From Comamonadaceae bacterium (GTDB taxonomy: Bacteria; Pseudomonadota; Gammaproteobacteria; Burkholderiales; Burkholderiaceae_C): DNA of 64,000 bases. Below are positions 1-64,000 of this stretch, in pieces. The notes beneath the pieces were generated by a model that was not told the origin of the DNA, did not search any database, and saw only the letters and a list, made by a program, of their open reading frames with translations. The stretch is from NCBI GenBank assembly GCA_027488255.1, contig JAIYBZ010000029.1:124001-188000 (forward strand), read 5' to 3'. The translations under genes and the position numbers were made by a program. How positions within the stretch are numbered: position 1 is the stretch's first letter; every line of letters starts with the position of its first letter.

Positions 1-37
1 AGCGAACAATACATTCTGAAAAGTACGGAGACACCTT

Positions 38-1177
38 GTGACTAAATCGAACGCTGTTCGTTACGGCATCATTGGCTGCGGCATGATGGGACAAGAACAC
101 TTGCGCAACATCGCCTTGTTGCCCGGTGCCAGCGTGACTTGCATTTTTGAACCCGACGACGGCATGGCCGCCAGCAGCTTGGCCTTGGCACCCGGTGCCC
201 GGCGGGTCGGCAGCTTGGCCGCGGTGGTGACCGCCGCCGATGTGGATTGCCTCTTGATCGCCAGCCCCAATTTCCGACACGCCGACCAGCTGCGTGAAAT
301 TGCCGCCCTGCGTCCGCTGCCGGTTTTGCTCGAAAAACCCGCCTGCACCCACTTGCAAGATGTGCGAGAACTCGCCGCCTTGGGCCAAGCCTACCCTGCA
401 CCCATTTGGGTCGCCATGGAGTACCGCTACATGCCGCCCGTGGCCCGCTTGAGCGAAGAGGTGCACCACGCGCAACACATCGGCCCGATGAAAATGTTGT
501 CCATTCGAGAACACCGCTTTCCGTTTTTGGTCAAGGTCGGCGATTGGAACCGTTTCAACCGCTACACCGGGGGCACCTTGGTCGAAAAATGCTGCCACTT
601 TTTTGACCTGATGCGCCACATGACCCGCAGTGAACCGGTCCGGGTGTTTGCCTCGGCCTCGGCCGACCACAACCACTTGGACGAGCGCTATCCCGATGGC
701 ACCCCCGATATTTTGGACAACGCCTATGTGATCGTCGACTTTGCCAGCGGACAACGGGCCATGCTGGAGTTGTGCATGTTTGCCGAAGGCGCTCGCTACC
801 AAGAAGAAATTTCGGTGGTGGGCCCACGCGGCAAAGCCGAATGCTTCGTGCCCGGCCCCGGTCGTTTCTGGCCTGCCCACTTGGGTGCAGCGCCGGTGCC
901 CAAAGTGGTCATCAGCCCGCGCGAGCCGAAGGGGCCCTGGGAGTTGGATGTGCCGGTGGAACCGGTGGCGTTGGCCGCTGGCGACCACAACGGCTCCACG
1001 CTGTACCAGCACCAACGCTTCAACGCGGTGGTGCGCGGAGAAGGCCAAGTTGAAGTCAGTCTGAACGACGGCTTGGCGGCGGTGATGATGGGCTTGGCAG
1101 CCCAAGAATCGGCGCGCACCGGGCAAGCCATCAGTTTGCGGGAAGGCGACTACGCGCTCACCCCTCTCCGCGCCTGA
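38..1177 (+). CDS. Gfo/Idh/MocA family NAD(P)-binding protein (possible GH188-type NAD-dependent sulfoquinovosidase)
   Basis: 379 aa, GTG start with ACGGAG about 7 bases upstream. The N-terminal Rossmann fold shows GIIGCGMMG (residues 10-18) and the family EKP motif (99-101). The C-terminal half carries GGTLVEKCCHFFDL (about 178-191), where the family places its catalytic Lys/His residues. Family members are sugar dehydrogenases or NAD-dependent glycosidases. The recently described GH188 NAD-dependent sulfoquinovosidases (SqgA) were originally annotated as Gfo/Idh/MocA proteins. Because this gene flanks a putative sulfoquinovose importer and monooxygenase set, a GH188-like role is attractive, but that is an inference from context. 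Only 5 bases of possible upstream operon are visible beyond its ribosome site, so earlier genes may belong with it. Family assignment is firm, substrate is not. Confidence 0.88.
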   Translation: MTKSNAVRYGIIGCGMMGQEHLRNIALLPGASVTCIFEPDDGMAASSLALAPGARRVGSLAAVVTAADVDCLLIASPNFRHADQLREIAALRPLPVLLEKPACTHLQDVRELAALGQAYPAPIWVAMEYRYMPPVARLSEEVHHAQHIGPMKMLSIREHRFPFLVKVGDWNRFNRYTGGTLVEKCCHFFDLMRHMTRSEPVRVFASASADHNHLDERYPDGTPDILDNAYVIVDFASGQRAMLELCMFAEGARYQEEISVVGPRGKAECFVPGPGRFWPAHLGAAPVPKVVISPREPKGPWELDVPVEPVALAAGDHNGSTLYQHQRFNAVVRGEGQVEVSLNDGLAAVMMGLAAQESARTGQAISLREGDYALTPLRA

Positions 1178-1188
1178 CCCCCATGACC

Positions 1189-2127
1189 TTACAGCACTTG
1201 TCTCAAAAACTCTGCGGCGCGTTGCCAGTCCAACGCCGTCATGGCATGCCCGCCGCTGCGGCTTTGCCATCGCAAACGCTCGGGCATGGCTTGCCAAGCG
1301 GGTTGCAAGTGCTCAAACATGGCCCGCGTGCCTTGGGGATTGGCCCACAGGTCGTCCTCGGCCTGCAAAAGACACAAGCCGCGCAGAGCCAAAGCACGCA
1401 AGCTTTCAGCAGGCCAATCGGTTTGCGCCAAGTGGGCTTGGTGTCGGGCCTCTTGCGCTTGGGGCGACAACCAATGCGGAAAGCGCAAGGCCAATTCGGC
1501 CAAACTTTCGGCGCCAGGTGGCGCGGGATGCAAACGACTCACACCGCCCGTTCCCGAATTGTGCGACACCAAGGCTTGAATTCGGGCGTCGCCAACAGCT
1601 GCGGCCATGGCCGCTTTGCCACCACGGGAGTGGCCGATCACCGCGATCTTGGGCGACGGCAACACCTTCTCCAAAGCCGAGACGCTGTAGCGAATGCCCC
1701 AAGCCCAAACGGCGATTGCCGACCACGGCACTTCGGGCCAATGGCGATGCACCGGACCGCCACGCAAGGCATCAGGCCCGTCCCAGGCCAAGCCCACGCG
1801 ATCAAACCAACTGAGCGCCACACCATTCCCCAACACACTGTCTATGGCGGCATCGTTGATAACTTGGGGCCAACAACCATCTGGGCTCAACAGGGTGATA
1901 CCTGTCGATGGCTGCAGGGGCTCGGCTCGGTACAACAACCAAGAAACCCAGGCGGGATGCCCCACGCTCACCTGCCAGACCTGCACACGGTGGTTGGCAC
2001 CTTGCCACTGGTGGGCCAACACCACATCACAGGGGTCGTCATGGGGGGGCTGAGGGCCAAACAAGGCCTCCATGCCCTCGCCGTGGGGCACCGAAGGCCT
2101 CGAAAAATGGGTCGAATCATTCATCAT
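1189..2127 (-). CDS. CE15-like (glucuronoyl esterase-like) alpha/beta hydrolase
   Basis: 312 aa, no obvious signal peptide, shorter than typical secreted CE15 enzymes. A nucleophile elbow GHSRGGKAA (Ser about 167) is followed by SHNSGTGG and FPHW, and the C-terminus has GGHAMTALDW (His about 294). These match the GxSRxGK, SNxSGxGG, FPHWF and GGHxxTPxDW pattern of bacterial CE15 proteins. The upstream WAWGIRY stretch also fits. CE15 enzymes cleave uronic-acid esters. In this cluster the enzyme might instead remove an acyl or ester group from an imported sugar, which is speculation. It is divergent from the ABC importer operon, and its stop codon is only 11 bases from that of the convergent Gfo/Idh gene. 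A 319-aa plus-strand ORF over the same bases is an antisense shadow. No secretion signal suggests cytoplasmic action. Confidence 0.72.
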   Translation of the reverse strand: MMNDSTHFSRPSVPHGEGMEALFGPQPPHDDPCDVVLAHQWQGANHRVQVWQVSVGHPAWVSWLLYRAEPLQPSTGITLLSPDGCWPQVINDAAIDSVLGNGVALSWFDRVGLAWDGPDALRGGPVHRHWPEVPWSAIAVWAWGIRYSVSALEKVLPSPKIAVIGHSRGGKAAMAAAVGDARIQALVSHNSGTGGVSRLHPAPPGAESLAELALRFPHWLSPQAQEARHQAHLAQTDWPAESLRALALRGLCLLQAEDDLWANPQGTRAMFEHLQPAWQAMPERLRWQSRSGGHAMTALDWQRAAEFLRQVL

Positions 2128-2200
2128 TCGTACAAACGATAGTTGTTTTTTTCAGAGCTTGCTCTACATTTTGTTTCATCACCACAACCGGAGACTTTTT

Positions 2201-3472
2201 ATGAAATCCATTCACATCAAATCCCTCGCTTTGGCTTTGGGCATTTCAGCCTTGGCCCCCTTGGTCATGGCCGGCGAAGTGCGTGTCATGTGCTACCAAG
2301 ACGGCGTGGAGTGCGACGTCACGGCAGAACTGGCCAAGCGTTTCGAAGCTGCCAATCCAGGCACCAAAATCATCATCGACACCGTACCCTACAAAACGGT
2401 GGTTGAGCAATTGCCCGTGCAATTGGCTGCTGGTCAAGGCCCTGACATCGCCCGTGTGACCGACTTGGGCGGTTTGTCCAAGTTTTACTTGGACATCTCC
2501 AAAGACCTGAAAAACCGAAAATATTTTGACGACAACTTTGGCGCCACGGCCCCTTGGTTGCGTCCAGCGGCCAACGACAAAGGCGTCTACGGCTTCATGT
2601 CTCAGCTGACCATGACCGGCCCCTTTGTTAACAAAACTTTGTTTGAACAAGCCAAAGTGCCGATGCCAGGGGCCAAAGCCACTTGGGACCAATGGGTGGC
2701 CGCTTCGCGCCAAGTGGCCAAAGCCACTCAAACCAAAGCCGCCATTGCGTGGGACCGTTCGGGACACCGTTTTGCAGGCCCCGCCATCAGTTATGGTGCG
2801 AAAATTTTTGATGCCAAAGGAGAGCCCATCATCGATGCAGGCTACAAAACTGCGGTCAACAAGTTTGTTGATTGGCACAAAGATGGCACCATGATGCGCG
2901 AAGTTTGGGCAGGCTCGGGCGGCTCGACCTATGCCTCTTCCATCGACGAATTCATCAACGGCAACGTGGTGATGGTGTTGGCAGGCAGCTGGCAAATCGG
3001 CAACTTGCAAAAGAAGGTCGGCACCAATTTTGACTGGGTGGCCGTGCCTAACCCATGCGGCCCAGCCGCTTGCTCGGGCATTCCTGGCGGCGCCGCTTGG
3101 GTGGCCTTGAAGACCAGCAAGTCGCCCAAAGAAACCGCCGCCTTCTTGGAATTCATGGCTTCTGAATCGGCTTACGCCGAGTTCACCGCGCGCACCAACA
3201 ACATTCCTGCGCATGCTGGTTTGGCTAAAAAAGGCGTCAACTACACCAGCGCTGACCCCGCGTCCAAAGCCGCTTTGGGCATCTTCAGTGCAGGCGTGAG
3301 CACACTGGCACCCACGGCCTACCAGTTCCAAGGGTTCAAGTTCAACCGCGCCATCATGTTGCCCACGGTCACTCGCGTGACGCAGGCCATTGTGGGTGAG
3401 ATGAACACCGACGAAGCCGTGAGCAAAATCAGCGCCGACATGAAAGACGCGATCCAGCAAGCCCAGAAGTGA
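2201..3472 (+). CDS. ABC transporter sugar-binding protein, family 1 (SmoF-like candidate)
   Basis: 423 aa from an ATG with a CGGAG site 7 bases upstream; the ORF track's longer start at 2072 has no support. A signal peptide covers about residues 1-24 (KSLALALGISALAPLVMA), so the mature protein is periplasmic. The fold is the SBP_bac_1 / UgpB-MalE type, with AAGQGPDIARV near residue 85 and GGAAWVALK further on, as in oligosaccharide- or glycerophosphate-binding proteins. It heads an operon with two permeases, an ATPase and a GH31 enzyme. In the sulfo-SMO pathway the corresponding SmoF binds sulfoquinovosyl glycerol. The same ligand is possible here but cannot be read from the sequence. A terminator-like hairpin follows directly, which would make this gene more strongly expressed than the membrane components. 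Confidence 0.85.
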   Translation: MKSIHIKSLALALGISALAPLVMAGEVRVMCYQDGVECDVTAELAKRFEAANPGTKIIIDTVPYKTVVEQLPVQLAAGQGPDIARVTDLGGLSKFYLDISKDLKNRKYFDDNFGATAPWLRPAANDKGVYGFMSQLTMTGPFVNKTLFEQAKVPMPGAKATWDQWVAASRQVAKATQTKAAIAWDRSGHRFAGPAISYGAKIFDAKGEPIIDAGYKTAVNKFVDWHKDGTMMREVWAGSGGSTYASSIDEFINGNVVMVLAGSWQIGNLQKKVGTNFDWVAVPNPCGPAACSGIPGGAAWVALKTSKSPKETAAFLEFMASESAYAEFTARTNNIPAHAGLAKKGVNYTSADPASKAALGIFSAGVSTLAPTAYQFQGFKFNRAIMLPTVTRVTQAIVGEMNTDEAVSKISADMKDAIQQAQK

Positions 3473-3511
3473 TGGCCGTCTAGGCTCAGCCCAGGCTTGG
3501 GCTGAACCCCA

Positions 3512-3541
3512 GGGGCATCCCACGGGATGCCCCCTTTTTTT
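3512..3541 (+). terminator. Rho-independent terminator / attenuator after the binding-protein gene
   Basis: GGGGCATCCC and GGGATGCCCC form an inverted repeat followed by seven T residues. A second hairpin (CAGCCCA / TGGGCTG) lies just upstream at about 3487-3504. Since the permease gene begins only 42 bases later and has no clear promoter of its own, this probably acts as partial termination within the operon. Confidence 0.8.
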
Positions 3542-3583
3542 CAAATCCCCTTGGGGCGCTCGCCGACACGACGAAAGTGGTCC

Positions 3584-4561
3584 ATGACCTTTCTTGCTTA
3601 TTTCTTCAACTTACTCGAGCCCGTGTTTCGGTTGGGCCAAAGGGTTCTGGGCATCCATCGCCTGGGCTGGCTGTTTGTCGCGCCCAACCTCGTCGTGTTT
3701 GGCTTGTTTTGTTTTCTGCCCATCGTCATCAACGTGGTCTACGCCACCACAGGCGGTGTCAACCTGATGCCTTGGACGCGCCCCTATACGGGCACTGAAA
3801 ATTTTCAAATTTTGTTTGAATGCGGCAACTACACCGATTTGTCCACCTGCCGCAAAGACATCTTCTGGCGGGCCATGGGCAACACCCTCAAGTTCAGCTT
3901 GATTCAAGTGGGCTTGATGGTTTTCTTTGCCCTCATCACCGCCTTGGTGCTCAACCGAAAAATCATCGGCCGAGGCTTCTGGCGTGGCGTCTTCTTTTAC
4001 CCCGTGTTGTTGTCCCCTGTCGTCGTCGCGCTGATCTGGAAATGGCTGCTGCAAAGCCAAGGCGCGTTCAACGCCGGACTGATCGCGATGGACAGCCCCC
4101 CCATTGAATGGCTCACCGATGCTGGATGGGCGTTTTTCTGGGCCGTGTTTGTTTCTATTTGGGCGCACATGGGCTTCTACACTTTGATTCTTTTGGCCGG
4201 TCTGCAAGCCATTCCCAAAGACCTCTATGAAGCCGCAGAAATGGACCGTGCCTCGCCCTGGCGCACGCTGACACGCATCACCCTGCCCTTGCTGCTGCCC
4301 AATTTGGTGGTGGTGCTGGTGTTGGCGGCGATCCGCGCGGTGCAGGTGTTCGACGAGGTCTTTGTGCTAACGGGTGGCGGCCCGGGTTCGGCCACCACAT
4401 TCATCGTGCAATTCATCTACCAAACCGGTTTTGCCGAGCAAATTCATTTGTACGGACTGGCCGCCGCAGCTTCCCTGGCACTGGCTCTTTTCTTGATTTT
4501 GCTGACGTTGGCGCAACTGCGTTTGACACGTGCGAACGAACTTGGACAAAAGGCACGTTGA
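3584..4561 (+). CDS. ABC transporter sugar permease, MalF/UgpA type
   Basis: 325 aa from the ATG at 3584; the ORF track's upstream extension overlaps the terminator and is unlikely. There are about six hydrophobic segments. The inner-membrane coupling (EAA) loop is visible as YEAAEMDRASPWRTLTRITLPLL near residues 215-237, which contacts the ATPase. Topology and length match the first permease of carbohydrate importers (UgpA/MalF class without the large MalF periplasmic domain). The stop codon is one base from the start of the second permease gene, so the two are probably translationally coupled. Ligand is inferred only from neighbours. Confidence 0.88.
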   Translation: MTFLAYFFNLLEPVFRLGQRVLGIHRLGWLFVAPNLVVFGLFCFLPIVINVVYATTGGVNLMPWTRPYTGTENFQILFECGNYTDLSTCRKDIFWRAMGNTLKFSLIQVGLMVFFALITALVLNRKIIGRGFWRGVFFYPVLLSPVVVALIWKWLLQSQGAFNAGLIAMDSPPIEWLTDAGWAFFWAVFVSIWAHMGFYTLILLAGLQAIPKDLYEAAEMDRASPWRTLTRITLPLLLPNLVVVLVLAAIRAVQVFDEVFVLTGGGPGSATTFIVQFIYQTGFAEQIHLYGLAAAASLALALFLILLTLAQLRLTRANELGQKAR

Positions 4562-4562
4562 C

Positions 4563-5612
4563 ATGACCTCGCTGAACTTTCTATTCAAAACCCGAGGGGT
4601 GCGCCGACTGCATTGGACCGACAGCGTCAGCTACCTGTACTTGGTCGTGGGCTTGTTCACGATGTTTGCGCCCGTGGTCTGGTTGGTCATGTCGTCGTTT
4701 AAAACCGAAGCCGCGATTGCCCAATTTCCGCCCAGCTTTTTGCCTTACAGCCAAAAATCAATTTCTGTCCCGGGACACGACAAGCCACTGCCCTTGTTCA
4801 AAGTCACGATGGAAGATGGCAGCCAGCGCGAGATGGTGCAAATCAACCGCATCGGCATCAAAGCCAATATGGTCGATCCGGCTGCGCCTGAAGAACGCAT
4901 CTCGGTCAACATCAACCAACGCCAGCCGGTGAACGAATTGAAGTGGGCGTGGAACAACTACACCGACCTCTTCGACAAATTCAGCTTTGGCACCTATTTG
5001 TGGAACAGCGTGTTCATCACGGTGGTGGCCACGGCCTTGACTTTGTTGTTCAACTCGATGGCGGCATTTGCCCTGTCCAAATACCGATTCAAAGGACAAA
5101 AGGCCGTCTTTCTGCTGATCATCGCCACCCTGATGATTCCGCCCACCATCATTTTGGTGCCGGTGTTTTTGGTCATCAACCAAGTCGGCTTGCTGAACAG
5201 CTTGTGGGGCGTGATCTTGCCTGCCGTGGCCACGCCCACCGGGGTGTTTTTATTGCGGCAATACATGCTGACCATTCCCGACGAATTGCTGGAGGCCGCT
5301 CGCATGGACCACGCCAGCGAATGGCGCATTTACTGGCGCATCGTGTTGCCTTTGTCGGCGCCCGCCTTGGCGGTATTGGCTATTTTCTCGGTCATGTGGC
5401 GCTGGAATGACTTTTTGCTGCCCTTGATCGTGCTGTCGCAAAACGAGTTTTTCACACTGCAATTGGCTTTGAATTCATTCCAAGGAGAGCTCAACACCCA
5501 ATGGCATTACTTGCTGGCCATGACCGTCATCACCTTGCTCCCGGTCACCTTGGTTTTTGCCTTTCTCCAACGCTACATCACCACAGGCATTGCCGGTGCC
5601 GGTGTCAAGTAA
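4563..5612 (+). CDS. ABC transporter sugar permease, MalG/UgpE type, with an enlarged first periplasmic loop
   Basis: 349 aa; the ATG at 4563 lies one base after the previous stop. The transmembrane core is MalG-like with the EAA loop LLEAARMDHASEWRIYWRIVLP near residues 240-261. Ordinary MalG-type permeases are about 275-290 aa. Here the extra length sits between the first membrane helix and the first conserved TMD segment, as roughly 70-80 polar residues (about 55-135, e.g. KVTMEDGSQREMVQINRIG). That stretch should be periplasmic and could contact the binding protein or ligand. Extended loops are also known in alpha-glucoside-type permeases. Forms the channel with the preceding permease. 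Confidence 0.86.
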   Translation: MTSLNFLFKTRGVRRLHWTDSVSYLYLVVGLFTMFAPVVWLVMSSFKTEAAIAQFPPSFLPYSQKSISVPGHDKPLPLFKVTMEDGSQREMVQINRIGIKANMVDPAAPEERISVNINQRQPVNELKWAWNNYTDLFDKFSFGTYLWNSVFITVVATALTLLFNSMAAFALSKYRFKGQKAVFLLIIATLMIPPTIILVPVFLVINQVGLLNSLWGVILPAVATPTGVFLLRQYMLTIPDELLEAARMDHASEWRIYWRIVLPLSAPALAVLAIFSVMWRWNDFLLPLIVLSQNEFFTLQLALNSFQGELNTQWHYLLAMTVITLLPVTLVFAFLQRYITTGIAGAGVK

Positions 5613-5636
5613 CCCCCTTTTCGATTGGACCCTCGC

Positions 5637-6677
5637 GTGTCGACTCTCTCTCTTCAATCCATACACAAGCAATTTGAGCAAACGCCCGTCATTCATGGCG
5701 TTGATCTCGAGGTTAAAAACGGCGAATTCGTGGTTTTTGTAGGCCCATCGGGCTGCGGCAAGTCCACCTTGTTGCGCATGATTGCGGGCCTGGACGAGCC
5801 CACCAGCGGACGCATCTTGATCGACGGCGAAGAGGTCAACGCCATCGGCGCAGCGGACCGGGGCTGCGCCATGGTGTTTCAGTCGTATGCACTCTATCCG
5901 CACATGACGGTCTACGCCAACATGGCCTTTGGCCTTGAAAACGCCAAAGTTCCAAAAGCCGAGATCGAACAAAAAGTCCAAGAAGCGGCCGCCCTGTTGC
6001 GCTTGGACACGCTGCTGCAACGCCGCCCAACCCAACTCTCGGGGGGGCAACGTCAGCGTGTTGCGATTGGCCGTGCCATTGTGCGAAACCCCAAAATCTT
6101 TTTGTTCGATGAACCCTTGTCTAACTTAGACGCCGAGCTCCGGGTTTCGATGCGCACCGAATTGCGCGAGTTGCACCAGCGCCTCGAGTCCACCATGATT
6201 TACGTCACCCACGACCAAGTGGAAGCCATGACCATGGCCGACAAAATTGTGGTGTTGCGCGCGGGCAAGGTCGAACAGGTGGGCAGCCCAGAGGCGCTGT
6301 ATCAACGCCCTTGCAACACCTTTGTGGCCGGTTTCATTGGCAGCCCGCGCATGAACTTTCTGCCTTTCGCGGCGCTGAGTGCAGCCAGTGGCCTCACCCA
6401 TGGCCTGCCCGACCAAACCGACCAAGTGGGCATTCGCCCTGAGCACTGGCAATTGTGCGAGGCAGGACAAGGCGTCGGCGTTGAAGTCACGGCCTCCGAG
6501 TACATGGGGTCACAGCGTTTGGTGCAAGCCCGTTTGGGGCAAGACCATCGCTTGGAAATTTTGCTCAGCGGTGAGCACCACATCCAGACCGGCCAAACCT
6601 TGCATGTGCGGGTCGATCGCCCGCACATCCATGCCTTCGACCAGCAGGGCCAGCGCATCGAAGGCTCGGCCGCATGA
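5637..6677 (+). CDS. ABC transporter ATP-binding protein, MalK/UgpC/MsmX type
   Basis: 346 aa if the GTG at 5637 is used, giving an N-terminus [13 protein letters not shown] that matches family starts; a TTG at 5625 is the alternative. Walker [10 protein letters not shown] is at residues 36-44, signature LSGGQRQRV near 134, Walker [13 protein letters not shown] near 155, and the H-loop THDQVEAM follows. A C-terminal TOBE-type regulatory domain of about 110 residues marks it as a carbohydrate-importer ATPase. It energises the two permeases encoded just upstream. The GH31 gene starts inside its stop codon (ATGA), coupling transport to glycoside hydrolysis. Confidence 0.9.
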
Positions 6678-8815
6678 AGCCCATTGAAGCCGTCTCATGG
6701 GTCATTCACCCCCAAGCCGAAGTCGCTGACGCACATGCTGACTTGACCGATGGCGGTCAGTTGCGGGTGGTGTTTTTGTCGCCAACCCTGGCCCGCATGA
6801 GCTGGGTCCCCCGCACAGGCTTTCGTGAGCCGCGCACCTGGTCGATTGCGCCAGAGGGCCACGGCGATGTGCCTTGGGAGGGCCGCGCCCGAGACAGCCT
6901 GGCGGGCTTTGAGCGCCCACCCCTCCAAGTCGACGGCGAGTACTTGGGCACCGAGCGCCTGCGGGTTCGGCTGACGGCGGGTCGTGGTGGCGCCGTTCGC
7001 GCCATCTGGTCCGATCCCAGCAGCCAATCGGTGCTGATGGAAGACCGCGTCACCAGCGCCTATTTGGATGAACGACGCACTGGCCTGGTACGGCACAGTG
7101 TGGTGCGGCACCCCGGCGAACATTACTTTGGGCTGGGCGACAAAACAGGCCCGCTGAACCTGCACGGCAGGCGCCTGCGGTGCTTGGGCCAAGACTCCAT
7201 CGGGTATGACCCCTTGAGCGGCGACCCCCTGTACAAGCACTGGCCCTTTTTGTTAACCCGCACCCTGCAAGGGTTGTGGATCGGCACTTACTACGACACC
7301 TTGTCGGCCTGCACTTTCGACTTAGGGTGTGAACACGACAACTACCATGGCCTTTTCCGCAGCGTGGACATCGATGACGGCGATTTAGATTGTTACGTCA
7401 TGGCCGGCCGCACGCCCGGCGAAGTAATTGCCCAATTTGTGCGTTTGGTCGGTGGCACCCATTTGCCCCCACGCTGGACCTTGGGCTATGCACAAACAGC
7501 GATGGGCCTGGCCGATGCCCCCGATGCCCAGCAACAACTCGACCGCTTCATCGACGAGTGCCAGCGGCAACGCATGCCCATTTCCTCATTCCATTACGGC
7601 TCGGGCTACTCCAGCCGCGGCAAACAGCGCTATGTGTTCACCTGGAACGCCAGCAAGTTTCCCGACCCGCAAGCGATCAATGCCAAATTTCACCGCGCAG
7701 GCATGCGCTTGGTGGCCAACCTCAAGCCGTGTTTGTTGGACGACCATCCCGCCTATGCCCAACTGCAAGAAGCACAAGCTTTTGTTGAGCACGAGCACTC
7801 GCAAACCCCGGTGGTGGAACCTTATTGGGATGGTCAAGGCTCACATTTGGATTTCACCAAACCCCAAGCCATCGCTTGGTGGCAAACCCAGTTGCGCGAA
7901 CAGATTCTTGAAAAAGGCATCGAGATCGGTTGGAACGACAACAACGAATACGCGATCGCGGCGGAAGACGCCATCAGTCACGGCTTTGGCCAAGCCCTGC
8001 CCATTCATCGCTCACGTCCCTTGCATGCCCTGCTGATGACGCGCGCCACCTTTGAGGCGCAAATGGCTTGGCAAGCGCAAGAAGGCCAGCAAGATCACGC
8101 GTTCACCGTGACGCGCGCGGGGCCACCGGGCATCCAGCGCTACGCCCAAACTTGGTCGGGCGACAACACCACCAGTTGGGCCACTTTGAAGTGGAACATT
8201 CGCACGGGCTTGCAAATGAGCTTGTCCGGCATGTTCAACATCGGCCACGATGTAGGCGGTTTTTATGGGCCCTTGCCCGAGCCCGAGTTGTTCTTGCGCT
8301 GGGTGCAGGCCTGCGCCTTGAACCCCCGCATGGTGATGAACTCTTGGAAAGCCGGCAACGTAAGCAATGTGCCCTGGATGCACCCCTCGGTGACCGATGG
8401 TGTGCGCTCGGCCATTGAATTGCGTTACCGACTCATGCCCTATCTTTGGTCGTGTTTTGAAGCCGCCAGCCGCGACGCGGTGCCCATCATTCGGCCCACG
8501 TTTTACAACTTCCCCGACGACGAACAGTGCTTGCAAGACAGTGACGAGTTCATGCTCGGCGACTCCTTGCTGGTGGCACCGGTGGTGCAAGCTGGCGCGC
8601 AAACCCGCACGCTGTACTTGCCAGCACTGCCTAAGGGCCTGGGCTGGATCGATTTTCACACTCGGCAGCGTTTTCAAGCCGGGCAAAGCCACACCGTTTC
8701 CGCTGATGGCCTGCCCTTGTTCGTGGTGCAAGGCGCGTCCCTTCCGCTGGCGGCACCCCGTCCGGGTGAGGTGGCCAGGTTTGACGATCCCGTGAGTGAG
8801 ACCGTGCAGTTTTAA
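6674..8815 (+). CDS. Glycoside hydrolase family 31 (alpha-glucosidase-like)
   Basis: 713 aa, ATGA overlap with the ATPase gene. GH31 hallmarks are clear: nucleophile region GWNDNNE (Asp about 422), acid/base region WSGDNTTSW (Asp about 497), and DVGGFYGP in the C-terminal part of the barrel. The first barrel strand region reads SFHYGSGYSS and RYVFTWNASKFPDP. Sulfoquinovosidases of the YihQ/SmoI type carry a QDW...GxRxxW arrangement and GGY (Gln288, Arg301, Trp304, Tyr508 in E. coli YihQ). Those residues are not present here, so I do not call it a sulfoquinovosidase despite the context. It lacks a signal peptide and should act on imported alpha-glycosides in the cytoplasm. Its 3-prime end converges on the exporter gene with a 14-base gap. 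Confidence 0.88.
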   Translation: MKPIEAVSWVIHPQAEVADAHADLTDGGQLRVVFLSPTLARMSWVPRTGFREPRTWSIAPEGHGDVPWEGRARDSLAGFERPPLQVDGEYLGTERLRVRLTAGRGGAVRAIWSDPSSQSVLMEDRVTSAYLDERRTGLVRHSVVRHPGEHYFGLGDKTGPLNLHGRRLRCLGQDSIGYDPLSGDPLYKHWPFLLTRTLQGLWIGTYYDTLSACTFDLGCEHDNYHGLFRSVDIDDGDLDCYVMAGRTPGEVIAQFVRLVGGTHLPPRWTLGYAQTAMGLADAPDAQQQLDRFIDECQRQRMPISSFHYGSGYSSRGKQRYVFTWNASKFPDPQAINAKFHRAGMRLVANLKPCLLDDHPAYAQLQEAQAFVEHEHSQTPVVEPYWDGQGSHLDFTKPQAIAWWQTQLREQILEKGIEIGWNDNNEYAIAAEDAISHGFGQALPIHRSRPLHALLMTRATFEAQMAWQAQEGQQDHAFTVTRAGPPGIQRYAQTWSGDNTTSWATLKWNIRTGLQMSLSGMFNIGHDVGGFYGPLPEPELFLRWVQACALNPRMVMNSWKAGNVSNVPWMHPSVTDGVRSAIELRYRLMPYLWSCFEAASRDAVPIIRPTFYNFPDDEQCLQDSDEFMLGDSLLVAPVVQAGAQTRTLYLPALPKGLGWIDFHTRQRFQAGQSHTVSADGLPLFVVQGASLPLAAPRPGEVARFDDPVSETVQF

Positions 8816-8829
8816 AGGTGCTTGGGCGG

Positions 8830-9609
8830 CTAAAAGAACAACATGTGGGCCGCGACCAAGGCCAAGAAACCGGCAAATGCCAATTGCAATCGGCGCTTGT
8901 CCATGCGCTGCGACAAGCGCGCACCGGCATTCGCAAACACCACACTGATGACGCTGATGCCCATGAACGCACTGAGGTGCACATAGCCCCAAGTGACGGC
9001 GGTGTCGTGGCCGGTCATGCCCAAGCCGACCGCGCCGATCAAAGAAATAGGAATCGCCACCGCCGAGCTCACCACCACGGCTTGTCGCATGTCGATGCCA
9101 CGCAACACCAAATATGGCACCGTCATGGCGCCACCGCTGACGCCCAGCAAAGTTGAGATGTGACCAATCACCAAGCCTGCCCCCATCAGCTCGGTCTTGG
9201 CAGGTGCAGCTTGGCTGACTTCATTGGCTTTTTTGCGCAGCAGTGTGATGCAAGTCACCAAGGCAAACACGCCAAACCCCAGCTTTAAGCCTGCCGTGGG
9301 GAGCACATTGGCCAAGCAAACCGCCAATACGGCGCCGGCACTGACGGCTGCGCTCAACCAGTACAACGGTTGAAATTGCATGCGTTTCGCACGCCAGTGT
9401 GTCCAACTGCTGCTGACCGATGTGACCACGATGCAGGCCAGCGATGTGGCCACGGCGTAATGCATGACCTGCGGCCCCAAGACAGGATCGAGCCGCCACA
9501 AAAAGTACAAGGTCGGCACGATCACCAAGCCGCCCCCCACGCCAAACAAGCCCGCTGTAAATCCCCCTGCGGCTCCCACCAGCAGGTACAACAGCCACAA
9601 GGGCATCAT
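8830..9609 (-). CDS. TauE/SafE family sulfite/anion exporter
   Basis: 259 aa from the ATG at 9609, which overlaps the stop of the flavin reductase gene (ATGA); the ORF track's start at 9648 lies inside that gene. The protein is mostly hydrophobic with about eight predicted helices. It starts with LLYLLVGAAGGFTAGLFGVGGGLVIVPTL, the glycine-rich repeat typical of TauE/SafE, and has a second copy LLGVSGGAMTVPYLVLRG in the second half. Family members export sulfite, sulfoacetate or related anions. As the last gene of a desulfonation operon, sulfite export is the natural reading. Confidence 0.87.
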   Translation of the reverse strand: MMPLWLLYLLVGAAGGFTAGLFGVGGGLVIVPTLYFLWRLDPVLGPQVMHYAVATSLACIVVTSVSSSWTHWRAKRMQFQPLYWLSAAVSAGAVLAVCLANVLPTAGLKLGFGVFALVTCITLLRKKANEVSQAAPAKTELMGAGLVIGHISTLLGVSGGAMTVPYLVLRGIDMRQAVVVSSAVAIPISLIGAVGLGMTGHDTAVTWGYVHLSAFMGISVISVVFANAGARLSQRMDKRRLQLAFAGFLALVAAHMLFF

Positions 9610-10196
9610 GAAGTGCTGGCCTGGAAATGGCCAAATTGGCTGCGGCAAAACGTCAGCGCCGCGGCATCGTGCCAGCCAAAGTCTTGCACTTGACCGATCA
9701 CTATGTGATGGTCTCCCGCGTCCACCAACTGGTGCAGCGTGCAGTCAAACCAAGCCATGGCCTCCGACAAGCGCAAGCGCTCACTGGCTTGCCGTTGCAC
9801 AGGCACTTGGGCGAAACGGGCCGACATGTCACCGGTGGCGAACTGTCGAGCCAAGCCCTGTTGGGCATGCGACAGCACGCTCACGCAGAAGCCCCCCGAC
9901 TGAATAAATGCCTCCAAACTGCTGGCTGCTTTGCGAATGCTCCACAACACCAGACGGGGCTCTAAAGACACCGAAGCAAACGAATTGCAGGTCATGCCCC
10001 AATCGCTTTCTTGCCAGCGCGTGGTGACCACCGTGACCCCCGTGGCGAAACAAGAGAGTGCTTTGCGGTACTCGGCAGGATCTTGTGCGGGAGGCACCGG
10101 CGCATGCGCAGACACAGGGGTCGGCGCGTTGGCGGGCAAAACATCGGGCATGAGACGCATGAAGGGGCTTTCGTTGGAGGTGGGCCGGGTGTTCAA
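9606..10196 (-). CDS. smoA: Flavin reductase domain protein (SmoA-like, supplies reduced FMN)
   Basis: 196 aa if the TTG at 10196 is used, which overlaps the stop of the aldo/keto reductase gene; an ATG at 10160 would give 184 aa, and no strong ribosome site separates them. The core from about residue 40 shows FATGVTVVTTR and GMTCNSFASVSLEPRLVLWS, typical of the HpaC/DIM6 flavin reductase fold. Two-component flavin monooxygenases need such a partner to deliver FMNH2. The neighbouring SsuD-like enzyme is the obvious client. The first 35 residues are Ala/Pro-rich and unlike the family core. The symbol follows the sulfo-SMO gene order and is an inference. Confidence 0.78.
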   Translation of the reverse strand: MNTRPTSNESPFMRLMPDVLPANAPTPVSAHAPVPPAQDPAEYRKALSCFATGVTVVTTRWQESDWGMTCNSFASVSLEPRLVLWSIRKAASSLEAFIQSGGFCVSVLSHAQQGLARQFATGDMSARFAQVPVQRQASERLRLSEAMAWFDCTLHQLVDAGDHHIVIGQVQDFGWHDAAALTFCRSQFGHFQASTS

Positions 10197-11104
10197 GGCA
10201 CTTCATGGCCGTTGGCCAATTCGTACAGTTCGTACCAAGTTTGGCGGTCCATGGGCACCTTGAAGGCTTGCGCAAATGCACCCATGCGATCGAGTTGGTT
10301 GCTGCCCATCACGGGCATCACGCCCACGGGGTGGTGCATCAACCAAGCCATGGCCACCGCCGTGGTGTCGGTGCCTGCGGCTTGGGCCAATGCGGCCAAT
10401 TTGGGGGCCAATCGCGCCGCCGCCGTACCCGCTTGCGCGGCTTGGCTGTGCAAGCGCCCGCCGCCCAAGGGCGACCACGCCATCACGGGCATGTGGTGTT
10501 GCTGGGCATGGGCAATCTGACCATTGATGAAAGGCGCCGTGTGCAACAGACTCAATTCGATTTGGTTGGTTTGCAAGCGGTGCTGCATGCGGGACTGCAA
10601 CAGGTCGGCATCCCAAGGCATGAAGTTAGACACCCCCACACCGCGCACCTTGCCACTGTCGATCAGTCCGTCCAAGCAAGCGCCCAGGGCCGAGGCATCG
10701 CACAGCGGATCTGGCCGGTGAATCAGCAGCAGATCAATCACCTCCACACCAATGCGTTGCAAAGAACGCTCGACACTCGCGGTGACGTGTGCGGGTGAGG
10801 TGTCGTAGTGCTTCACCCGCGTGCCCGGCCACTGCTGCGACAGCAACATGATGTCGGTTTTGGTGACGATCTCGATCTGTTGGCGCAGTGCCGGGCGGGC
10901 CTTGATGGCTTCGCCAAAAAGCGCCTCGCAACGGTAATCACCATAAATGTCGGCATGGTCAAAGGTGGTGATGCCTTGCGCCAGGCAAGCGTCAATGCGT
11001 GCCAAGTTGGCCGAGACGCTGGTGTTCTGGGCTTCAGACAAGCGCCAGACGCCATAGGCCATCTGACTGAGCGTGCGCCCATTGGGCAGAGTGATGCGGT
11101 TCAT
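10193..11104 (-). CDS. smoB: Aldo/keto reductase (SmoB-like, 6-oxo-glucose reductase candidate)
   Basis: 303 aa TIM-barrel NADPH-dependent reductase. The catalytic tetrad is visible as D and Y in FDHADIYGDY, K in IVTKTD and H in LLIHRPDP. GVSNFMPWD and NQIELSLLH are standard AKR signatures, and MAWSPLGGG precedes the cofactor-binding end. It resembles the YdhF group of AKRs. In the sulfo-SMO pathway SmoB reduces 6-oxo-glucose, the product of sulfoquinovose desulfonation, to glucose, and this enzyme sits between the monooxygenase and flavin reductase genes as expected for that role. The AKR family is certain; the substrate is inferred from synteny. Confidence 0.82.
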   Translation of the reverse strand: MNRITLPNGRTLSQMAYGVWRLSEAQNTSVSANLARIDACLAQGITTFDHADIYGDYRCEALFGEAIKARPALRQQIEIVTKTDIMLLSQQWPGTRVKHYDTSPAHVTASVERSLQRIGVEVIDLLLIHRPDPLCDASALGACLDGLIDSGKVRGVGVSNFMPWDADLLQSRMQHRLQTNQIELSLLHTAPFINGQIAHAQQHHMPVMAWSPLGGGRLHSQAAQAGTAAARLAPKLAALAQAAGTDTTAVAMAWLMHHPVGVMPVMGSNQLDRMGAFAQAFKVPMDRQTWYELYELANGHEVP

Positions 11105-11129
11105 AAACAGGTCAATTCAAAAAGAAATT

Positions 11130-12284
11130 TCAGCGACGCACGCCCACACCCAGTGGGGTCGCAGGTGTAGCTGCAGGGACGCGGCCGTACTCGTGGGCCA
11201 AGGACACGGTTTTGAGATGCGGCAACACTTTGGTGCCAAAAATCTCGCACTCTTGCAGGTGTGGATAGCCCGAGAAAATGAAGGCACGAATGCCCATTTT
11301 CATGTAGTCATGGATGGTGCTCAGCACTTGGTCGACACTGCCCACCAGCGCGGCACCGCAGCCGCTGCGTGCGCGGCCCACACCCGTCCACAGGTGGGGC
11401 TCGATGTAGCCCTCATCGTCTGCAATCTCGCGGTTGGCGCTTTGCAAAGACACGCCCATACTCTTGGCGTCCAGCGCGCGTTGGCGAATTTCTCGGCCCT
11501 TGTCGTCATCGAGTTTCGAGACCAATTCGCGGGCATATTCGCGCGCTTCGGCTTCGGTGTCGCGCACGATCATGTGCACCCGCAAACCATAGTCCAGCGT
11601 GCGGCCGTATTTTTCAGCCTGTGCATGCACGTCGCGCATGCGCTGCGCCAACATGTCTTGCGGTTCAGGCCACATCAGATAGGTGTCGCAGTGTGCGCCG
11701 CACAAAGCCAAGGCATCAGGGCTGTAGCCACCGAAATACAACAAGGGGCCGCCGGTTTGATAAGGGCGCACAGGGTCGGTCGACAAGCCTTTGATGTTGT
11801 AGATCTGCCCTTCGTAGTTGATCTCGTCTTGGGTCCAGGCTTGCTTCAGGATCTCGACCACCTCCCAGCTGCGGCGGTAACGGTAAGCGCTGTCTTCTTG
11901 TTGCCCCGGAAAATCTGACGAGATGACATTGAGTGTCAAACGCCCTTGCATCATGTGGTCCAGCGTGGCCACGGTACGCGCCAACATGGCGGGCTGCACT
12001 TCGCCGCAACGGATCGCGGCCAACATGTTCATGCGCTTGATCTGGGGCGCCATGCCCGCCACAAAAGTCAGTGTGTCTTGTCCCACTTGGTAGGACGACG
12101 GACACAAGATATTGCGAAAACCCAACTCGTCTGCGCGTTGCGCAATGCGGCTGGTGTTGGCCCAACTGCTGCGAAATTGACCTTCGGGCACGCCCAGGTG
12201 CTGAAAATCATCGGAGCACAAGGGCGCAAACCAAGCCACTTCGGCACCCGCGATATCTTCACCTCTGACCGGAACAATGCTCAT
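11130..12284 (-). CDS. smoC: LLM-class FMNH2-dependent sulfonate monooxygenase (SmoC-like, sulfoquinovose monooxygenase candidate)
   Basis: 384 aa from the ATG at 12284 (MSIVPVRGED); the ORF track's 26-residue extension runs into an AT-rich promoter-like region. The protein is a bacterial-luciferase-like TIM barrel of the SsuD group: AEVAWFAPLC at the N-terminus, MLAAIRCGEVQPAMLARTVATLDH, LNVISSDFPG, LLYFGGYSPDA, GRARSGCGAALVGS and IFSGYPHLQEC. SsuD-type enzymes use FMNH2 and oxygen to cleave C-S bonds, giving an aldehyde and sulfite. A flavin reductase, an aldehyde-reducing AKR and a TauE/SafE exporter in the same operon fit that chemistry. SmoC acting on sulfoquinovose is the best match; another C6 sulfonate remains possible. 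Divergent from a GntR regulator. Confidence 0.82.
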   Translation of the reverse strand: MSIVPVRGEDIAGAEVAWFAPLCSDDFQHLGVPEGQFRSSWANTSRIAQRADELGFRNILCPSSYQVGQDTLTFVAGMAPQIKRMNMLAAIRCGEVQPAMLARTVATLDHMMQGRLTLNVISSDFPGQQEDSAYRYRRSWEVVEILKQAWTQDEINYEGQIYNIKGLSTDPVRPYQTGGPLLYFGGYSPDALALCGAHCDTYLMWPEPQDMLAQRMRDVHAQAEKYGRTLDYGLRVHMIVRDTEAEAREYARELVSKLDDDKGREIRQRALDAKSMGVSLQSANREIADDEGYIEPHLWTGVGRARSGCGAALVGSVDQVLSTIHDYMKMGIRAFIFSGYPHLQECEIFGTKVLPHLKTVSLAHEYGRVPAATPATPLGVGVRR

Positions 12285-12406
12285 GGCACACCTTTTAAAA
12301 AACGAAGCGATTGGCGAGAAAAATAATGTAGGAATAGTATATGAATTAAGTCTTCTCGGCATCAGGGTTTGCCCGAGTCGCCAGATCCTTTGCCATACTG
12401 AGCGCC

Positions 12407-13123
12407 ATGTCCGTCACCACCCCTGCCAAACCGCTGCCGGTTTACTTGCAAATCTCTGAGCTGCTGGCCCGCCAAATCAAAGCGGGCTATTGGCACAAGG
12501 GCGAACGGCTGCCCACCGAGGCCGAGCTGGCCCAGACCCTCGACGTGGCGGTGGGCACCGTGCGCAAAGCCTTGGCATTGTTGTCAGACCAAGGCGTGCT
12601 GGAGCGCAAGCAAGGGTCGGGCACTTACGTCAAACAAGTGGCCGGAACGCAACGCATTTATGAGTTGTTCCGGCTGGAGCTCAACACCGGGCCTGGTCTG
12701 CCGACCGCCCTGATTTTGGATGTCAGCAAACTGCGTCGGCCGGATCATGTGCCACCGCTGGGAGCGGGAACGCCCATGGCGTGGCGCGTGCGCCGTTTGC
12801 GTTTTTTGAGTCAGGTGCCCGTTGCGCTGGAAGAAATTTGGTTCGATGCCAGTTATTGCAAACAACTCCGCGCCGACGAGTTGGGCGACTCGATGTATTT
12901 GTTCTACCAAGAGCGTTTCAGCGTGTGGATCGCGCGCGTTGAAGACCGTTTGAGTGTGGCCCCAACCCCCGATTGGACAGCCCCGCCCTGCGGATTGGTG
13001 GCCCACCAAAGTGCGGGCTTCATTGAGCGTTTGTCTTGGACCGCCAACAACACCTTGGCCGAGTATTCGCACACCTGGTTTGACCCCCAACTCTGCCGCT
13101 ACTCTTCGAGGCTCAGCCAATGA
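12407..13123 (+). CDS. GntR-family transcriptional regulator, HutC type
   Basis: 238 aa. The winged helix-turn-helix occupies about residues 10-75 (PVYLQISELLARQI, LPTEAELAQTLDVAVGTVRKAL, GSGTYV). A UTRA effector domain follows (about 90-235), with WRVRRLRFLSQVPVALEEIWFD as the usual ligand-pocket strand. UTRA domains bind small metabolites, often sugars or their phosphates. The 122-base gap to the divergent monooxygenase gene is AT-rich, and the regulator probably binds there to control the desulfonation operon, likely as a repressor. That regulatory target is an inference from position. Confidence 0.85.
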   Translation: MSVTTPAKPLPVYLQISELLARQIKAGYWHKGERLPTEAELAQTLDVAVGTVRKALALLSDQGVLERKQGSGTYVKQVAGTQRIYELFRLELNTGPGLPTALILDVSKLRRPDHVPPLGAGTPMAWRVRRLRFLSQVPVALEEIWFDASYCKQLRADELGDSMYLFYQERFSVWIARVEDRLSVAPTPDWTAPPCGLVAHQSAGFIERLSWTANNTLAEYSHTWFDPQLCRYSSRLSQ

Positions 13124-13150
13124 AAAAGGCCCCTTTCGGGGCCTTTTTTG
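13123..13150. terminator. Bidirectional rho-independent terminator
   Basis: AAAAAGGCCCC and GGGGCCTTTTTT are near-perfect inverted repeats around a short loop, with T runs in both directions. It separates the convergent GntR and CoA-transferase subunit B genes. Confidence 0.88.
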
Positions 13151-13168
13151 GGTCTGAGGGCAAGCCCT

Positions 13169-13810
13169 TCAAAAAATCAGTTTGACGCCGGTCTTGCTTT
13201 GCAGCAATTCGGGGGTCACCCCCGGCGCCAACTCGATGACTTTCAAGCCCGCGTCGGTCACGTCCATCACGGCCAAGTCGGTGATGATGCGGTCAACCAC
13301 GCCCACCCCGGTCAAGGGCAGCGTGCATTTCGGCAAGATCTTCAGGTCTTCGGTGCCGTCTTTCTTTTTGGCCACATGCTCCATCAAGATGATCACGCGC
13401 TTGACGCCCGCCACCAAGTCCATCGCGCCACCCATGCCTTTGACCATCTTGCCGGGAATCATCCAGTTGGCCAGATCGCCTTTTTCGCTCACTTGCATGG
13501 CGCCCAAAATCGACAAATTGATCTTGCCGCCACGGATCATGGCAAACGACTGCTCGCTGCCAAAAATGGACGAGCCCTTGATGGTGGTCACCGTTTGTTT
13601 GCCGGCGTTGATCAGGTCAGCGTCCACCTCGTCTTCGGTGGGAAAAGGGCCGATGCCCAGCATGCCGTTTTCGCTTTGCAGCCACACCTCTTTGTCGGCC
13701 GGCACAAAGTTGGCCACCAGCGTGGGAATGCCGATGCCCAGGTTGACGTAGAAACCATCTTCCAATTCGTGGGCCGCACGGGCGGCCATTTGGTCTTGAC
13801 TCCAGCTCAT
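13169..13810 (-). CDS. 3-oxoacid CoA-transferase subunit B
   Basis: 213 aa, the usual size for the beta subunit. The catalytic glutamate motif is [12 protein letters not shown] near residues 50-61, preceded by [13 protein letters not shown]. Family members transfer CoA from succinyl-CoA or acetyl-CoA to 3-oxoacids such as acetoacetate. Start follows the subunit A stop by one base, so the two subunits should be made in equal amounts. Whether the substrate is acetoacetate or 3-oxoadipate cannot be read from the sequence. Shares a bidirectional terminator with the GntR gene downstream. Confidence 0.92.
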
Positions 13811-13811
13811 A

Positions 13812-14519
13812 TCAGACTCCTGCTTTCTCGGTGATGGTGCGTTTTTCGATGCGCTTTTCAGGGTGCCGGTTCAGCACAATGCGGTGCACATAAATGCCGG
13901 GCAAATGCACGCTGTCGGGATGCATGTCGCCGGTTTCCACAATCTCTTCGACCTCGACCACACACAACTTACCGGCCATGGCCACGGCAGGGTTGAAGTT
14001 GCGCGAGGTGTAGCGGAACTGCAAGTTGCCTGATTTATCGGCGCGGTGCGCTTTGACCAGTGACACATCGGGCACCAATGAGCGCTCCATCACATAGGTC
14101 TCGCCATCAAACTCGCGCAACTCTTTGCCCTCGGCCACCAAGGTACCGACCCCGGTTTTGGTGAAAAACGCGGGAATGCCGGCACCGCCTGCGCGCAATT
14201 TTTCGGCCAAGGTGCCTTGCGGCGTGAACTCCAGGGCCAATTCGCCCGCCAAATATTGGCGTTCAAACTCTTTGTTCTCACCCACGTAAGACGAAATCAT
14301 TTTTTTGATCTGGCGGGTCTGCAGCAATTTGCCCAGACCGAAATCGTCCACGCCCGCGTTGTTTGAAATCGCCGTCAGGTTTTGCACGCCGCTGTCACGC
14401 AGGGCATCAATCAAGGCTTCGGGAATGCCGCACAGGCCAAAACCGCCGACACCAATCAACTGTCCGTCAGCCACGATGCCCTTCAAGGCTTCGGCTGCAG
14501 AGGGAAAAATCTTGTTCAC
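13812..14519 (-). CDS. 3-oxoacid CoA-transferase subunit A
   Basis: 235 aa alpha subunit. The N-terminus has the CoA-binding loop [16 protein letters not shown] (about residues 21-36), and the middle shows [17 protein letters not shown], both standard for the family. It is the first gene of the two-gene unit. Its promoter region contains the ACTACGTA repeats shared with a divergent PAS-LuxR regulator, which suggests that regulator controls CoA-transferase expression. Confidence 0.92.
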
Positions 14520-14554
14520 GCCAATCTCCAGATAGAGGATGAAATCGTTACGAT

Positions 14555-14586
14555 ACTACGTATCTGACTACGTAGTTTTTCGTAGT
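14555..14586. promoter_or_regulatory. ACTACGTA repeats, putative operator for the PAS-LuxR regulator
   Basis: Two identical ACTACGTA octamers start 12 bases apart (14555 and 14567), each containing the palindrome TACGTA. A third, inverted half (CGTAGT) follows at 14581. The repeats lie in the divergent region between CoA-transferase subunit A and the PAS-LuxR gene, a natural place for a regulator site. Confidence 0.6.
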
Positions 14587-14631
14587 GGTGAGTCCTTAGA
14601 CAGACTCGCAGCCATTGTCACAGGATTGCCC

Positions 14632-15198
14632 ATGAGTACCGCCCACGAAATTGATTACCGCTTGGCCTTTGACTTGGCGCCGATTGGCATGGTGCTCTCG
14701 CGCAACCGCACCATGGTGGACTGCAACCAACGCGTGTGCGAAATGTTTGGCGTGCCCCGAGAACAATTGATCGGCCAGACTTTTCAGCTGCTCTACCCCA
14801 GCGCCGACGAGTACGAGCGCACCGGACAGCGCATTGGCCCCATCTTGAACACCCAAGGGGTGTACGCCGATGACCGCGTGATGAAGCGGGTAGACGGGCG
14901 CTTCAAAGGCGAGACATTTTGGTGCCATGTGACGGGGCGTGCCCTGAACCGCGAGGCCCCACACGAAGCCGGCATTTGGACATTTGAAGACTTGTCGGCC
15001 CGCAAACCCGTCAAGGCGGAACTGACCGCGCGCGAGCGCGAAGTGGCAGCCCACCTGATGGACGGCCTGACCAGCAAAGAAATTGGCCGCGCTCTGGGCA
15101 TCAGCCACCGAACGGTCGAGATTTACCGCGTGAAACTGATGCGCAAATACCAAGCCTCAGGGGCCGCAGACTTGATACAAAAGCTGCTGCGCGGCTGA
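14632..15198 (+). CDS. PAS domain LuxR-type transcriptional regulator
   Basis: 188 aa from the ATG at 14632 with ACAGGA upstream; the ORF track's start at 14539 would run through the repeat operator and is unlikely. A PAS sensor covers about residues 8-115 (FDLAPIGMVLSRNRTMVDCNQ ... FGVPREQLIGQTF). A C-terminal LuxR/GerE helix-turn-helix covers about 123-185 (LTAREREVAAHLMDGLTSKEIGRAL). No receiver domain is present, so it senses a ligand or cofactor directly rather than a histidine kinase. Divergent from the CoA-transferase genes, which are its likely targets. Confidence 0.87.
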   Translation: MSTAHEIDYRLAFDLAPIGMVLSRNRTMVDCNQRVCEMFGVPREQLIGQTFQLLYPSADEYERTGQRIGPILNTQGVYADDRVMKRVDGRFKGETFWCHVTGRALNREAPHEAGIWTFEDLSARKPVKAELTAREREVAAHLMDGLTSKEIGRALGISHRTVEIYRVKLMRKYQASGAADLIQKLLRG

Positions 15199-15211
15199 CG
15201 CCAAGCCGTCT

Positions 15212-15691
15212 TCAGGGCTTTGACTCCACCACTTCCGCGACCGACCGAAAGGCTTCAATCGCCGTGGGAAAGCCGCAATACACCGTGGCATGCAACATGA
15301 TTTCGCGCAACTCATCCGGGGTGGCGCCGTTGTTCAAAGCGCCGCGCACATGGCCTTTGAGTTCTTGCTGTTTGCCCAGGGCCGCCAGCATGGCCACGGT
15401 CACGAGACTGCGGGTTTTCAAATCCAAGCCCGGCCGCTGCCACACATTGCCCCAGGCATTGCGCGTGATGAACTCTTGCATGGGCAAGGTGTAGTCGGTG
15501 GCTTGGCCAAACGCGCGGTCAACAAAGTCGCTGCCCATGACTTGGGTGCGTGTGGCGATGCCGGCCTGAAAGACCGCATCATCTGTCCGTGCTGCACGCG
15601 CTTTTTCCGAAGGTGACGTTGCGGGTGAATTGGCTGATGAAGTAGCAGATGAAGAGGCAGATGAAGAGGCAGATGGGGGTGTAGTGGACAT
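15212..15691 (-). CDS. Carboxymuconolactone decarboxylase family protein
   Basis: 159 aa from the ATG at 15691 (MSTTPPSAS); the longer ORF-track start is not needed. The first 25 residues are a low-complexity Ser/Ala run encoded by 12-base repeats. The folded part (about 35-155) matches the CMD/PcaC type: GLDLKTRSLVTVAMLAALGKQQELKGHVRGALNNGATPDEL and a terminal HATVYCGFPTAIEAF. Related to gamma-carboxymuconolactone decarboxylase but not close enough by eye to assign that step; no other protocatechuate genes are nearby. Divergent from an AhpD-like gene of the same superfamily. Confidence 0.83.
   Translation of the reverse strand: MSTTPPSASSSASSSATSSANSPATSPSEKARAARTDDAVFQAGIATRTQVMGSDFVDRAFGQATDYTLPMQEFITRNAWGNVWQRPGLDLKTRSLVTVAMLAALGKQQELKGHVRGALNNGATPDELREIMLHATVYCGFPTAIEAFRSVAEVVESKP
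15636..15671. repeat. Three tandem copies of a 12-base unit encoding SASS repeats
   Basis: GATGAAG(A/T)(G)GCA-type 12-mers repeat three times inside the 5-prime end of the CMD-family gene. They encode its Ser/Ala-rich N-terminal tail, so the unit is in frame and copy-number variable in principle. Confidence 0.8.
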
Positions 15692-15777
15692 GACAAGCTC
15701 CTGTAATGGCCCTGAGCATAATGCGTGCGATAAGCCAGTGCTTGCGCCCACAGCGACCCCACTTTGAAAGACCGCCC

Positions 15778-16374
15778 ATGTCCCCTCGCTACCCTGCCCC
15801 CGAGATCAAAGACCTGCCCGACGATATTCGCGCCAAAGTGCTCGAGGTGCAAGAAAAAGCGGGCTTTGTGCCCCAAGTGTTTTTGGCCTTGGCTCGCCGC
15901 CCGGCCGAGTGGCGCGCTTTCTTTGCGTACCACGATGCCTTGATGGTGCCCGAGTCGGTGGGGCGCGAGAGCGGCCTCAGCAAAGGCGAGCGCGAGATGA
16001 TTGTCACCACCACCAGCGCCAGCAACAAGTGCCTGTATTGCGTGGTGGCCCATGGCGCCATTTTGCGCATTTATGAAAAAAATCCGCTGGTGGCGGACCA
16101 AGTGGCCGTCAACCACCGCAAGGCCGACATCTCGCCGCGTCAGCGCGCCATGCTCGACTTTGCTTTGAAGGTGTGCCAGCACTCCGACGAAATTGAAGAC
16201 GCCGACTTTGCCGCCTTGCACGCCCATGGCTTCAGTGACGAAGACATTTGGGACATTGCCGCCATCACCGCGTTTTTTGGTTTGAGCAACCGCATGGCGA
16301 GTTTCAGCAACATGATGCCCAACCCCGAGTTTTATCTGATGGGCCGCGTCCCCAAAGCCAAACCCTCGGCCTGA
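15778..16374 (+). CDS. AhpD-like / peroxidase-related CMD-fold protein
   Basis: 198 aa from the ATG at 15778 with GAAAG upstream. The active-site pattern CLYCVVAHG (about residues 85-93) is the CxxCxxxH motif of AhpD-like peroxidase-related proteins. FFGLSNRMASFSNMMPNPEFYLMG at the C-terminus is typical of the uncharacterised peroxidase-related subgroup. The two cysteines probably form a redox-active disulfide. Its last 43 bases overlap the 3-prime end of the convergent TetR gene. Confidence 0.86.
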   Translation: MSPRYPAPEIKDLPDDIRAKVLEVQEKAGFVPQVFLALARRPAEWRAFFAYHDALMVPESVGRESGLSKGEREMIVTTTSASNKCLYCVVAHGAILRIYEKNPLVADQVAVNHRKADISPRQRAMLDFALKVCQHSDEIEDADFAALHAHGFSDEDIWDIAAITAFFGLSNRMASFSNMMPNPEFYLMGRVPKAKPSA

Positions 16375-17033
16375 ACAGGCTTGGCCAACAGGGCCCAAGC
16401 CATCTGCGTCAACGCCTCTTCAAAAGCGGGACTGCCCAAAAGCGGCGATTTTTCAAGACTGGCGCTGCGCAACGTGCCGATGACCGAGCGCGTCAACACA
16501 AACATTTGTGCCGCGCTGGGAACCCACAGAGCGGGATGGTCAATGCGCTCAAAAAAAATCGCCAGCCGGTCGGCCACTTGGCGCACCGCACTCGCGGTTT
16601 CGTCGGGTTTTTCCATCGACCAAGCCAGCCGAATCAGGGTCTGACTGAGGCCTTTGCCCGAAGCAAAACCCCGCAACAAAATCTGAATGGCTTGGTCCAC
16701 CAAAGCGCGCCCCTCCAGTTGATTCACATCGTCTCGGTTTTCCAGCGCACTCAGGTAATTTTCTAACTCTTGCAGCACCAGGTCTTGGCCCCTGGACGCC
16801 ATGGCGCGCACCAGCATTTCTTTGCTGGGAAAGTATTGGTAAAGCGTGCCGATCGAAAACCCCGCCACAGCGGCCACCTTGTTGGTGCTCAAGCCGGCTT
16901 CACCCTCTTTGTCCAAAATATGAGCAGCGGCTTTAAAAAGGGTTTGTATGGTCTTCTGCGCCCGCTCTTGAGTAGGCTCTCGGCGCTTGCTGCTAGGGGC
17001 TTCTGGCTTCATTTTGGCGGCAGGACGGACCAT
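16332..17033 (-). CDS. TetR-family transcriptional regulator
   Basis: 233 aa from ATG at 17033; a second ATG at 17012 is also possible. The N-terminal HTH reads RAQKTIQTLFKAAAHILDKEGEAGLSTNKVAAVAGFSIGTLYQYFPSKEML (within residues 20-75), the standard TetR pattern. The ligand domain is divergent. It is transcribed divergently from the predicted metal-dependent hydrolase gene across 98 bases that contain an imperfect palindrome, so it probably regulates that gene and itself. The C-terminal 14 codons overlap the AhpD-like gene on the other strand. Confidence 0.88.
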   Translation of the reverse strand: MVRPAAKMKPEAPSSKRREPTQERAQKTIQTLFKAAAHILDKEGEAGLSTNKVAAVAGFSIGTLYQYFPSKEMLVRAMASRGQDLVLQELENYLSALENRDDVNQLEGRALVDQAIQILLRGFASGKGLSQTLIRLAWSMEKPDETASAVRQVADRLAIFFERIDHPALWVPSAAQMFVLTRSVIGTLRSASLEKSPLLGSPAFEEALTQMAWALLAKPVQAEGLALGTRPIR

Positions 17034-17063
17034 ATGGCGACCTTCGAAAAAACATGAGCAATT

Positions 17064-17083
17064 TGCGAGTTGTCGATCTCACA
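17064..17083. promoter_or_regulatory. Imperfect palindrome, possible TetR operator
   Basis: TGCGAGTT...ATCTCACA forms an imperfect 20-base palindrome with outer arms TGnGAG and CTCnCA, centred between the divergent TetR and hydrolase genes. TGAGCA (17055) and TGCTCA (17097) form a wider inverted pair around it. Confidence 0.4.
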
Positions 17084-17131
17084 AAAACCTGAATAATGCT
17101 CACATTCTGACTGATTCCAAGGACTGCTGCC

Positions 17132-18016
17132 ATGAATGCTGCGCCACACGCCCCCACAGACCTGACCATCCGGCGGTTGGCTGTTGACTTGAGCCAAGGT
17201 TTTCCTCGCCACTGGAACGGCGGGGATGCTTTTTTGACCGCCTTTGCCAACGCCCTGTCCATGAGCTTTCCGGTGGGGGAACAGTTTTTCATGGACGCCG
17301 TCAAACATGGCGCCAAAGCCCTGCCCGACACGCCTGAAAACGCCGACCTGAAAAGCGTGGTCAAAGGCTTTATCGGCCAAGAGGCCACCCACCGCCACTT
17401 GCACAGCCTGTACAACGCGCACCTTGAAAAGCAAGGCTTGGTCAACCACTGGGGCCCGCGCTCTGAAAAGCGCCTCGAAAAAGGCCGTCAAATGCTGTTC
17501 GAAAAAAGCGAGAAAGGCTATTTGCACGAGCTCGCCATGACCGCTGCGTTTGAACACTTCACCTCGATCTTTGGCGATCTCACCTTGGAACGCATCGACC
17601 AACCCGGCGATTGGTTCCGTGGCGCCGAACCTTCGTTGCAGACCCTTTGGCGTTGGCATGCGGCCGAAGAATCTGAGCACAAATGCGTGGCCTTTGATCT
17701 GTACCAACGCTTGGGCGGCAACCATGCTTGGCGCATGCGCTGGTTTTGGTATGTGACGGTGCAATTCAGCACCGATGTCATTCGCCAAACCGTCAACAAC
17801 CTGTGGCACGACAAAACCCTATTCAAACCCAGCACCTGGTGGTCTGCCGGCCGGTTTTTGTTTGGCCGACACGGCATGGTCTGGCGCGTGGCCAAGCCCG
17901 TTTGGGCGTACACCCGCAAAGATTTCCACCCCCTGCAGGTGGGCCATCCGACCCAGGCCAACGACTGGCTCACCGGTCACGCCCACCAATGGACCGCCGT
18001 GGGCAGCAAGGTTTAA
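17132..18016 (+). CDS. Predicted metal-dependent hydrolase (PF10118 type)
   Basis: 294 aa, ATG start with AAGGA upstream. Helical His/Glu motifs QEATHRHLH (about residues 88-96), AAFEHFTS and AAEESEHKCVAFDLY match the predicted metal-dependent hydrolase family COG3687/PF10118; the spacing suggests a carboxylate-bridged or ferritin-like metal site. FPVGEQFFMDAVKHGA near residue 48 is also characteristic. No biochemical function is established for the family to my knowledge. The divergent TetR gene is its probable regulator. Followed by 84 bases and the ETF-QO gene. Confidence 0.78.
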   Translation: MNAAPHAPTDLTIRRLAVDLSQGFPRHWNGGDAFLTAFANALSMSFPVGEQFFMDAVKHGAKALPDTPENADLKSVVKGFIGQEATHRHLHSLYNAHLEKQGLVNHWGPRSEKRLEKGRQMLFEKSEKGYLHELAMTAAFEHFTSIFGDLTLERIDQPGDWFRGAEPSLQTLWRWHAAEESEHKCVAFDLYQRLGGNHAWRMRWFWYVTVQFSTDVIRQTVNNLWHDKTLFKPSTWWSAGRFLFGRHGMVWRVAKPVWAYTRKDFHPLQVGHPTQANDWLTGHAHQWTAVGSKV

Positions 18017-18100
18017 TCGGCTCAAGGGCGCATAAAATGCGCCGATGCCCTGTCCAGCCAAGAAGGGCAAGTGTGTAGACCCCTTCTGACTGAGATCTCT

Positions 18101-19792
18101 ATGAGCCCCGAAGACATTTTGAGCACTTATGGCCCCCGCGAATCGATGGAATACGACGTGGTCGTGGTGGGCGGTGGCCCCGCAGGGTTGTCCACCGCGA
18201 TTCGCCTGAAACAACTGGCGGCCGAAAAAGGCCAAGACGTGTCGGTGGTGGTGCTGGAAAAAGGCGGCGAGCCCGGCGCCCACATTTTGTCGGGTGCCAT
18301 CATGGACCCCAAGGCGCTGACCGAATTGTTCCCCGACTGGAAAGAACGCGGCGCCCCCCTCAACCAACCCGTGACCGACGATGCCTGGAGCTTTTTGTCT
18401 GAAAAAGGCGCCTTCCGCACGCCCGGCCTGTTTTTGCCCGAGTGCGCACAAAACCACGGCAACTACATCGTCAGCCTGAGCAACTTCACACGCTGGTTGG
18501 CCCAACAGGCCGAAAATCTGGGCGTTGAAATCTTCCCCGGCTTCACCGCCGCTGAGGTGCTGTACAACGACGACGGCAGCGTCAAAGGCGTGGCCACCGG
18601 CAACTTGGGCATCGGCAAAGACGGCGAGCCCACCGAGAACTTCCAGTTGGGCATGGAACTGCATGCCAAATACACCGTGTTTGCCGAAGGCGCGCGTGGC
18701 CATTTGGGCAAACAACTCATTGCCCGTTACAAATTAGACGAAGGCCGTGACCCCCAAACCTACGGCATCGGCATCAAAGAAGTCTGGGAGATTGACCCGT
18801 CCCGCCACACGCCCGGTTTTGTCATGCACAGCGCCGGCTGGCCGATGGACAACCACACCTACGGCGGCGCTTTCATGTACCACATGGAAGACAACAAAGT
18901 GGCGATTGGCTTTGTGGTGGGCTTGGACTACGCCAACCCTTGGTTGAGCCCGTTTGAAGAGTTCCAGCGCTGGAAGACCCATCCGAACATCCGTTGGTAT
19001 TTCACCAACAGCGAAGGCGAAGTCAATGCCAAACGCCTGGGCTATGGCGCCCGCGCCATCACCGCAGGCGGCTTGATGAGTCTGCCCAAAACCGTGTTCC
19101 CCGGCGGCGCCTTGGTGGGTTGCGATGCGGGTTACTTGAATGTGAGCCGCATCAAGGGCAGCCACGCCGCCATCAAAACCGGCATGCTCGCTGCCGAGGC
19201 GGCTTACGACGCGCTGGTGGCAGGCCGCCAACACGACGAGTTGAGTGCCTACCCCGCAGCCTTTGAAGCCAGCTGGCTCTATACCGAGCTGAACAAGTCG
19301 CGCAACTTCAAGGCGTGGTTCAAAAAGGGCTTGGGCATGGCCACCTTCATGAACGGCATCGAGCAATTTGTGCTGCGCGGCCACATTCCGTGGACCTTGC
19401 GCCGCAACAAACCCGACCACCTGTACATCAAGTCGGCCACTGAATGCCCCAAGATCAAATACCCCAAGCCCGATGGGAAATTGACCTTTGACAAGCTGTC
19501 GAGTGTGTTCATCAGCAACACCAACCACGAAGAAAACCAGCCTGCACACCTGACCTTGAAGGACACCAGCATTCCCAATATGGTCAATTGGGCGATTTAC
19601 TCGGGCCTAGAAGCGCGCTATTGCCCCGCCGGCGTGTACGAGTACGTGAAGAACGAAGACAACACCGATCGCCTGCAAATCAACGCGCAGAACTGCTTGC
19701 ATTGCAAAACCTGCGACATCAAAGACCCCACGCAAAACATCGTTTGGGTGACGCCCGAGGGCGGCGGCGGGCCCAACTACACCGGCATGTGA
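18101..19792 (+). CDS. Electron transfer flavoprotein-ubiquinone oxidoreductase
   Basis: 563 aa from the ATG at 18101. The FAD-binding GGGPAGLSTAIRLKQ is at about residues 23-37, and GAHILSGAIMDPKAL follows, typical of ETF-QO. The C-terminus holds a ferredoxin-like 4Fe-4S site, CLHCKTCDIKDPTQNI, near residues 525-540, ending in the signature GGGGPNYTGM. It passes electrons from reduced ETF (fed by acyl-CoA and other dehydrogenases) to the quinone pool and is a peripheral inner-membrane protein. Transcribed alone and closed by a clear terminator. Confidence 0.96.
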   Translation: MSPEDILSTYGPRESMEYDVVVVGGGPAGLSTAIRLKQLAAEKGQDVSVVVLEKGGEPGAHILSGAIMDPKALTELFPDWKERGAPLNQPVTDDAWSFLSEKGAFRTPGLFLPECAQNHGNYIVSLSNFTRWLAQQAENLGVEIFPGFTAAEVLYNDDGSVKGVATGNLGIGKDGEPTENFQLGMELHAKYTVFAEGARGHLGKQLIARYKLDEGRDPQTYGIGIKEVWEIDPSRHTPGFVMHSAGWPMDNHTYGGAFMYHMEDNKVAIGFVVGLDYANPWLSPFEEFQRWKTHPNIRWYFTNSEGEVNAKRLGYGARAITAGGLMSLPKTVFPGGALVGCDAGYLNVSRIKGSHAAIKTGMLAAEAAYDALVAGRQHDELSAYPAAFEASWLYTELNKSRNFKAWFKKGLGMATFMNGIEQFVLRGHIPWTLRRNKPDHLYIKSATECPKIKYPKPDGKLTFDKLSSVFISNTNHEENQPAHLTLKDTSIPNMVNWAIYSGLEARYCPAGVYEYVKNEDNTDRLQINAQNCLHCKTCDIKDPTQNIVWVTPEGGGGPNYTGM

Positions 19793-19812
19793 GCCGCGTG
19801 AATTCCCCATCC

Positions 19813-19839
19813 AAGAGGCTCTTCGAGCCTCTTTTTTTT
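19813..19839 (+). terminator. Rho-independent terminator after ETF-QO
   Basis: AGAGGCTC and GAGCCTCT pair around a 3-base loop, followed by eight T residues. Confidence 0.9.
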
Positions 19840-19948
19840 GCCCGATCGGCACACCGTTATCGCCCTGCCCTTGCCCCTTGCGTCACCTTGGCATCACCAC
19901 CCCCGCGAAAACCCGTAGCCCATCGCGCCAAACTGCCCTCCATAATAA

Positions 19949-19965
19949 AACTTGTATGACAAGTT
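19949..19965. promoter_or_regulatory. Perfect palindrome upstream of TRAP operon, GntR/FCD-like operator
   Basis: AACTTGT-ATG-ACAAGTT is a perfect 17-base inverted repeat whose TTGTnnnACAA core resembles sites of FadR/FCD-type GntR regulators that often control TRAP transporters. It lies 49 bases before the dctP start; the regulator itself is not in this neighbourhood. A CATAAT sequence just upstream could be a -10 element. Confidence 0.55.
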
Positions 19966-20013
19966 GATTCGCAACCTGTTGTCGTCCACTGATCCATCAC
20001 GAGGAGCTATGCA

Positions 20014-20985
20014 ATGAAACTGAGCAAACTGATGTTGGGGTTGAGTTTGGCTGTGGGTCTCATGACCACAGCAACGGCGCAAATCACCATGCGCAACAGT
20101 ATTTCTGTGGCCCAGAACTCGCACCAAGGTGAAGCCATTGACACGCTGGCCAAGGAAGTCGAGAAGCGCACCAACGGTCGCATCAAGATTCAAAACTTCT
20201 ACTCGGGCGCTTTGGGCGGTGAACGTGAGTCCATTGAATCGGTTCAATTGGGCACCCAAGAACTGGCCACCACCTCCACCGGCCCCGTGCCCAACTTCGT
20301 GCCAGAGTCACGCATTTTGGATGTGCCTTTCTTGTTCCGCGACAAGGCCCACGCCCGTGCTGTGCTGGACGGCCCCATTGGCCAAGAGTTGCTGACCAAA
20401 TTTGACGCCAAGGGCTTCAAGGCCTTGGCTTGGGGTGAGAACGGCGTGCGCCACATGACCAACAGCAAGCGTCCCGTGAACGAACCGGGCGACCTGAAGG
20501 GTCTGAAGATGCGCACCATGGAAAACCCCGTGCACGTCGCAGCCTACAAAAGCTTGGGCATTGTGACCACGCCAATGGCTTTCCCTGAAGTGTTCACCGC
20601 CTTGCAACAAGGCACGGTGGATGGCCAGGAAAACCCGCTGTCGGTCATCATGGCCGCCAACTTTGACCAAGTGCAAAAGCACTTGACACTGACTGGCCAC
20701 GTGTACTCCCCGGTGGTCATCTTGATGAACAAGGGCACCTTTGACAAACTCAGCGCTGCTGACAAACAAGTCTTCCTTGACGCCGCAAAAGAAGCCGTCA
20801 AAGTCAACCGCGCACGCGTGGACAAAGACGATGCCAACGGCGTGGCTGAACTGCGCAAAAAGGGCATGAACGTGATTGAAAACGTCGACAAAACCAAGTT
20901 CGTGGCGACCATGGGCCCCGCCATGGCCGAGTTTGAAAAGCAATTTGGCAAAGCCAACTTGGACCGCATCCGCAATTACAAGTGA
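20014..20985 (+). CDS. TRAP transporter substrate-binding protein, DctP family
   Basis: 323 aa with a signal peptide (LMLGLSLAVGLMTTATAQ, about residues 5-22), giving a periplasmic protein. The DctP fold is shown by the binding-site arginine region GLKMRTMENPVH, followed by ALQQGTVDGQENPL, a strong family signature. The ligand is normally a carboxylate. ACGAGGAGC precedes the start. It is the first gene of a three-gene TRAP operon, and a strong hairpin after it should reduce expression of the membrane subunits relative to the binding protein. Confidence 0.93.
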   Translation: MKLSKLMLGLSLAVGLMTTATAQITMRNSISVAQNSHQGEAIDTLAKEVEKRTNGRIKIQNFYSGALGGERESIESVQLGTQELATTSTGPVPNFVPESRILDVPFLFRDKAHARAVLDGPIGQELLTKFDAKGFKALAWGENGVRHMTNSKRPVNEPGDLKGLKMRTMENPVHVAAYKSLGIVTTPMAFPEVFTALQQGTVDGQENPLSVIMAANFDQVQKHLTLTGHVYSPVVILMNKGTFDKLSAADKQVFLDAAKEAVKVNRARVDKDDANGVAELRKKGMNVIENVDKTKFVATMGPAMAEFEKQFGKANLDRIRNYK

Positions 20986-20997
20986 GTTGAAGCTTGA

Positions 20998-21035
20998 AAA
21001 AACGCCCGCCCAATTTCCCATTGGCGGGCGTTTTT
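20998..21035 (+). terminator. Rho-independent terminator / attenuator between dctP and dctQ
   Basis: ACGCCCGCCCAAT and ATTGGCGGGCGT pair with one bulged base around a TTCCC loop, followed by five T residues. It lies 24 bases before dctQ. Confidence 0.85.
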
Positions 21036-21058
21036 GATTTTGTCTTGAAGGAATGTTT

Positions 21059-21553
21059 ATGCGCTCGCTCTTGTTGAGTGTGGAAAGGTGGACCACCTCC
21101 TTTTCCATGCTGGTGGCCTGTCTGATGCTGGCCTTAGCCGCATGCCTGGGCATGCTGCAAATCTTCACCCGATTTGTGCTCGAAGTGCCCCTCGAATGGA
21201 CCGAGGTCCTCATCCGATTCAGTCTGATCTGGATGGTGTTCATGGGCATCCCCATGGCTTTTAGACAAGGTGCCATGGTCAGCGTGGATGTGCTTTACCG
21301 TTGGAGCGGCGCGCGCATGAGAAGATTTTTAGACACCATGGTCGCCCTGGCGGCGCTCACCTTGGTGTGCATCATCATTTGGTGGGGCTGGGACTACGCC
21401 AATCGCGGCAAAGTGCAGTCCATGATTGGCTTGGAAGATGTCTCGATGTTCTGGGCCTACATGGCGTTGCCAGTGGGTGCCGTTTTCAGTGTGATCAGCA
21501 TCATCGGCAATTGGCTGGATCCCCAACGCCTTGAACTGGAGACCGCACAATGA
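21059..21553 (+). CDS. TRAP transporter small permease, DctQ type
   Basis: 164 aa. The ATG at 21059 is favoured because the AAGGA site sits at proper distance; the ATG at 21053 touches it. Four transmembrane helices are expected, with the signature FVLEVPLEWTEVLIRFSLIWMVFMGIPMAFRQGAMVSVDVL near residues 38-78. It pairs with DctM in the inner membrane and contacts the loaded binding protein. The stop overlaps the DctM start (ATGA). Confidence 0.9.
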   Translation: MRSLLLSVERWTTSFSMLVACLMLALAACLGMLQIFTRFVLEVPLEWTEVLIRFSLIWMVFMGIPMAFRQGAMVSVDVLYRWSGARMRRFLDTMVALAALTLVCIIIWWGWDYANRGKVQSMIGLEDVSMFWAYMALPVGAVFSVISIIGNWLDPQRLELETAQ

Positions 21554-22827
21554 GCGCCGTCATGCTTTGCACCATGGTGCTGTGCTTTGCACTCACCATT
21601 TCGGTGGCTGTTTCCATCGGTTTGTCGGCGATTGTCGGCATTCAAATTGTCAACGCCAACATGCTCATCTCGGTCAAAGAGATGTTCAACTCCATCAACA
21701 AATTTCCGCTGGCGGCCATCCCCTTTTTCATCTTGGCCGGCAACATCATGGAAACCGGCGGCATCTCGCGCCGATTGGTCGAATTTGCCAAAAGCATCGT
21801 CGGCGGCGTTCAGGGCGGTTTGCCCATGACGTGTGTGCTGACCTGCATGATTTTCGCGGCCGTTTCAGGCTCTTCGGTGGCCACCACCTTTGCCATTGGC
21901 GCCATCCTGATTCCGGCCCTCATCAAGCACGGCTATCCCACCACTTATGCGGCGTCGCTGCAAGCCACATCGGCTGAATTGGGGGTGATCATTCCGCCCT
22001 CTATTCCCATGATTCTTTATGGGGTGAGTGCCGAAGTTTCGATTGGTGAATTGTTCATCGCAGGCTTTGGCCCTGGCTTGTTCATTGGCTTCACCTTGAT
22101 GTTGTGGGTCTGGATTTATTGCAAATACAAAGGCTGGGGCAAAAACGACGGCGATGGCCGCTTGGGTTTTGGCCAGGCCACCTGGCAAGCGGGCTGGGCA
22201 CTGCTGATGCCGGTGATCATTTTGGGCGGCATTTATGGCGGGGTGTTCACCCCGACCGAGGCCTCGGCAGTGGCGGTGTTTTATGCCTTGGTTGTCGGCA
22301 TGTTTGTTTACCGTGAGATCAAGTTGAAAGACTTGGCCGTGATCATGCGCAAATCGGTGCTCTCAAGTGCAGTGATCATGTTCATCATTGCCAACGCAGG
22401 CCTGTTTGCTTTCTTGATCACCCGCGCCGGTGTTCCCGAAGCCATTGGCCACTGGCTGCAAGACATCCTCCAATCACCGTTTTATTTCCTGCTGGGCGTG
22501 AATGCCGCGCTGTTCTTGATCGGCATGTTCATCGAGACCAGTGCGGCCATCATCGTGCTGGCACCCATCTTGGCGCCCGTGGCCGTGCACTTTGGCATTG
22601 ACCCGGTTCACTTTGGCTTGGTCATGGTGGTCAATTTGGCCTTGGGCATGATCACCCCCCCGTTTGGTGTCAATTTGTTCGCCGCGTGTACGGTGGCGCG
22701 CATCTCGCTTGACCGCATGATCAAAGACCTGATCCCCTTTGTGCTGGTGATCTTGGCTTGTCTGATGGTCGTGAGCTATGTGCCGGCTTTGTCACTCACT
22801 TTGCGTGATTTGGTCTACGCCAAATAA
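21550..22827 (+). CDS. TRAP transporter large permease, DctM type
   Basis: 425 aa, the normal length, with about 12 hydrophobic segments. Family signatures are PFFILAGNIMETGGISRRLVEFA, SGSSVATTFAIGAILIPALIKHGYP, and LGVIIPPSIPMILYGV in the first half. The repeat MFIETSAAIIVLAPILAPVAVHFGIDPVHFGLVMV with GMITPPFGVNLF is in the second half. It is the sodium-coupled transport channel of the system. Translationally coupled to DctQ and followed by a terminator that ends the operon. Confidence 0.94.
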   Translation: MSAVMLCTMVLCFALTISVAVSIGLSAIVGIQIVNANMLISVKEMFNSINKFPLAAIPFFILAGNIMETGGISRRLVEFAKSIVGGVQGGLPMTCVLTCMIFAAVSGSSVATTFAIGAILIPALIKHGYPTTYAASLQATSAELGVIIPPSIPMILYGVSAEVSIGELFIAGFGPGLFIGFTLMLWVWIYCKYKGWGKNDGDGRLGFGQATWQAGWALLMPVIILGGIYGGVFTPTEASAVAVFYALVVGMFVYREIKLKDLAVIMRKSVLSSAVIMFIIANAGLFAFLITRAGVPEAIGHWLQDILQSPFYFLLGVNAALFLIGMFIETSAAIIVLAPILAPVAVHFGIDPVHFGLVMVVNLALGMITPPFGVNLFAACTVARISLDRMIKDLIPFVLVILACLMVVSYVPALSLTLRDLVYAK

Positions 22828-22854
22828 AGCTAAAATTTCACGCATTCATACCGC

Positions 22855-22883
22855 GCCTGGCCCCTCGGGCCAGGCTTTTTTTT
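22855..22883 (+). terminator. Rho-independent terminator after TRAP operon, immediately upstream of gcvH
   Basis: GCCTGGCCC and GGGCCAGGC pair around a 3-base loop and are followed by eight T residues. The gcvH start codon is only 9 bases beyond the T tract. Confidence 0.88.
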
Positions 22884-22892
22884 GAGCGCACC

Positions 22893-23270
22893 ATGCCCAT
22901 CCAATATTCCGAAGACCACACTTGGCTCCAAATTGACGAGCAGGGTGATGGCAGCACCGCCGTCATGGGCATCACCGTCCATGCCCAAGACACGCTGGGC
23001 GACATTGTTTTTGTCGACTTGCCCGCCATTGGCAAAACCTTTGCTGCCCGCGAAGTGGCCGGCGTGGTGGAGTCCGTCAAAGCCGCGGCTGATGTGCACA
23101 TGCCCGCCGGTGGCGAGATCATCGAAGTCAACGAAGCCTTGCGGGCCGACCCCTCGTTGGCCAACTCTGACCCCTTGGGCCAAGGCTGGTTTTTCAAGGT
23201 ACGCCTGACCCAAATGGCCGACCTTGATGCCCTGCACGACGAAGCCAGTTATCAAAAATTGACAGCCTGA
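22893..23270 (+). CDS. gcvH: Glycine cleavage system H protein
   Basis: 125 aa, standard length. The lipoylation site is the lysine in GVVESVKAAADVHMP (about residues 59-73). DPLGQGWFFKVRL near the C-terminus is a family signature. GcvH carries the aminomethyl intermediate between the P and T proteins in glycine breakdown. No gcvT or gcvP lies alongside, so the other subunits must be elsewhere. Its start codon is only 9 bases after a terminator T tract, so its transcript start or read-through is unclear. A strong promoter for the downstream riboswitch overlaps its last codons. Confidence 0.94.
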   Translation: MPIQYSEDHTWLQIDEQGDGSTAVMGITVHAQDTLGDIVFVDLPAIGKTFAAREVAGVVESVKAAADVHMPAGGEIIEVNEALRADPSLANSDPLGQGWFFKVRLTQMADLDALHDEASYQKLTA

Positions 23271-23286
23271 AAAGGGGCTGTAAAAT
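23259..23286 (+). promoter_or_regulatory. Sigma-70 promoter for the glycine riboswitch transcript
   Basis: TTGACA (23259-23264) is separated by 16 bases from TAAAAT (23281-23286). The -35 box lies inside the last codons of gcvH. Transcription would start near 23293, about 70 bases before the first aptamer. Confidence 0.7.
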
Positions 23287-23361
23287 CCCGCCATTCGCTT
23301 CCCATTGGGGTGACACCGGTTTTGCAACTGTTGCCCCAAGTCGGTTCCAAACCGACGTTCA

Positions 23362-23556
23362 CCGCGGGAGAGATTGAAGGCCCCAGGCCTTCAACGCCGA
23401 AGGAGCAACCACCCCGGAAACTCTCAGGCAAAAGGACCGTGGTGAACCAAGCACTCTGAAGAGTTGCCAGGATTCGTCCCCTGGCACACCGCAGGAGCAA
23501 GCCCAAGCCGCCATGGCCGGGTGAATCTCTCAGGTTTCAAACAGAGGGGGTCGTTC
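23362..23556 (+). promoter_or_regulatory. Tandem glycine riboswitch
   Basis: Two glycine aptamers lie in tandem. The first contains CGGGAGAG, CGCCGAAGGAGCAA and GGAAACTCTCAGGCAAAAGGACC, all consensus elements. The second runs from about 23451 (GCACTCTGAAGAG), with CCGCAGGAGCAA and GGTGAATCTCTCAGGTTTCAAACAGAGGGGG. A hairpin TGTACAC/GTGTGCA follows at about 23557-23575, but no classic terminator is visible before the start codon at 23618, so control may be translational or transcription may be switched on by ligand. This and the promoter fill the 347-base gap between gcvH and the dehydrogenase gene. Confidence 0.93.
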
Positions 23557-23617
23557 TGTACACATCCGGTGTGCAGTGCGTCCCATCCGTTTGAGACGTC
23601 TTTCTGAGAGTACTTTC

Positions 23618-24886
23618 ATGAGCTTCACGAAAAAACACATGGTGGTTGTCGGCGGCGGCATCACCGGGGTCACCAGCGCCTACGCCCTGGCCCAACAAGG
23701 CATTCAGGTCACCCTGATCGAAAAAAATCGCTACCCCGGCATGGAAACCTCCTATGCCAATGGTGGCCAACTTTCGGCCTCCAATGCCGAGGTCTGGACC
23801 CACCCCTCCACGATCGTCAAGGGCCTGAAGTGGATGTTCACCAAAGACGCCCCCTTGTTGATGAACCCCGCGCCCACTTGGCACAAACTCAGCTGGATGG
23901 CCGAGTTTGTCGCGGCCATTCCGCGTTACAAAGACAACACCGTGGCAACGGCACAACTGGCCATTCAGTCGCGCGAGTTTCACTTTGCTTGGGCCAAGGC
24001 CGAGGGCATCGACTTTGACCACAAGCGCGAAGGCATCTTGCACATCTACCGCGACAAAAAAGGCTTTGACCATGCAGGTGAAGTCTCGAAGTTGTTGGCC
24101 CAAGGCGGTTTGCCCCGCCGCGCCGTCACGCCCGAAGAGATGAAAGCCATCGAGCCCACTTTGAAAGGCCAGTACTACGGCGGCTATTTCACCGAAAGCG
24201 ACTCCACTGGCGACATCCACAAATTCACCTTTGGTTTGGCCAAAGCCTGCGAGCGCATGGGCGTGAAAATATTGACCGAGCACCAAGTCATGAACGTGGA
24301 TGCCAACGGCCAAACCGCCAGCGTGACCGTGCAACACCAAGGCCAAACGGACACCTTGAGTTTTGACGGGATCGTGATTTGCGCGGGGGTGCATGGCCGC
24401 CGTCTGGCCGCACAGCTGGGCGACCGCTTGAACATTTACCCCGTCAAAGGCTATTCGATCACGGTCGGCCTGAACGACGCCGCCAGCCAAGCCGCAGCGC
24501 CGCAAGTGAGCTTGCTGGACGACGAAACCAAACTGGTCACCAGCCGCTTGGGCAACGACCGTTTCCGCGTGGCGGGCACTGCCGAGTTCAATGGCATTGA
24601 CTTGGACATTCGCGCCGACCGCATCAAGCCCTTGGTGAACTGGGTCAACCAGTGCTTCCCGGGCGTAGACACGCGCCGCGTGGAGCCTTGGGCGGGTCTG
24701 CGCCCCATGATGCCCAACATGTTGCCGCGGGTGGGCGCCGGTAAAAAAGCGAATGTGTTTTACAACACCGGCCATGGCCATTTGGGCTGGACGCTGTCGG
24801 CCATCACCGCGCACCAACTCGCCGGCCATGTCATGCAGAGCATGAACACGCCCATCCGCTCGGCCCTGACGCCGGCTGCGGCCTGA
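23618..24886 (+). CDS. dadA: D-amino acid dehydrogenase (DadA type), riboswitch-controlled
   Basis: 422 aa, typical DadA length; start at the ATG 23618 directly after the riboswitch leader. The FAD-binding GGGITGVTSAYALAQQG is at about residues 11-27, followed by YANGGQLSASNAEVW, a DadA signature. GRRLAAQLG, PVKGYSIT and WAGLRPMMPNMLPRVG near the C-terminus also fit. The enzyme is an FAD-dependent inner-face membrane-associated dehydrogenase that deaminates D-amino acids and passes electrons to quinone. Glycine riboswitch control suggests that glycine or glycine-derived metabolites induce it. Confidence 0.9.
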   Translation: MSFTKKHMVVVGGGITGVTSAYALAQQGIQVTLIEKNRYPGMETSYANGGQLSASNAEVWTHPSTIVKGLKWMFTKDAPLLMNPAPTWHKLSWMAEFVAAIPRYKDNTVATAQLAIQSREFHFAWAKAEGIDFDHKREGILHIYRDKKGFDHAGEVSKLLAQGGLPRRAVTPEEMKAIEPTLKGQYYGGYFTESDSTGDIHKFTFGLAKACERMGVKILTEHQVMNVDANGQTASVTVQHQGQTDTLSFDGIVICAGVHGRRLAAQLGDRLNIYPVKGYSITVGLNDAASQAAAPQVSLLDDETKLVTSRLGNDRFRVAGTAEFNGIDLDIRADRIKPLVNWVNQCFPGVDTRRVEPWAGLRPMMPNMLPRVGAGKKANVFYNTGHGHLGWTLSAITAHQLAGHVMQSMNTPIRSALTPAAA

Positions 24887-24929
24887 GCAGGCCTGCAGAA
24901 CAAGCTGCGCAATAAACTGCAGGAACACC

Positions 24930-25412
24930 ATGTCGATCACTGTCTTGCGTGTCGATTACCAAAGCGCGGCCCACCGCAGCGCTTTGGTGATGCTGTTGAA
25001 CGCCTATGCCCTCGACCCGATGGGCGGCGGCACAGCACTGCCCCAAAAGGTGCAAGATCGCCTGTGCGATGACCTGGCGGTGCGCCCCACCGCCGCCAGT
25101 TTTATCGCCTGGCATGGGGACCAAGCGGTGGGCTTGATCAACTGCATCGAAGGTTATTCCACCTTCAAGGCCCGACCGCTCATGAACATCCACGACCTTG
25201 CGGTGTTACCGGGCCACCGGGGCCAAGGCGTGGGCCGCGCCCTGTTGGCGGCGGCGCAACAACACGCCCTCGAGCGGGGCTGCTGCAAACTCACCCTCGA
25301 AGTGCTGACAGGCAATGTCCCTGCGCTGCGCAGTTACCTGAAATTTGGCTTTGAAGCCTATGCTTTGGACCCGGCAGCGGGACAAGCCAGCTTCATGCAA
25401 AAGTGGCTCTAA
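24930..25412 (+). CDS. GNAT-family N-acetyltransferase
   Basis: 160 aa, ATG start with AGGA upstream. The acetyl-CoA-binding motif A is LAVLPGHRGQGVGRALLAAAQQHA (about residues 90-113), followed by LEVLTGNVPALRSYLKFGFEAY, a clear GNAT motif B. N-terminal residues 1-80 are the variable substrate half. Substrate unknown. It lies 43 bases after dadA on the same strand and may share its transcript. Its stop is 5 bases from the end of the convergent J-domain gene. Confidence 0.9.
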   Translation: MSITVLRVDYQSAAHRSALVMLLNAYALDPMGGGTALPQKVQDRLCDDLAVRPTAASFIAWHGDQAVGLINCIEGYSTFKARPLMNIHDLAVLPGHRGQGVGRALLAAAQQHALERGCCKLTLEVLTGNVPALRSYLKFGFEAYALDPAAGQASFMQKWL

Positions 25413-25417
25413 GCACT

Positions 25418-26593
25418 TCAGTCGTCGCGGGCCTGCTGGCCTTGTTCTTTGGCCAATTGCCACTGCGCTTTCAACCAGCGCTTCCATTCGGCGTCGCTTT
25501 GAACACACCTTAGATCATCGGCCAAAAGATCGGCCACTTGGCGCTGCTCTGCCTGCACGCGCTGCAAAGACCGGGTCAACAGCGCCTCGTCATCGCTGGC
25601 CCGAACAGGCACACACAGCTCGCGGCTCAAGCGGTGTTGCAGGTGGTCCAAATCGTCTTCTAGTGCAGCCAATTGCTCTTTCAACAATTCGGCCATGGCC
25701 CGCCATTTCGCATCAGAGTCGGCACCGGTCGGCGCGGCCGACAGGCCCTGACGCAAAGCTTGCCATTGCAAGCGCATCAAGGTGGTCAGGTCGTTCTTTT
25801 CATACGCCGCATTGACCTCACTCATGAGCCCCGTCTTGTGCACGCGCTCGGCCTCGTCTGAGGCGCGGTCGGGGTGCAGCGCACGGGCCAGTTGGCGATA
25901 CAAGGTGCGAAGCGTGCTCTTGGCATCGGTGACAGGAGCTGCGGCGGCGGCATCACCCGGGCCCGTGGCCGCGCTTTTCTTTTGCGCTTTTCGGGCCGCG
26001 CGTTTGGCCGCTTTGCGTTCATCGGCCGCCTGTTGTTGGCGTTGCCACTGGCGCATGCCCGCGGCCAGCATCTCATCGGGTGTTTGATATTGACTCGGCT
26101 TTTCAATCGCTTGGCCCAGCGCCTCTTCCAAGCGAGCCCGCACGCGCTCTGCGGCCTCGGCCTGCGCCTGGGCTTCTTCTTGCACCTCTTCTTCGCTCAC
26201 ATACAAATCAAGCAAGGCCTTCACTTGGGGGTCGGGGGATTGAGCCGAATCGGTCAACTCGGCCAACAAGGCGCGCACCTTGCCACGCGCCATGCGCTGG
26301 TGTTGGGCCGTCAGCGTCTCTGACTGCAATCGGTCATGCAACACAAACAACAGCGTTTTGCGATTTTTTTGGGCCTTTTGCACCGCCTCACCCAAGAGGT
26401 TCAGGTGCGCCAGCCGATGCCGGTCGGACCAAGCCTCCAGCCGCTGAATTTGGCCCGTCAGCGCATCGATGCGGGCCAACAGCTCGTTGAACCGGCGCTG
26501 CGCAGGGCTCAATGGGGCTTCTGCAGCAGGCTGGACGGCCAAGGCCGACAGCGAAAACGCCGCTTCGGCAGCGGTCTGGGGAACAGGGGTCAT
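25418..26593 (-). CDS. J-domain-containing protein with long charged helical N-terminus
   Basis: 391 aa if the ATG at 26593 is used; a GTG at 26644 would add 17 residues, and neither has a clear ribosome site. A divergent J-domain appears at about residues 210-265 with the essential HPD intact (TLYRQLARALHPDRASDEAERVHK), so it can probably stimulate an Hsp70 ATPase. The rest is Ala/Gln/Glu/Arg-rich and should be helical or coiled-coil, including RKAAKRAARKAQKK. Not DnaJ itself, since Gly/Phe and zinc-finger regions are missing. Client unknown. Divergent from the radical SAM gene. Confidence 0.75.
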   Translation of the reverse strand: MTPVPQTAAEAAFSLSALAVQPAAEAPLSPAQRRFNELLARIDALTGQIQRLEAWSDRHRLAHLNLLGEAVQKAQKNRKTLLFVLHDRLQSETLTAQHQRMARGKVRALLAELTDSAQSPDPQVKALLDLYVSEEEVQEEAQAQAEAAERVRARLEEALGQAIEKPSQYQTPDEMLAAGMRQWQRQQQAADERKAAKRAARKAQKKSAATGPGDAAAAAPVTDAKSTLRTLYRQLARALHPDRASDEAERVHKTGLMSEVNAAYEKNDLTTLMRLQWQALRQGLSAAPTGADSDAKWRAMAELLKEQLAALEDDLDHLQHRLSRELCVPVRASDDEALLTRSLQRVQAEQRQVADLLADDLRCVQSDAEWKRWLKAQWQLAKEQGQQARDD

Positions 26594-26699
26594 CGGTAAA
26601 AACGAATCAGAGAAAATGCGTGGCCCAGTCACCACCGGGGCCACTGGATATTAATGCCCGTTGATAATCCCCCCTCATGACCCGTCTCGCCCCCGCCTG

Positions 26700-28625
26700 A
26701 TGTCCCGCCCTGCCCCGTTCAAAGTGCTCAGCCTCATCCCGCCGATGACGCAGCTGAACACGCCCTACCCGTCCACCGCCTACCTGACGGGTTTTTTGCG
26801 TTCGCGGGGCATCGATGCGGTGCAAGAAGATTTGGCGCTGGCCACGGTGCTGGCCTTGCTCAACCGCTCGGGCATGAGCGCATTGCGCGATGCCGCCCTG
26901 GCTTTGCCAGTAGAAGACCGTTCGGGTCCGGTCAATTTTTTCCTGGACCATTTCGCGTCCTATGCCGCCACCATCGAGCCCGTCATCGCCTTTTTGCAAG
27001 GCCGCGACAGCACCCTCAGCCACCGCATTGCAAGCCGGGGCTTTTTGCCCGAAGGACCGCGCTTTGCCGCACTGGACGCCTACGACGACGAGGGCACGGG
27101 CGACCCGATCGGCTGGGCATTTGGCGCGCTGGGACAAACCGACCGCGCCCGTCACTTGGCCACGCTGTACCTGAACGATGTGGCCGATGTGCTGCGCGAT
27201 GCGGTCGATGAAGGCTTTGAGTTTGTCCGCTACGCCGAACGCTTGGCCGCAAGCCAACCCCACTTTGACGCATTGGCCGAGGCCTTGGCCCGGCCCCCGC
27301 ACTTGATCGACACCACCCTCGAAGACTTGGCCTTGCAAGCCATGGCCCGCCACCAACCGCAGTTGGTGTTGTTGTCGGTGCCGTTTCCGGGCTCGGTGTA
27401 TGCGGCGTTTCGCATCGCCCAGTGCATCAAACGCGCGCACCCCGAGGTGCGCATTGGCTTGGGCGGCGGCTTTGTCAACACCGAATTGCGCGAGTTGAAA
27501 GACGCGCGTGTGTTTGACCATGTGGACTTCGTCACGCTGGACGGCGGCGAACGCCCGCTGCTCAGCCTGATCGAACACCTGCAAGGCCAGCGCAGTGCGC
27601 AACGGCTGCAACGCACCTTTGTGCGCAACGCCTTGGGCGAGGTGCAGTACCTCAACATGGCCGAGCCCGACATCGCCTTTGAAGAGGTGGGCACGCCCAC
27701 TTGGGACGGCCTGCCGCTGCACCGCTATTTGTCGCTGTTGGACATGCTCAACCCCATGAACCGTTTGTGGAGCGATGGGCGCTGGAACAAGCTGACCGTG
27801 GCGCACGGTTGCTACTGGAAAAAATGCAGTTTTTGCGACGTCAGCCTCGACTACATCAGCCGTTACGAGACCGCGCAAGCCAGCACCTTGGTCGACCGCA
27901 TCGAACAGATCGTGGCCGAAACTGGCCAAACCGGCTTTCACTTTGTGGACGAAGCCGCACCGCCCAAAGCCCTCAAAGCACTGGCCGAAGAACTGCTGCG
28001 CCGGGGCGTGCAAATTTCGTGGTGGGGCAACATTCGGTTTGAAAAAACCTTCACACCCGAGTTGTGCGAGCTGCTGGCGCAAAGCGGTTGCATCGCCATG
28101 TCAGGCGGCTTAGAGGTGGCCTCTGACCGGCTGCTGCAGCTCATGAAAAAAGGCGTTTCGGTGGAGCAAGTGGCGCAGGTCACCAAAGGGTTTGCCGATG
28201 CCGGGGTGTTGGTGCATGCCTACTTGATGTACGGCTTTCCGACGCAAACCGTGCAAGACACCGTGGATGCGCTGGAGTATGTCCGCCAGCTGTTTGAAAA
28301 CGGCTGCATTCACAGCGGCTTTTTCCACCGCTTTGTGTGCACCGTGCACTCGCCCGTGGGCCTGCAGCCCGAGGCCTATGGCGTCACGCTGTTGCCCTTG
28401 CCCGAAGGCCGCTTTGCCAAAAACGACGTGGGCTTTGTCGACCCCACGCCCATGCCACCGGGCGTGGACCACGACCTGCTCGGCCAAGGCCTGAAAAAAG
28501 CCATTTACAACTTCATGCACGGCGTGGGCGTCGAGGCCGATGTGCGCCAGTGGTTTGATTTGCCCAAAGGGCAATGTCCCAAGCCCACGGTGCCGCGCCA
28601 CAAAATCGCCAAGGCACTGGGCTGA
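26700..28625 (+). CDS. Radical SAM protein, B12-binding-domain type
   Basis: 641 aa from ATG 26700; the TTG-initiated extension at 26661 is less likely. The N-terminal half includes a Rossmann-like stretch (QPQLVLLSVPFPGSVYAAFRIAQCIKRAHP and IGLGGGFVNTEL, about residues 220-270) typical of B12-binding radical SAM proteins. The radical SAM barrel begins at about 375 with CYWKKCSFC, a CX4CX2C variant of the CX3CX2C cluster motif. FHFVDEAAPPKALK and MSGGLEVASDRLLQLMKKGVS follow the usual Elp3/MiaB-like core. No RiPP precursor or partner is recognisable nearby, so the substrate is unknown. Confidence 0.82.
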   Translation: MSRPAPFKVLSLIPPMTQLNTPYPSTAYLTGFLRSRGIDAVQEDLALATVLALLNRSGMSALRDAALALPVEDRSGPVNFFLDHFASYAATIEPVIAFLQGRDSTLSHRIASRGFLPEGPRFAALDAYDDEGTGDPIGWAFGALGQTDRARHLATLYLNDVADVLRDAVDEGFEFVRYAERLAASQPHFDALAEALARPPHLIDTTLEDLALQAMARHQPQLVLLSVPFPGSVYAAFRIAQCIKRAHPEVRIGLGGGFVNTELRELKDARVFDHVDFVTLDGGERPLLSLIEHLQGQRSAQRLQRTFVRNALGEVQYLNMAEPDIAFEEVGTPTWDGLPLHRYLSLLDMLNPMNRLWSDGRWNKLTVAHGCYWKKCSFCDVSLDYISRYETAQASTLVDRIEQIVAETGQTGFHFVDEAAPPKALKALAEELLRRGVQISWWGNIRFEKTFTPELCELLAQSGCIAMSGGLEVASDRLLQLMKKGVSVEQVAQVTKGFADAGVLVHAYLMYGFPTQTVQDTVDALEYVRQLFENGCIHSGFFHRFVCTVHSPVGLQPEAYGVTLLPLPEGRFAKNDVGFVDPTPMPPGVDHDLLGQGLKKAIYNFMHGVGVEADVRQWFDLPKGQCPKPTVPRHKIAKALG

Positions 28626-28680
28626 CAGCGCGGGGCCCAAGCCTCGCGCGCACTCCACTCAATAGGCACGCACCAGGCAC

Positions 28681-29379
28681 TCACCAAGGAATGGACTGCC
28701 CTTGGTGGTCGACAAATTGCGCGCGCCCAGTGGGCTGCAGCGCATTCAATGCCTGCAACAGACGCTGCGCCGAGACTGCTGGCGGCAGAGCCTCTTCGCC
28801 CACAAAGGGCCGGCTCAAGTCCGATTGCACCGTGCCCGGCTGCAAGGCCGCCACCACCGCCAAGGGTCTGCGCCGAGCCACCTCGATGGCCGTGGTTTGC
28901 AGCAGCATATTGAGCGCCGCTTTGGCTGCGCGGTAACCATACCAACCACCCTTGCGGTTGTCCTCGATGCTGCCCACCCGCGCCGACAACTTGCCCCAAA
29001 TGACCCGCTGGCCCGGGGCCAACAGAGGCACAAAATGTTTCAGCAGCAGCGCCGGGCCCACCGCGTTCAGGTGCAAGCTGGCCAGCAAGGGCTCGGCTCC
29101 GAGTTCGTCCAATCTTTTTTCAGGCCCCTGCCCGTTCACGGTGAGTGCACCGGTGGCATCCAGCACCAAATGAAAAGGACCGAGCGGTGCCAAGGCCTGC
29201 GCGCAAGCTTGAATGCTGGGCTCGTGCAACAGATCCAGCCCCGGTTGGCTTTGGCGTGAAATCCCCAGCACCTGGCCGCAGCGCGAGTCTTGCTGCAGTT
29301 GTTGCACCAGTGCTTGGCCAATGGCGCCGCTGGCCCCGATCACCAAGGCAGAAAAGGGGTCAGGCAAGGAATCCATCAT
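28681..29379 (-). CDS. Short-chain dehydrogenase/reductase
   Basis: 232 aa from the ATG at 29379; a TTG at 29388 is possible. The cofactor loop is ALVIGASGAIGQALV (about residues 11-25). The catalytic YGYRAAKAAL (YxxxK) is at about 165-174, preceded by a serine in KLSARVGSI. QPGTVQSDLSRPF is the usual SDR C-terminal loop. Resembles C-factor/CsgA-like SDRs, whose substrates are poorly known. It ends a minus-strand operon with an FGE-like gene 10 bases upstream. Confidence 0.88.
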   Translation of the reverse strand: MMDSLPDPFSALVIGASGAIGQALVQQLQQDSRCGQVLGISRQSQPGLDLLHEPSIQACAQALAPLGPFHLVLDATGALTVNGQGPEKRLDELGAEPLLASLHLNAVGPALLLKHFVPLLAPGQRVIWGKLSARVGSIEDNRKGGWYGYRAAKAALNMLLQTTAIEVARRRPLAVVAALQPGTVQSDLSRPFVGEEALPPAVSAQRLLQALNALQPTGRAQFVDHQGQSIPW

Positions 29380-29388
29380 GGCGAGCAA

Positions 29389-30204
29389 TCAAGACGAAGA
29401 GGCGCCGGCCCCGGTGGGTGCGCGGTCGTAGGCACAGCGAAAGCCGATGTACACCGCATAAAAATCGGCGGGCTTGTAGGCCTGCACATCGGCCTTCATG
29501 TTGAAGGCGCCGTACCACCAAGACCCGCCCACTGTGCGGCGTTCTTGTCCTCGTGCATCGCTGGTCCACTCCCACACATTGGCCCCCATGTCGTACAGGC
29601 CATTCACGCCGGCTCGGGTGGCGCGAGCGGGTGCAGCGCGGGGCCACGGGTCGGGGTCGCTGGTGTTGGCGCCTTGGGGCGAGTCGCCGGTGGTCCAGGG
29701 GTAAGTGCGGCCATTCACCCAAGGCGCAGGCGGGTTCTGACGCATTTCGGTGAAGCCCGCTTTTTGCCATTCGGCGCCGGTTGGCAAACGGCCTCCCGCC
29801 CACTGGCAATAGGCTTGGGCCTCGGCATAGTCCAAATGCACCGCCGGCAGGTCTGGGCTGGCCGGCACGCCATCGGGTTGGCGCCACGTCCAGCCCCGAC
29901 GGCGCTCCCAGCCGGCCCCATACTCAAAACCGCCGCCTTCTTTTTCAGCGCGGGTCACGGTTTGGGTGGCGCGCACATAGCGCTCAAACTGGCCGATGGT
30001 GACCTCGGTGCGGTCCAACCACCATCCTCCCAAGGCCACCACATCCCGTGCGGGCCCCTGAGATTTTGTGGGCGCAGGTGTTTGCGCTTGTGTCTGCGCT
30101 TGAACTTGAGCTTGAACTGGAGCTTGCATCAGCAAGACCAGCCATGCGCCCAGCGCCACCAAAGCCAAGCCCCGGTGGGACAACCCCAACATTTTGCGCA
30201 TCAT
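29389..30204 (-). CDS. FGE-sulfatase (SUMF1/EgtB-like) domain protein, exported
   Basis: 271 aa with a signal peptide (GLALVALGAWLVLLMQAPVQA, about residues 12-32) and then a Gln/Ala/Thr repeat (QVQAQTQAQTPAP). The FGE-type fold is shown by WWLDRTEVTIGQFERYV, GGRLPTGAEWQKAGF, GLYDMGANVWEWTSD, GGSWWYGA and GFRCAYD. The active-site cysteine pair of formylglycine-generating enzymes is not evident, so it may be a non-catalytic or differently acting member. No sulfatase is nearby. Start overlaps the stop of the DCC gene (ATGA). Confidence 0.82.
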   Translation of the reverse strand: MMRKMLGLSHRGLALVALGAWLVLLMQAPVQAQVQAQTQAQTPAPTKSQGPARDVVALGGWWLDRTEVTIGQFERYVRATQTVTRAEKEGGGFEYGAGWERRRGWTWRQPDGVPASPDLPAVHLDYAEAQAYCQWAGGRLPTGAEWQKAGFTEMRQNPPAPWVNGRTYPWTTGDSPQGANTSDPDPWPRAAPARATRAGVNGLYDMGANVWEWTSDARGQERRTVGGSWWYGAFNMKADVQAYKPADFYAVYIGFRCAYDRAPTGAGASSS

Positions 30205-30587
30205 GGTGCCCCCTCCCCCAAACTCCGGCGCACGGCTTTTTGCAAGGCCGGTCGCAGCGGCAAAAACACGCGGTACGCCCCTTCAAACAACCACGACAAC
30301 GGCGGCCAAGCCGACAACCAGCCCAGCCAGCGCCAGCCCGGAAAAACGCGCCACATTTTGGAAAAAGCCGCCGCGCCACTGAACAAGCGCCCTTCAGGGT
30401 CGCGCACATGAAAGCGCGCCATTGCGGCCGCACAGCTCAAGCCCGGGGCCAACTCAGCGCCTGCGCTGACATCCACCCATTCGATCGACGGGGCTTGCGG
30501 CAAGCGCCGATAGAGGGCGATTTCGCGCTGGCAAAGGGGGCACGAGCCATCAAAGTAAACCGTCAACAGCGGCCATTGCGCGCTCAT
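30201..30587 (-). CDS. DCC-family thiol-disulfide oxidoreductase-like protein
   Basis: 128 aa from the ATG at 30587; the 201-aa ORF in the track extends into the histidine-phosphatase gene in another frame. The DCC family signature is VYFDGSCPLCQREIALYRRLP (about residues 9-29) with the CPLC redox-like motif. The C-terminal half is Trp-rich and hydrophobic (WRVFPGWRWLGWLSAWPPLSWLFEGAYRVF). Function of the family is unknown but a thiol-disulfide role is presumed. Overlaps both neighbours by 4 bases (ATGA), so the operon is tightly coupled. Confidence 0.85.
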   Translation of the reverse strand: MSAQWPLLTVYFDGSCPLCQREIALYRRLPQAPSIEWVDVSAGAELAPGLSCAAAMARFHVRDPEGRLFSGAAAFSKMWRVFPGWRWLGWLSAWPPLSWLFEGAYRVFLPLRPALQKAVRRSLGEGAP

Positions 30588-31213
30588 ACCGCCAACCCTC
30601 CACGCGCCAGCAAACGCCCTTGGCGGTTCACCAAAAAACCTTCGCCCATAGACGGATACGCCCCGGTCAGTGCCGTCATATTGACTTGGTGCGTCACCCA
30701 CACCTCCATGCGGCCTTTGGGCAAGCCCTGCAAACGCTGGCGCAAAGCGGCTTGCTGTGCGGCGGCATCGCCTTGTCCTGCAAAGGTCGAGTTGAGGGCT
30801 GGCCAATCTTCAAATGCCCCAAAGGCCAGCCGCGCCGTGTCTTGGCAACGGCACCACTGGCTGCTGCGTACCGCATCGGGCTGCAGGCCGAGTTGCCGCA
30901 AAGCCAAGCCCAAATGGCGCGAGGCTTGCCGCCCTTCCTCACTCAAATTGCGCTGGGTGGGGCATTGCCCCAAGACAAAACCGGGCGGATCGCCCAAGCC
31001 GGGCTCGGTGGCGGCATGCCGAATGAGCAACACACCGCCCTCGCGCCGCCACTCACGGGCCAAGACCGCCAAGCCTTCACGGCCGCCCCACTCCACGACC
31101 TTGTCACTTGGGGCTTGGGCGGTGGCCGCACCAGACAGCAACACGCCTCCGGCGGCCGTGCCCATCGCGGTCAGGCCGAGCACCCAACGCCGGCGAGAAA
31201 TCAAGCGGGGCAT
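30584..31213 (-). CDS. Histidine phosphatase family protein, exported
   Basis: 209 aa. The N-terminus RRRWVLGLTAMGTAAGGVLLSGAATAQA is a twin-Arg-like or Sec signal with RRR before a hydrophobic stretch. The phosphatase motif LLIRHAATEPG (about residues 62-72) and second histidine WVTHQVNMTAL match the branch-2-like or SixA-like histidine phosphatases seen in proteobacterial periplasms. TQRNLSEEGRQASRHLGLAL is the usual helix after the active site. Substrate unknown. ATGA overlap with the DCC gene downstream; the FrnE-type gene lies 12 bases upstream. Confidence 0.85.
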   Translation of the reverse strand: MPRLISRRRWVLGLTAMGTAAGGVLLSGAATAQAPSDKVVEWGGREGLAVLAREWRREGGVLLIRHAATEPGLGDPPGFVLGQCPTQRNLSEEGRQASRHLGLALRQLGLQPDAVRSSQWCRCQDTARLAFGAFEDWPALNSTFAGQGDAAAQQAALRQRLQGLPKGRMEVWVTHQVNMTALTGAYPSMGEGFLVNRQGRLLARGGLAV

Positions 31214-31225
31214 ACTGCAGAGCCT

Positions 31226-31882
31226 TCAGGACACCTCGCCCGCAGCAATGCGGCGCAAGGCTTGTTCAAACACCGCCACGGGCTGACCGCCCGAGATCAG
31301 GTGCTTGTCGTTGATGATGATGGCGGGCACCGAACGGATGCCCGCTTGGCTGTAAAACTGCTGTCGCTGGCGCACCTCTGCGCTGTGGGCATCGCTGGCC
31401 AAGACGGCGCGCGCAGCCGCCTCGTCCAAGCCCGCAGCCTTTACGCAGGCCAGCAACACGCCGGGGTCTTCCATGCATTCGGCGCGGCCTTGGTAGGCCT
31501 CCAACAGGGCTTTTTTCAGGTCATGTTGGGCGCCCGCGCCTTGCCCTTCGGCCCAATGCAACAAGCGGTGCGCGTTGAAGGTGTTGTACACGCGGCCACG
31601 CCCACCGGGGTGAAACTGAAACCCCACTTCGGCCCCGCGCTGGGCAATGGTTTGGCGAATCTGGGCTTGTTGCTCGGGAGTAGAGCCGTATTTTTCGGTC
31701 AAGTGCTCGCCCAAATCTTGTCCGCCCGGGGGCATGTGCGGGTTGAGCTCAAAGGGCTGGAAATGCAACTCGGCCTGCACCTCGCCCTCCAAATGGGCCA
31801 GGGCTTTTTCTAGCGCGCCCAAACCCACGGCGCACCAGGGGCAGGCAATGTCTGAGACGAAATCGATTTTCAAGGGGGTCAT
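31226..31882 (-). CDS. DsbA-family oxidoreductase, FrnE-like
   Basis: 218 aa from the ATG at 31882; an ATG at 31897 is an alternative and the longer ORF-track start is unlikely. The thioredoxin-fold motif ACPWCAVG (CPWC) is at about residues 10-17, then FELNPHMPPGG, GRVYNTFNAHRLLHWA, and RSVPAIIINDKHLISGGQP, all typical of FrnE/polyketide-biosynthesis DsbA proteins. No signal peptide is evident, so it is probably cytoplasmic. It is the first gene of the minus-strand operon ending with the SDR. The 253 bases upstream hold the divergent start region for the YhgE/Pip gene, with no further gene seen. Confidence 0.9.
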   Translation of the reverse strand: MTPLKIDFVSDIACPWCAVGLGALEKALAHLEGEVQAELHFQPFELNPHMPPGGQDLGEHLTEKYGSTPEQQAQIRQTIAQRGAEVGFQFHPGGRGRVYNTFNAHRLLHWAEGQGAGAQHDLKKALLEAYQGRAECMEDPGVLLACVKAAGLDEAAARAVLASDAHSAEVRQRQQFYSQAGIRSVPAIIINDKHLISGGQPVAVFEQALRRIAAGEVS

Positions 31883-32135
31883 GTTGGGCTTTCGCATCAG
31901 CGGGGCGTCAACTTCAGGGTTTAGGCTTGTCCACTTTGAGGCTTGTATTCTCCCTGCGGCCACGCGTTTGCGATGGCGGTGCTGCAAAACACCCTGATGG
32001 CCAGAGGAAAAACCACCCATTTGCCCACCACAGCGCCCCTCAGCCCCTCGGTTTCAAGCAGCCAAACCCAACACCAAGGGGAATAAATAGCTTGGGCAGG
32101 CAAAATACACCCCTAGCGAAGCGTTACACCCCTCC

Positions 32136-34079
32136 ATGCGTCTCTTTTTTCAGGTCCTCCGTCAAGCACGTTCAATTGCCCGTATCGAAGCTGGCTTTTT
32201 CTTGCGCCGCGCCAAATTGATGGTGTCCATTGCCGTGGTGGCCCTCATCCCTTGCTTGTACAGCCTGATTTATTTGTCCAGCATTTGGGACCCTGCGGCC
32301 CACAGCCACGAGCTCAAAGTGGGCTTGGTCAATCTGGACCAAGGCCTGGTGTACCGAGACCAGCAGGTCAACGTGGGCCAAGAACTGAGCGACCTGCTCA
32401 AGTCGCAAGCCCGCTTTGACTACCAAGTGATGAACGACGAAGCCGCCGCGCGTGCCCAAGTGAAACAAGGCGCGCTGGCTTTTGCGCTGATCATTCCTCC
32501 CCACTTCAGTGCCAACGCGGTGCCGGGCGAGCAGGCGGGCGCAGGCCAACTGGTGGTGTTTGCATCACAGGGCAACCACATCGAGTCTGCCCGCATCGCA
32601 CAACAATTTGCGACCGAGCTGGGTCACAAAATGAACGAACGCCTGAACACCCGCCGGTGGTCGCTGGTCTTGATGAGCGCCGCGGGCTCAAAAGAAAGTG
32701 TCGTGCGTTTGCGTCAAGGCCTGTTGGAGTTGCACCAAGGTGCTATCGAGTTGAACAAAGGTGCCAACACGGCCATGGTGGCCGCCAAGTCGGTGCACTT
32801 GGGCGCACAAAACCTGAGCGTCAACGTGGGGCAGTTGACCGACAACTCCATCAAACTCGGTGCCGGCTTGCGACAAATAGAGGCTTCACGGCCCCGCAAC
32901 TCTGATTTGAGAAAACTCAACGAAGGTGCCGACAGCGTGGCCAATGGCATGACCGAATTGGGCCAAGGACTGAATAAACTCAAGACCGGCAATGAACAAC
33001 TGCTGGGCGCCGTGGCCACCTTCAAAGAGGAAGCCAGCAACTCCATGCTGATCAGCCCGAGCGTGGTGGACAACGTGACCCAGGTCTTGACGGGTCTGCA
33101 AAAACTCGACGCCGGTTTGCAAGTCACGATCGACAACGGTAAAAAACTCGAAACCGGCACCCGGCAGTTAAAGGACGGGGTCAACGGCCTCACCCAAGGT
33201 GTGGGCCAAATGAGCGCCGCCAACCGCGCCATGGTCACGCAATTTCCAGAAGACGCCAAGCTGGAGGCCCTGGACAAAGGCGCCGCGGCCTTGGCTTCGG
33301 GCGCCCACCAGTTGGCCCAAGGCAACGAGGCCCTCAGCCAAGGCAGCCGACGCTTGGAGTCGGGTTTGGCGTGGGTGGGCAAAGTCATCCCTGCCACCGA
33401 GCCCTTGCAAGAAGGCAGCCCCGAAGGCTTGGCCGACTCGGTGCGGCCGCGCTTTGAGATGGAGGCCTCGGTTGGCAAATACGGCATGGGTTTCATGGCC
33501 AATGTCTTGCCTGCGGCCATTTGGCTGGGCGCGGGCATTGCGGTGTTTTTTGTCAATTTGCGCTCTCAACCGGTGCACGCCAAGCTGTTTCGTCCGGCCG
33601 CGCAACTGATTGGCAAGTTGGCCTTGCCCGGGGCGCTGGTGGTCTTGCAGGGCTTGCTGATTTTGTTCACCGTGTTTGTGGTGTTGCAGATCGAGGTGGT
33701 GCACCCGCTGGCCTTTGTGTGCACCCTCTTGTGCGCGGGGCTGTCTTTTTTCTTCATCATCAGTGCGCTCACCCATTTCATGGGCGATGCCGGCAAAGCG
33801 CTGGCGATGGTGTTTTTGGCCATCCAAATCACCTCGTCCGGAGGCTTGATGCCGGTCGAACTGAGCGGCAGCTTTTTTGCCACCCTGAGCCCCTGGCTGC
33901 CCATCACGTGGCTCACCCACGCCATCAAGGCCTCGCTGTTTGGCGCCTTTGAAGGCCAGTGGCTGATGTCTTGGCTGCAGGTCTCGGGCATCGGCTTGTT
34001 GGCAGCGGCGGTCACCATGCACTGGGGCCGCTGGCGCTATGTTTCGGTGCGCCAGCTGCGGCCACAACTCGATTTGTGA
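32136..34079 (+). CDS. YhgE/Pip-type ABC-2-like membrane protein
   Basis: 647 aa. One N-terminal membrane helix (LMVSIAVVALIPCLYSLIYL, about 28-47) is followed by a large extracytoplasmic region (about 50-440). That region contains repeated coiled-coil-like LxxG blocks such as ELGQGLNKLKTGNEQLLGAVAT and QLKDGVNGLTQGVGQM. Five or six C-terminal membrane helices follow. This is the YhgE/Pip (phage-infection-protein) arrangement, better known from Gram-positive bacteria, where it is associated with type VII-like secretion or phage adsorption. Function here unknown. Convergent with the alpha/beta hydrolase gene downstream. Confidence 0.82.
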   Translation: MRLFFQVLRQARSIARIEAGFFLRRAKLMVSIAVVALIPCLYSLIYLSSIWDPAAHSHELKVGLVNLDQGLVYRDQQVNVGQELSDLLKSQARFDYQVMNDEAAARAQVKQGALAFALIIPPHFSANAVPGEQAGAGQLVVFASQGNHIESARIAQQFATELGHKMNERLNTRRWSLVLMSAAGSKESVVRLRQGLLELHQGAIELNKGANTAMVAAKSVHLGAQNLSVNVGQLTDNSIKLGAGLRQIEASRPRNSDLRKLNEGADSVANGMTELGQGLNKLKTGNEQLLGAVATFKEEASNSMLISPSVVDNVTQVLTGLQKLDAGLQVTIDNGKKLETGTRQLKDGVNGLTQGVGQMSAANRAMVTQFPEDAKLEALDKGAAALASGAHQLAQGNEALSQGSRRLESGLAWVGKVIPATEPLQEGSPEGLADSVRPRFEMEASVGKYGMGFMANVLPAAIWLGAGIAVFFVNLRSQPVHAKLFRPAAQLIGKLALPGALVVLQGLLILFTVFVVLQIEVVHPLAFVCTLLCAGLSFFFIISALTHFMGDAGKALAMVFLAIQITSSGGLMPVELSGSFFATLSPWLPITWLTHAIKASLFGAFEGQWLMSWLQVSGIGLLAAAVTMHWGRWRYVSVRQLRPQLDL

Positions 34080-34117
34080 ACAGCTGCAAGGCTGCGGGGC
34101 TTCAGGGCTTCAACACT

Positions 34118-35023
34118 TCAAGGCTGCAATGCCGCCAACAACACCGCATTGAAGCGCTCGGCCGCTTCGTAGGGCACCCAATGCCCGGCATCGGGCACGG
34201 TGTACCAACGGCTCCAGCGGGGCGCACTCGATTGCAAGGCCGATTGCAAGGCCGTTTGCAGTTCGGGCAAAAGGCCGCGGTACAGCGCATCGCGCTCGCC
34301 GTAAATGGCACTCACACTGGCACGCAGCTGGGGCAAGGTCTGCGCCACGATGGGCGTGCCCGACAAGCGGCGGCGGGGCATGCGGTCGCGCTGCACATTG
34401 GCGGTGTGCAAGGCCAAAGCACAGTCATCCAGCGCCAGAGGGTCATGAAACATCAGCGCCAACAGGTTGTGGCGGTGCACCTCGGCCTGGGCCTCTGCGG
34501 TGGCCAAGTGGCGCCAGCCCTTCAGCGGAATGCGCTCGGACACCCTGAGGCCCATGCCCGGCGCCCCCACCAGCACGATGTGACTGGCGTCATCGGGGTA
34601 CTCGGCCAACCACAGCACAGCGGTCATGCCGCCAAAAGAAAACCCCGCCAAGCGCACCGACGTGCCGCACACCCCGGCGGCCTGCAGCTGCTGCAAACCC
34701 GCGTGCAAGTGGCGGGGCAGCGCATCGACATCGGTGCAGCCGACGGGCAAATCAGAGTCGCCAAAGCCCGGCAAGTCGGGCACCAACACCCGCCAGCCTG
34801 CCTGCACCAAGGGCGCGATATTGCGCACCCAATGCGTCCAACTGCCACTGCCGCCATGCAGCAACACCACCGCAGGGTGATGCACCTGGCCCCAAGCGTG
34901 CCAAACGGTGCATGCGCCATCCAGGCATGTGCTGAAACGTTGCCCGTCTTGCAATGCCACGCGCAGGTCGGCTGGCAAAAACTCTGGCAGTGAAAACTCG
35001 TGCTGCGAAAAAGCGTTGCTCAT
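34118..35023 (-). CDS. Alpha/beta hydrolase
   Basis: 301 aa from the ATG at 35023 (MSNAFSQHEF); the 431-aa ORF in the track reads through the MFS gene in another frame. VVLLHGGSGSWTHW is the oxyanion region (about residues 50-63), the nucleophile elbow is AGFSFGGMTAV (Ser about 128), and the C-terminal DAGHWVPYEAAERF carries the catalytic His. It resembles HcaT/MhpC-like ring-cleavage or ester hydrolases but no specific substrate is evident. Start shares a base with the MFS stop codon (TGATG), so transport of an ester or aromatic and hydrolysis may be linked. Confidence 0.88.
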   Translation of the reverse strand: MSNAFSQHEFSLPEFLPADLRVALQDGQRFSTCLDGACTVWHAWGQVHHPAVVLLHGGSGSWTHWVRNIAPLVQAGWRVLVPDLPGFGDSDLPVGCTDVDALPRHLHAGLQQLQAAGVCGTSVRLAGFSFGGMTAVLWLAEYPDDASHIVLVGAPGMGLRVSERIPLKGWRHLATAEAQAEVHRHNLLALMFHDPLALDDCALALHTANVQRDRMPRRRLSGTPIVAQTLPQLRASVSAIYGERDALYRGLLPELQTALQSALQSSAPRWSRWYTVPDAGHWVPYEAAERFNAVLLAALQP

Positions 35024-36198
35024 CAAGAACTCCCCTTCGGGTGCTGCATGCGCCACACCTTGTAGGCCGCCGCTGTGGCCACCACGCTGGTCAGGCCACT
35101 GATGACAAAGACGCTTTGCAAACCCAAACGCTCGCTGATCACACCGCCCAACAAAGCCCCTATGACCCCCGGAAAACCATAGGCCATGACGGTGTAAAGC
35201 GCCTGCCCCCGGCCGCGCAATTGGCCGGGGAAATGGTGTGACAGCAAGGCAATGCACACCGTGTGGTGCGTGGCAAAGGTGATGGCGTGCAGCGTCTGCG
35301 CCAACAACAACACCCACAGCACCTCGGCCCAGGTGGCCGTCAAGCCCATGCGCAAGAGCATGGTGGCCGAGCACACCACCAACCAAGCCGTGAGCGGAAT
35401 GCGCGGCAGCCAACGCGACTGGCTAAAAAACCAAACAATCTCCACCGCCACCGACACCGCCCACAAGACCCCGATCATGGTCTTGCTGTAGCCCAACGAG
35501 TCGAGGTAGAGCGAGAAGAAAACATAAATGCCAATGTGCGAGAGCACATGAAAAAACGCGGCGGCAAAAAACCACTGCACGGCCTTTTGCCGCAGCACCG
35601 GCATCACCGGCACATGCACGCTCAAGGTGTGCGCGGCCTCCTTCAAGTCGGGCAACCACCACACGCTCAACAGCACCATGCCCAAACTGATGACCGTCCA
35701 GCCCGGAAAATGCTGCATGCCAAAAGCCTCGAACCAAGCCCCGGCCGCAAACACCGTCACCAAAAACCCCATCGACCCCCACAAGCGCACGCGCCCATAG
35801 CGCTTGGTGTCAAAGGCGCCGCCTTGGCTGACCAAATGGGCCATGGCCGCTTCGCTCATGGGCATCATGGAACTGGTGTGTGTGAACATGACCAACAGCA
35901 CCAGCCCCAGCCCCACCGGCCCCCAGTCTAAAAACAGCAAACAAGCCGAAGCAAAGGCCACCGCCGCGCCCACGCGCAGCAGCTTCACACGCTCGCCGGT
36001 GCGGTCGCTCAAAGCGCCCCAGGCGTAGGGCGCAAACAAACGGGTGGTGGCTTGCACCGCCGTGAGCACGCTGATGGTCAGCAGGCTGAACCCCATGTCT
36101 TGCAACCACAGGGGCAAGTAAGGGTTAAAAAAACCGATGTGGGCGAAGTAGCTGGCCGACAGGGCGGCAAACGGCAACAGCTGGCGGCGCTGCGGCAT
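35023..36198 (-). CDS. MFS transporter, HcaT/nucleoside-symporter-like
   Basis: 391 aa with about 12 membrane helices. The N-terminus [25 protein letters not shown] and the loop APYAWGALSDRTGERVKLLR match the MFS_1-like family that includes the 3-phenylpropionate transporter HcaT. RYGRVRLWGSMGFLVTV after helix 4 is also a family signature. Substrate unknown; an aromatic acid is a guess supported by the coupled alpha/beta hydrolase. The start is 3 bases after the aroC stop codon, so the genes are likely co-transcribed. Confidence 0.9.
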   Translation of the reverse strand: MPQRRQLLPFAALSASYFAHIGFFNPYLPLWLQDMGFSLLTISVLTAVQATTRLFAPYAWGALSDRTGERVKLLRVGAAVAFASACLLFLDWGPVGLGLVLLVMFTHTSSMMPMSEAAMAHLVSQGGAFDTKRYGRVRLWGSMGFLVTVFAAGAWFEAFGMQHFPGWTVISLGMVLLSVWWLPDLKEAAHTLSVHVPVMPVLRQKAVQWFFAAAFFHVLSHIGIYVFFSLYLDSLGYSKTMIGVLWAVSVAVEIVWFFSQSRWLPRIPLTAWLVVCSATMLLRMGLTATWAEVLWVLLLAQTLHAITFATHHTVCIALLSHHFPGQLRGRGQALYTVMAYGFPGVIGALLGGVISERLGLQSVFVISGLTSVVATAAAYKVWRMQHPKGSS

Positions 36199-36201
36199 GC
36201 C

Positions 36202-37299
36202 TCAGGGCTTGCCAGCAGCGATGGGCGGCACCGCGTGCACCACGTCACCGCATTGGGCGCGATGCTGCAAGGCATGCTCCATCACCACCAAGGCCAACAT
36301 GGCCTCGGCAATGGGCGTGGCGCGAATGCCCACGCACGGGTCGTGACGGCCTTTGGTCAGCACTTCGGTGGGCTGGCCATTGGCGTCAATCGAGTCGCGC
36401 GCAATCAAGATCGAGCTGGTGGGCTTGATGGCAATCGACACCTCAATGTCTTGCCCCGTGCTGATGCCGCCCAACACGCCACCGGCGTTGTTGCCCACAA
36501 AACCCTCGGGGGTGAGCGCATCGCCGCCGGTGCTGCCCTTTTGCGTGACGCAGGCAAAGCCGGCGCCAATCTCTACGCCTTTGACGGCGTTGATGCCCAT
36601 CATGGCAAAGGCAATGTCGGCATCCATCTTGTCAAACAAAGGCTGGCCCAAGCCTGCCGGCACCCCGCGCGCCACCACGCGCAAACGGGCCCCGCACGAG
36701 TCACCCGATTTCCGCAAGGCGTTCATGTAATCCTCTAGCGCCGAGACATCGGCAACCGGAGCAAAAAACGGGTTGTTGGGCACATGGTCCCAGCTTTCAA
36801 AGCCAATGGGCACGTCGCCAATTTGGGTCATGCAGCCGACAAAGGTGGTGCCCCATTTTTCTTTCAGCCATTTTTTGGCCACCGCGCCGGCTGCAACCAT
36901 CGGCGCTGTCAGGCGGGCCGAAGACCGGCCACCGCCGCGCGGGTCACGCAAACCATATTTGCGCCAATAGGTGTAGTCGGCGTGGCCGGGCCGGAAGGTT
37001 TGCAGAATGTCGCCGTAATCTTTGCTGCGCTGGTCGGTGTTTTGAATCAGCAAGCAAATGGGCGTGCCGGTGGTGAGGCCTTGGTACACGCCAGAGAGGA
37101 TTTGCACCGCATCGGGCTCGTTGCGTTGGGTGACAAATTTGCTGGTGCCGGGGCGGCGGCGGTCGAGGTCGGGCTGGATGTCGGCCTCTGACAAAGGCAT
37201 GCCCGGCGGGCAACCATCAATCACGCAGCCGATGGCCGGGCCGTGGGACTCACCAAAATTGGTGACCGAAAAGAGATTTCCAAAGGTATTGCCGCTCAT
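36202..37299 (-). CDS. aroC: Chorismate synthase
   Basis: 365 aa, the typical length. Family signatures are [23 protein letters not shown] (residues 9-31), [36 protein letters not shown], and [24 protein letters not shown]. It makes chorismate from 5-enolpyruvylshikimate 3-phosphate using reduced FMN, the last common step of aromatic amino-acid synthesis. First in a probable aroC-MFS-hydrolase unit. The CBS-domain gene lies 35 bases upstream on the same strand. Confidence 0.98.
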
Positions 37300-37334
37300 G
37301 GGGGCTGATTATCCCAGAGCGGCCGGGGCGGATT

Positions 37335-37802
37335 TCAGAGCTTGACTTCGTCCGTTTCGTTGGACGTGCCATCGGGCCAATCGCGGATGTAGGCTTTGAG
37401 CATCTTGTTCTCAAAGTTTTGCCCGTCCACCACCGCTTTGGCCACGTCATAAAAGCTGATCACGCCCATCAACATGGCGCCGTCCATCACGGGCATGTAG
37501 CGGGCATGGTGCTCCAGCATCATGCGGCGCACATCGTCGATATCGGTTTCGCCGGTGCAGGTGATCGGTTGGGCGTCCATGGCATCACGCACCAAAGAAG
37601 CGCCCACTTGGCCGCCGTTTTTCACAATCTGCCGAATCACCTCGCGGAACGTCAGCATGCCCGCCAACGCCCCTTGGGTCATGACCACCAGGGAACCCAA
37701 GTCTTTTTCGGCCATGTCGTTCATGGCGCGAGCCAAGGGCTCGTCCGACTGCATGGTGAACAAGGTGCCGCCTTTGACGCGGAGAATGTCGCTGACTTTC
37801 AT
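37335..37802 (-). CDS. Two-CBS-domain protein
   Basis: 155 aa. Two CBS domains are visible, MKVSDILRVKGGTLFTM... (about residues 1-65) and VRDAMDAQPITCTGETDIDDVRRMMLEHHARYMPVMDGAMLMGVISFYDVAKAVV (about 70-130). Such small proteins bind adenine nucleotides and modulate partner enzymes or act as energy sensors. No partner domain is fused. Transcribed divergently from metY and in line with aroC. Confidence 0.92.
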   Translation of the reverse strand: MKVSDILRVKGGTLFTMQSDEPLARAMNDMAEKDLGSLVVMTQGALAGMLTFREVIRQIVKNGGQVGASLVRDAMDAQPITCTGETDIDDVRRMMLEHHARYMPVMDGAMLMGVISFYDVAKAVVDGQNFENKMLKAYIRDWPDGTSNETDEVKL

Positions 37803-37917
37803 GGTGTGTCTCCTGAGGGTCGTTACGGGTTAATTTCGCTATCAATATAGCCCACAATGGGCGCCGAGCGTAAGGCCCAAAGCTTGCCTGACACTTTCTT
37901 TTTTTCGGAGACCTTTC

Positions 37918-39216
37918 ATGGCTGGTTATGGTGATCCCGGTTTTGACACTTTGGCCCTGCACGCGGGGGCCTCACCCGACCCGGTGAGTGGCGCCCGCGC
38001 CGTGCCCATCCACCTCACCACCTCGTTTGTGTTTGAGTCTTCTGACCAAGCCGCGGCGCTGTTTAACCTCGAGCGCCCCGGCCATGTGTATAGCCGCATC
38101 AGCAACCCCACCAACGCCGTGTTGGAGCAACGTGTTGCCGCCCTCGAAGGCGGCATTGGGGCGATTGCCACCGCCAGCGGACAAGCCGCTTTGCACCTCA
38201 GCATTGCGACCCTCATGGGAGCGGGCTCGCACATCGTGGCCTCAACCGCTTTGTATGGTGGCTCGCACAATTTGCTGCACTACACCCTGAGCCGTTTTGG
38301 CATCAGCACCACCTTTGTCAAACCCGGCGATTTGCAGGCCTGGAAAGACGCCATCCGGCCCAACACCAAACTCTTTTTTGGCGAAACCGTGGGCAACCCG
38401 GGGCTGGACGTGTTGGACATCGAAGCCATCAGCGCCATTGCCCACCAAGCCGGTGTGCCCCTGTTGGTCGACTCCACCCTCACCTCGCCCTGGCTGATCA
38501 AGCCCTTCGACCATGGGGCCGATTTGGTCTACCACTCCGCCACCAAATTTTTGTCGGGCCACGGCACGGTGGTGGGCGGCGTGGTGGTCGATGGCGGCAG
38601 TTTTGATTGGGAAAAATCAGGCCGATTTCCAGAGCTCAGCCAACCCTACGAGGGCTTTCACAACATGGTCTTCACCGAAGAAAGCACGGTGGGGGCATTT
38701 TTGTTGCGGGCGCGCCGTGAGGGCCTGCGCGACTTTGGCGCCTGCATGAGCCCGCACACCGCGTGGCTCATCTTGCAGGGCATCGAGACCTTGCCCTTGC
38801 GCATGGCCCGCCACATGGAAAACACCGCCAAAGTGGTCGAGTTTTTGGCCGCCCACCCCTTGGTGAGCCGCGTGGGCCATCCGCTGCTCGCCAGCCACCC
38901 CTCGCACGCCTTGGCGCAAAAATTGTTGCCCCGTGGGGCGGGCTCGGTGTTCAGCTTTGACATTCGGGGCAGCCGCGCACAGGGGCAAAAGTTCATCGAA
39001 GCTCTCAAGGTGTTTAGCCACTTGGCCAATGTGGGCGACTGCCGCAGTTTGGTGATTCACCCCGCCAGCACCACCCATTTCAGGATGACCGACGAGGCCT
39101 TGGTGGCCAGTGGCATCGGCCCCGGCACCATCCGTTTGTCGATTGGTCTGGAAGACCCTGCCGACCTGATCGATGACCTGAAAAAAGCCCTCAAGGCCGC
39201 GGAGAAAGCCGCATGA
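37918..39216 (+). CDS. O-acetylhomoserine/O-succinylhomoserine sulfhydrylase
   Basis: 432 aa, PLP-dependent Cys/Met metabolism family; GGAG precedes the start. The PLP lysine lies in VYHSATKFLSGHGTVVGG (about residues 204-221), and the family start GFDTLALHAGASPDPVSGARAVPIHLTTSFVF, then NPTNAVLEQRVAALEGG, point to MetY. The enzyme joins sulfide to an activated homoserine to give homocysteine. An inverted repeat GCTATcaatATAGC (37838-37851) lies in the divergent upstream region. Stop overlaps the hydrolase start (ATGA). Confidence 0.93.
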   Translation: MAGYGDPGFDTLALHAGASPDPVSGARAVPIHLTTSFVFESSDQAAALFNLERPGHVYSRISNPTNAVLEQRVAALEGGIGAIATASGQAALHLSIATLMGAGSHIVASTALYGGSHNLLHYTLSRFGISTTFVKPGDLQAWKDAIRPNTKLFFGETVGNPGLDVLDIEAISAIAHQAGVPLLVDSTLTSPWLIKPFDHGADLVYHSATKFLSGHGTVVGGVVVDGGSFDWEKSGRFPELSQPYEGFHNMVFTEESTVGAFLLRARREGLRDFGACMSPHTAWLILQGIETLPLRMARHMENTAKVVEFLAAHPLVSRVGHPLLASHPSHALAQKLLPRGAGSVFSFDIRGSRAQGQKFIEALKVFSHLANVGDCRSLVIHPASTTHFRMTDEALVASGIGPGTIRLSIGLEDPADLIDDLKKALKAAEKAA

Positions 39217-40031
39217 ACATCACCGTCCAAGGCCACAGCCTCTACGCCTACACCGGCGGTAAACCCTTCAACCCAGAGCTGCCCACGGCCGTCTTCATTC
39301 ACGGCGTGTTGAACGACCACAGCGTCTGGATATTGCAGACCCGTTACTTCGCCCACCACGGTTGGAACGTGCTGGCCATCGACCTGCCCGGCCACGGCAA
39401 AAGCGCCGGCGCACCGCCTGCCACCGTGCAAGTCGCGGCCGAGACGGTCATGGCGTTGCTAGATGCCCTGAACATCCAGCGCGCCGCCCTGATTGGCCAC
39501 AGCTGGGGCTCTTTGATTGCGCTCGAGGCCACGGCCCGCGATGCCGCCTCGCACCCCGGCCGCATTGGCCACTTGGTGATGGTCGGCACGGCCTACCCGA
39601 TGCGGGTGTCGCCGGCGCTGCTCGAGACCTCGGTCAGCGCGCCCTTCAAAGCCATCGACATGGTGAACCAGTTTTCGCACGCCACCCTGGCGCCACCGCC
39701 CTCGGCACTGGGCCCGGGCACTTGGCTGTATGGCGGTAGCAAAGCCCTGATGCGGCGCGTGCTGGCCAGCAACCCCGAGGTGAATGTGTTTCACACCGGC
39801 TTTTTGGCCTGTGACCGTTATGACGGCGGTGAAGCGGCCATGGCCCAAGTGAGCTGCCCCACTTTGTTTGTGTTGGGCAGTGCCGACCAAATGACGCCGC
39901 CCAAAGCCGCGCAAAGCCTGATTCAACAATGCGCTCAAGCCAAGGTGGTGTCACTGCCGGCGGGGCACTCGCTGATGACCGAAGCGCCCGAGGGCGTGCT
40001 GCAAGCCCTGAAAGATTTTTTGAAGCCATGA
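39213..40031 (+). CDS. Alpha/beta hydrolase
   Basis: 272 aa. The fold is shown by AVFIHGVLNDHSVW (about residues 26-39), VLAIDLPGHGKS, nucleophile elbow LIGHSWGSLIAL (Ser about 95) and C-terminal PAGHSLMTEAPEG (His about 250). Resembles haloalkane- or lipase-type peptidase_S33 proteins. Starts inside the metY stop and ends inside the P450 start, so all three should be translated from one message. Substrate unknown. Confidence 0.9.
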   Translation: MNITVQGHSLYAYTGGKPFNPELPTAVFIHGVLNDHSVWILQTRYFAHHGWNVLAIDLPGHGKSAGAPPATVQVAAETVMALLDALNIQRAALIGHSWGSLIALEATARDAASHPGRIGHLVMVGTAYPMRVSPALLETSVSAPFKAIDMVNQFSHATLAPPPSALGPGTWLYGGSKALMRRVLASNPEVNVFHTGFLACDRYDGGEAAMAQVSCPTLFVLGSADQMTPPKAAQSLIQQCAQAKVVSLPAGHSLMTEAPEGVLQALKDFLKP

Positions 40032-41347
40032 CCTTTCCAATCACCCCCGCCATGACGCCGGCGCGGGCTCAAGAGATTGCCCAACAGCTGGATCTGCGCC
40101 AGTTGCCGCGCGATTTTTTGGACAACCCCTACCCGGTGTACGCCGCGCTGCGCGAGTCGGCGCCCATCAAGCGCATGCCCGATGGGTCTTTTTTTCTCAC
40201 CCGCCATGCCGATCTGGTGGCGGTGTACCGCGATGCCAAAGTGTTCAGCTCAGACAAGCAAGTCGAGTTTGGCCCCAAGTACAACCACGCGCCCTTCAAC
40301 CAAGCGCCCTACTGCAAGCCAGGCGGCGTGGCGCCTTTGTTTGAGCACCACACGCACAGCTTGGTGTTCAACGATGCGCCGCGCCACACCCGCGTGCGGC
40401 GCTTGATCATGGGGGCCCTCACGCGCCGCGCCATCGAAGCCATGGAGCCCGGCTTGGTGGCCTTGGTGGACAGCTTGCTCGACACCCTGCAAGCCAAAGG
40501 CGGTGGCGACTTGATCGAAGACTTTGCCTCGGCCATTCCGGTCGAGATCATTGGCAATTTGCTCGATGTGCCGCATGCCGACCGCGCGCCCTTGCGGGGC
40601 TGGTCATTGGCCATTTTGGGCGCCCTCGAGCCCGCCCTCAGCCCCGAACAAGAAATGCTGGGCAACCAAAGTGTGAGCGAGTTTTTGGCCTATCTGCGTG
40701 ACTTGGTGGCACACCGCCGAGCGCACCCCGGCGACCCCGAACACGATGTGCTGACACGGCTGATTCAGGGAGAAGACAACGGCGAGGCACTGAGCGAGGT
40801 TGAGCTGCTGCAAAACTGCATTTTTTTGTTGAACGCCGGACACGAAACCACCACCAACCTGATTGGCAACGCGCTCATCTGCCTGCAAGAGTGGCCCGCG
40901 CAACGCCAACAACTCATGGCCGAACTGCAAGCCGCAGCCAGCGAGGCCGAGCGAGAGACCATCTTGGGCTTGGCGGTGGACGAGTTTTTGCGCTTTGAAT
41001 CGTCCAACCAATTGGGCAACCGCCGGGCCTTGCAAGCCACGCAAGTCAACGGCGTTGACTTGCCCGAGGGGGCATTGGTCACGCTGTGCATTGGCGCCGC
41101 CAACCGCGACCCGGCTGTGTATGAGCACGCCGAGCAACTCCATTTGCGCCGAACCGGCAACAAACACTTGGCGTTTGGCTTTGGCGTGCACCAGTGCGCG
41201 GGCTTGAGCTTGGCGCGGCTTGAGGGCCGCATCGCCATTGGCCGATTTTTGCAACGCTTTCCCCACTACCAACTCAGCCAAGCGCCGGTGCGGGGCGGCC
41301 GCGCGCGCTTTCGGGGCTTTTTGCATGCCCCCTTCAGCACCCAGTGA
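40028..41347 (+). CDS. Cytochrome P450
   Basis: 439 aa from ATG 40028 overlapping the hydrolase stop (ATGA). Hallmarks are present: I-helix AGHETTTN (about residues 272-279), ExxR motif in DEFLRFE, and the heme loop FGFGVHQCAGLSLARLE (Cys near 392). FLDNPYPVYAALRESAPIKR is the usual N-terminal segment. It is a soluble class-I bacterial P450 and needs a ferredoxin and reductase, none of which is nearby. Resembles CYP proteins of Burkholderiales with unknown substrates. Followed by a small DUF962 gene 21 bases later. Confidence 0.93.
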   Translation: MTFPITPAMTPARAQEIAQQLDLRQLPRDFLDNPYPVYAALRESAPIKRMPDGSFFLTRHADLVAVYRDAKVFSSDKQVEFGPKYNHAPFNQAPYCKPGGVAPLFEHHTHSLVFNDAPRHTRVRRLIMGALTRRAIEAMEPGLVALVDSLLDTLQAKGGGDLIEDFASAIPVEIIGNLLDVPHADRAPLRGWSLAILGALEPALSPEQEMLGNQSVSEFLAYLRDLVAHRRAHPGDPEHDVLTRLIQGEDNGEALSEVELLQNCIFLLNAGHETTTNLIGNALICLQEWPAQRQQLMAELQAAASEAERETILGLAVDEFLRFESSNQLGNRRALQATQVNGVDLPEGALVTLCIGAANRDPAVYEHAEQLHLRRTGNKHLAFGFGVHQCAGLSLARLEGRIAIGRFLQRFPHYQLSQAPVRGGRARFRGFLHAPFSTQ

Positions 41348-41368
41348 TGCCAAGCCACAGGAGACCCC

Positions 41369-41668
41369 ATGTCACACGCCAGTTTTGCCGAGTTTTATCC
41401 GTTTTACCTGAGTGAGCACAGCCACCGCATGTGCCGCCGCATGCATTTTGTGGGCAGCACGCTGTCGCTGATTTGCCTCGCCATGTTGGTGCTCACCGGC
41501 AAGCCCCAATACTTCTTGTATGGCCTGTTGTGCGGCTATGGCTGTGCGTGGGTGGGGCACTTTGTGTTTGAGAAAAACAAACCCGCCAGCTTCAAGCGCC
41601 CGCTCTACAGCTTCATGGGCGACTGGGTGATGTACCGCGACATGTGGCGCGGCCGGGTCAGTTTTTAA
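41369..41668 (+). CDS. DUF962 / Mpo1-like membrane protein
   Basis: 99 aa. FAEFYPFYLSEHSHRMCRRMHFVGS and GHFVFEKNKPASFKRPLYSFMGDW match the DUF962 (YGL010w/Mpo1-like) family. Two hydrophobic helices span about residues 28-65. Yeast Mpo1 is a heme-free fatty-acid alpha-dioxygenase using conserved histidines, several of which are visible here. GGAG precedes the start. Lies just after the P450 gene and may share its transcript. Confidence 0.9.
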   Translation: MSHASFAEFYPFYLSEHSHRMCRRMHFVGSTLSLICLAMLVLTGKPQYFLYGLLCGYGCAWVGHFVFEKNKPASFKRPLYSFMGDWVMYRDMWRGRVSF

Positions 41669-41686
41669 GCCGCCCAGCAGCGGCTT

Positions 41687-42943
41687 TCAGGCTGTGGCGA
41701 CTGGCCGGGGCAACAGCTGCGCCACGGCAATTTGGTCCAGCCCGGTCTGCACCCACACCGGGTCTGCGGCCGAAGCCCTGAGCACCAACAAGCGGTCGGC
41801 CAAGGGGCCCACCACGGCCTGCGCAGGGTCGATCAAGAGCACCTGACGGGCTTGTCCCTGGGCGTTTTCTTCGGTCAAGCGGCCCACCCAATCCAGGCTT
41901 TGCAAGACCTCTAACACCGGGCGCAACTCAGAAAGCTCGACATTCAGGCGCTCGGCCAGAGCATCGCTGCTCAAGCCCTTGTGCGCGGCGTCTTTGGCTG
42001 CTTGCAGCTCGGCCAAAATTTCTAGCGCCAAGCGAAAGCCCCAGCCGGCGCCCTCGGGTTTGCGCCACGCTTGACGGTCCAACTCGGGCAAGCTGGCGGC
42101 CAGCACCGCGCCCAACAAGACAATCAGCCAGGTCACATAAATCCAAACCAGCAAGATCGGCAAGGCCGCAAAGGTGCCGTAAATGACCGAATACGTGGGC
42201 ACCTGCGACAGGTAAAGGGCTAACAGCTTTTTGGCCAACTCAAGGCCCCCCGCCACCAAAAACCCCGCTGTGATGGCGTGCCGCCAACGCACCCGGGTGT
42301 AAGGCACATAAAAGTACAAACCACTGACACACGCGGTCAGCAACAAAAACTCAAAGCCATCTAAGAGCCACCGCGTGGAGCCCGGCAACACATCCACCAC
42401 ATCGCGCGAAGCCGTGATGACATACGAGGTGATGGCCAAGCTGCCGCCCAGCATCAAGGGCCCCAAGGTGATGGCCGACCAATACAACAACACCCGCTGC
42501 TGCAAAGGACGCTGGCGGCGCAGGCGCCAAATTTGTCCCAACGTGCGCTCGATGGTGACCATCAAGGCCACCGCCGTCATCAGCACCGCCACCAAACCCA
42601 CCGTGCCCAAACGGCTGGCCTTGCGAGAAAACTGGGTCACATAACTCAGCACTTGGCGGGCAATGCTCTCGGGCACCAAACTCTCGATCAGCCAGCGCTG
42701 AATCGAGTCTTGAAACTTGCCAAACACCGGAAACGCCGCAAACACCGCCAAACCCACGGCAAACAAAGGCACCAAAGCCAGCACCGTGGTGAAGGTGAGC
42801 GAACTGGCGCTGACGCCCAAACGCGCATCGCGAAAGCGCTCGGCCAAGACACGGGCCATTTGGCGCCAAGGAAAAACCGAAACTTCTTGCCACCAAAGCG
42901 CGAAATGGTCCGCCATGGTGGTCTTTGACAGAGGAGATTGCAT
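41687..42943 (-). CDS. YihY/virulence factor BrkB family membrane protein
   Basis: 418 aa from the ATG at 42943 (MQSPLSKTTM); an ATG at 42916 is an alternative and the track's 540-aa ORF is overextended. Six membrane helices with VSASSLTFTTVLALVPLFAVGLAVFAAFP, IWRLRRQRPLQQRVLLYWSAITLGPLML and YSVIYGTFAALPILLVWIYVTWLIVLLGAVLAA are YihY signatures. A soluble C-terminal region (about 290-418) resembles a winged helix, as in longer proteobacterial members. Function is unknown despite the old RNase BN label. Start is 21 bases from the divergent DUF2069 start. Confidence 0.9.
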   Translation of the reverse strand: MQSPLSKTTMADHFALWWQEVSVFPWRQMARVLAERFRDARLGVSASSLTFTTVLALVPLFAVGLAVFAAFPVFGKFQDSIQRWLIESLVPESIARQVLSYVTQFSRKASRLGTVGLVAVLMTAVALMVTIERTLGQIWRLRRQRPLQQRVLLYWSAITLGPLMLGGSLAITSYVITASRDVVDVLPGSTRWLLDGFEFLLLTACVSGLYFYVPYTRVRWRHAITAGFLVAGGLELAKKLLALYLSQVPTYSVIYGTFAALPILLVWIYVTWLIVLLGAVLAASLPELDRQAWRKPEGAGWGFRLALEILAELQAAKDAAHKGLSSDALAERLNVELSELRPVLEVLQSLDWVGRLTEENAQGQARQVLLIDPAQAVVGPLADRLLVLRASAADPVWVQTGLDQIAVAQLLPRPVATA

Positions 42944-42964
42944 GCCCGGTATGATGCCACCGCA

Positions 42965-43372
42965 ATGAACAAAATCACAGAAAACAACCCTGCTGGCGTC
43001 GATTTCACACGCTGGATGTCGGTCGGCAGTTTGCTCGGCCTGATCTTGTTGGGACTGGCTTGGGAGCTTTGGTGGGCTCCCTTGCGTCCCGGTGGCTCTT
43101 GGTGGGCCATCAAGGTCTTGCCCTTGTGCATTCCCTTGGCCGGCTTGCTGAAAAACCGCATGTACACCTACCGCTGGGTCAGCATGTTGGTGTGGCTTTA
43201 TTTCACCGAAGGCGTGGTGCGGGCCTGGGGTGATGCATGGCCTGCCAACGCCTTGGCGGGGGTGCAAATTGTGCTGTGCACCACCCTGTTTTTGGCCTGT
43301 GCGCTGCATGTGCGCATCCGCTTCAAGGCCGCCAAAGCCACTGGCGAATTTGTGCCAGTGCCCAAAGACTGA
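42965..43372 (+). CDS. DUF2069 membrane protein
   Basis: 135 aa from ATG 42965. Four hydrophobic helices (LLGLILLGLAWELWWAPL, KVLPLCIPLAGLL, SMLVWLYFTEGVVRAWG, IVLCTTLFLACALHV) and the central NRMYTYRWVSMLVWLYFTEG pattern are DUF2069 features. Small inner-membrane protein of unknown function. Overlapping divergent start regions with YihY leave only 21 bases for both promoters. The FAD-linked oxidase gene follows 35 bases later. Confidence 0.85.
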   Translation: MNKITENNPAGVDFTRWMSVGSLLGLILLGLAWELWWAPLRPGGSWWAIKVLPLCIPLAGLLKNRMYTYRWVSMLVWLYFTEGVVRAWGDAWPANALAGVQIVLCTTLFLACALHVRIRFKAAKATGEFVPVPKD

Positions 43373-43407
43373 GCGCCATTCCCGTTCACATTCACGTGAC
43401 CGTGCCT

Positions 43408-44838
43408 ATGCCCATCTCGGTGCCCCTGCTCGACCAATTGCGCGCCATTTGCGGGCCCGCCCACGTGCTGACCGCCGAAGACCCCGCGACCGACCTGAGC
43501 CCCTGGGAGCAAGACTGGCGCAAACGCGTGCGTGGCCGCGCCTTGGCGGTGGTGCGCCCTGCCTCAACCGCGCAAGTGGCCGAGGTGGTGAAAGCCTGCG
43601 CCGCACACCGCACGCCCATCGTGCCGCAAGGGGGCAACACCGGCTTGGTGGTGGGCGGCGTGCCCGATGCCTCTGGCCAACAAATCGTGCTCAGCATGAC
43701 CCGCATGAACGCGGTGCGGTCCATCGACCCCGACAACCTGACCCTCACGGTGGAGGCCGGCTGCGTGCTGCAACAACTGCAAGGTGTGGCGGACCAAGCG
43801 GGCTTATTGTTTCCCTTGAGCTTGGGTGCCGAAGGCAGCTGCACCATTGGTGGCAACTTGGGCACCAACGCAGGCGGCACGCAAGTGGTGCGCTACGGCA
43901 ACACGCGTGAGCTGTGTTTGGGGCTGGAAGTGGTCACCGCAAAAGGAGACATCTGGCACGGCCTGTCGGGTCTGCGCAAAGACAACACCGGCTACGACCT
44001 GCGCAACCTCATGATTGGCAGCGAAGGCACCTTGGGCATCATCACCGCCGCCACGCTCAAGCTTTATCCCAAGCCGGCCGCGCAACTCACCGCTTGGGCC
44101 GCCGTGCCCAGCTTGCAAGCGGCGGTGCAACTGCTGGGGCTGGCGCACCAAGGGCTGGGACCCTGCCTCACGGGCTTTGAAGTCATGGGCCAATTTGCAC
44201 TGAGCTTGGTCGACAAACACTACCCCCAACTGCGCGTGCCTTTGTGGCAAAGCACCCCGTGGTGTGTGCTGCTGGAAAACTCTGACCACGAAAACGAAGC
44301 GCATGCGCGCAGCCAATTTGAGCGCTTGCTCGAAACCGCACTCGAGCAAGGCTGCGTGACCGATGCCGTGGTGGCCGAAAACCTGAGTCAAGCGCAAAGC
44401 CTGTGGCACATCCGCGAAAGCATCACGCTGGCGCAAGCCGCTGAGGGCCTGAACATCAAGCACGACATCAGCATTCCGGTGTCGCGCATACCGGCCTTTG
44501 TGGCCGAAACCGATGCCCTGCTGGCGCGCGAGTTTCCGGGGGTGCGCATGGTTGATTTTGGCCACTTGGGCGATGGCAACTTGCACTACAACGTGCAAGC
44601 CCCCGAGGGGGTGGATGGCCCGACTTTTTTACGCGAGCACGAAGAGCGCGTGAACACCGTGGTGTTTGACCAAGTGAAACGCTTTGACGGCTCGATCAGC
44701 GCCGAGCACGGCGTGGGCGCCCTGAAAGCCGGCAAACTGCCGCACTACAAAGACCCCACAGCGCTGGCCATGATGCGCGCCGTCAAACAAGCGCTTGACC
44801 CAGACAACCTGCTCAACCCGGGGCGGGTGTTGGTTTGA
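43408..44838 (+). CDS. FAD-binding oxidase, D-2-hydroxyacid dehydrogenase type
   Basis: 476 aa from ATG 43408; a GTG 13 bases upstream is possible. The PCMH-type FAD domain shows VVRPASTAQVAEVVKACAAH, PQGGNTGLVVGG and LGTNAGGTQVVRYGNTREL (about residues 45-170). The C-terminal FAD-oxidase domain has HLGDGNLHYNVQ (metal-binding His, about 388-399) and EHGVGALKAGKL. This is the D-2-hydroxyglutarate/D-lactate dehydrogenase family, which passes electrons from D-hydroxyacids to an acceptor such as ETF. The exact substrate is not set by the sequence. Confidence 0.92.
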   Translation: MPISVPLLDQLRAICGPAHVLTAEDPATDLSPWEQDWRKRVRGRALAVVRPASTAQVAEVVKACAAHRTPIVPQGGNTGLVVGGVPDASGQQIVLSMTRMNAVRSIDPDNLTLTVEAGCVLQQLQGVADQAGLLFPLSLGAEGSCTIGGNLGTNAGGTQVVRYGNTRELCLGLEVVTAKGDIWHGLSGLRKDNTGYDLRNLMIGSEGTLGIITAATLKLYPKPAAQLTAWAAVPSLQAAVQLLGLAHQGLGPCLTGFEVMGQFALSLVDKHYPQLRVPLWQSTPWCVLLENSDHENEAHARSQFERLLETALEQGCVTDAVVAENLSQAQSLWHIRESITLAQAAEGLNIKHDISIPVSRIPAFVAETDALLAREFPGVRMVDFGHLGDGNLHYNVQAPEGVDGPTFLREHEERVNTVVFDQVKRFDGSISAEHGVGALKAGKLPHYKDPTALAMMRAVKQALDPDNLLNPGRVLV

Positions 44839-44880
44839 TTTCTGCTTCAGTCAGAACTATAGCAAAACACCGCTAAATAT

Positions 44881-44909
44881 TTGCCATTCGCGAATGAAGA
44901 ATATAGAAT
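44881..44909 (+). promoter_or_regulatory. Promoter with internal palindromic operator for the AbiE-like module
   Basis: TTGCCA (44881-44886) and TAGAAT (44904-44909) are spaced by 17 bases. CATTCGCGAATG, a perfect 12-base palindrome (44885-44896), sits between them. A bound protein there would block RNA polymerase, so autorepression by the first gene product is plausible. The ATG comes only 9 bases after the -10 box with no ribosome site, so the message may be leaderless. Confidence 0.6.
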
Positions 44910-44918
44910 CTCATCGTC

Positions 44919-45464
44919 ATGGCACAACCCAAATCCAACCCGCAAATCACTCTGCGTCCACAAGATGTGGTTGTGCTGCTGCGTCTGAGTCTTTACAAGG
45001 ACAAAACACCTGCCTATGCCACGATCGCTGAAGAGGTTCAGCTCACCGCGTCAGAGGTACATGCCAGTGTCAACCGTTCCCATTTGGCTCAGTTGGTCAA
45101 AAAAGACGCTCAAGGCAGGCCCACTGTTTTGCTAGAGCCACTGAAATTGTTTTTGTTCCATGGGGTTCGATATTGTTTCCCGCCCATTCGAGGCGAGATG
45201 ACACGGGGCATGCCAACGGCCCATGCCTGTGCGCCATTGGCGAGCAAAATTCTCAACAGCAACGACCCCGTGCCGGTCTGGCCCGACAAAAATGGAACCA
45301 TTCGGGGAATGACCTTTCAACCGCTGTACCCCACAGTACCAGAGGCGGCGCGTCGAAATTCTCAGTTGTATGAGTTGCTCGCGCTGACCGATGCACTGCG
45401 CGGTGGCAGCCCACGCGAAAGACTACTGGCCCAGCAGGAGATAGAGACCAGGTTCATGGGATGA
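44919..45464 (+). CDS. Putative antitoxin/regulator, AbiEi-like, of a toxin-antitoxin pair
   Basis: 181 aa. The first 75 residues look like a winged helix (ITLRPQDVVVLLRLSLYKDKTPAYATIAEEVQLTASEVHASVNR). The remainder (LKLFLFHGVRYCFPPIRGEMTRGMPTAHACAPL) resembles the C-terminal domain of transcriptional regulators paired with nucleotidyltransferases. I do not recognise a named family with certainty. It starts the module, probably from a leaderless message, and overlaps the nucleotidyltransferase start by 4 bases (ATGA). Base composition is visibly less GC-rich than the flanking genes, suggesting acquisition. Confidence 0.65.
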   Translation: MAQPKSNPQITLRPQDVVVLLRLSLYKDKTPAYATIAEEVQLTASEVHASVNRSHLAQLVKKDAQGRPTVLLEPLKLFLFHGVRYCFPPIRGEMTRGMPTAHACAPLASKILNSNDPVPVWPDKNGTIRGMTFQPLYPTVPEAARRNSQLYELLALTDALRGGSPRERLLAQQEIETRFMG

Positions 45465-46180
45465 ACCCAATCGGTTCAAACGATCCCAACTTGATCATGC
45501 TGGATCGCGTTGCGCAGCATTTGGGAGCAGATCTTTGTGAAAACATGGTTTTTGTTGGCGGTGCTGCAGCCGGTCTGCTGATCACAGACCTTGCGCTCCC
45601 CCCCATCAGACGCACCGATGATGTAGATGTGGTCACGCCCGCCGAAGCCTTGCAAGACTTTCACAAATTGGAAGACCAACTTCGCAAAAGAGGCTTCACG
45701 CCAGACATGCGCCAAGAGGCACCAGTGTGCCGATGGCAGATAGACAACATCACCATGGACTTGATGCCCAGCAAAGAAGAAATCCTGGGGTTCACCAACC
45801 GGTGGTACGTCATGAGTGTGTCCACGGCCCAGTGGCACGAACTTCCAAGTGGCGCCCGTATCAAAGTCATTCGCGCCCCCGAATTCATTGCCACCAAACT
45901 AGAAGCATTTTGGGGTCGTGGGCGCAGCGATTTTTTACTCAGTCACGACATGGGAGACATCATCAACGTGATTGATGGGCGAGACACCCTCACTCTTGAA
46001 TGCCAAGAAAGTCTTCGCCCTTTGCGTCAATACCTGAGCTTGCAATTTCAAGCACTGATGAAAAAAACTGCGTTCATGGATGCATTGCCGGGGCATCTTC
46101 CACCCGACCCTGCCAGTCAGGACCGATTGCCCCTATTGATTGAGAGCCTAGAAAACTTGGCCGAACTGCCTTGGGACTAA
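45461..46180 (+). CDS. Nucleotidyltransferase, AbiEii/AbiGii-like putative toxin
   Basis: 239 aa. The nucleotidyltransferase core is FVGGAAAGLL...IRRTDDVDVV (about residues 31-55), i.e. a GG motif followed by a DxD-type metal pair as in AbiEii. TKLEAFWGRGRSDFLLSHDMGDI (about 147-169) corresponds to the second conserved motif. AbiEii-type enzymes are type IV toxins that act as nucleotidyltransferases and are neutralised by a DNA-binding partner that represses the operon. The gene order and coupling here match that pattern. Role in phage defence is possible but unproven. Confidence 0.72.
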   Translation: MNPIGSNDPNLIMLDRVAQHLGADLCENMVFVGGAAAGLLITDLALPPIRRTDDVDVVTPAEALQDFHKLEDQLRKRGFTPDMRQEAPVCRWQIDNITMDLMPSKEEILGFTNRWYVMSVSTAQWHELPSGARIKVIRAPEFIATKLEAFWGRGRSDFLLSHDMGDIINVIDGRDTLTLECQESLRPLRQYLSLQFQALMKKTAFMDALPGHLPPDPASQDRLPLLIESLENLAELPWD

Positions 46181-46196
46181 GTACCAACAGCGTCCG

Positions 46197-46431
46197 TCAC
46201 TTCACCGTCGCCGCGTCGCTCAGTTTTTTGAGCAAGGCGGTGCGGCGGTTTTGCACCACGGCGGCTTGCAGGAGGTTTTTGCTCTCTTCAAAACTCGGCA
46301 CATGGTAAGGGCGCTTGGCGGTCAGCTTGATCTTGCGCCAAAACGCTGTGGGGCAGGCACAGCCAACCCGCCCAGCACAACAGGCACAGCAGACGCGCAA
46401 ACCATGGTTGCCAAGGGCGTTGACTGGACAT
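46197..46431 (-). pseudogene. Possible small exported protein interrupted by a frameshift
   Basis: From the ATG at 46431 a frame encodes [27 protein letters not shown], a good signal peptide, and ends early at LPCAEF. The overlapping frame gives KIKLTAKRPYHVPSFEESKNLLQ and runs to a stop at 46197. The total, 235 bases, is one base over 78 codons. Removing one T from the TTTT near 46340-46346 (reverse strand GTTTTGG) would fuse both into one ORF, LPHSVWRKIKL. This could be a real frameshift, a sequencing error or chance. The rest of the 46181-46543 gap shows only the thyA leader. Confidence 0.3.
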
Positions 46432-46543
46432 GTTTTCTTTTGGCTTACTGAAGTTCAATTCGACCAAGAATGGTAACAATGTCGCCCCCGCTAGCGGCCA
46501 GCGCGGGCCAATCGACCCGCCTGTTGCCTTAAACTTGCCCACC

Positions 46544-47407
46544 ATGAACACCCCTGCCCGCTCCCCAGATCTCCAGCTGGATCGCCCCGTCCGCAGCCAA
46601 TACGAAGACTTCATGCGCCACGTGTACACCACGGGAGTGCAAAAAGGCGACCGCACGGGCACCGGCACGCGCAGCGTGTTTGGCCACCAAATGCGTTTTG
46701 ACCTGAACGAGGGCTTTCCGCTGGTGACCACCAAAAAGGTGTTTCTGAAAGCGATCATCGTGGAATTGCTGTGGTTTTTGCGTGGCGACAGCAATGTGAA
46801 ATGGCTGCAAGAACGCGGCTGCACCATCTGGGACGAGTGGGCCCGCGAAGACGGCGATTTGGGCCCGGTGTATGGCGTGCAATGGCGCAGCTGGCCCACG
46901 CCGGGCGGCGGTCACATTGACCAGATCAGCGATGTCATGAAGGCGCTGAAAACCAACCCCGACTCACGCCGCATCATTGTGAGCGCTTGGAACGTGGCCG
47001 AGCTCGACAAAATGGCTCTCATGCCCTGCCACGCTTTCTTTCAGTTTTACGTGGCACCGCCACAAAACCCCGGCGAAAAAGCCAAGCTCAGTTGTCAGCT
47101 TTACCAGCGCAGCGCCGACATCTTTTTGGGCGTGCCCTTCAACATTGCCAGCTATGCCTTGCTGACGCACATGATCGCGCAGCAGTGCGACATGGACGTG
47201 GGCGACTTTGTCTGGACCGGGGGCGACTGCCACATCTACAGCAACCACCACGAGCAAGTCGAGCTGCAACTCAGCCGCAGCCCCATGGCCTACCCCACGC
47301 TGAACATCAAGCGCCGGCCTGACTCTATTTTTGACTACCAATACGAAGACTTTGAGGTGCTGGGCTACGAGTGCCACCCGGCCATCAAAGCGCCAGTGGC
47401 GGTGTGA
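46544..47407 (+). CDS. thyA: Thymidylate synthase
   Basis: 287 aa from ATG 46544; the track's upstream extension covers the leader region. Catalytic Cys is in [12 protein letters not shown] (about residue 165). [13 protein letters not shown] near 35-47, [21 protein letters not shown] and [21 protein letters not shown] are family signatures. Makes dTMP from dUMP with methylenetetrahydrofolate, producing dihydrofolate. The dihydrofolate reductase gene follows 11 bases later, a logical pairing. Confidence 0.98.
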
Positions 47408-47418
47408 GTGCCGGCCCG

Positions 47419-47913
47419 ATGAAGCTGCACCTGATATATGCCCGCGCCCGCAATGGCGTGATCGGCAAAGACAAGCAAATGCCTTGGCACTTGCCCGAAG
47501 ATTTGGCGCACTTCAAGCGCGTCACGCTGGGCCAGCCGGTGGTGATGGGGCGCAAAACCTGGGACTCTTTGCCTCCGCGCTTCCGGCCCCTGCCCGGTCG
47601 CCTGAATGTGGTGGTGACGCGCCAAGCCGATTGGCAAGCCGAAGGCGCCCTTCGCGCCAGCTCACTCGAAGAGGCCATGCGCCGCTGCGGTGACGCGCCT
47701 GATGTGTGGATCATCGGTGGCGCCGACATTTATCGACAGGCCGAGCCGCTGGCCAGCACCGCGGTCGTCACCGAGATCGACGCCCACTTTGACGGCGATG
47801 CCTATGCCCCCGAGCTGGGACCGCAGTGGCAAGCCGTGCACCGCGAAGAGCACACCAGCGCCAGCGGCTTGGGTTTTGCATTTGTCACTTACCAAAACAC
47901 CCGCCAGCCATGA
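47419..47913 (+). CDS. folA: Dihydrofolate reductase
   Basis: 164 aa. IYARARNGVIGKDKQMPWHLPEDLAHFKRVTLG (about 6-38) contains the PWxLPxDL active-site helix, and VVMGRKTWDSLP and WIIGGADIYRQ are the NADPH-binding signatures. It recycles dihydrofolate from thyA. Stop overlaps the xth start (ATGA), forming a thyA-folA-xth group. Confidence 0.97.
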   Translation: MKLHLIYARARNGVIGKDKQMPWHLPEDLAHFKRVTLGQPVVMGRKTWDSLPPRFRPLPGRLNVVVTRQADWQAEGALRASSLEEAMRRCGDAPDVWIIGGADIYRQAEPLASTAVVTEIDAHFDGDAYAPELGPQWQAVHREEHTSASGLGFAFVTYQNTRQP

Positions 47914-48689
47914 AGATCGCCACCTGGAACGTCAACTCGCTGTCGGTGCGTTTGCCACAAGTGCTGGACTGGTTGGCGGCCAACCCCACCGAGGTGTTGG
48001 CCTTGCAAGAGCTCAAGCTGAGTGACGACAAGTTTCCCATCGCGGCTTTTAACGAAGCGGGCTACCAAGCCCATTGGTTTGGCCAAAAAACCTACAACGG
48101 CGTGGCGCTGATTTCCAAGGCCGAAGGCACCGAGGTGGTGAAAAACATCCCGGGTTTTGAAGACGACATGTCGCGCGTGATCGCGGCCACTTATCCCGAT
48201 GGTTCAGGAGGCCATGTGCGGGTGATTGGCGCGTATTTCCCCAACGGCCAAGCGCCCGACAGCGACAAGTTTGTTTACAAAATGCGTTGGCTCGACGCCC
48301 TGCGCGAGTGGGTGGCCAGCCAGATGCAACAGCACCCGCAGTTGGTGCTGCTGGGCGACTACAACATCACCTTTGACGAACGGGACATGTGGGACCCGGT
48401 GGCGCTGGCCGGCACCATCCATTGCACTGATGCCGAGCGCGAAAAACTGCAGGGCTTGATCGACTTGGGGCTGAGCGACAGCTTCCGGCTTTTTGAGCAG
48501 CCCGAGAAAAGCTACAGCTGGTGGGACTACCGCGAGTTTGCGTTTCGCCGCAACCGGGGCTTGCGCATCGACCACATCTTGATTTCACAAGCACTCAAGC
48601 CCCGCGCCCAGGCCTGTGTGATTGACCGCGCACCCCGCAAAAACGAACGCCCCAGCGACCACGCCCCGGTGGTGCTGACGCTGGGCTAA
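47910..48689 (+). CDS. xth: Exodeoxyribonuclease III
   Basis: 259 aa from ATG 47910. MKIATWNVNSLSVR, metal-binding LALQELKLSDDKFP (Glu about 34), GDYNITFDERDMWDP and RNRGLRIDHILIS, with the terminal RPSDHAPVVLTL (catalytic His) fit ExoIII/AP endonuclease. It repairs abasic sites in DNA. Translationally coupled to folA. Confidence 0.96.
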   Translation: MKIATWNVNSLSVRLPQVLDWLAANPTEVLALQELKLSDDKFPIAAFNEAGYQAHWFGQKTYNGVALISKAEGTEVVKNIPGFEDDMSRVIAATYPDGSGGHVRVIGAYFPNGQAPDSDKFVYKMRWLDALREWVASQMQQHPQLVLLGDYNITFDERDMWDPVALAGTIHCTDAEREKLQGLIDLGLSDSFRLFEQPEKSYSWWDYREFAFRRNRGLRIDHILISQALKPRAQACVIDRAPRKNERPSDHAPVVLTLG

Positions 48690-48715
48690 AGCAGCGCAGC
48701 GTCCAGCGGCTGAGT

Positions 48716-49693
48716 TCAAGCCGCTTGGGGCAATAAAAACTCGCGGCTGATGCGGCCGCCCAACACGTTGACGCGCTCCAAAAACTGCGTCAAGTAAGCA
48801 TGCAGTCCGGTGGCCAAAATTTCGTCGATGCGGCCAAACGCCAGCTCGGCACGCAAGCGGCCAGCGTGGCGCAGCGTGTCGCTGTTGGGGTCGTGCGAGA
48901 CCAGCTTCAGGTTGGCCAGCACTTCGTTCAAGCTGGCGTGCAGCGAGCGCGGCATGTCGGGGCGCAAGATCAGCAACTCGGCCACGCGCTCTGGGCGAAT
49001 GACATCGCGGTACACCTTGCGGTAGACCTCAAAACCGCTCACGCTGCGCAAGATCGCGCTCCAGTGGTAGAAGTCATATTCTTGGGTGCTCTCTGTCTCG
49101 GGCGCGCCGTATTGCGGGGCGCCAAAAAAGTCGTTTTGCATGGCGTGAAACTTCACATCGACCAAACGCGCGGTGTTGTCGGCGCGCTCTAAAAACGTGC
49201 CCATGCGCATGAAATAAAGCGACTCGTCCATCAGCATGGTGCCCACCGTGACGCCGCGCGAGAGGTGCGAGCGGAATTTCACCCACTCAAAAAACTGGCC
49301 CGGGTCGCGCTCAAACTCGCCGCTCTTGAGCATGCGGTTGACTTCAAGCCACGTTTGGTTTTGCGTCTCCCACACTTCGGTGGTCAAGGTGCCGCGCACA
49401 GCGCGGGCGTTTTCGCGGGCCGCGCGCAAGCACGACAAAATGGACGAGGGGTTGTTGGCGTCTTTCACCATGAACGCCATGACGTCACGCGGGTTGATGT
49501 TTTTGTATTGCGCCAAGTAGGCGGGCAACAATTCGCTGATCGACAAAATGCCCTCCCAGCCCGCTTCGACAGCGGCGGCCGATTGCGGCAGCAACGAAGT
49601 TTCGTAGCTGACATTGAGCATGCGGGCAGTGTTTTCGGCCCGCTCCATGTAGCGGGACATCCAGAAAAGGTGGTCGGCGGTTCTTGAAAGCAT
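48716..49693 (-). CDS. Alpha-E domain protein (COG2307)
   Basis: 325 aa, all-helical. MLSRTADHLFWMSRYMERAENTARMLNV at the N-terminus and DESLYFMRMGTFLERADNTARLVDVKFH in the middle are two Glu-rich repeats of the family. SRGVTVGTMLMD and the YRDVIRPERVAELLIL stretch are also characteristic. The GGGAG ribosome site lies 9 bases upstream. The family is found almost always beside a circularly permuted ATP-grasp and transglutaminase-like genes, in a predicted amide-ligase peptide-modification system. Biochemical role unknown. The ATP-grasp gene is directly upstream (15-base gap). Confidence 0.9.
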   Translation of the reverse strand: MLSRTADHLFWMSRYMERAENTARMLNVSYETSLLPQSAAAVEAGWEGILSISELLPAYLAQYKNINPRDVMAFMVKDANNPSSILSCLRAARENARAVRGTLTTEVWETQNQTWLEVNRMLKSGEFERDPGQFFEWVKFRSHLSRGVTVGTMLMDESLYFMRMGTFLERADNTARLVDVKFHAMQNDFFGAPQYGAPETESTQEYDFYHWSAILRSVSGFEVYRKVYRDVIRPERVAELLILRPDMPRSLHASLNEVLANLKLVSHDPNSDTLRHAGRLRAELAFGRIDEILATGLHAYLTQFLERVNVLGGRISREFLLPQAA

Positions 49694-49708
49694 GTGTCTT
49701 CTCCCGGT

Positions 49709-51160
49709 TCAGTCTTGCAAGATCCAGGTGTCTTTGGTGCCGCCGCCTTGGCTGCTGTTAACCACCAAAGACCCTTCTTTGAGGGCGACACGCGTCAAGC
49801 CGCCAGGCACCATTTGCACCGTGCGCCCACTCAGCACAAAGGGCCGCAGGTCGATGTGGCGCGGCGCAATGCCGCTCTCCACATAGGTCGGGCAACTCGA
49901 CAGGCTGAGTGTGGGTTGCGCGATGTAGCCCTCGGGGTTGGCCAGCAAGGCGGCGCGAAACCGCTCAATTTCGGCTTGGCTTGCGGCCGGGCCGACCAAC
50001 ATGCCATAGCCCCCCGCGCCATGCACTTCTTTCACCACCAAATCTTTCAGGTGGGCCAAGGTGTAATGCAAGTCGTCGGGCTTGCGGCACATGAAGGTGG
50101 GCACATTTTTCAAGATGGGTTCTTCGCCCAAATAAAACTTGATCATGTCGGGCACGTAGGGGTAGATCGACTTGTCGTCTGCCACGCCGGTGCCCACGGC
50201 ATTGCAAATGGCCACGTGCCCGGCTTTGTAGGCGTCCATCAGGCCGGTGCAGCCCAAAGTAGAAGTGGGCCTGAAAACTTGGGGGTCTAGAAAGTCATCG
50301 TCCACCCGGCGGTAAATCACGTCAACGCGTTGGGGCCCGCGGGTGGTGCGCATGTAGACAAATTTGTCTTTCACAAACAGGTCTTGGCCTTCCACCAACT
50401 CCACGCCCATTTGCTGCGCCAAAAAGGCGTGCTCAAAGTAGGCGCTGTTGTACATGCCGGGTGTGAGCACCACCACTGTGGGCTCGGCGGTGGTGGCGGG
50501 GCTGCTGGCGCGCAGGGTCTCGAGCAGCAAGTCGGGGTAATGCGCCACCGGGGCGACACGGTGTTGGCTGAACAAATCGGGGAACAGCCGCATCATCATC
50601 TTGCGGTCTTCCAGCATGTAGCTCACGCCGCTGGGCACACGCAGGTTGTCTTCCAGCACGTAGTACTCGCCCTTGCCCTGTGCGTCGGGGGCACGCACGA
50701 TGTCGATGCCGCTGATGTGCGAGTAGATGTTGTTGGGCACCTTCACGCCGACCATTTCAGGACGAAATTGCGCGTTGCGCTCAATTTGTTCACGCGGCAC
50801 CACGCCGGCTTTGAGAATTTCTTGCTCGTGGTACACGTCGTGAATGAAGCGGTTGAGGGCGGTGACGCGCTGCACCAAACCGGCTTCCATGCTGCGCCAC
50901 TCTTGGGCGGCGATGACGCGGGGAATCAAATCAAACGGGATCAGCCGCTCGGTGCCCGAGCCGTCTTCGTCTTTGTCGCCGTACACCGCAAAGGTGATGC
51001 CCACGCGCCGAAAAATCATCTCGGCCTCTTCACGCCGCGCCGCCATGGTGGAGCCGTCTTGGGCTTGTAACCAGCGGGCGTAGGCCTGGTAATGCTCTCG
51101 GACTTCTCCTGCGTCGCCCGCAGCAGGCAGGCGGCTGTACATCTCATCGAATTGGCGCAT
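49709..51160 (-). CDS. Circularly permuted type 2 ATP-grasp protein (COG2308)
   Basis: 483 aa with TTAAGGAG ahead of ATG 51160. VGITFAVYGDKDEDGSGTERLIPFDLIPRVI, AQFRPEMVGVKVPNNIYSHISGIDIVRAPDA and YVLEDNLRVPSGVSYMLEDRKMMMRLFPD are family signatures. GAGGYGMLVGPAAS and a SRxRHIDLRPFVL-like C-terminal region carry nucleotide-binding residues. Predicted to form amide bonds using ATP, with the alpha-E protein as partner. First gene of the minus-strand half of the system. Confidence 0.92.
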   Translation of the reverse strand: MRQFDEMYSRLPAAGDAGEVREHYQAYARWLQAQDGSTMAARREEAEMIFRRVGITFAVYGDKDEDGSGTERLIPFDLIPRVIAAQEWRSMEAGLVQRVTALNRFIHDVYHEQEILKAGVVPREQIERNAQFRPEMVGVKVPNNIYSHISGIDIVRAPDAQGKGEYYVLEDNLRVPSGVSYMLEDRKMMMRLFPDLFSQHRVAPVAHYPDLLLETLRASSPATTAEPTVVVLTPGMYNSAYFEHAFLAQQMGVELVEGQDLFVKDKFVYMRTTRGPQRVDVIYRRVDDDFLDPQVFRPTSTLGCTGLMDAYKAGHVAICNAVGTGVADDKSIYPYVPDMIKFYLGEEPILKNVPTFMCRKPDDLHYTLAHLKDLVVKEVHGAGGYGMLVGPAASQAEIERFRAALLANPEGYIAQPTLSLSSCPTYVESGIAPRHIDLRPFVLSGRTVQMVPGGLTRVALKEGSLVVNSSQGGGTKDTWILQD

Positions 51161-51204
51161 GACTCAAAACTCCTTAACTCAGGGTAGCAAGATGCATACC
51201 CATT

Positions 51205-53811
51205 TCAATTAGGCACTATGGCATGGTGCCAATAGCGCAACGATTCCACCCGCTCACAGCGCACTTTTTCAGGTGCGGCGCTTTGCCAAGTGGCGGCACC
51301 ACAACGGGTGCTTTCAAGCAGGGCAATGCCCTCCTCTCGGTAACGCGACAACACCGGCGCTGCCGGGTGGCCATAACGGTTGCGGTAGCCGGCTTGCACC
51401 AAAGCCCATTGGGGCTGCAGCGCTTGCAAAAACGGCCGCGTCGATGAGGTCTTGCTGCCGTGGTGCGGCACCAGCAACAGCTTGACTGGGCGCAGGCCGG
51501 CTTGCACCAGGGCTTGTTCTTGCGGGGCCTCGATGTCACCCGCCAACAAAGCCGCTACCTCAGAGTTGCTGATGCGCAAGACACAACTGACGGCATTGGA
51601 GGAGGCTTTTGGGGTAGGCAAAACGGGCGGATGCAGCACCTCAAACATCACCCCGTCCCAGACCCAGCGGTGGCCCGCTTGGCAACGGGTCCAGTCGGAC
51701 CGCAGGGCGTGTAACGGGTGCTCGTCTTCCAGCGTGGACCACAAGCGGGCTTGGGTTTGCATGGCCAGCACGGCCGCGGCGCCGCCGGTGTGGTCGCTGT
51801 CGCGGTGGCTCAGCATCAGCACATCCAGCCGTTCACCCATCTGGGACAACAGGGGCACCAAGACCCGGTGCCCCGCATCGCTTTCGGCAGAATACTTGGG
51901 CCCGGCGTCGTACAACAGGCTGTGCTTGGCGGTGCGCACCAGCACCGCATTGCCTTGCCCCACATCGGCGGCCAACAGCTCAAATTGACCTGCGTCAGGC
52001 CGAGCGGGCTGCCAGCTCAAGGCGGGCCACAGCCAGGGCAAGCACAACAGCTTCCACGACAAAGGCAAAGGCAGCACCCAGGCCGCCGCACCCCCCAGCG
52101 CCAACACCGACAAACCCCAAGGGGGCAGCGGCAATGACAGGCTGGCCAGAGGCCACGCCGCCATTTCGCCAAGCAACCAAGCCATGGGCTGCAAAGCCCA
52201 GAGAGCCAAAGTCCAAGCGCCGGACCACACCACGCCCAACAAGGCCAGCGGGGTCACCACCAAGGTCACCCACGGAATGGCCAACAGATTGGCCAGCAAA
52301 CCCACCAGCGACACTTGCCCAAAAAACAGCAGCGTCAGCGGTGCCAGTGCCCATGTGAGGGTGGCTTGCTCACGCAGCAAGCGCTGCAGGGCTTGCAGAC
52401 CCGCGCCTCCCCAAACTGGGCCGAGGCGCGCACTCGATCGGTGCCAAAACGACTGATGCACCCCATTGGTGCCCCGCCATGGTGCATCTGGCTCTGGCGT
52501 TTGGGTTACTTTGCCCGGTGCTGGGGGGCGTTGGCGGTCCAAGGTCATCAGCACGCCAACCGCCACAAAGCTCAGCCAAAAACCGGGCTGCAACAAGGCC
52601 CAAGGGTCCAACAGCAACACCACTGCGCCCGCCAGCAACCAGATCAGGCTGCCGTGCCATTGCCGCGCAGAAATTTTCAGCACCATCACCACGCACAGCA
52701 TCCAAAGGGTGCGCTGGGCAGGCACTCCCCAACCACTGAACAAGGCATAAAACCCTGCAAACACCGCGCCACAAACCGACCCCACATGCACCGCCGGCCA
52801 AAGCAAGGGGCCCGTCCATCCCCATAAAGCCGATTGACGCCAAGACCACGCCACCAGCACCGAGGCCAACCACGCAAACATCGTCACATGCAGGCCGGAG
52901 ATGCTCATCAAGTGCGCCACCCCGGTGGCTCTGAAAATATCCCAGTCGCTGCGGTCAATGGCGGCTTGGTCGCCGGTGACCAAAGCCGCCACCACGCCTG
53001 CCAAACGGCTGGTGACGTCAGGGGAATGGGCCAAGGTGCCAGCGGTGGGCGTGAGTTGTGTCAGCAGCCGCTCGCGCACCGCTTGGCGCCAGCCCTCAAT
53101 GGGGTGCTTCCAAGTGGTGGCCAAGCGCACCGCAGGCGGGTCTCGCGCGCCTTGGCGCACCGTGCCGGTGGCGCCAATGCCTTGCTCCCACAGCCACAGC
53201 TCGTAGTCAAAGCCCCTGGGGTTCATGTGGCCGTGCGGGGCCTTGAGGCGCACACGCAGTCGCCAGCGCTCGCCGGCTTGCACCGGCTCTGGCAAAGCGA
53301 CAGAGGCGCCCGGCCCTTCTGACAAACCGGCTTGCCCATACCAGCCCAAGTACACCTGCGTGGGCAATGCCGTGGCGAGGTCGATGGGGCTCAGAGCGCC
53401 TTCGGCCTCCACTCGCCATGCTTGCTCGATCTCAAAGCGAAAACGCCACCCCAGATCTTGCCTCTGCGGCATGGCTTGGACCACGCCCACCACCTCCAGA
53501 TCTTGCCCTTCCAAGGCGGGATCGAGGGCAGCCGAGCGCCCAAGCGCGTGCATGCCCGTGACGGCAAAGGCCACCGCCAGCCACACCGCACCCAACAGAC
53601 CCATTCGGGCCCAATGCCGCCACCCGCCCCACCCTTTCCACCCCAGTCGAGGTGCGAGGGCTTTGAGCAGCGCTGGAAAAAGGGCCAAAGCCAGCAAGGC
53701 GGCATAGCCCCAGGCGGGCCACAGCTGGACTTGCTGCAGTTGCAGCGCCACGCCCAGCCACCACGCGAGCAAGCCCACCCCCAAACCCCGGGCCCATTGC
53801 ATGGCCATCAT
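51205..53811 (-). CDS. comEC: DNA internalization-related competence protein ComEC/Rec2
   Basis: 868 aa if the ATG at 53811 is used; a TTG at 53844 and ATGs at 53808 and 53802 are alternatives. N-terminal membrane helices and an OB-like region are followed by the Competence domain (VAHLMSISGLHVTMFAWLASVL near residues 300-322 and later helices). The C-terminal metallo-beta-lactamase-like domain shows ADVGQGNAVLVRTAKHSLLYDAG and LSHRDSDHTGGAAAVL (about 630-690), with LLVPHHGSKTSS near the end. ComEC forms the inner-membrane channel for single-strand DNA in natural transformation. It interrupts the two halves of the alpha-E/ATP-grasp system. Confidence 0.94.
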   Translation of the reverse strand: MMAMQWARGLGVGLLAWWLGVALQLQQVQLWPAWGYAALLALALFPALLKALAPRLGWKGWGGWRHWARMGLLGAVWLAVAFAVTGMHALGRSAALDPALEGQDLEVVGVVQAMPQRQDLGWRFRFEIEQAWRVEAEGALSPIDLATALPTQVYLGWYGQAGLSEGPGASVALPEPVQAGERWRLRVRLKAPHGHMNPRGFDYELWLWEQGIGATGTVRQGARDPPAVRLATTWKHPIEGWRQAVRERLLTQLTPTAGTLAHSPDVTSRLAGVVAALVTGDQAAIDRSDWDIFRATGVAHLMSISGLHVTMFAWLASVLVAWSWRQSALWGWTGPLLWPAVHVGSVCGAVFAGFYALFSGWGVPAQRTLWMLCVVMVLKISARQWHGSLIWLLAGAVVLLLDPWALLQPGFWLSFVAVGVLMTLDRQRPPAPGKVTQTPEPDAPWRGTNGVHQSFWHRSSARLGPVWGGAGLQALQRLLREQATLTWALAPLTLLFFGQVSLVGLLANLLAIPWVTLVVTPLALLGVVWSGAWTLALWALQPMAWLLGEMAAWPLASLSLPLPPWGLSVLALGGAAAWVLPLPLSWKLLCLPWLWPALSWQPARPDAGQFELLAADVGQGNAVLVRTAKHSLLYDAGPKYSAESDAGHRVLVPLLSQMGERLDVLMLSHRDSDHTGGAAAVLAMQTQARLWSTLEDEHPLHALRSDWTRCQAGHRWVWDGVMFEVLHPPVLPTPKASSNAVSCVLRISNSEVAALLAGDIEAPQEQALVQAGLRPVKLLLVPHHGSKTSSTRPFLQALQPQWALVQAGYRNRYGHPAAPVLSRYREEGIALLESTRCGAATWQSAAPEKVRCERVESLRYWHHAIVPN

Positions 53812-54010
53812 GGTGGAGGCCGCGCGAGACAAACGCGCGCGCAACCCTCACTCTGCGTGCAGCACCGTTGCATGGCAGCCTCCCTGATTTGGCTGGTAAA
53901 AAAATGACGCTCTTTTTTTTCTGGCGATACGCTCTGGCGCGTGTCTTGCTTGTTGTAACCGCCCAAGCTGCATTTGTCATGCGTGCAGCCCCTGTTGCGC
54001 AGTTAGAAAT

Positions 54011-57000
54011 ATGTCGATACACGTTGCCCTGAACCACGTTACCCATTACGAATACGACCGCCCCGTTCAGCTTGGCCCCCAAGTCATCCGTTTGCGCCCG
54101 GCCCCGCACAGCCGCAGCCGCATCTTGTCTTACAGCCTGAAAGTCGAGCCCGAAGAACATTTCATCAACTGGCAACAAGACGCGTTTGCCAATTACCAAG
54201 CGCGCTTGGTCTTTCCTAAAAAGACGCAGGCCTTCAAAGTCACGGTGGATGTGGTCACCGAGATGGCGGTGTTCAACCCGTTCGACTTTTTCTTAGAGCC
54301 CACGGCCGAGCAGGTGCCCTTCACTTATGCCGACAGCGTGAAAGAAGAGTTGCGGTCTTACCTGGACAAAGACGACAAAACACCCCTCTTCAAAAAATAC
54401 TTGGCCAGCATGGACCGCAAGCGCCAAAACACCATCGACTTTTTGGTGCAAATCAACCAACGCCTGCACCAAGACATCCGCTACACCATTCGACTTGAGC
54501 CGGGGGTGCAAACGCCCGAAGAAACGCTGCATCTGCAAAGCGGTTCTTGCCGCGATTCGGCGTGGTTGCTGGTGCAGCTGTTTCGCCACATGAACATCGC
54601 TGCGCGTTTTGTCTCGGGCTACCTGATTCAGCTGTCGCCCGATGTCAAATCACTCGACGGGCCGAGTGGCACCGAGGTTGATTTCACCGACCTGCATGCG
54701 TGGTGCGAGGTGTATTTGCCGGGTGCGGGTTGGGTGGGGCTAGACCCCACATCGGGCTTGCTGGCGGGCGAAGGCCACATTCCCCTGGCCTGCACGCCAC
54801 AACCCTCAGCGGCCGCCCCGATTGAGGGGCTGATGGACAAGGCCGAGGTGACGTTTCACCACACCATGAGCGTCACGCGCATCCACGAGTCAGCGCGCGT
54901 GACCAACCCCTACACCGAAGACCAGTGGCGCAAAGTGCTCACACTGGGCGAGCAAGTGGACGCGCAATTGACGGCGCAAGATGTGCGCTTGACCATGGGG
55001 GGCGAACCCACCTTTGTGGCGAACCAAGACCGTGATGCGCCCGAGTGGAACACCGATGCCTTGGGCCCCACCAAGCGCGGCTTGGCCACGGAGCTGGTGC
55101 ACAAGCTGCGGCACCAATATGGCCAAGGGGGCTTTTTGCATTTGGGCCAAGGCAAGTGGTACCCGGGCGAACAGTTGCCGCGCTGGGCCTTGAGCATTTA
55201 TTGGCGCACCGATGGCCAGCCGTGTTGGCAAGACCCGAGTGTGTTTGCCGACGAGCGGGTGCCCAGCCACTACACCTCGGCCGATGCACAACGCTTTATG
55301 CAGGCCTTGACCGCCCAACTCGGGCTGCCCCAAGACACCGTGCTGCCGGGCTACGAAGACACGTGGTACTACCTGTGGCGCGAGCGCCGATTGCCCGTCA
55401 ACGTCGACCCCTTTGACGCCAAACTTGACGACGAAATGGAGCGGGTGCGTTTGCGCCGTGTCTTCCAACAAGGGCTGGACCAACCGGTGGGCTATGTCTT
55501 GCCTTTGCAGCCGGCCAGGGCCAACGCCGCACCCCCTTCCGTTTTAACTCCCTCTTTGTCGGGCGCTCAGTGGGAAACCGGGCGCTGGTTTTTGCGCGAT
55601 GAACGGCTTTATTTGATGCCCGGCGATTCGCCCATGGGCTGGCGCTTGCCTTTGGACTCTTTGCCATGGGCTTCGCCCACCGACCGCTGGCACATGTTGG
55701 AGCAAGACCCGTTTGCCCCGCGCAGCGCCTTGCCCGCCGCCAAGGTGCCGACGCTGCAAGCGCGGCCCCATTTATCAACCCAATCAACAAGCCATGCAGC
55801 AAGCCAAGAAGCAACCCCAAAAGGGTCCGTGCAAGTGGACGCGCAGGGGCCTGCAAACAAAGGGGTGTCCGATGCCTCGGTGGTGCGCACCGCTTTGTGT
55901 GTCGAGGTGCGCGACCCCAGCCGCGCCCATGGCGCCAAAGCAGAAGCGGCCGCACTGACCGCTGGCCAAGCCTTGGGGGTGCTGTATGTGTTCATGCCCC
56001 CATTGGCGCACTTGGAAGACTACTTGGCCTTGCTCGCAGCGGTCGAAGCCACCGCCACGCAGTTGGGCATGAAGGTGGTGCTGGAAGGTTACCCGCCGCC
56101 GCGCGATCCCAGACTGAAGTTGCTGCAAGTGACGCCCGACCCGGGCGTGATCGAGGTCAATATTCACCCCGCGCACAACTGGCGCGAGTTGGTCGAGCAC
56201 ACCGAGTTTTTATACCAAGCGGCTTTTGAGACCCGCTTGTCCGCTGAAAAATTCATGACCGATGGCCGCCACACCGGCACCGGGGGCGGCAACCACATGG
56301 TGATGGGCGGCGCGACCGCCGCAGACAGCCCGTTTTTACGCCGCCCAGAATTGTTGGCCAGTCTGGTGTTGTACTGGCACAACCACCCCAGCCTGAGCTA
56401 TTTGTTCAGCGGCATGTTCATTGGCCCGACCAGCCAAGCCCCACGGGTTGACGAAGCGCGCAACGACCAGGTGTATGAGCTCGAGATCGCCTTGCGCGAG
56501 ATCGTGAAAAACCGCAGAAGGTTTGGCAACGACATGCCCCCTTGGCTGGTCGATCGCACCTTGCGCAACATCTTGGTGGATGTGACGGGCAACACCCACC
56601 GCAGCGAATTTTGTATCGACAAACTCTACTCGCCCGACAGCAGCACAGGCCGCTTGGGCCTGCTGGAGTTGCGGGCTTTTGAGATGCCGCCGCACGCCCG
56701 CATGAGCATCGTGCAGCAGCTTTTATTGCGCGCCTTGGTGGCCCGCTTTTGGGACGAGCCCTATGTGGCGCCCGTCACCCGTTGGGGCACGGAGTTGCAC
56801 GACCGCTTCATGTTGCCGCACTGGATTCGGCAAGATTTTGACGACGTGTTGACCGAGCTGGGCGATGCGGGTTTCCATTTCGACCCGAGTTGGTTTGCGC
56901 CGCATTTTGAATTTAGGTTTCCCTTGGTAGGCCAAATCAAAGTCGACGGGACCGTGATGACCTTGCGCAATGCGCTCGAGCCTTGGCATGTGATGGGCGA

Positions 57001-57478
57001 AGAAAGCACGGCCGGCGGCACGGCCCGTTATGTGGACTCGTCTTTGGAACGCATTGAAGTGCATGTGAGTGGCATGAACCCGAGCCGCCATGGCGTGTGC
57101 GTGAACGGCCATGCGCTGCCCTTGCAGCCCACCGGCGTGGTGGGCGAATATGTGGCGAGCGTGCGCTATAAGGCGTGGAACCCGCCGTCATCGTTGCACC
57201 CGAGCATTGGCACGCACGCGCCCCTCACGATCGATTTGGTGGACACCTGGATGAAGCGGTCTTTGGGCGGCGGTCAATACCATGTGGTGCACCCGGGTGG
57301 GCGCAATTACGACAGTTTTCCGATCAACGCGTATGAAGCCGAAAGCCGGCGCTTGGCGCGCTTTTTCCGCATGGGGCACACGCCTGGCACGCTTAAAAAT
57401 GGGGCCTCTGTGCGGCCCAATGTGTTGCTGCACGCGAGCCCCGAATTTCCTCACACGCTGGACTTGAGGCGCGTCTGA
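54011..57478 (+). CDS. Transglutaminase-like plus DUF2126 protein
   Basis: 1155 aa. The Bact_transglu_N domain is at about residues 5-85 (HVALNHVTHYEYDRPVQLGPQ), then a transglutaminase core with Cys in SGSCRDSAWLLVQLFRH (about 179), His in DLHAWCEVYLPG and Asp in GLDPTSGLLAGEGHIPLACTP. The remainder (about 310-1155) is DUF2126/COG4196: LTMGGEPTFVANQDRDAPEWNTDALG, YPPPRDPRLKLLQVTPDPGVIEVNIHPA, DGRHTGTGGGNHMVMGGAT and LRNILVDVTGNTHRSEFCIDKLYSPD. A Ser/Thr/Gln linker near 590-625 separates parts. Member of the predicted amide-ligase peptide system; reaction unknown. Leads the plus-strand half. Confidence 0.92.
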   Translation: MSIHVALNHVTHYEYDRPVQLGPQVIRLRPAPHSRSRILSYSLKVEPEEHFINWQQDAFANYQARLVFPKKTQAFKVTVDVVTEMAVFNPFDFFLEPTAEQVPFTYADSVKEELRSYLDKDDKTPLFKKYLASMDRKRQNTIDFLVQINQRLHQDIRYTIRLEPGVQTPEETLHLQSGSCRDSAWLLVQLFRHMNIAARFVSGYLIQLSPDVKSLDGPSGTEVDFTDLHAWCEVYLPGAGWVGLDPTSGLLAGEGHIPLACTPQPSAAAPIEGLMDKAEVTFHHTMSVTRIHESARVTNPYTEDQWRKVLTLGEQVDAQLTAQDVRLTMGGEPTFVANQDRDAPEWNTDALGPTKRGLATELVHKLRHQYGQGGFLHLGQGKWYPGEQLPRWALSIYWRTDGQPCWQDPSVFADERVPSHYTSADAQRFMQALTAQLGLPQDTVLPGYEDTWYYLWRERRLPVNVDPFDAKLDDEMERVRLRRVFQQGLDQPVGYVLPLQPARANAAPPSVLTPSLSGAQWETGRWFLRDERLYLMPGDSPMGWRLPLDSLPWASPTDRWHMLEQDPFAPRSALPAAKVPTLQARPHLSTQSTSHAASQEATPKGSVQVDAQGPANKGVSDASVVRTALCVEVRDPSRAHGAKAEAAALTAGQALGVLYVFMPPLAHLEDYLALLAAVEATATQLGMKVVLEGYPPPRDPRLKLLQVTPDPGVIEVNIHPAHNWRELVEHTEFLYQAAFETRLSAEKFMTDGRHTGTGGGNHMVMGGATAADSPFLRRPELLASLVLYWHNHPSLSYLFSGMFIGPTSQAPRVDEARNDQVYELEIALREIVKNRRRFGNDMPPWLVDRTLRNILVDVTGNTHRSEFCIDKLYSPDSSTGRLGLLELRAFEMPPHARMSIVQQLLLRALVARFWDEPYVAPVTRWGTELHDRFMLPHWIRQDFDDVLTELGDAGFHFDPSWFAPHFEFRFPLVGQIKVDGTVMTLRNALEPWHVMGEESTAGGTARYVDSSLERIEVHVSGMNPSRHGVCVNGHALPLQPTGVVGEYVASVRYKAWNPPSSLHPSIGTHAPLTIDLVDTWMKRSLGGGQYHVVHPGGRNYDSFPINAYEAESRRLARFFRMGHTPGTLKNGASVRPNVLLHASPEFPHTLDLRRV

Positions 57479-57487
57479 TCGGCGACA

Positions 57488-60100
57488 ATGGCCCGGATGC
57501 TCGAGCCCCAATCTCCCTTGCCCAGCCTGCACCCAGCCGATGCCCTGAAATGGCTGTCGCTGCAGCAAGCGCGTGCGCCCGCAGGGCATTGGGACGAGCT
57601 GCGCGGGCATGCCTCTGATGCCGCGCCAACACTGAGCCGGGCGTGGCAAACCTTTATTGCGCCGCTGGACACCGAAACCCCACGGGGGCTGGCCGACCTG
57701 AATGCGCGCATGGCCAATTTGCAAAGGCAGGTTCGCGACAACGGCATCACCTACAACGTGTACGCCGCGGCCGACCAACCGCAACGCCCTTGGTCGCTCG
57801 ATCTTTTTCCCTTGATGTTGGGCTCAGACGATTGGCAACAAATTGCAGCCGGGGTGTTGCAGCGCATGCAATTGTTGGAACGCATCATGGCCGATGCCTA
57901 TGGCCCGCAACAGTTGGTGTTGCGGGGTTTGTTACCGGCGGCTTTGGTGCAAGGCCATCCGGCGTTTTTGCCCGCCATGAAGGGCGTTCCGCCGGTGGGT
58001 GGGCGCTATTTGTCTTTGGCCGCCTTTGATTTGGCACGCGGCCCCGATGGTTGCTGGTGGTTGTTGTCACAGCGCACCCAAGCCCCGTCGGGATTGGGCT
58101 ATTTGCTGGAAAACCGACAAATCATTTCGCGTCAATTTCCGCAAGCCTTCGAGGCATTTCCAGTGCAGCGATTGGCCGAAACTTATCGCACCCTGATCGA
58201 TGGCCTGAAAGCCCGCAGCCCAGCCGGCAATGCGGCGCACATTGCTTTGCTGACGCCGGGGCCTTACAACGAAACGTATTTTGAGCACGCTTATCTGGCG
58301 CGCTATTTGGGGCTGAGTTTGGTCCAGGGCAACGACCTGACCGTGCGCGATGAAAAGCTCTATTTAAAAACTCTGCAAGGCTTGCAGCCGGTGCACGGCT
58401 TGCTGAAGCGCGTGGACGATGATTGGCTAGACCCTTTGGAGATGCGCGCCGACTCGACCTTGGGGGTGCCCGGCTTGTTGCAAGCGGTGCGCAGTGGCCA
58501 TGTGCTGGTGGCCAACACACCGGGCTCGGGGTTTTTGGAGTCCAACGCCTTGCTGGGCTTTATGCCGGCCTTGGCGCGCGAGTTGTTAGACGAAGCATTG
58601 CAGTTGCCGGCCATTCCCAGCTGGTGGTGCGGCGAAGCAGCGGCCATGCACGATGTGTTGCCGCGCATGTCGCAGTGCGTGATCAAGCCCACCTACCCTT
58701 ACCACAGCGATCGTCAAAGCTTTGAGCCCATGTTGGGCCACACCTTGACGCCACAACAACAAAGCGCCTGGGCAGAGCGCATCAAGCTCGACCCGGATGC
58801 CCACACTTTGCAGTCTTGGTTGCCCTTGTCGCACCAACCCACTTGGCACACGGGGGCCGATGGGCAAGCCAGCATTCAGTCGCGCCCCGTGGTGTTGCGG
58901 GTCTTTGCCGTGGCCGATGCGCAAGGCGGCTGGCAGGTACTGCCGGGCGGCTTGGCCCGACTGGGCACGCAAGAGGGCATTGCCTCGATGCAGCGTGGCG
59001 GCAGCAGCGCCGATGTGTGGGTGCAGGCCCAAGCCCCAAGCCAGAGCCAGAGCCAAAGTCAGAGCGTGAGCGCCGCAATGGCGGATGGGGCAGCACAACG
59101 CCAGCGGCTGGTCACCAGCCGCGCCGCAGAAAACCTGTTTTGGATGGGCCGCTACACCGAGCGAACCGAAAACACCTTGCGCCTGGTGCGCTTGAGCTTG
59201 GAGATTTTGGGCAGCGAAAACCAAAACCAACCCGATCTGCTGCACTTCATCACGCGCATGGCGACACGCCACGGTTTGGTGCGTCCTGGCGTGCCTTCGG
59301 CCAGCCAAGCGCATCGGGTGTTTGAGCGCGCTTTGATTGCCGGTTTGTGGGACAAAGAGCTGGCCACCAGCGTGGGTTTCAATTTGCGTGCGGTGCGCTT
59401 GGCAGCCGCCTCGGTGCGCGAGCGCCTCTCGCCCGAACATTGGCGCTTGCTGGAACAAACCGAAGCGCGGTTTTTCACCGAAGGCGCATCAGACACCGTC
59501 ACCGTGCAGCGTTTGTTGGCCGACACCAGCCAAATGCTGGCCGCCCTCACCGGCGCCCAAACCGACCGCATGAGCCGCGACGATGGTTGGCGTTTGCTCT
59601 CCATTGGCCGACACATTGAACGACTGGCCTTTTTGTCGGACGCCTTGAGCGAAGCGGTGCAACTGGGCCTGATGGCCGAGCAAGCCGGCTTTGATGCGGT
59701 GCTGGAATTGTTTGACAGCACCATCAGCTTTCATGCCCAGTACCAACAAAGCCGTACCCCACAAGCCCTGATGGACTTGCTGGTCACGCACAGTGACAAC
59801 CCGCGCTCTTTGGGTTGGGTGGCGCACACCCTGCGATCGCGTTTGCGCCGCATGGGGGAACTGGCCGAGGGGGCCACCTTGCCTTTGGCCGAACGCGTGC
59901 CCCAGCTGACACCACTCACGCCTGAAGTGCTGTGGCCCTTGAGCAGCAAGGCGGGCCGTCAATCGGTCACCGCTGAAATGCCCTTGCCTTTGCATGCCAC
60001 CTTGGCCGAATGCCAAGTGGCCGCCCGAGAAGTATCTGACCAACTGTGCGCATTGTTTTTTACACACAGTGGCGAGGCACGCTACAGCGTTGGCGCTTGA
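57488..60100 (+). CDS. Fused circularly permuted ATP-grasp and alpha-E protein
   Basis: 870 aa. Residues about 60-510 are the ATP-grasp part (GLADLNARMANLQRQVRDNGITYNVY, SLAAFDLARGPDGCWWLLSQRTQAPSGLGYLLENRQIISRQFPQ, VDDDWLDPLEMRADSTLGVPGLLQAVRSGHVLVANTPGSG). A Ser-Gln repeat (SQSQSQSQ) then joins it to an alpha-E domain (SRAAENLFWMGRYTERTENTLRLVRLSLE, from about 539). The same two domains are separate proteins in the minus-strand block. ATP-grasp should activate a carboxylate for amide bond formation; the alpha-E role is unknown. Start lies 9 bases after the DUF2126 stop. Confidence 0.92.
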   Translation: MARMLEPQSPLPSLHPADALKWLSLQQARAPAGHWDELRGHASDAAPTLSRAWQTFIAPLDTETPRGLADLNARMANLQRQVRDNGITYNVYAAADQPQRPWSLDLFPLMLGSDDWQQIAAGVLQRMQLLERIMADAYGPQQLVLRGLLPAALVQGHPAFLPAMKGVPPVGGRYLSLAAFDLARGPDGCWWLLSQRTQAPSGLGYLLENRQIISRQFPQAFEAFPVQRLAETYRTLIDGLKARSPAGNAAHIALLTPGPYNETYFEHAYLARYLGLSLVQGNDLTVRDEKLYLKTLQGLQPVHGLLKRVDDDWLDPLEMRADSTLGVPGLLQAVRSGHVLVANTPGSGFLESNALLGFMPALARELLDEALQLPAIPSWWCGEAAAMHDVLPRMSQCVIKPTYPYHSDRQSFEPMLGHTLTPQQQSAWAERIKLDPDAHTLQSWLPLSHQPTWHTGADGQASIQSRPVVLRVFAVADAQGGWQVLPGGLARLGTQEGIASMQRGGSSADVWVQAQAPSQSQSQSQSVSAAMADGAAQRQRLVTSRAAENLFWMGRYTERTENTLRLVRLSLEILGSENQNQPDLLHFITRMATRHGLVRPGVPSASQAHRVFERALIAGLWDKELATSVGFNLRAVRLAAASVRERLSPEHWRLLEQTEARFFTEGASDTVTVQRLLADTSQMLAALTGAQTDRMSRDDGWRLLSIGRHIERLAFLSDALSEAVQLGLMAEQAGFDAVLELFDSTISFHAQYQQSRTPQALMDLLVTHSDNPRSLGWVAHTLRSRLRRMGELAEGATLPLAERVPQLTPLTPEVLWPLSSKAGRQSVTAEMPLPLHATLAECQVAAREVSDQLCALFFTHSGEARYSVGA
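59039..59062. repeat. Hexamer repeat encoding a Ser-Gln linker
   Basis: Four consecutive AG(C/T)CA(G/A) hexamers encode SQSQSQSQ between the ATP-grasp and alpha-E halves of the fused protein, a flexible linker. Confidence 0.75.
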
Positions 60101-60115
60101 GATTGACGAGTCCCC

Positions 60116-61036
60116 ATGCACTTGGCCATCACGCACGAAACCCGCTACCGCTACAGCCCGCAGGTGCAAACCGCGCAACATGTGGCGCATTTGCAGCCGT
60201 CTAACACGCCTTGCCAAACGGTCATCTGCCATGAGATGCAGACCGATCCCGAGGCGGTGGTGCAACACCACATCGACGCCTATTTGAACCACCGGGCTTA
60301 TTGGGCCTTGACGCATCCGCATGACGGTTTACAGGTGCGGGCTTACAGCGAAATCGAGACCACTCCCCTGACCGACAGCCCCGATCTGAATTCACTCAGC
60401 CAAAGCTGGGAATCGGTGCGTGAGCATTTCAGATACCAAGGCGGCAAGCCGGGCGACTTGCAAAGCGGCTTTGTCTTCGGCTCGCACCATGCGCCAGTGC
60501 ACGCCGCTTTTTTGGCCTATGCACAAAGCAGCTTCACAGCCGGACGCGCGCTGGTGCAAGCGGCTCTTGATTTGACTGCGCGCATGCACCGCGATTTTCG
60601 CTACGAATCCAAAAGCACCGACATCAACACGCCGGCACTCGAGGCCTTGCAAGAAAAACGCGGCGTGTGCCAAGACTTTGCACACATTTTGTTGGCTTGC
60701 TTGCGCTCACTCGGTCTGCCTGCCCGCTATGTCAGCGGCTATTTGCTCACGCAACCCCCACCGGGCCAAGCCCGCTTGGTGGGCAGCGATGCCTCGCACG
60801 CCTGGGCCTCGGTATATCTGCCTGAATTGGCCAGCCATGCCTGCCAAGGCTGGCTCGACTTGGACCCCACCAACGACCGCGCCGGCTTGGCCAGCCCGGG
60901 TGAAGACTATGTGCGGCTGGCGGTGGGCCGGGACTTCGCCGATGTGTCGCCCCTTCGCGGGGTGTTGCATGGCGGAGGCTCGCACACGTTGGAAGTGGCG
61001 GTGACCGTGGCCCCCTTGGACGAAGTTACCCCCTGA
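60116..61036 (+). CDS. Transglutaminase-like protein with Bact_transglu_N domain
   Basis: 306 aa. N-terminal MHLAITHETRYRYSPQVQTAQHVAHLQPS (about 1-29) is the Bact_transglu_N domain. The core shows Cys in KRGVCQDFAHILLACLRSLGLPARYVSGYL (about 184), His in DASHAWASVYLPEL, and Asp in WLDLDPTNDRAG. Such enzymes are cysteine proteases or amide hydrolases/transferases. Starts 16 bases after the fused ATP-grasp gene and completes the plus-strand set of the system. Confidence 0.92.
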   Translation: MHLAITHETRYRYSPQVQTAQHVAHLQPSNTPCQTVICHEMQTDPEAVVQHHIDAYLNHRAYWALTHPHDGLQVRAYSEIETTPLTDSPDLNSLSQSWESVREHFRYQGGKPGDLQSGFVFGSHHAPVHAAFLAYAQSSFTAGRALVQAALDLTARMHRDFRYESKSTDINTPALEALQEKRGVCQDFAHILLACLRSLGLPARYVSGYLLTQPPPGQARLVGSDASHAWASVYLPELASHACQGWLDLDPTNDRAGLASPGEDYVRLAVGRDFADVSPLRGVLHGGGSHTLEVAVTVAPLDEVTP

Positions 61037-61139
61037 AAATCCAGTGCCGCCCCTTCAGCGACAATCGCTGTTTGGAGGGGCTTGCTGCGGCGTGCGCCCT
61101 GCACCTATTTACTTTCATCCCTGACTTGGACCGATCACC

Positions 61140-61598
61140 ATGAGCGTTTACGACACCCTGAAATCTCTGAACATCGAATTACCCCCCGTGGCCGTGCCCG
61201 CTGCCGCGTATGTGCCGTTTGTACAAACCGGCAATTTGGTTTTTCTGTCGGGCCACATCGCCAAAAAAGACGGCAAAGTGTGGGCCGGACAACTCGGCAA
61301 AAACATCTCCACCGCCGAGGGCCAACAAGCCGCGCGCGCCGTGGCGATTGACCTGATGGGCACTTTGCATGCCGCCGTCGGCGACCTGAACAAGGTCAAG
61401 CGCATTGTCAAAGTGATGAGCTTGGTGAACTCCACCGGCGACTTCACCGAGCAACACTTGGTGACCAACGGTTGCAGCGAATTGCTGGGCCAAGTCTTTG
61501 GCCCGCAAGTGGGCGCACACGCCCGCAGCGCTTTTGGCGTGGCCCAAATCCCACTCGGCGCTTGTGTCGAGATCGAGTTGATTGCCGAAATCGGCTGA
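61140..61598 (+). CDS. RidA/YjgF-family protein
   Basis: 152 aa, longer than classical RidA (about 128) and of the YjgF-like subgroup (e.g. TdcF-related, COG0251 with N-terminal extension). VQTGNLVFLSGHIAKKDGKVWAGQLGKNISTAEGQQAARAVAIDLMGTL (about 28-76) and AHARSAFGVAQIPLGACVEIELIAEI at the end are typical. The catalytic arginine of true RidA is represented by the R in HARSAFGV. RidA proteins hydrolyse reactive enamine/imine intermediates. DUF1993 follows 27 bases later. Confidence 0.9.
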   Translation: MSVYDTLKSLNIELPPVAVPAAAYVPFVQTGNLVFLSGHIAKKDGKVWAGQLGKNISTAEGQQAARAVAIDLMGTLHAAVGDLNKVKRIVKVMSLVNSTGDFTEQHLVTNGCSELLGQVFGPQVGAHARSAFGVAQIPLGACVEIELIAEIG

Positions 61599-61625
61599 AC
61601 CCCTCAACCCTACGGAGTCCCCTAA

Positions 61626-62141
61626 ATGAGCATTTCTATGTCCAGCGCCAGTTTGCCGGTGTGCACCCGCATGCTGAGCAACTTGAGCCACATCTTGAGC
61701 AAAGCCGAGCAGTTTGTCGAAGCCAAAAAAATCGACCCTGCCGCGCTCACCACCTATCGCCTGGCACCCGATATGTTTCCCTTCACCCGTCAGGTGCTGA
61801 TCTCATGTGATGCGGTCAAAAATGGCTTGGCGCGTCTCTCGGGCATCGAGGCGCCCAAGTTCGAGGACAACGAAACCACGCTGGCCCAATTGCAAGAGCG
61901 CATTCAAAAAACCTTGGCTTTTGTGGCCACTGTGCCGGCCAGCGCCTTGGACGGCACCGAAGACAAAGAGATCACCTTTCCAGCAGGCCCGGGCAAAACC
62001 CGCACCTTGAAAGGCCAGGACTACTTGACCGGCTGGATGCTGCCGAACATGTACTTCCACATCACCACGGCGTACACCATCTTGCGACACAACGGCGTGG
62101 AAGTGGGCAAGGTGGATTACCTGATGGGCGCACAGGGCTGA
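61626..62141 (+). CDS. DUF1993 family protein
   Basis: 171 aa; ATG 61626 or ATG 61638. TRMLSNLSHILSKAEQFVEAKKIDPAALTTYRLAPDMFPFTRQVLISCDAVKNGLARLSG (about 14-73) and WMLPNMYFHITTAYTILRHNGVEVGKVDYL at the C-terminus are DUF1993 features, a DinB-like four-helix fold. The His near YFHITTAY may bind metal. Function unknown. Ends upstream of a bidirectional terminator shared with parC. Confidence 0.9.
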   Translation: MSISMSSASLPVCTRMLSNLSHILSKAEQFVEAKKIDPAALTTYRLAPDMFPFTRQVLISCDAVKNGLARLSGIEAPKFEDNETTLAQLQERIQKTLAFVATVPASALDGTEDKEITFPAGPGKTRTLKGQDYLTGWMLPNMYFHITTAYTILRHNGVEVGKVDYLMGAQG

Positions 62142-62183
62142 GACCGGCGTTGTTTAGAGAGACCGGCGCATAAACACCGCCAT

Positions 62184-62213
62184 AAAAAACGGGGCCGAGG
62201 CCCCGTTTTTTTA
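62184..62213. terminator. Bidirectional rho-independent terminator
   Basis: ACGGGGCC and GGCCCCGT pair around a 2- to 4-base loop, with A and T runs on either side. It lies between the convergent DUF1993 and parC genes and touches the parC stop codon. Confidence 0.9.
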
Positions 62214-64000
62214 TTCGCCGCGCAAGACGCGTTGGGGCTTGAAGCCCAAGTCGGCCACACGGCCCTTCTTGGCTCGGCTGGCTTTGGCGTTGTTGAGGCT
62301 GCGAATTTCAAGCGTTTCGTCGCGCGCTTTGCCCCCGCGCCCAATGCCCTCGATCTTCACACTGCGGGTGTAGGCCGCAGCGCCCGCCAAAGTGTCTTTG
62401 GCTTCGAGGTCGATCAGCATCAGGCCGCGGCCGCCTTTTTCCATGGTTTTGAGTTCACCGATGTCAAACGTCAACACCCGACCGCCGGTGCTGGCGCAGC
62501 ACACGCTGGTGGCAGATGGCATGGGCTGTTTGTCGGCAGGCACCGTGGCACTGGAGCCGCTCACGTGGCTGGGGGCGTTCACCGTTTCGCCATCGCCCAA
62601 GCTGATGAAAGCCTTGCCCGCTTTGTTGCGCGACACCATGTTCTCGACCGACGCCAAAAAGCCATAGCCGCCCGAGCCGCTGAGCAGCAGCGTGGCGTTG
62701 GCAGGCCCGGCAAAGTAGTGGGCAATTTGGGTGGTGGGCTCCAACTCAATCAAGGTGGTCACCGGCTGCCCATCGCCGCGCGCACCGGGCAAGGTGGCCA
62801 CAGCCACGCTGTAAATGCGGCCGTTGCTGCCAAAGATCAGCAGCGTGTCGACTGTGCGGCACTCGAAGGTGCCATACAAACCATCACCGGCCTTGAAGGC
62901 AAAGCTGGTGGCATCGTGGCCATGGCCGGTGCGGGCGCGCACCCAGCCTTTTTCAGAGACCACCACGGTCACGGGTTCGTCCACCACCTTGACTTCGGCC
63001 ACGGCCTTTTTCTCTTCTTGAATCAAGGTGCGGCGCGGATCGGCAAAGGTCTTGGCATCGGCCTCGATTTCTTTGATCATGAGGCGGCGCAAAGCGGCAG
63101 GGCTGCCCAAGATTTCTTCCAGCTTGCCTTGCTCTTCGCGCAACTCGCTCAACTCTTGCTCGATCTTGATGGCTTCAAGACGGGCCAACTGGCGCAAGCG
63201 AATTTCCAAAATGTCTTCGGCTTGGCGGTCGCTGAGCTTGAAGGCCTCGATCAAGGCCGGCTTGGGCTCGTCGCTGTGGCGGATGATGCGGATCACCTCG
63301 TCGATGTTGAGCAACACCAACTGGCGGCCTTCCAAGATATGGATACGGTCCAACACTTTGTCCAGGCGGTGCTGGCTGCGGCGGGTGATGGTGGTTTGGC
63401 GGAAGCTGATCCACTCCACCAACATTTGGCGCAGCGACTTTTGCACCGGCTTGCCATCGATGCCCACCGAGGTCATGTTGATCGGCGCCGAGGTTTCCAA
63501 GCTGGTGTGGGCTAACAAGGCGGTGATCAACTCTTGCTGTTCAATGCGGCTGGTTTTGGGCTCGAACACCAGACGCACCGCTGCGTCTTTACTGGACTCA
63601 TCGCGCACCACATCCAACACCGCCAAGATGCTGGCTTTGAGCTGCAGCTGGTCGGTGCTGAGGGCTTTTTTGCCGGCCTTGACTTTGGGGTTGGTCAGCT
63701 CTTCGATCTCTTCGAGCACGCGCTGCGAGCTCACGCCTTGCGGCAACTCGGTCACCACCAATTGCCATTGGCCGCGCGCCAACTCTTCGATCTTCCAGCG
63801 GGCACGCACCTTCAAGCTGCCGCGGCCCGTGCGGTAAGCCTCAGCAATGTCGCTGGCGGGGCTGATGATTTGCCCGCCGCCGGGATAGTCAGGCCCAGGA
63901 ATCAGGGCCATCAATTCGCTCTCCGAGAGTTTGTCGTTGCGAATCAACGCCACACACGCATCGGCGACTTCACGCAAGTTGTGGCTCGGGACTTCGGTGG
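62211..64000 (-). CDS. parC: DNA topoisomerase IV subunit A, N-terminus beyond the window
   Basis: About 596 aa are visible from the C-terminus; the gene continues past the window edge. The upstream-most part reads TEVPSHNLREVADACVALI, then IPGPDYPGGGQI, which matches ParC around residue 180. The catalytic tyrosine is therefore outside. LAREALKIEQELSELREEQGKLEEILGS-like helices and a C-terminal beta-pinwheel region (GWVRARTGHGHDATSFAFKAGDGLYG) follow. ParC/ParE decatenates daughter chromosomes. The pinwheel-like tail is shorter than GyrA and lacks an evident GyrA box, supporting ParC rather than GyrA. Confidence 0.93.
   Translation of the reverse strand, partial: TEVPSHNLREVADACVALIRNDKLSESELMALIPGPDYPGGGQIISPASDIAEAYRTGRGSLKVRARWKIEELARGQWQLVVTELPQGVSSQRVLEEIEELTNPKVKAGKKALSTDQLQLKASILAVLDVVRDESSKDAAVRLVFEPKTSRIEQQELITALLAHTSLETSAPINMTSVGIDGKPVQKSLRQMLVEWISFRQTTITRRSQHRLDKVLDRIHILEGRQLVLLNIDEVIRIIRHSDEPKPALIEAFKLSDRQAEDILEIRLRQLARLEAIKIEQELSELREEQGKLEEILGSPAALRRLMIKEIEADAKTFADPRRTLIQEEKKAVAEVKVVDEPVTVVVSEKGWVRARTGHGHDATSFAFKAGDGLYGTFECRTVDTLLIFGSNGRIYSVAVATLPGARGDGQPVTTLIELEPTTQIAHYFAGPANATLLLSGSGGYGFLASVENMVSRNKAGKAFISLGDGETVNAPSHVSGSSATVPADKQPMPSATSVCCASTGGRVLTFDIGELKTMEKGGRGLMLIDLEAKDTLAGAAAYTRSVKIEGIGRGGKARDETLEIRSLNNAKASRAKKGRVADLGFKPQRVLRGE

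Follow-up and report, generated by a model that had tools for sequence, protein, structure and literature searches.

A candidate GH188 sulfoquinovosidase gene overlapping glpD in a Comamonadaceae sulfo-SMO island

The founding members of family GH188 are ArSqgA and FlSqgA (PDB 8qc2, 8qc3, 8qc5, 8qc6 and 8qc8; PMC10755693). The family is characterised by bound NAD+ as a catalytic cofactor, by independence of metals and by activity on both alpha- and beta-sulfoquinovosides, the glycosides of a sulfo-sugar found in plants and algae. In the structure of ArSqgA with NAD+ and sulfoquinovose (SQ), contacts are made by H321, Y136, H193, K107 and E189, and the sulfonate is held by a triad of R166, K172 and the main-chain amide of L170 (Kaur et al. 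2023, PMC10755693). The same study describes gene clusters with GH188 as having no GH31 sulfoquinovosidase (PMC10755693). A GH188 variant with Tyr at position 170 was described by Backlund & Higgins 2024 (PMC11465081). The GH31 sulfoquinovosidases YihQ and SmoI (5aed, 5ohs/5ohy, 7ofx) act on alpha-linked SQ glycosides, the reaction predicted for the protein studied here, but their fold and chemistry are unrelated to it. A further GH188 structure, PDB 8zn9, bears in the Foldseek output the entry title 'A vast marine sulfonate-based carbon cycle fueled by novel sulfoquinovosidases', and its accompanying paper is presumably Ma et al. 2025, to which PMC13372026 refers.

The window, that is, the whole stretch of 64,000 nucleotides that was analysed, belongs to a Comamonadaceae genome of 2.6 Mb that is 97% complete. 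The nearest relatives of this genome with respect to sqgA are Limnohabitans and other Comamonadaceae. At the left end of the window lie the following features:

27-45, forward strand: GGAG (27-30), the sqgA GTG start (38-40) and the glpD TAA stop (43-45), an 8-bp overlap
38-1177, forward strand: sqgA, predicted GH188 NAD-dependent sulfoquinovosidase (PDB matches, tree, AF2 model with Foldseek)

Family membership, fold and active site

The open reading frame at 38-1177 encodes 379 residues from a GTG codon, with a ribosome-binding-like GGAG seven bases 5' of this start. The preliminary description had placed a Gfo/Idh/MocA protein in the island and proposed that it is GH188-like, and both statements are borne out. 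The Pfam domains GFO_IDH_MocA (62.9 bits) and GFO_IDH_MocA_C (76.5 bits) score above their cut-offs, the sequence shows the nucleotide-binding motif GIIGCGMMG, and Pfam, AF2 and Foldseek all give a two-domain fold, with an N-terminal Rossmann domain and a C-terminal alpha/beta domain. In a phmmer search of the PDB, the protein matches 8zn9 at 510 bits (65% identity over 362 residues), ArSqgA (8qc3) at 372 bits (49%) and FlSqgA (8qc2) at 365 bits (48%), while the next Gfo/Idh/MocA structure after the GH188 entries reaches only 61 bits, six-fold below ArSqgA and FlSqgA. The AF2 model (pLDDT 91) finds GH188 structures in all of its top 12 Foldseek matches and superposes on 8zn9, ArSqgA and FlSqgA with a TMq of 0.87-0.94 and an rmsd of 1.1-1.5; among the matches listed, the fold relatives outside GH188 have an rmsd of at least 3.2. 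Six PF01408 proteins are encoded in the genome, and SqgA is only distantly like the other five.

The tree comprises 61 proteins (IQ-TREE, LG+C20). Window SqgA falls within a betaproteobacterial clade of 14 rows (support 100/99), which is itself part of an SMO-linked GH188 clade that also holds 8zn9 (100/97). ArSqgA and FlSqgA adjoin this clade (94/71), and the Tyr group follows next outward. The GH188 rows are split (99/98) from six other Gfo/Idh/MocA proteins, namely the five paralogues of the genome and an inositol dehydrogenase. A position outside the GH188 clade, named in the preliminary description as the outcome that would speak against the assignment, is thus not what the tree gives, as SqgA is nested inside GH188. 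The outgroup branches are very long and the exact root is not meaningful; despite this, GH188 membership is, on sequence grounds, not in doubt. The window protein and 8zn9 have in common the fold (TM 0.93), all active-site residues and the SMO-linked clade. In contrast, the companions of 8zn9 in the tree are alphaproteobacterial and for the most part marine, whereas window SqgA is a Comamonadaceae protein whose gene overlaps glpD and has a GH31 gene nearby. ArSqgA-type proteins, which share the nine residues considered below, branch outside the SMO-linked clade.

Alignment with the characterised SqgA proteins, as the preliminary description had proposed, finds each of the nine ArSqgA residues that serve substrate contact or catalysis unchanged in window SqgA. 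They lie at these codons:

335-337, forward strand: K100, equivalent to ArSqgA K107, C3-OH contact (alignment to ArSqgA)
422-424, forward strand: Y129, equivalent to ArSqgA Y136, C2-OH contact, implicated in catalysis (alignment)
509-535, forward strand: sulfonate-binding loop EHRFPFLVK, E158 to K166, with R160, L164 and K166 equivalent to ArSqgA R166, L170 and K172
584-598, forward strand: EKCCH, E183 to H187, with E183 equivalent to ArSqgA E189 (C4-OH) and H187 to H193 (C3-OH) (alignment)
986-988, forward strand: H317, equivalent to ArSqgA H321, C1-OH contact (alignment)

E158 of window SqgA aligns with E164 of ArSqgA. The residue printed as Glu163 in PMC10755693 appears to be Glu164 when counted in line with R166, L170 and K172 as numbered there. 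Eight of the nine positions are invariant in 100 of 100 related loci; the exception, position 170, has Leu in 88 of them and Tyr in the other 12.

The 12 Tyr-170 loci (L100, L102, L105, L107, L109-L116) form a separate Comamonadaceae group and correspond to the published variant (PMC11465081). They share family and residues with window SqgA except at position 170, where window SqgA has Leu. This group, at 41-47% identity, occurs in 18 of 251 Comamonadaceae genomes, with residue 170 examined in the 12 loci. In these loci the Tyr-type gene stands mostly beside a different ABC importer, in some cases with glpD or glpK, and no smoC was found near it, in contrast to the SMO-linked window gene.

Taken together, these results assign the protein, with a probability of about 0.94 for the joint reading, as SqgA, a predicted GH188 sulfoquinovosidase that would likely act on sulfoquinovosyl glycerol. 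It is a further member of an existing family, here in freshwater-type Comamonadaceae.

The sulfo-SMO island and its link to glycerol genes

Downstream of sqgA, the window contains the following genes:

1189-2127, reverse strand: alpha/beta hydrolase, convergent with sqgA and weakly matched to glucuronoyl esterases (CE15-like)
2195-6677, forward strand: ABC sugar importer, with binding protein (2195-3472), permeases (3527-4561 and 4530-5612) and ATPase (5625-6677)
6674-8815, forward strand: GH31 glycosidase, not of the YihQ type, with the D422/D497 pair kept
8830-9648, reverse strand: TauE/SafE-family exporter, probably of sulfite and SmoE-like in role (PF01925, 160.6 bits)
9606-10196, reverse strand: smoA-like flavin reductase (PF01613)
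10193-11104, reverse strand: smoB-like aldo/keto reductase, forming glucose from 6-dehydroglucose (328 bits to 7bby, 212 to the next member of the family)
11130-12362, reverse strand: smoC, FMNH2-dependent sulfoquinovose monooxygenase (7oh2/7olf 622/621 bits, next 207)
12407-13123, forward strand: GntR/UTRA regulator, divergent from smoCBA (domain match)

The structures 7oh2 and 7olf are those of SmoC, and 7bby is that of SmoB. An SQ monooxygenase, a flavin reductase and a 6-dehydroglucose reductase are thus encoded in the window, and sqgA lies in a sulfolytic cluster, with smoC, smoB and the flavin reductase about 8-11 kb away. Compared with the described sulfo-SMO pathway, smoC, smoB, the flavin reductase, the TauE exporter, the GntR regulator and the ABC importer are all present in the window. 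The island differs in that cleavage is predicted to fall to a GH188 enzyme and not to a YihQ-type GH31, and in its additional glpK-glpR-glpD genes and non-YihQ GH31. In most relatives, the GntR gene is located between smoC and sqgA.

The link between sqgA and smoC extends beyond this locus. In 73 of 80 relatives, sqgA has a smoC gene (at least 60% identical) as a neighbour; the other loci are mostly truncated by the end of a contig. Among the 251 Comamonadaceae genomes, smoC is found in 9 and L170-type sqgA in 8, and all eight of the latter carry smoC, against 0.29 expected (P = 3e-14, a value that overstates independence, as the genomes are related). The ninth smoC genome, the one without L170-type sqgA, is 70% complete.

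For the binding protein at 2195-3472, the PDB yields nothing more specific than generic sugar-binding proteins, the best at 48 bits, and by sequence the importer's protein does not look close to any solved SQ-glycerol binding protein; the identity of this protein was therefore set aside as a guide to the importer's substrate. The importer is presumed to be a route for sulfoquinovosyl glycerol, for the GH31 substrate or for both. In five relatives (L027, L028, L030, L035 and L036), it is linked to sqgA/smoC without GH31. The hydrolase at 1189-2127 is found again in several relatives, placed between sqgA and the transporter genes, and is fast-evolving, at 31-49% identity to their copies; it could act on acylated SQ glycerol.

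On its other side, sqgA is joined to glycerol genes by the 8-bp overlap between its start and the stop codon of glpD. In L003, which covers the 15 kb before the window, positions 9946-14045 hold glpK on the reverse strand, a DeoR-type regulator on the reverse strand and glpD on the forward strand, immediately upstream of window position 1. The arrangement recurs in L004 (with a 4-bp overlap), L007, L008 and L012, where glpD again immediately precedes sqgA in the same orientation, and the order regulator, glpD, sqgA is common to these four loci and the host locus. Cleavage of sulfoquinovosyl glycerol yields glycerol besides SQ, so the glpD-sqgA layout fits sulfoquinovosyl glycerol as the substrate and suggests that the nutrient is this compound and not just free SQ. 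Since the sqgA start overlaps the only glpD of the host genome, both products would have an adjacent outlet; by the same token, the position of this sole copy could reflect chance in the arrangement of the operon.

The GH31 neighbour and competing readings

The preliminary description had stated that the GH31 enzyme at 6674-8815 lacks YihQ-type sulfonate-binding residues, and the alignment agrees. The YihQ/SmoI sulfonate-site set is taken to be Q/K262, Q/E288, R301, W304 and Y508 (E. coli numbering), a motif that reportedly goes back to Speciale 2016 and Abayakoon 2018; its letters were checked on the YihQ and SmoI sequences. At Q262, Q288, R301, W304 and Y508 the GH31 protein has A, a gap, Q, Y and F, with the R301 column uncertain, an invariant Arg (R319) lying one position away. 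The nucleophile D422, within a WNDNNEY motif, and the acid/base D497 are kept, and an HYGSGY stretch is also present. The PRK10426 model scores 127 bits against a cut-off of 553, which is not exceeded even in the E. coli control genome, so more weight falls on the search with the YihQ sequence. Elsewhere in the 97% complete genome, neither this model nor E. coli YihQ itself finds a YihQ-type enzyme, and a hidden sulfoquinovosidase of that type was thereby ruled out. Score and fold search place the protein nearest to a dextranase, YicI-type enzymes and alpha-glucosidases, with about 20% of residues identical; the structure model is weak around the active-site loops, and the fold search is not decisive for the substrate. 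The protein apparently represents an uncharacterised clade.

The cassette of binding protein, two permeases, ATPase and GH31 recurs with both GH188 types, the Tyr type being represented by L109. It also stands beside glpK/glpR/glpD in L085 and beside glpR/glpK in L104, where the other flanks hold unrelated genes and no smo or sqgA genes were found in the sequence around the cassette. In L087 (5690-12273), from another Comamonadaceae genome, the translations place GH31 beside a TRAP-type-looking transporter and a TauE-like membrane protein, with no ABC importer. L007 and L009 stand for Limnohabitans isolates with the island, and in the sequence around the L009 locus no GH31 is seen. Among the 251 Comamonadaceae genomes, GH31 occurs in 8 of the 9 with smoC (0.72 expected), in some on a contig other than that of sqgA, and 12 of the 20 GH31 genomes carry a GH188 of either type.

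The occurrences in L085 and L104, together with the alpha-glucosidase-like fold and the pairing with either GH188 type, are consistent with GH31 and the importer being a cassette of their own that handles a different glyceryl alpha-glycoside, for example cyanobacterial glucosylglycerol. Such a cassette would have entered the SQ island owing to a common flow of glycerol to GlpK/GlpD, and this reading is compatible with SqgA as the sulfoquinovosidase. Related alphaproteobacterial importers beside smo genes without GH31 suggest, in contrast, that the importer carries an SQ compound, and the separate cassette is a tentative reading, somewhat doubtful though well worth holding. It is ranked above the improbable reading in which GH31 is the island's working sulfoquinovosidase, of a new type, and SqgA is secondary, serving for example beta-linked or other SQ glycosides. 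The latter draws on the co-occurrence with smoC and GH188, the intact catalytic Asp pair and the invariant Arg beside the R301 position, but YihQ W304, Y508, Q262 and Q288 are not kept, the nearest enzymes are the alpha-glucosidases and dextranase, most alphaproteobacterial smo/sqgA loci are without GH31, and the cassette beside glp genes exists without smo or sqgA. Least likely of all is that the 38-1177 protein belongs with the common Gfo/Idh/MocA dehydrogenases, oxidises a sugar or polyol (for instance SQ, inositol or the glucose that is formed) and leaves cleavage of the glycoside to another enzyme: the inositol dehydrogenase model IolG matches at 100.8 bits and the fold is common to both, but the equivalog cut-off of 355 bits is not reached, the tree places SqgA outside the dehydrogenases tested and the full GH188 active site with its sulfonate triad is present, and this identity was rejected on these three counts.

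With SqgA retained as the predicted sulfoquinovosidase, the window cluster does hold a GH31 gene, though one without YihQ-type residues; the lack of a GH31 sulfoquinovosidase in GH188 clusters is a reported trait and not a strictly defining one. Set against that reported lack, the presence of a GH31 here makes any division of labour between GH31 and SqgA provisional. The window GH31 contradicts Kaur et al. (PMC10755693) only if it is active on SQ glycosides.

Proposed route and biological meaning

In the proposed route, sulfoquinovosyl glycerol, the likely substrate, would be imported by the ABC importer. Following the mechanism in PMC10755693, SqgA would hold NAD+ as a catalytic cofactor and oxidise C3 of the sulfoquinovoside by hydride transfer, after which the aglycone would leave by elimination across C1-C2. 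Water would then be added and the hydride returned, giving free SQ with no net redox change. Glycerol would pass to GlpK and GlpD, encoded immediately upstream of sqgA. SmoC and SmoA would convert SQ to sulfite and 6-dehydroglucose, the latter would be reduced to glucose by SmoB, and sulfite would exit through the TauE-type exporter.

The unusual points of the locus are the sqgA/glpD overlap and the recurring uncharacterised GH31. A broader picture, to which we give a little less than even odds, has two glycosidases for thylakoid-derived or cyanobacterial glyceryl glycosides, SqgA and the GH31 enzyme. In this picture the latter would be either a glyceryl-glucoside hydrolase or a sulfoquinovosidase of a third kind, and both enzymes would supply glycerol to a single neighbouring glp gene group. 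If GH31 acts on SQ glycosides, its repeated presence in islands with GH188 may call for a refinement of the published view that the two families take each other's place. Window SqgA supplies the predicted glycoside-cleaving step for Comamonadaceae sulfo-SMO islands, including those of Limnohabitans-type freshwater genomes. A 2026 stable-isotope study lists Comamonadaceae among the assimilators of 13C-labelled SQ, and the accessible part of that report does not name their pathway (PMC13372026). For this assimilation, as far as it is described in that part, the island offers a testable candidate pathway.
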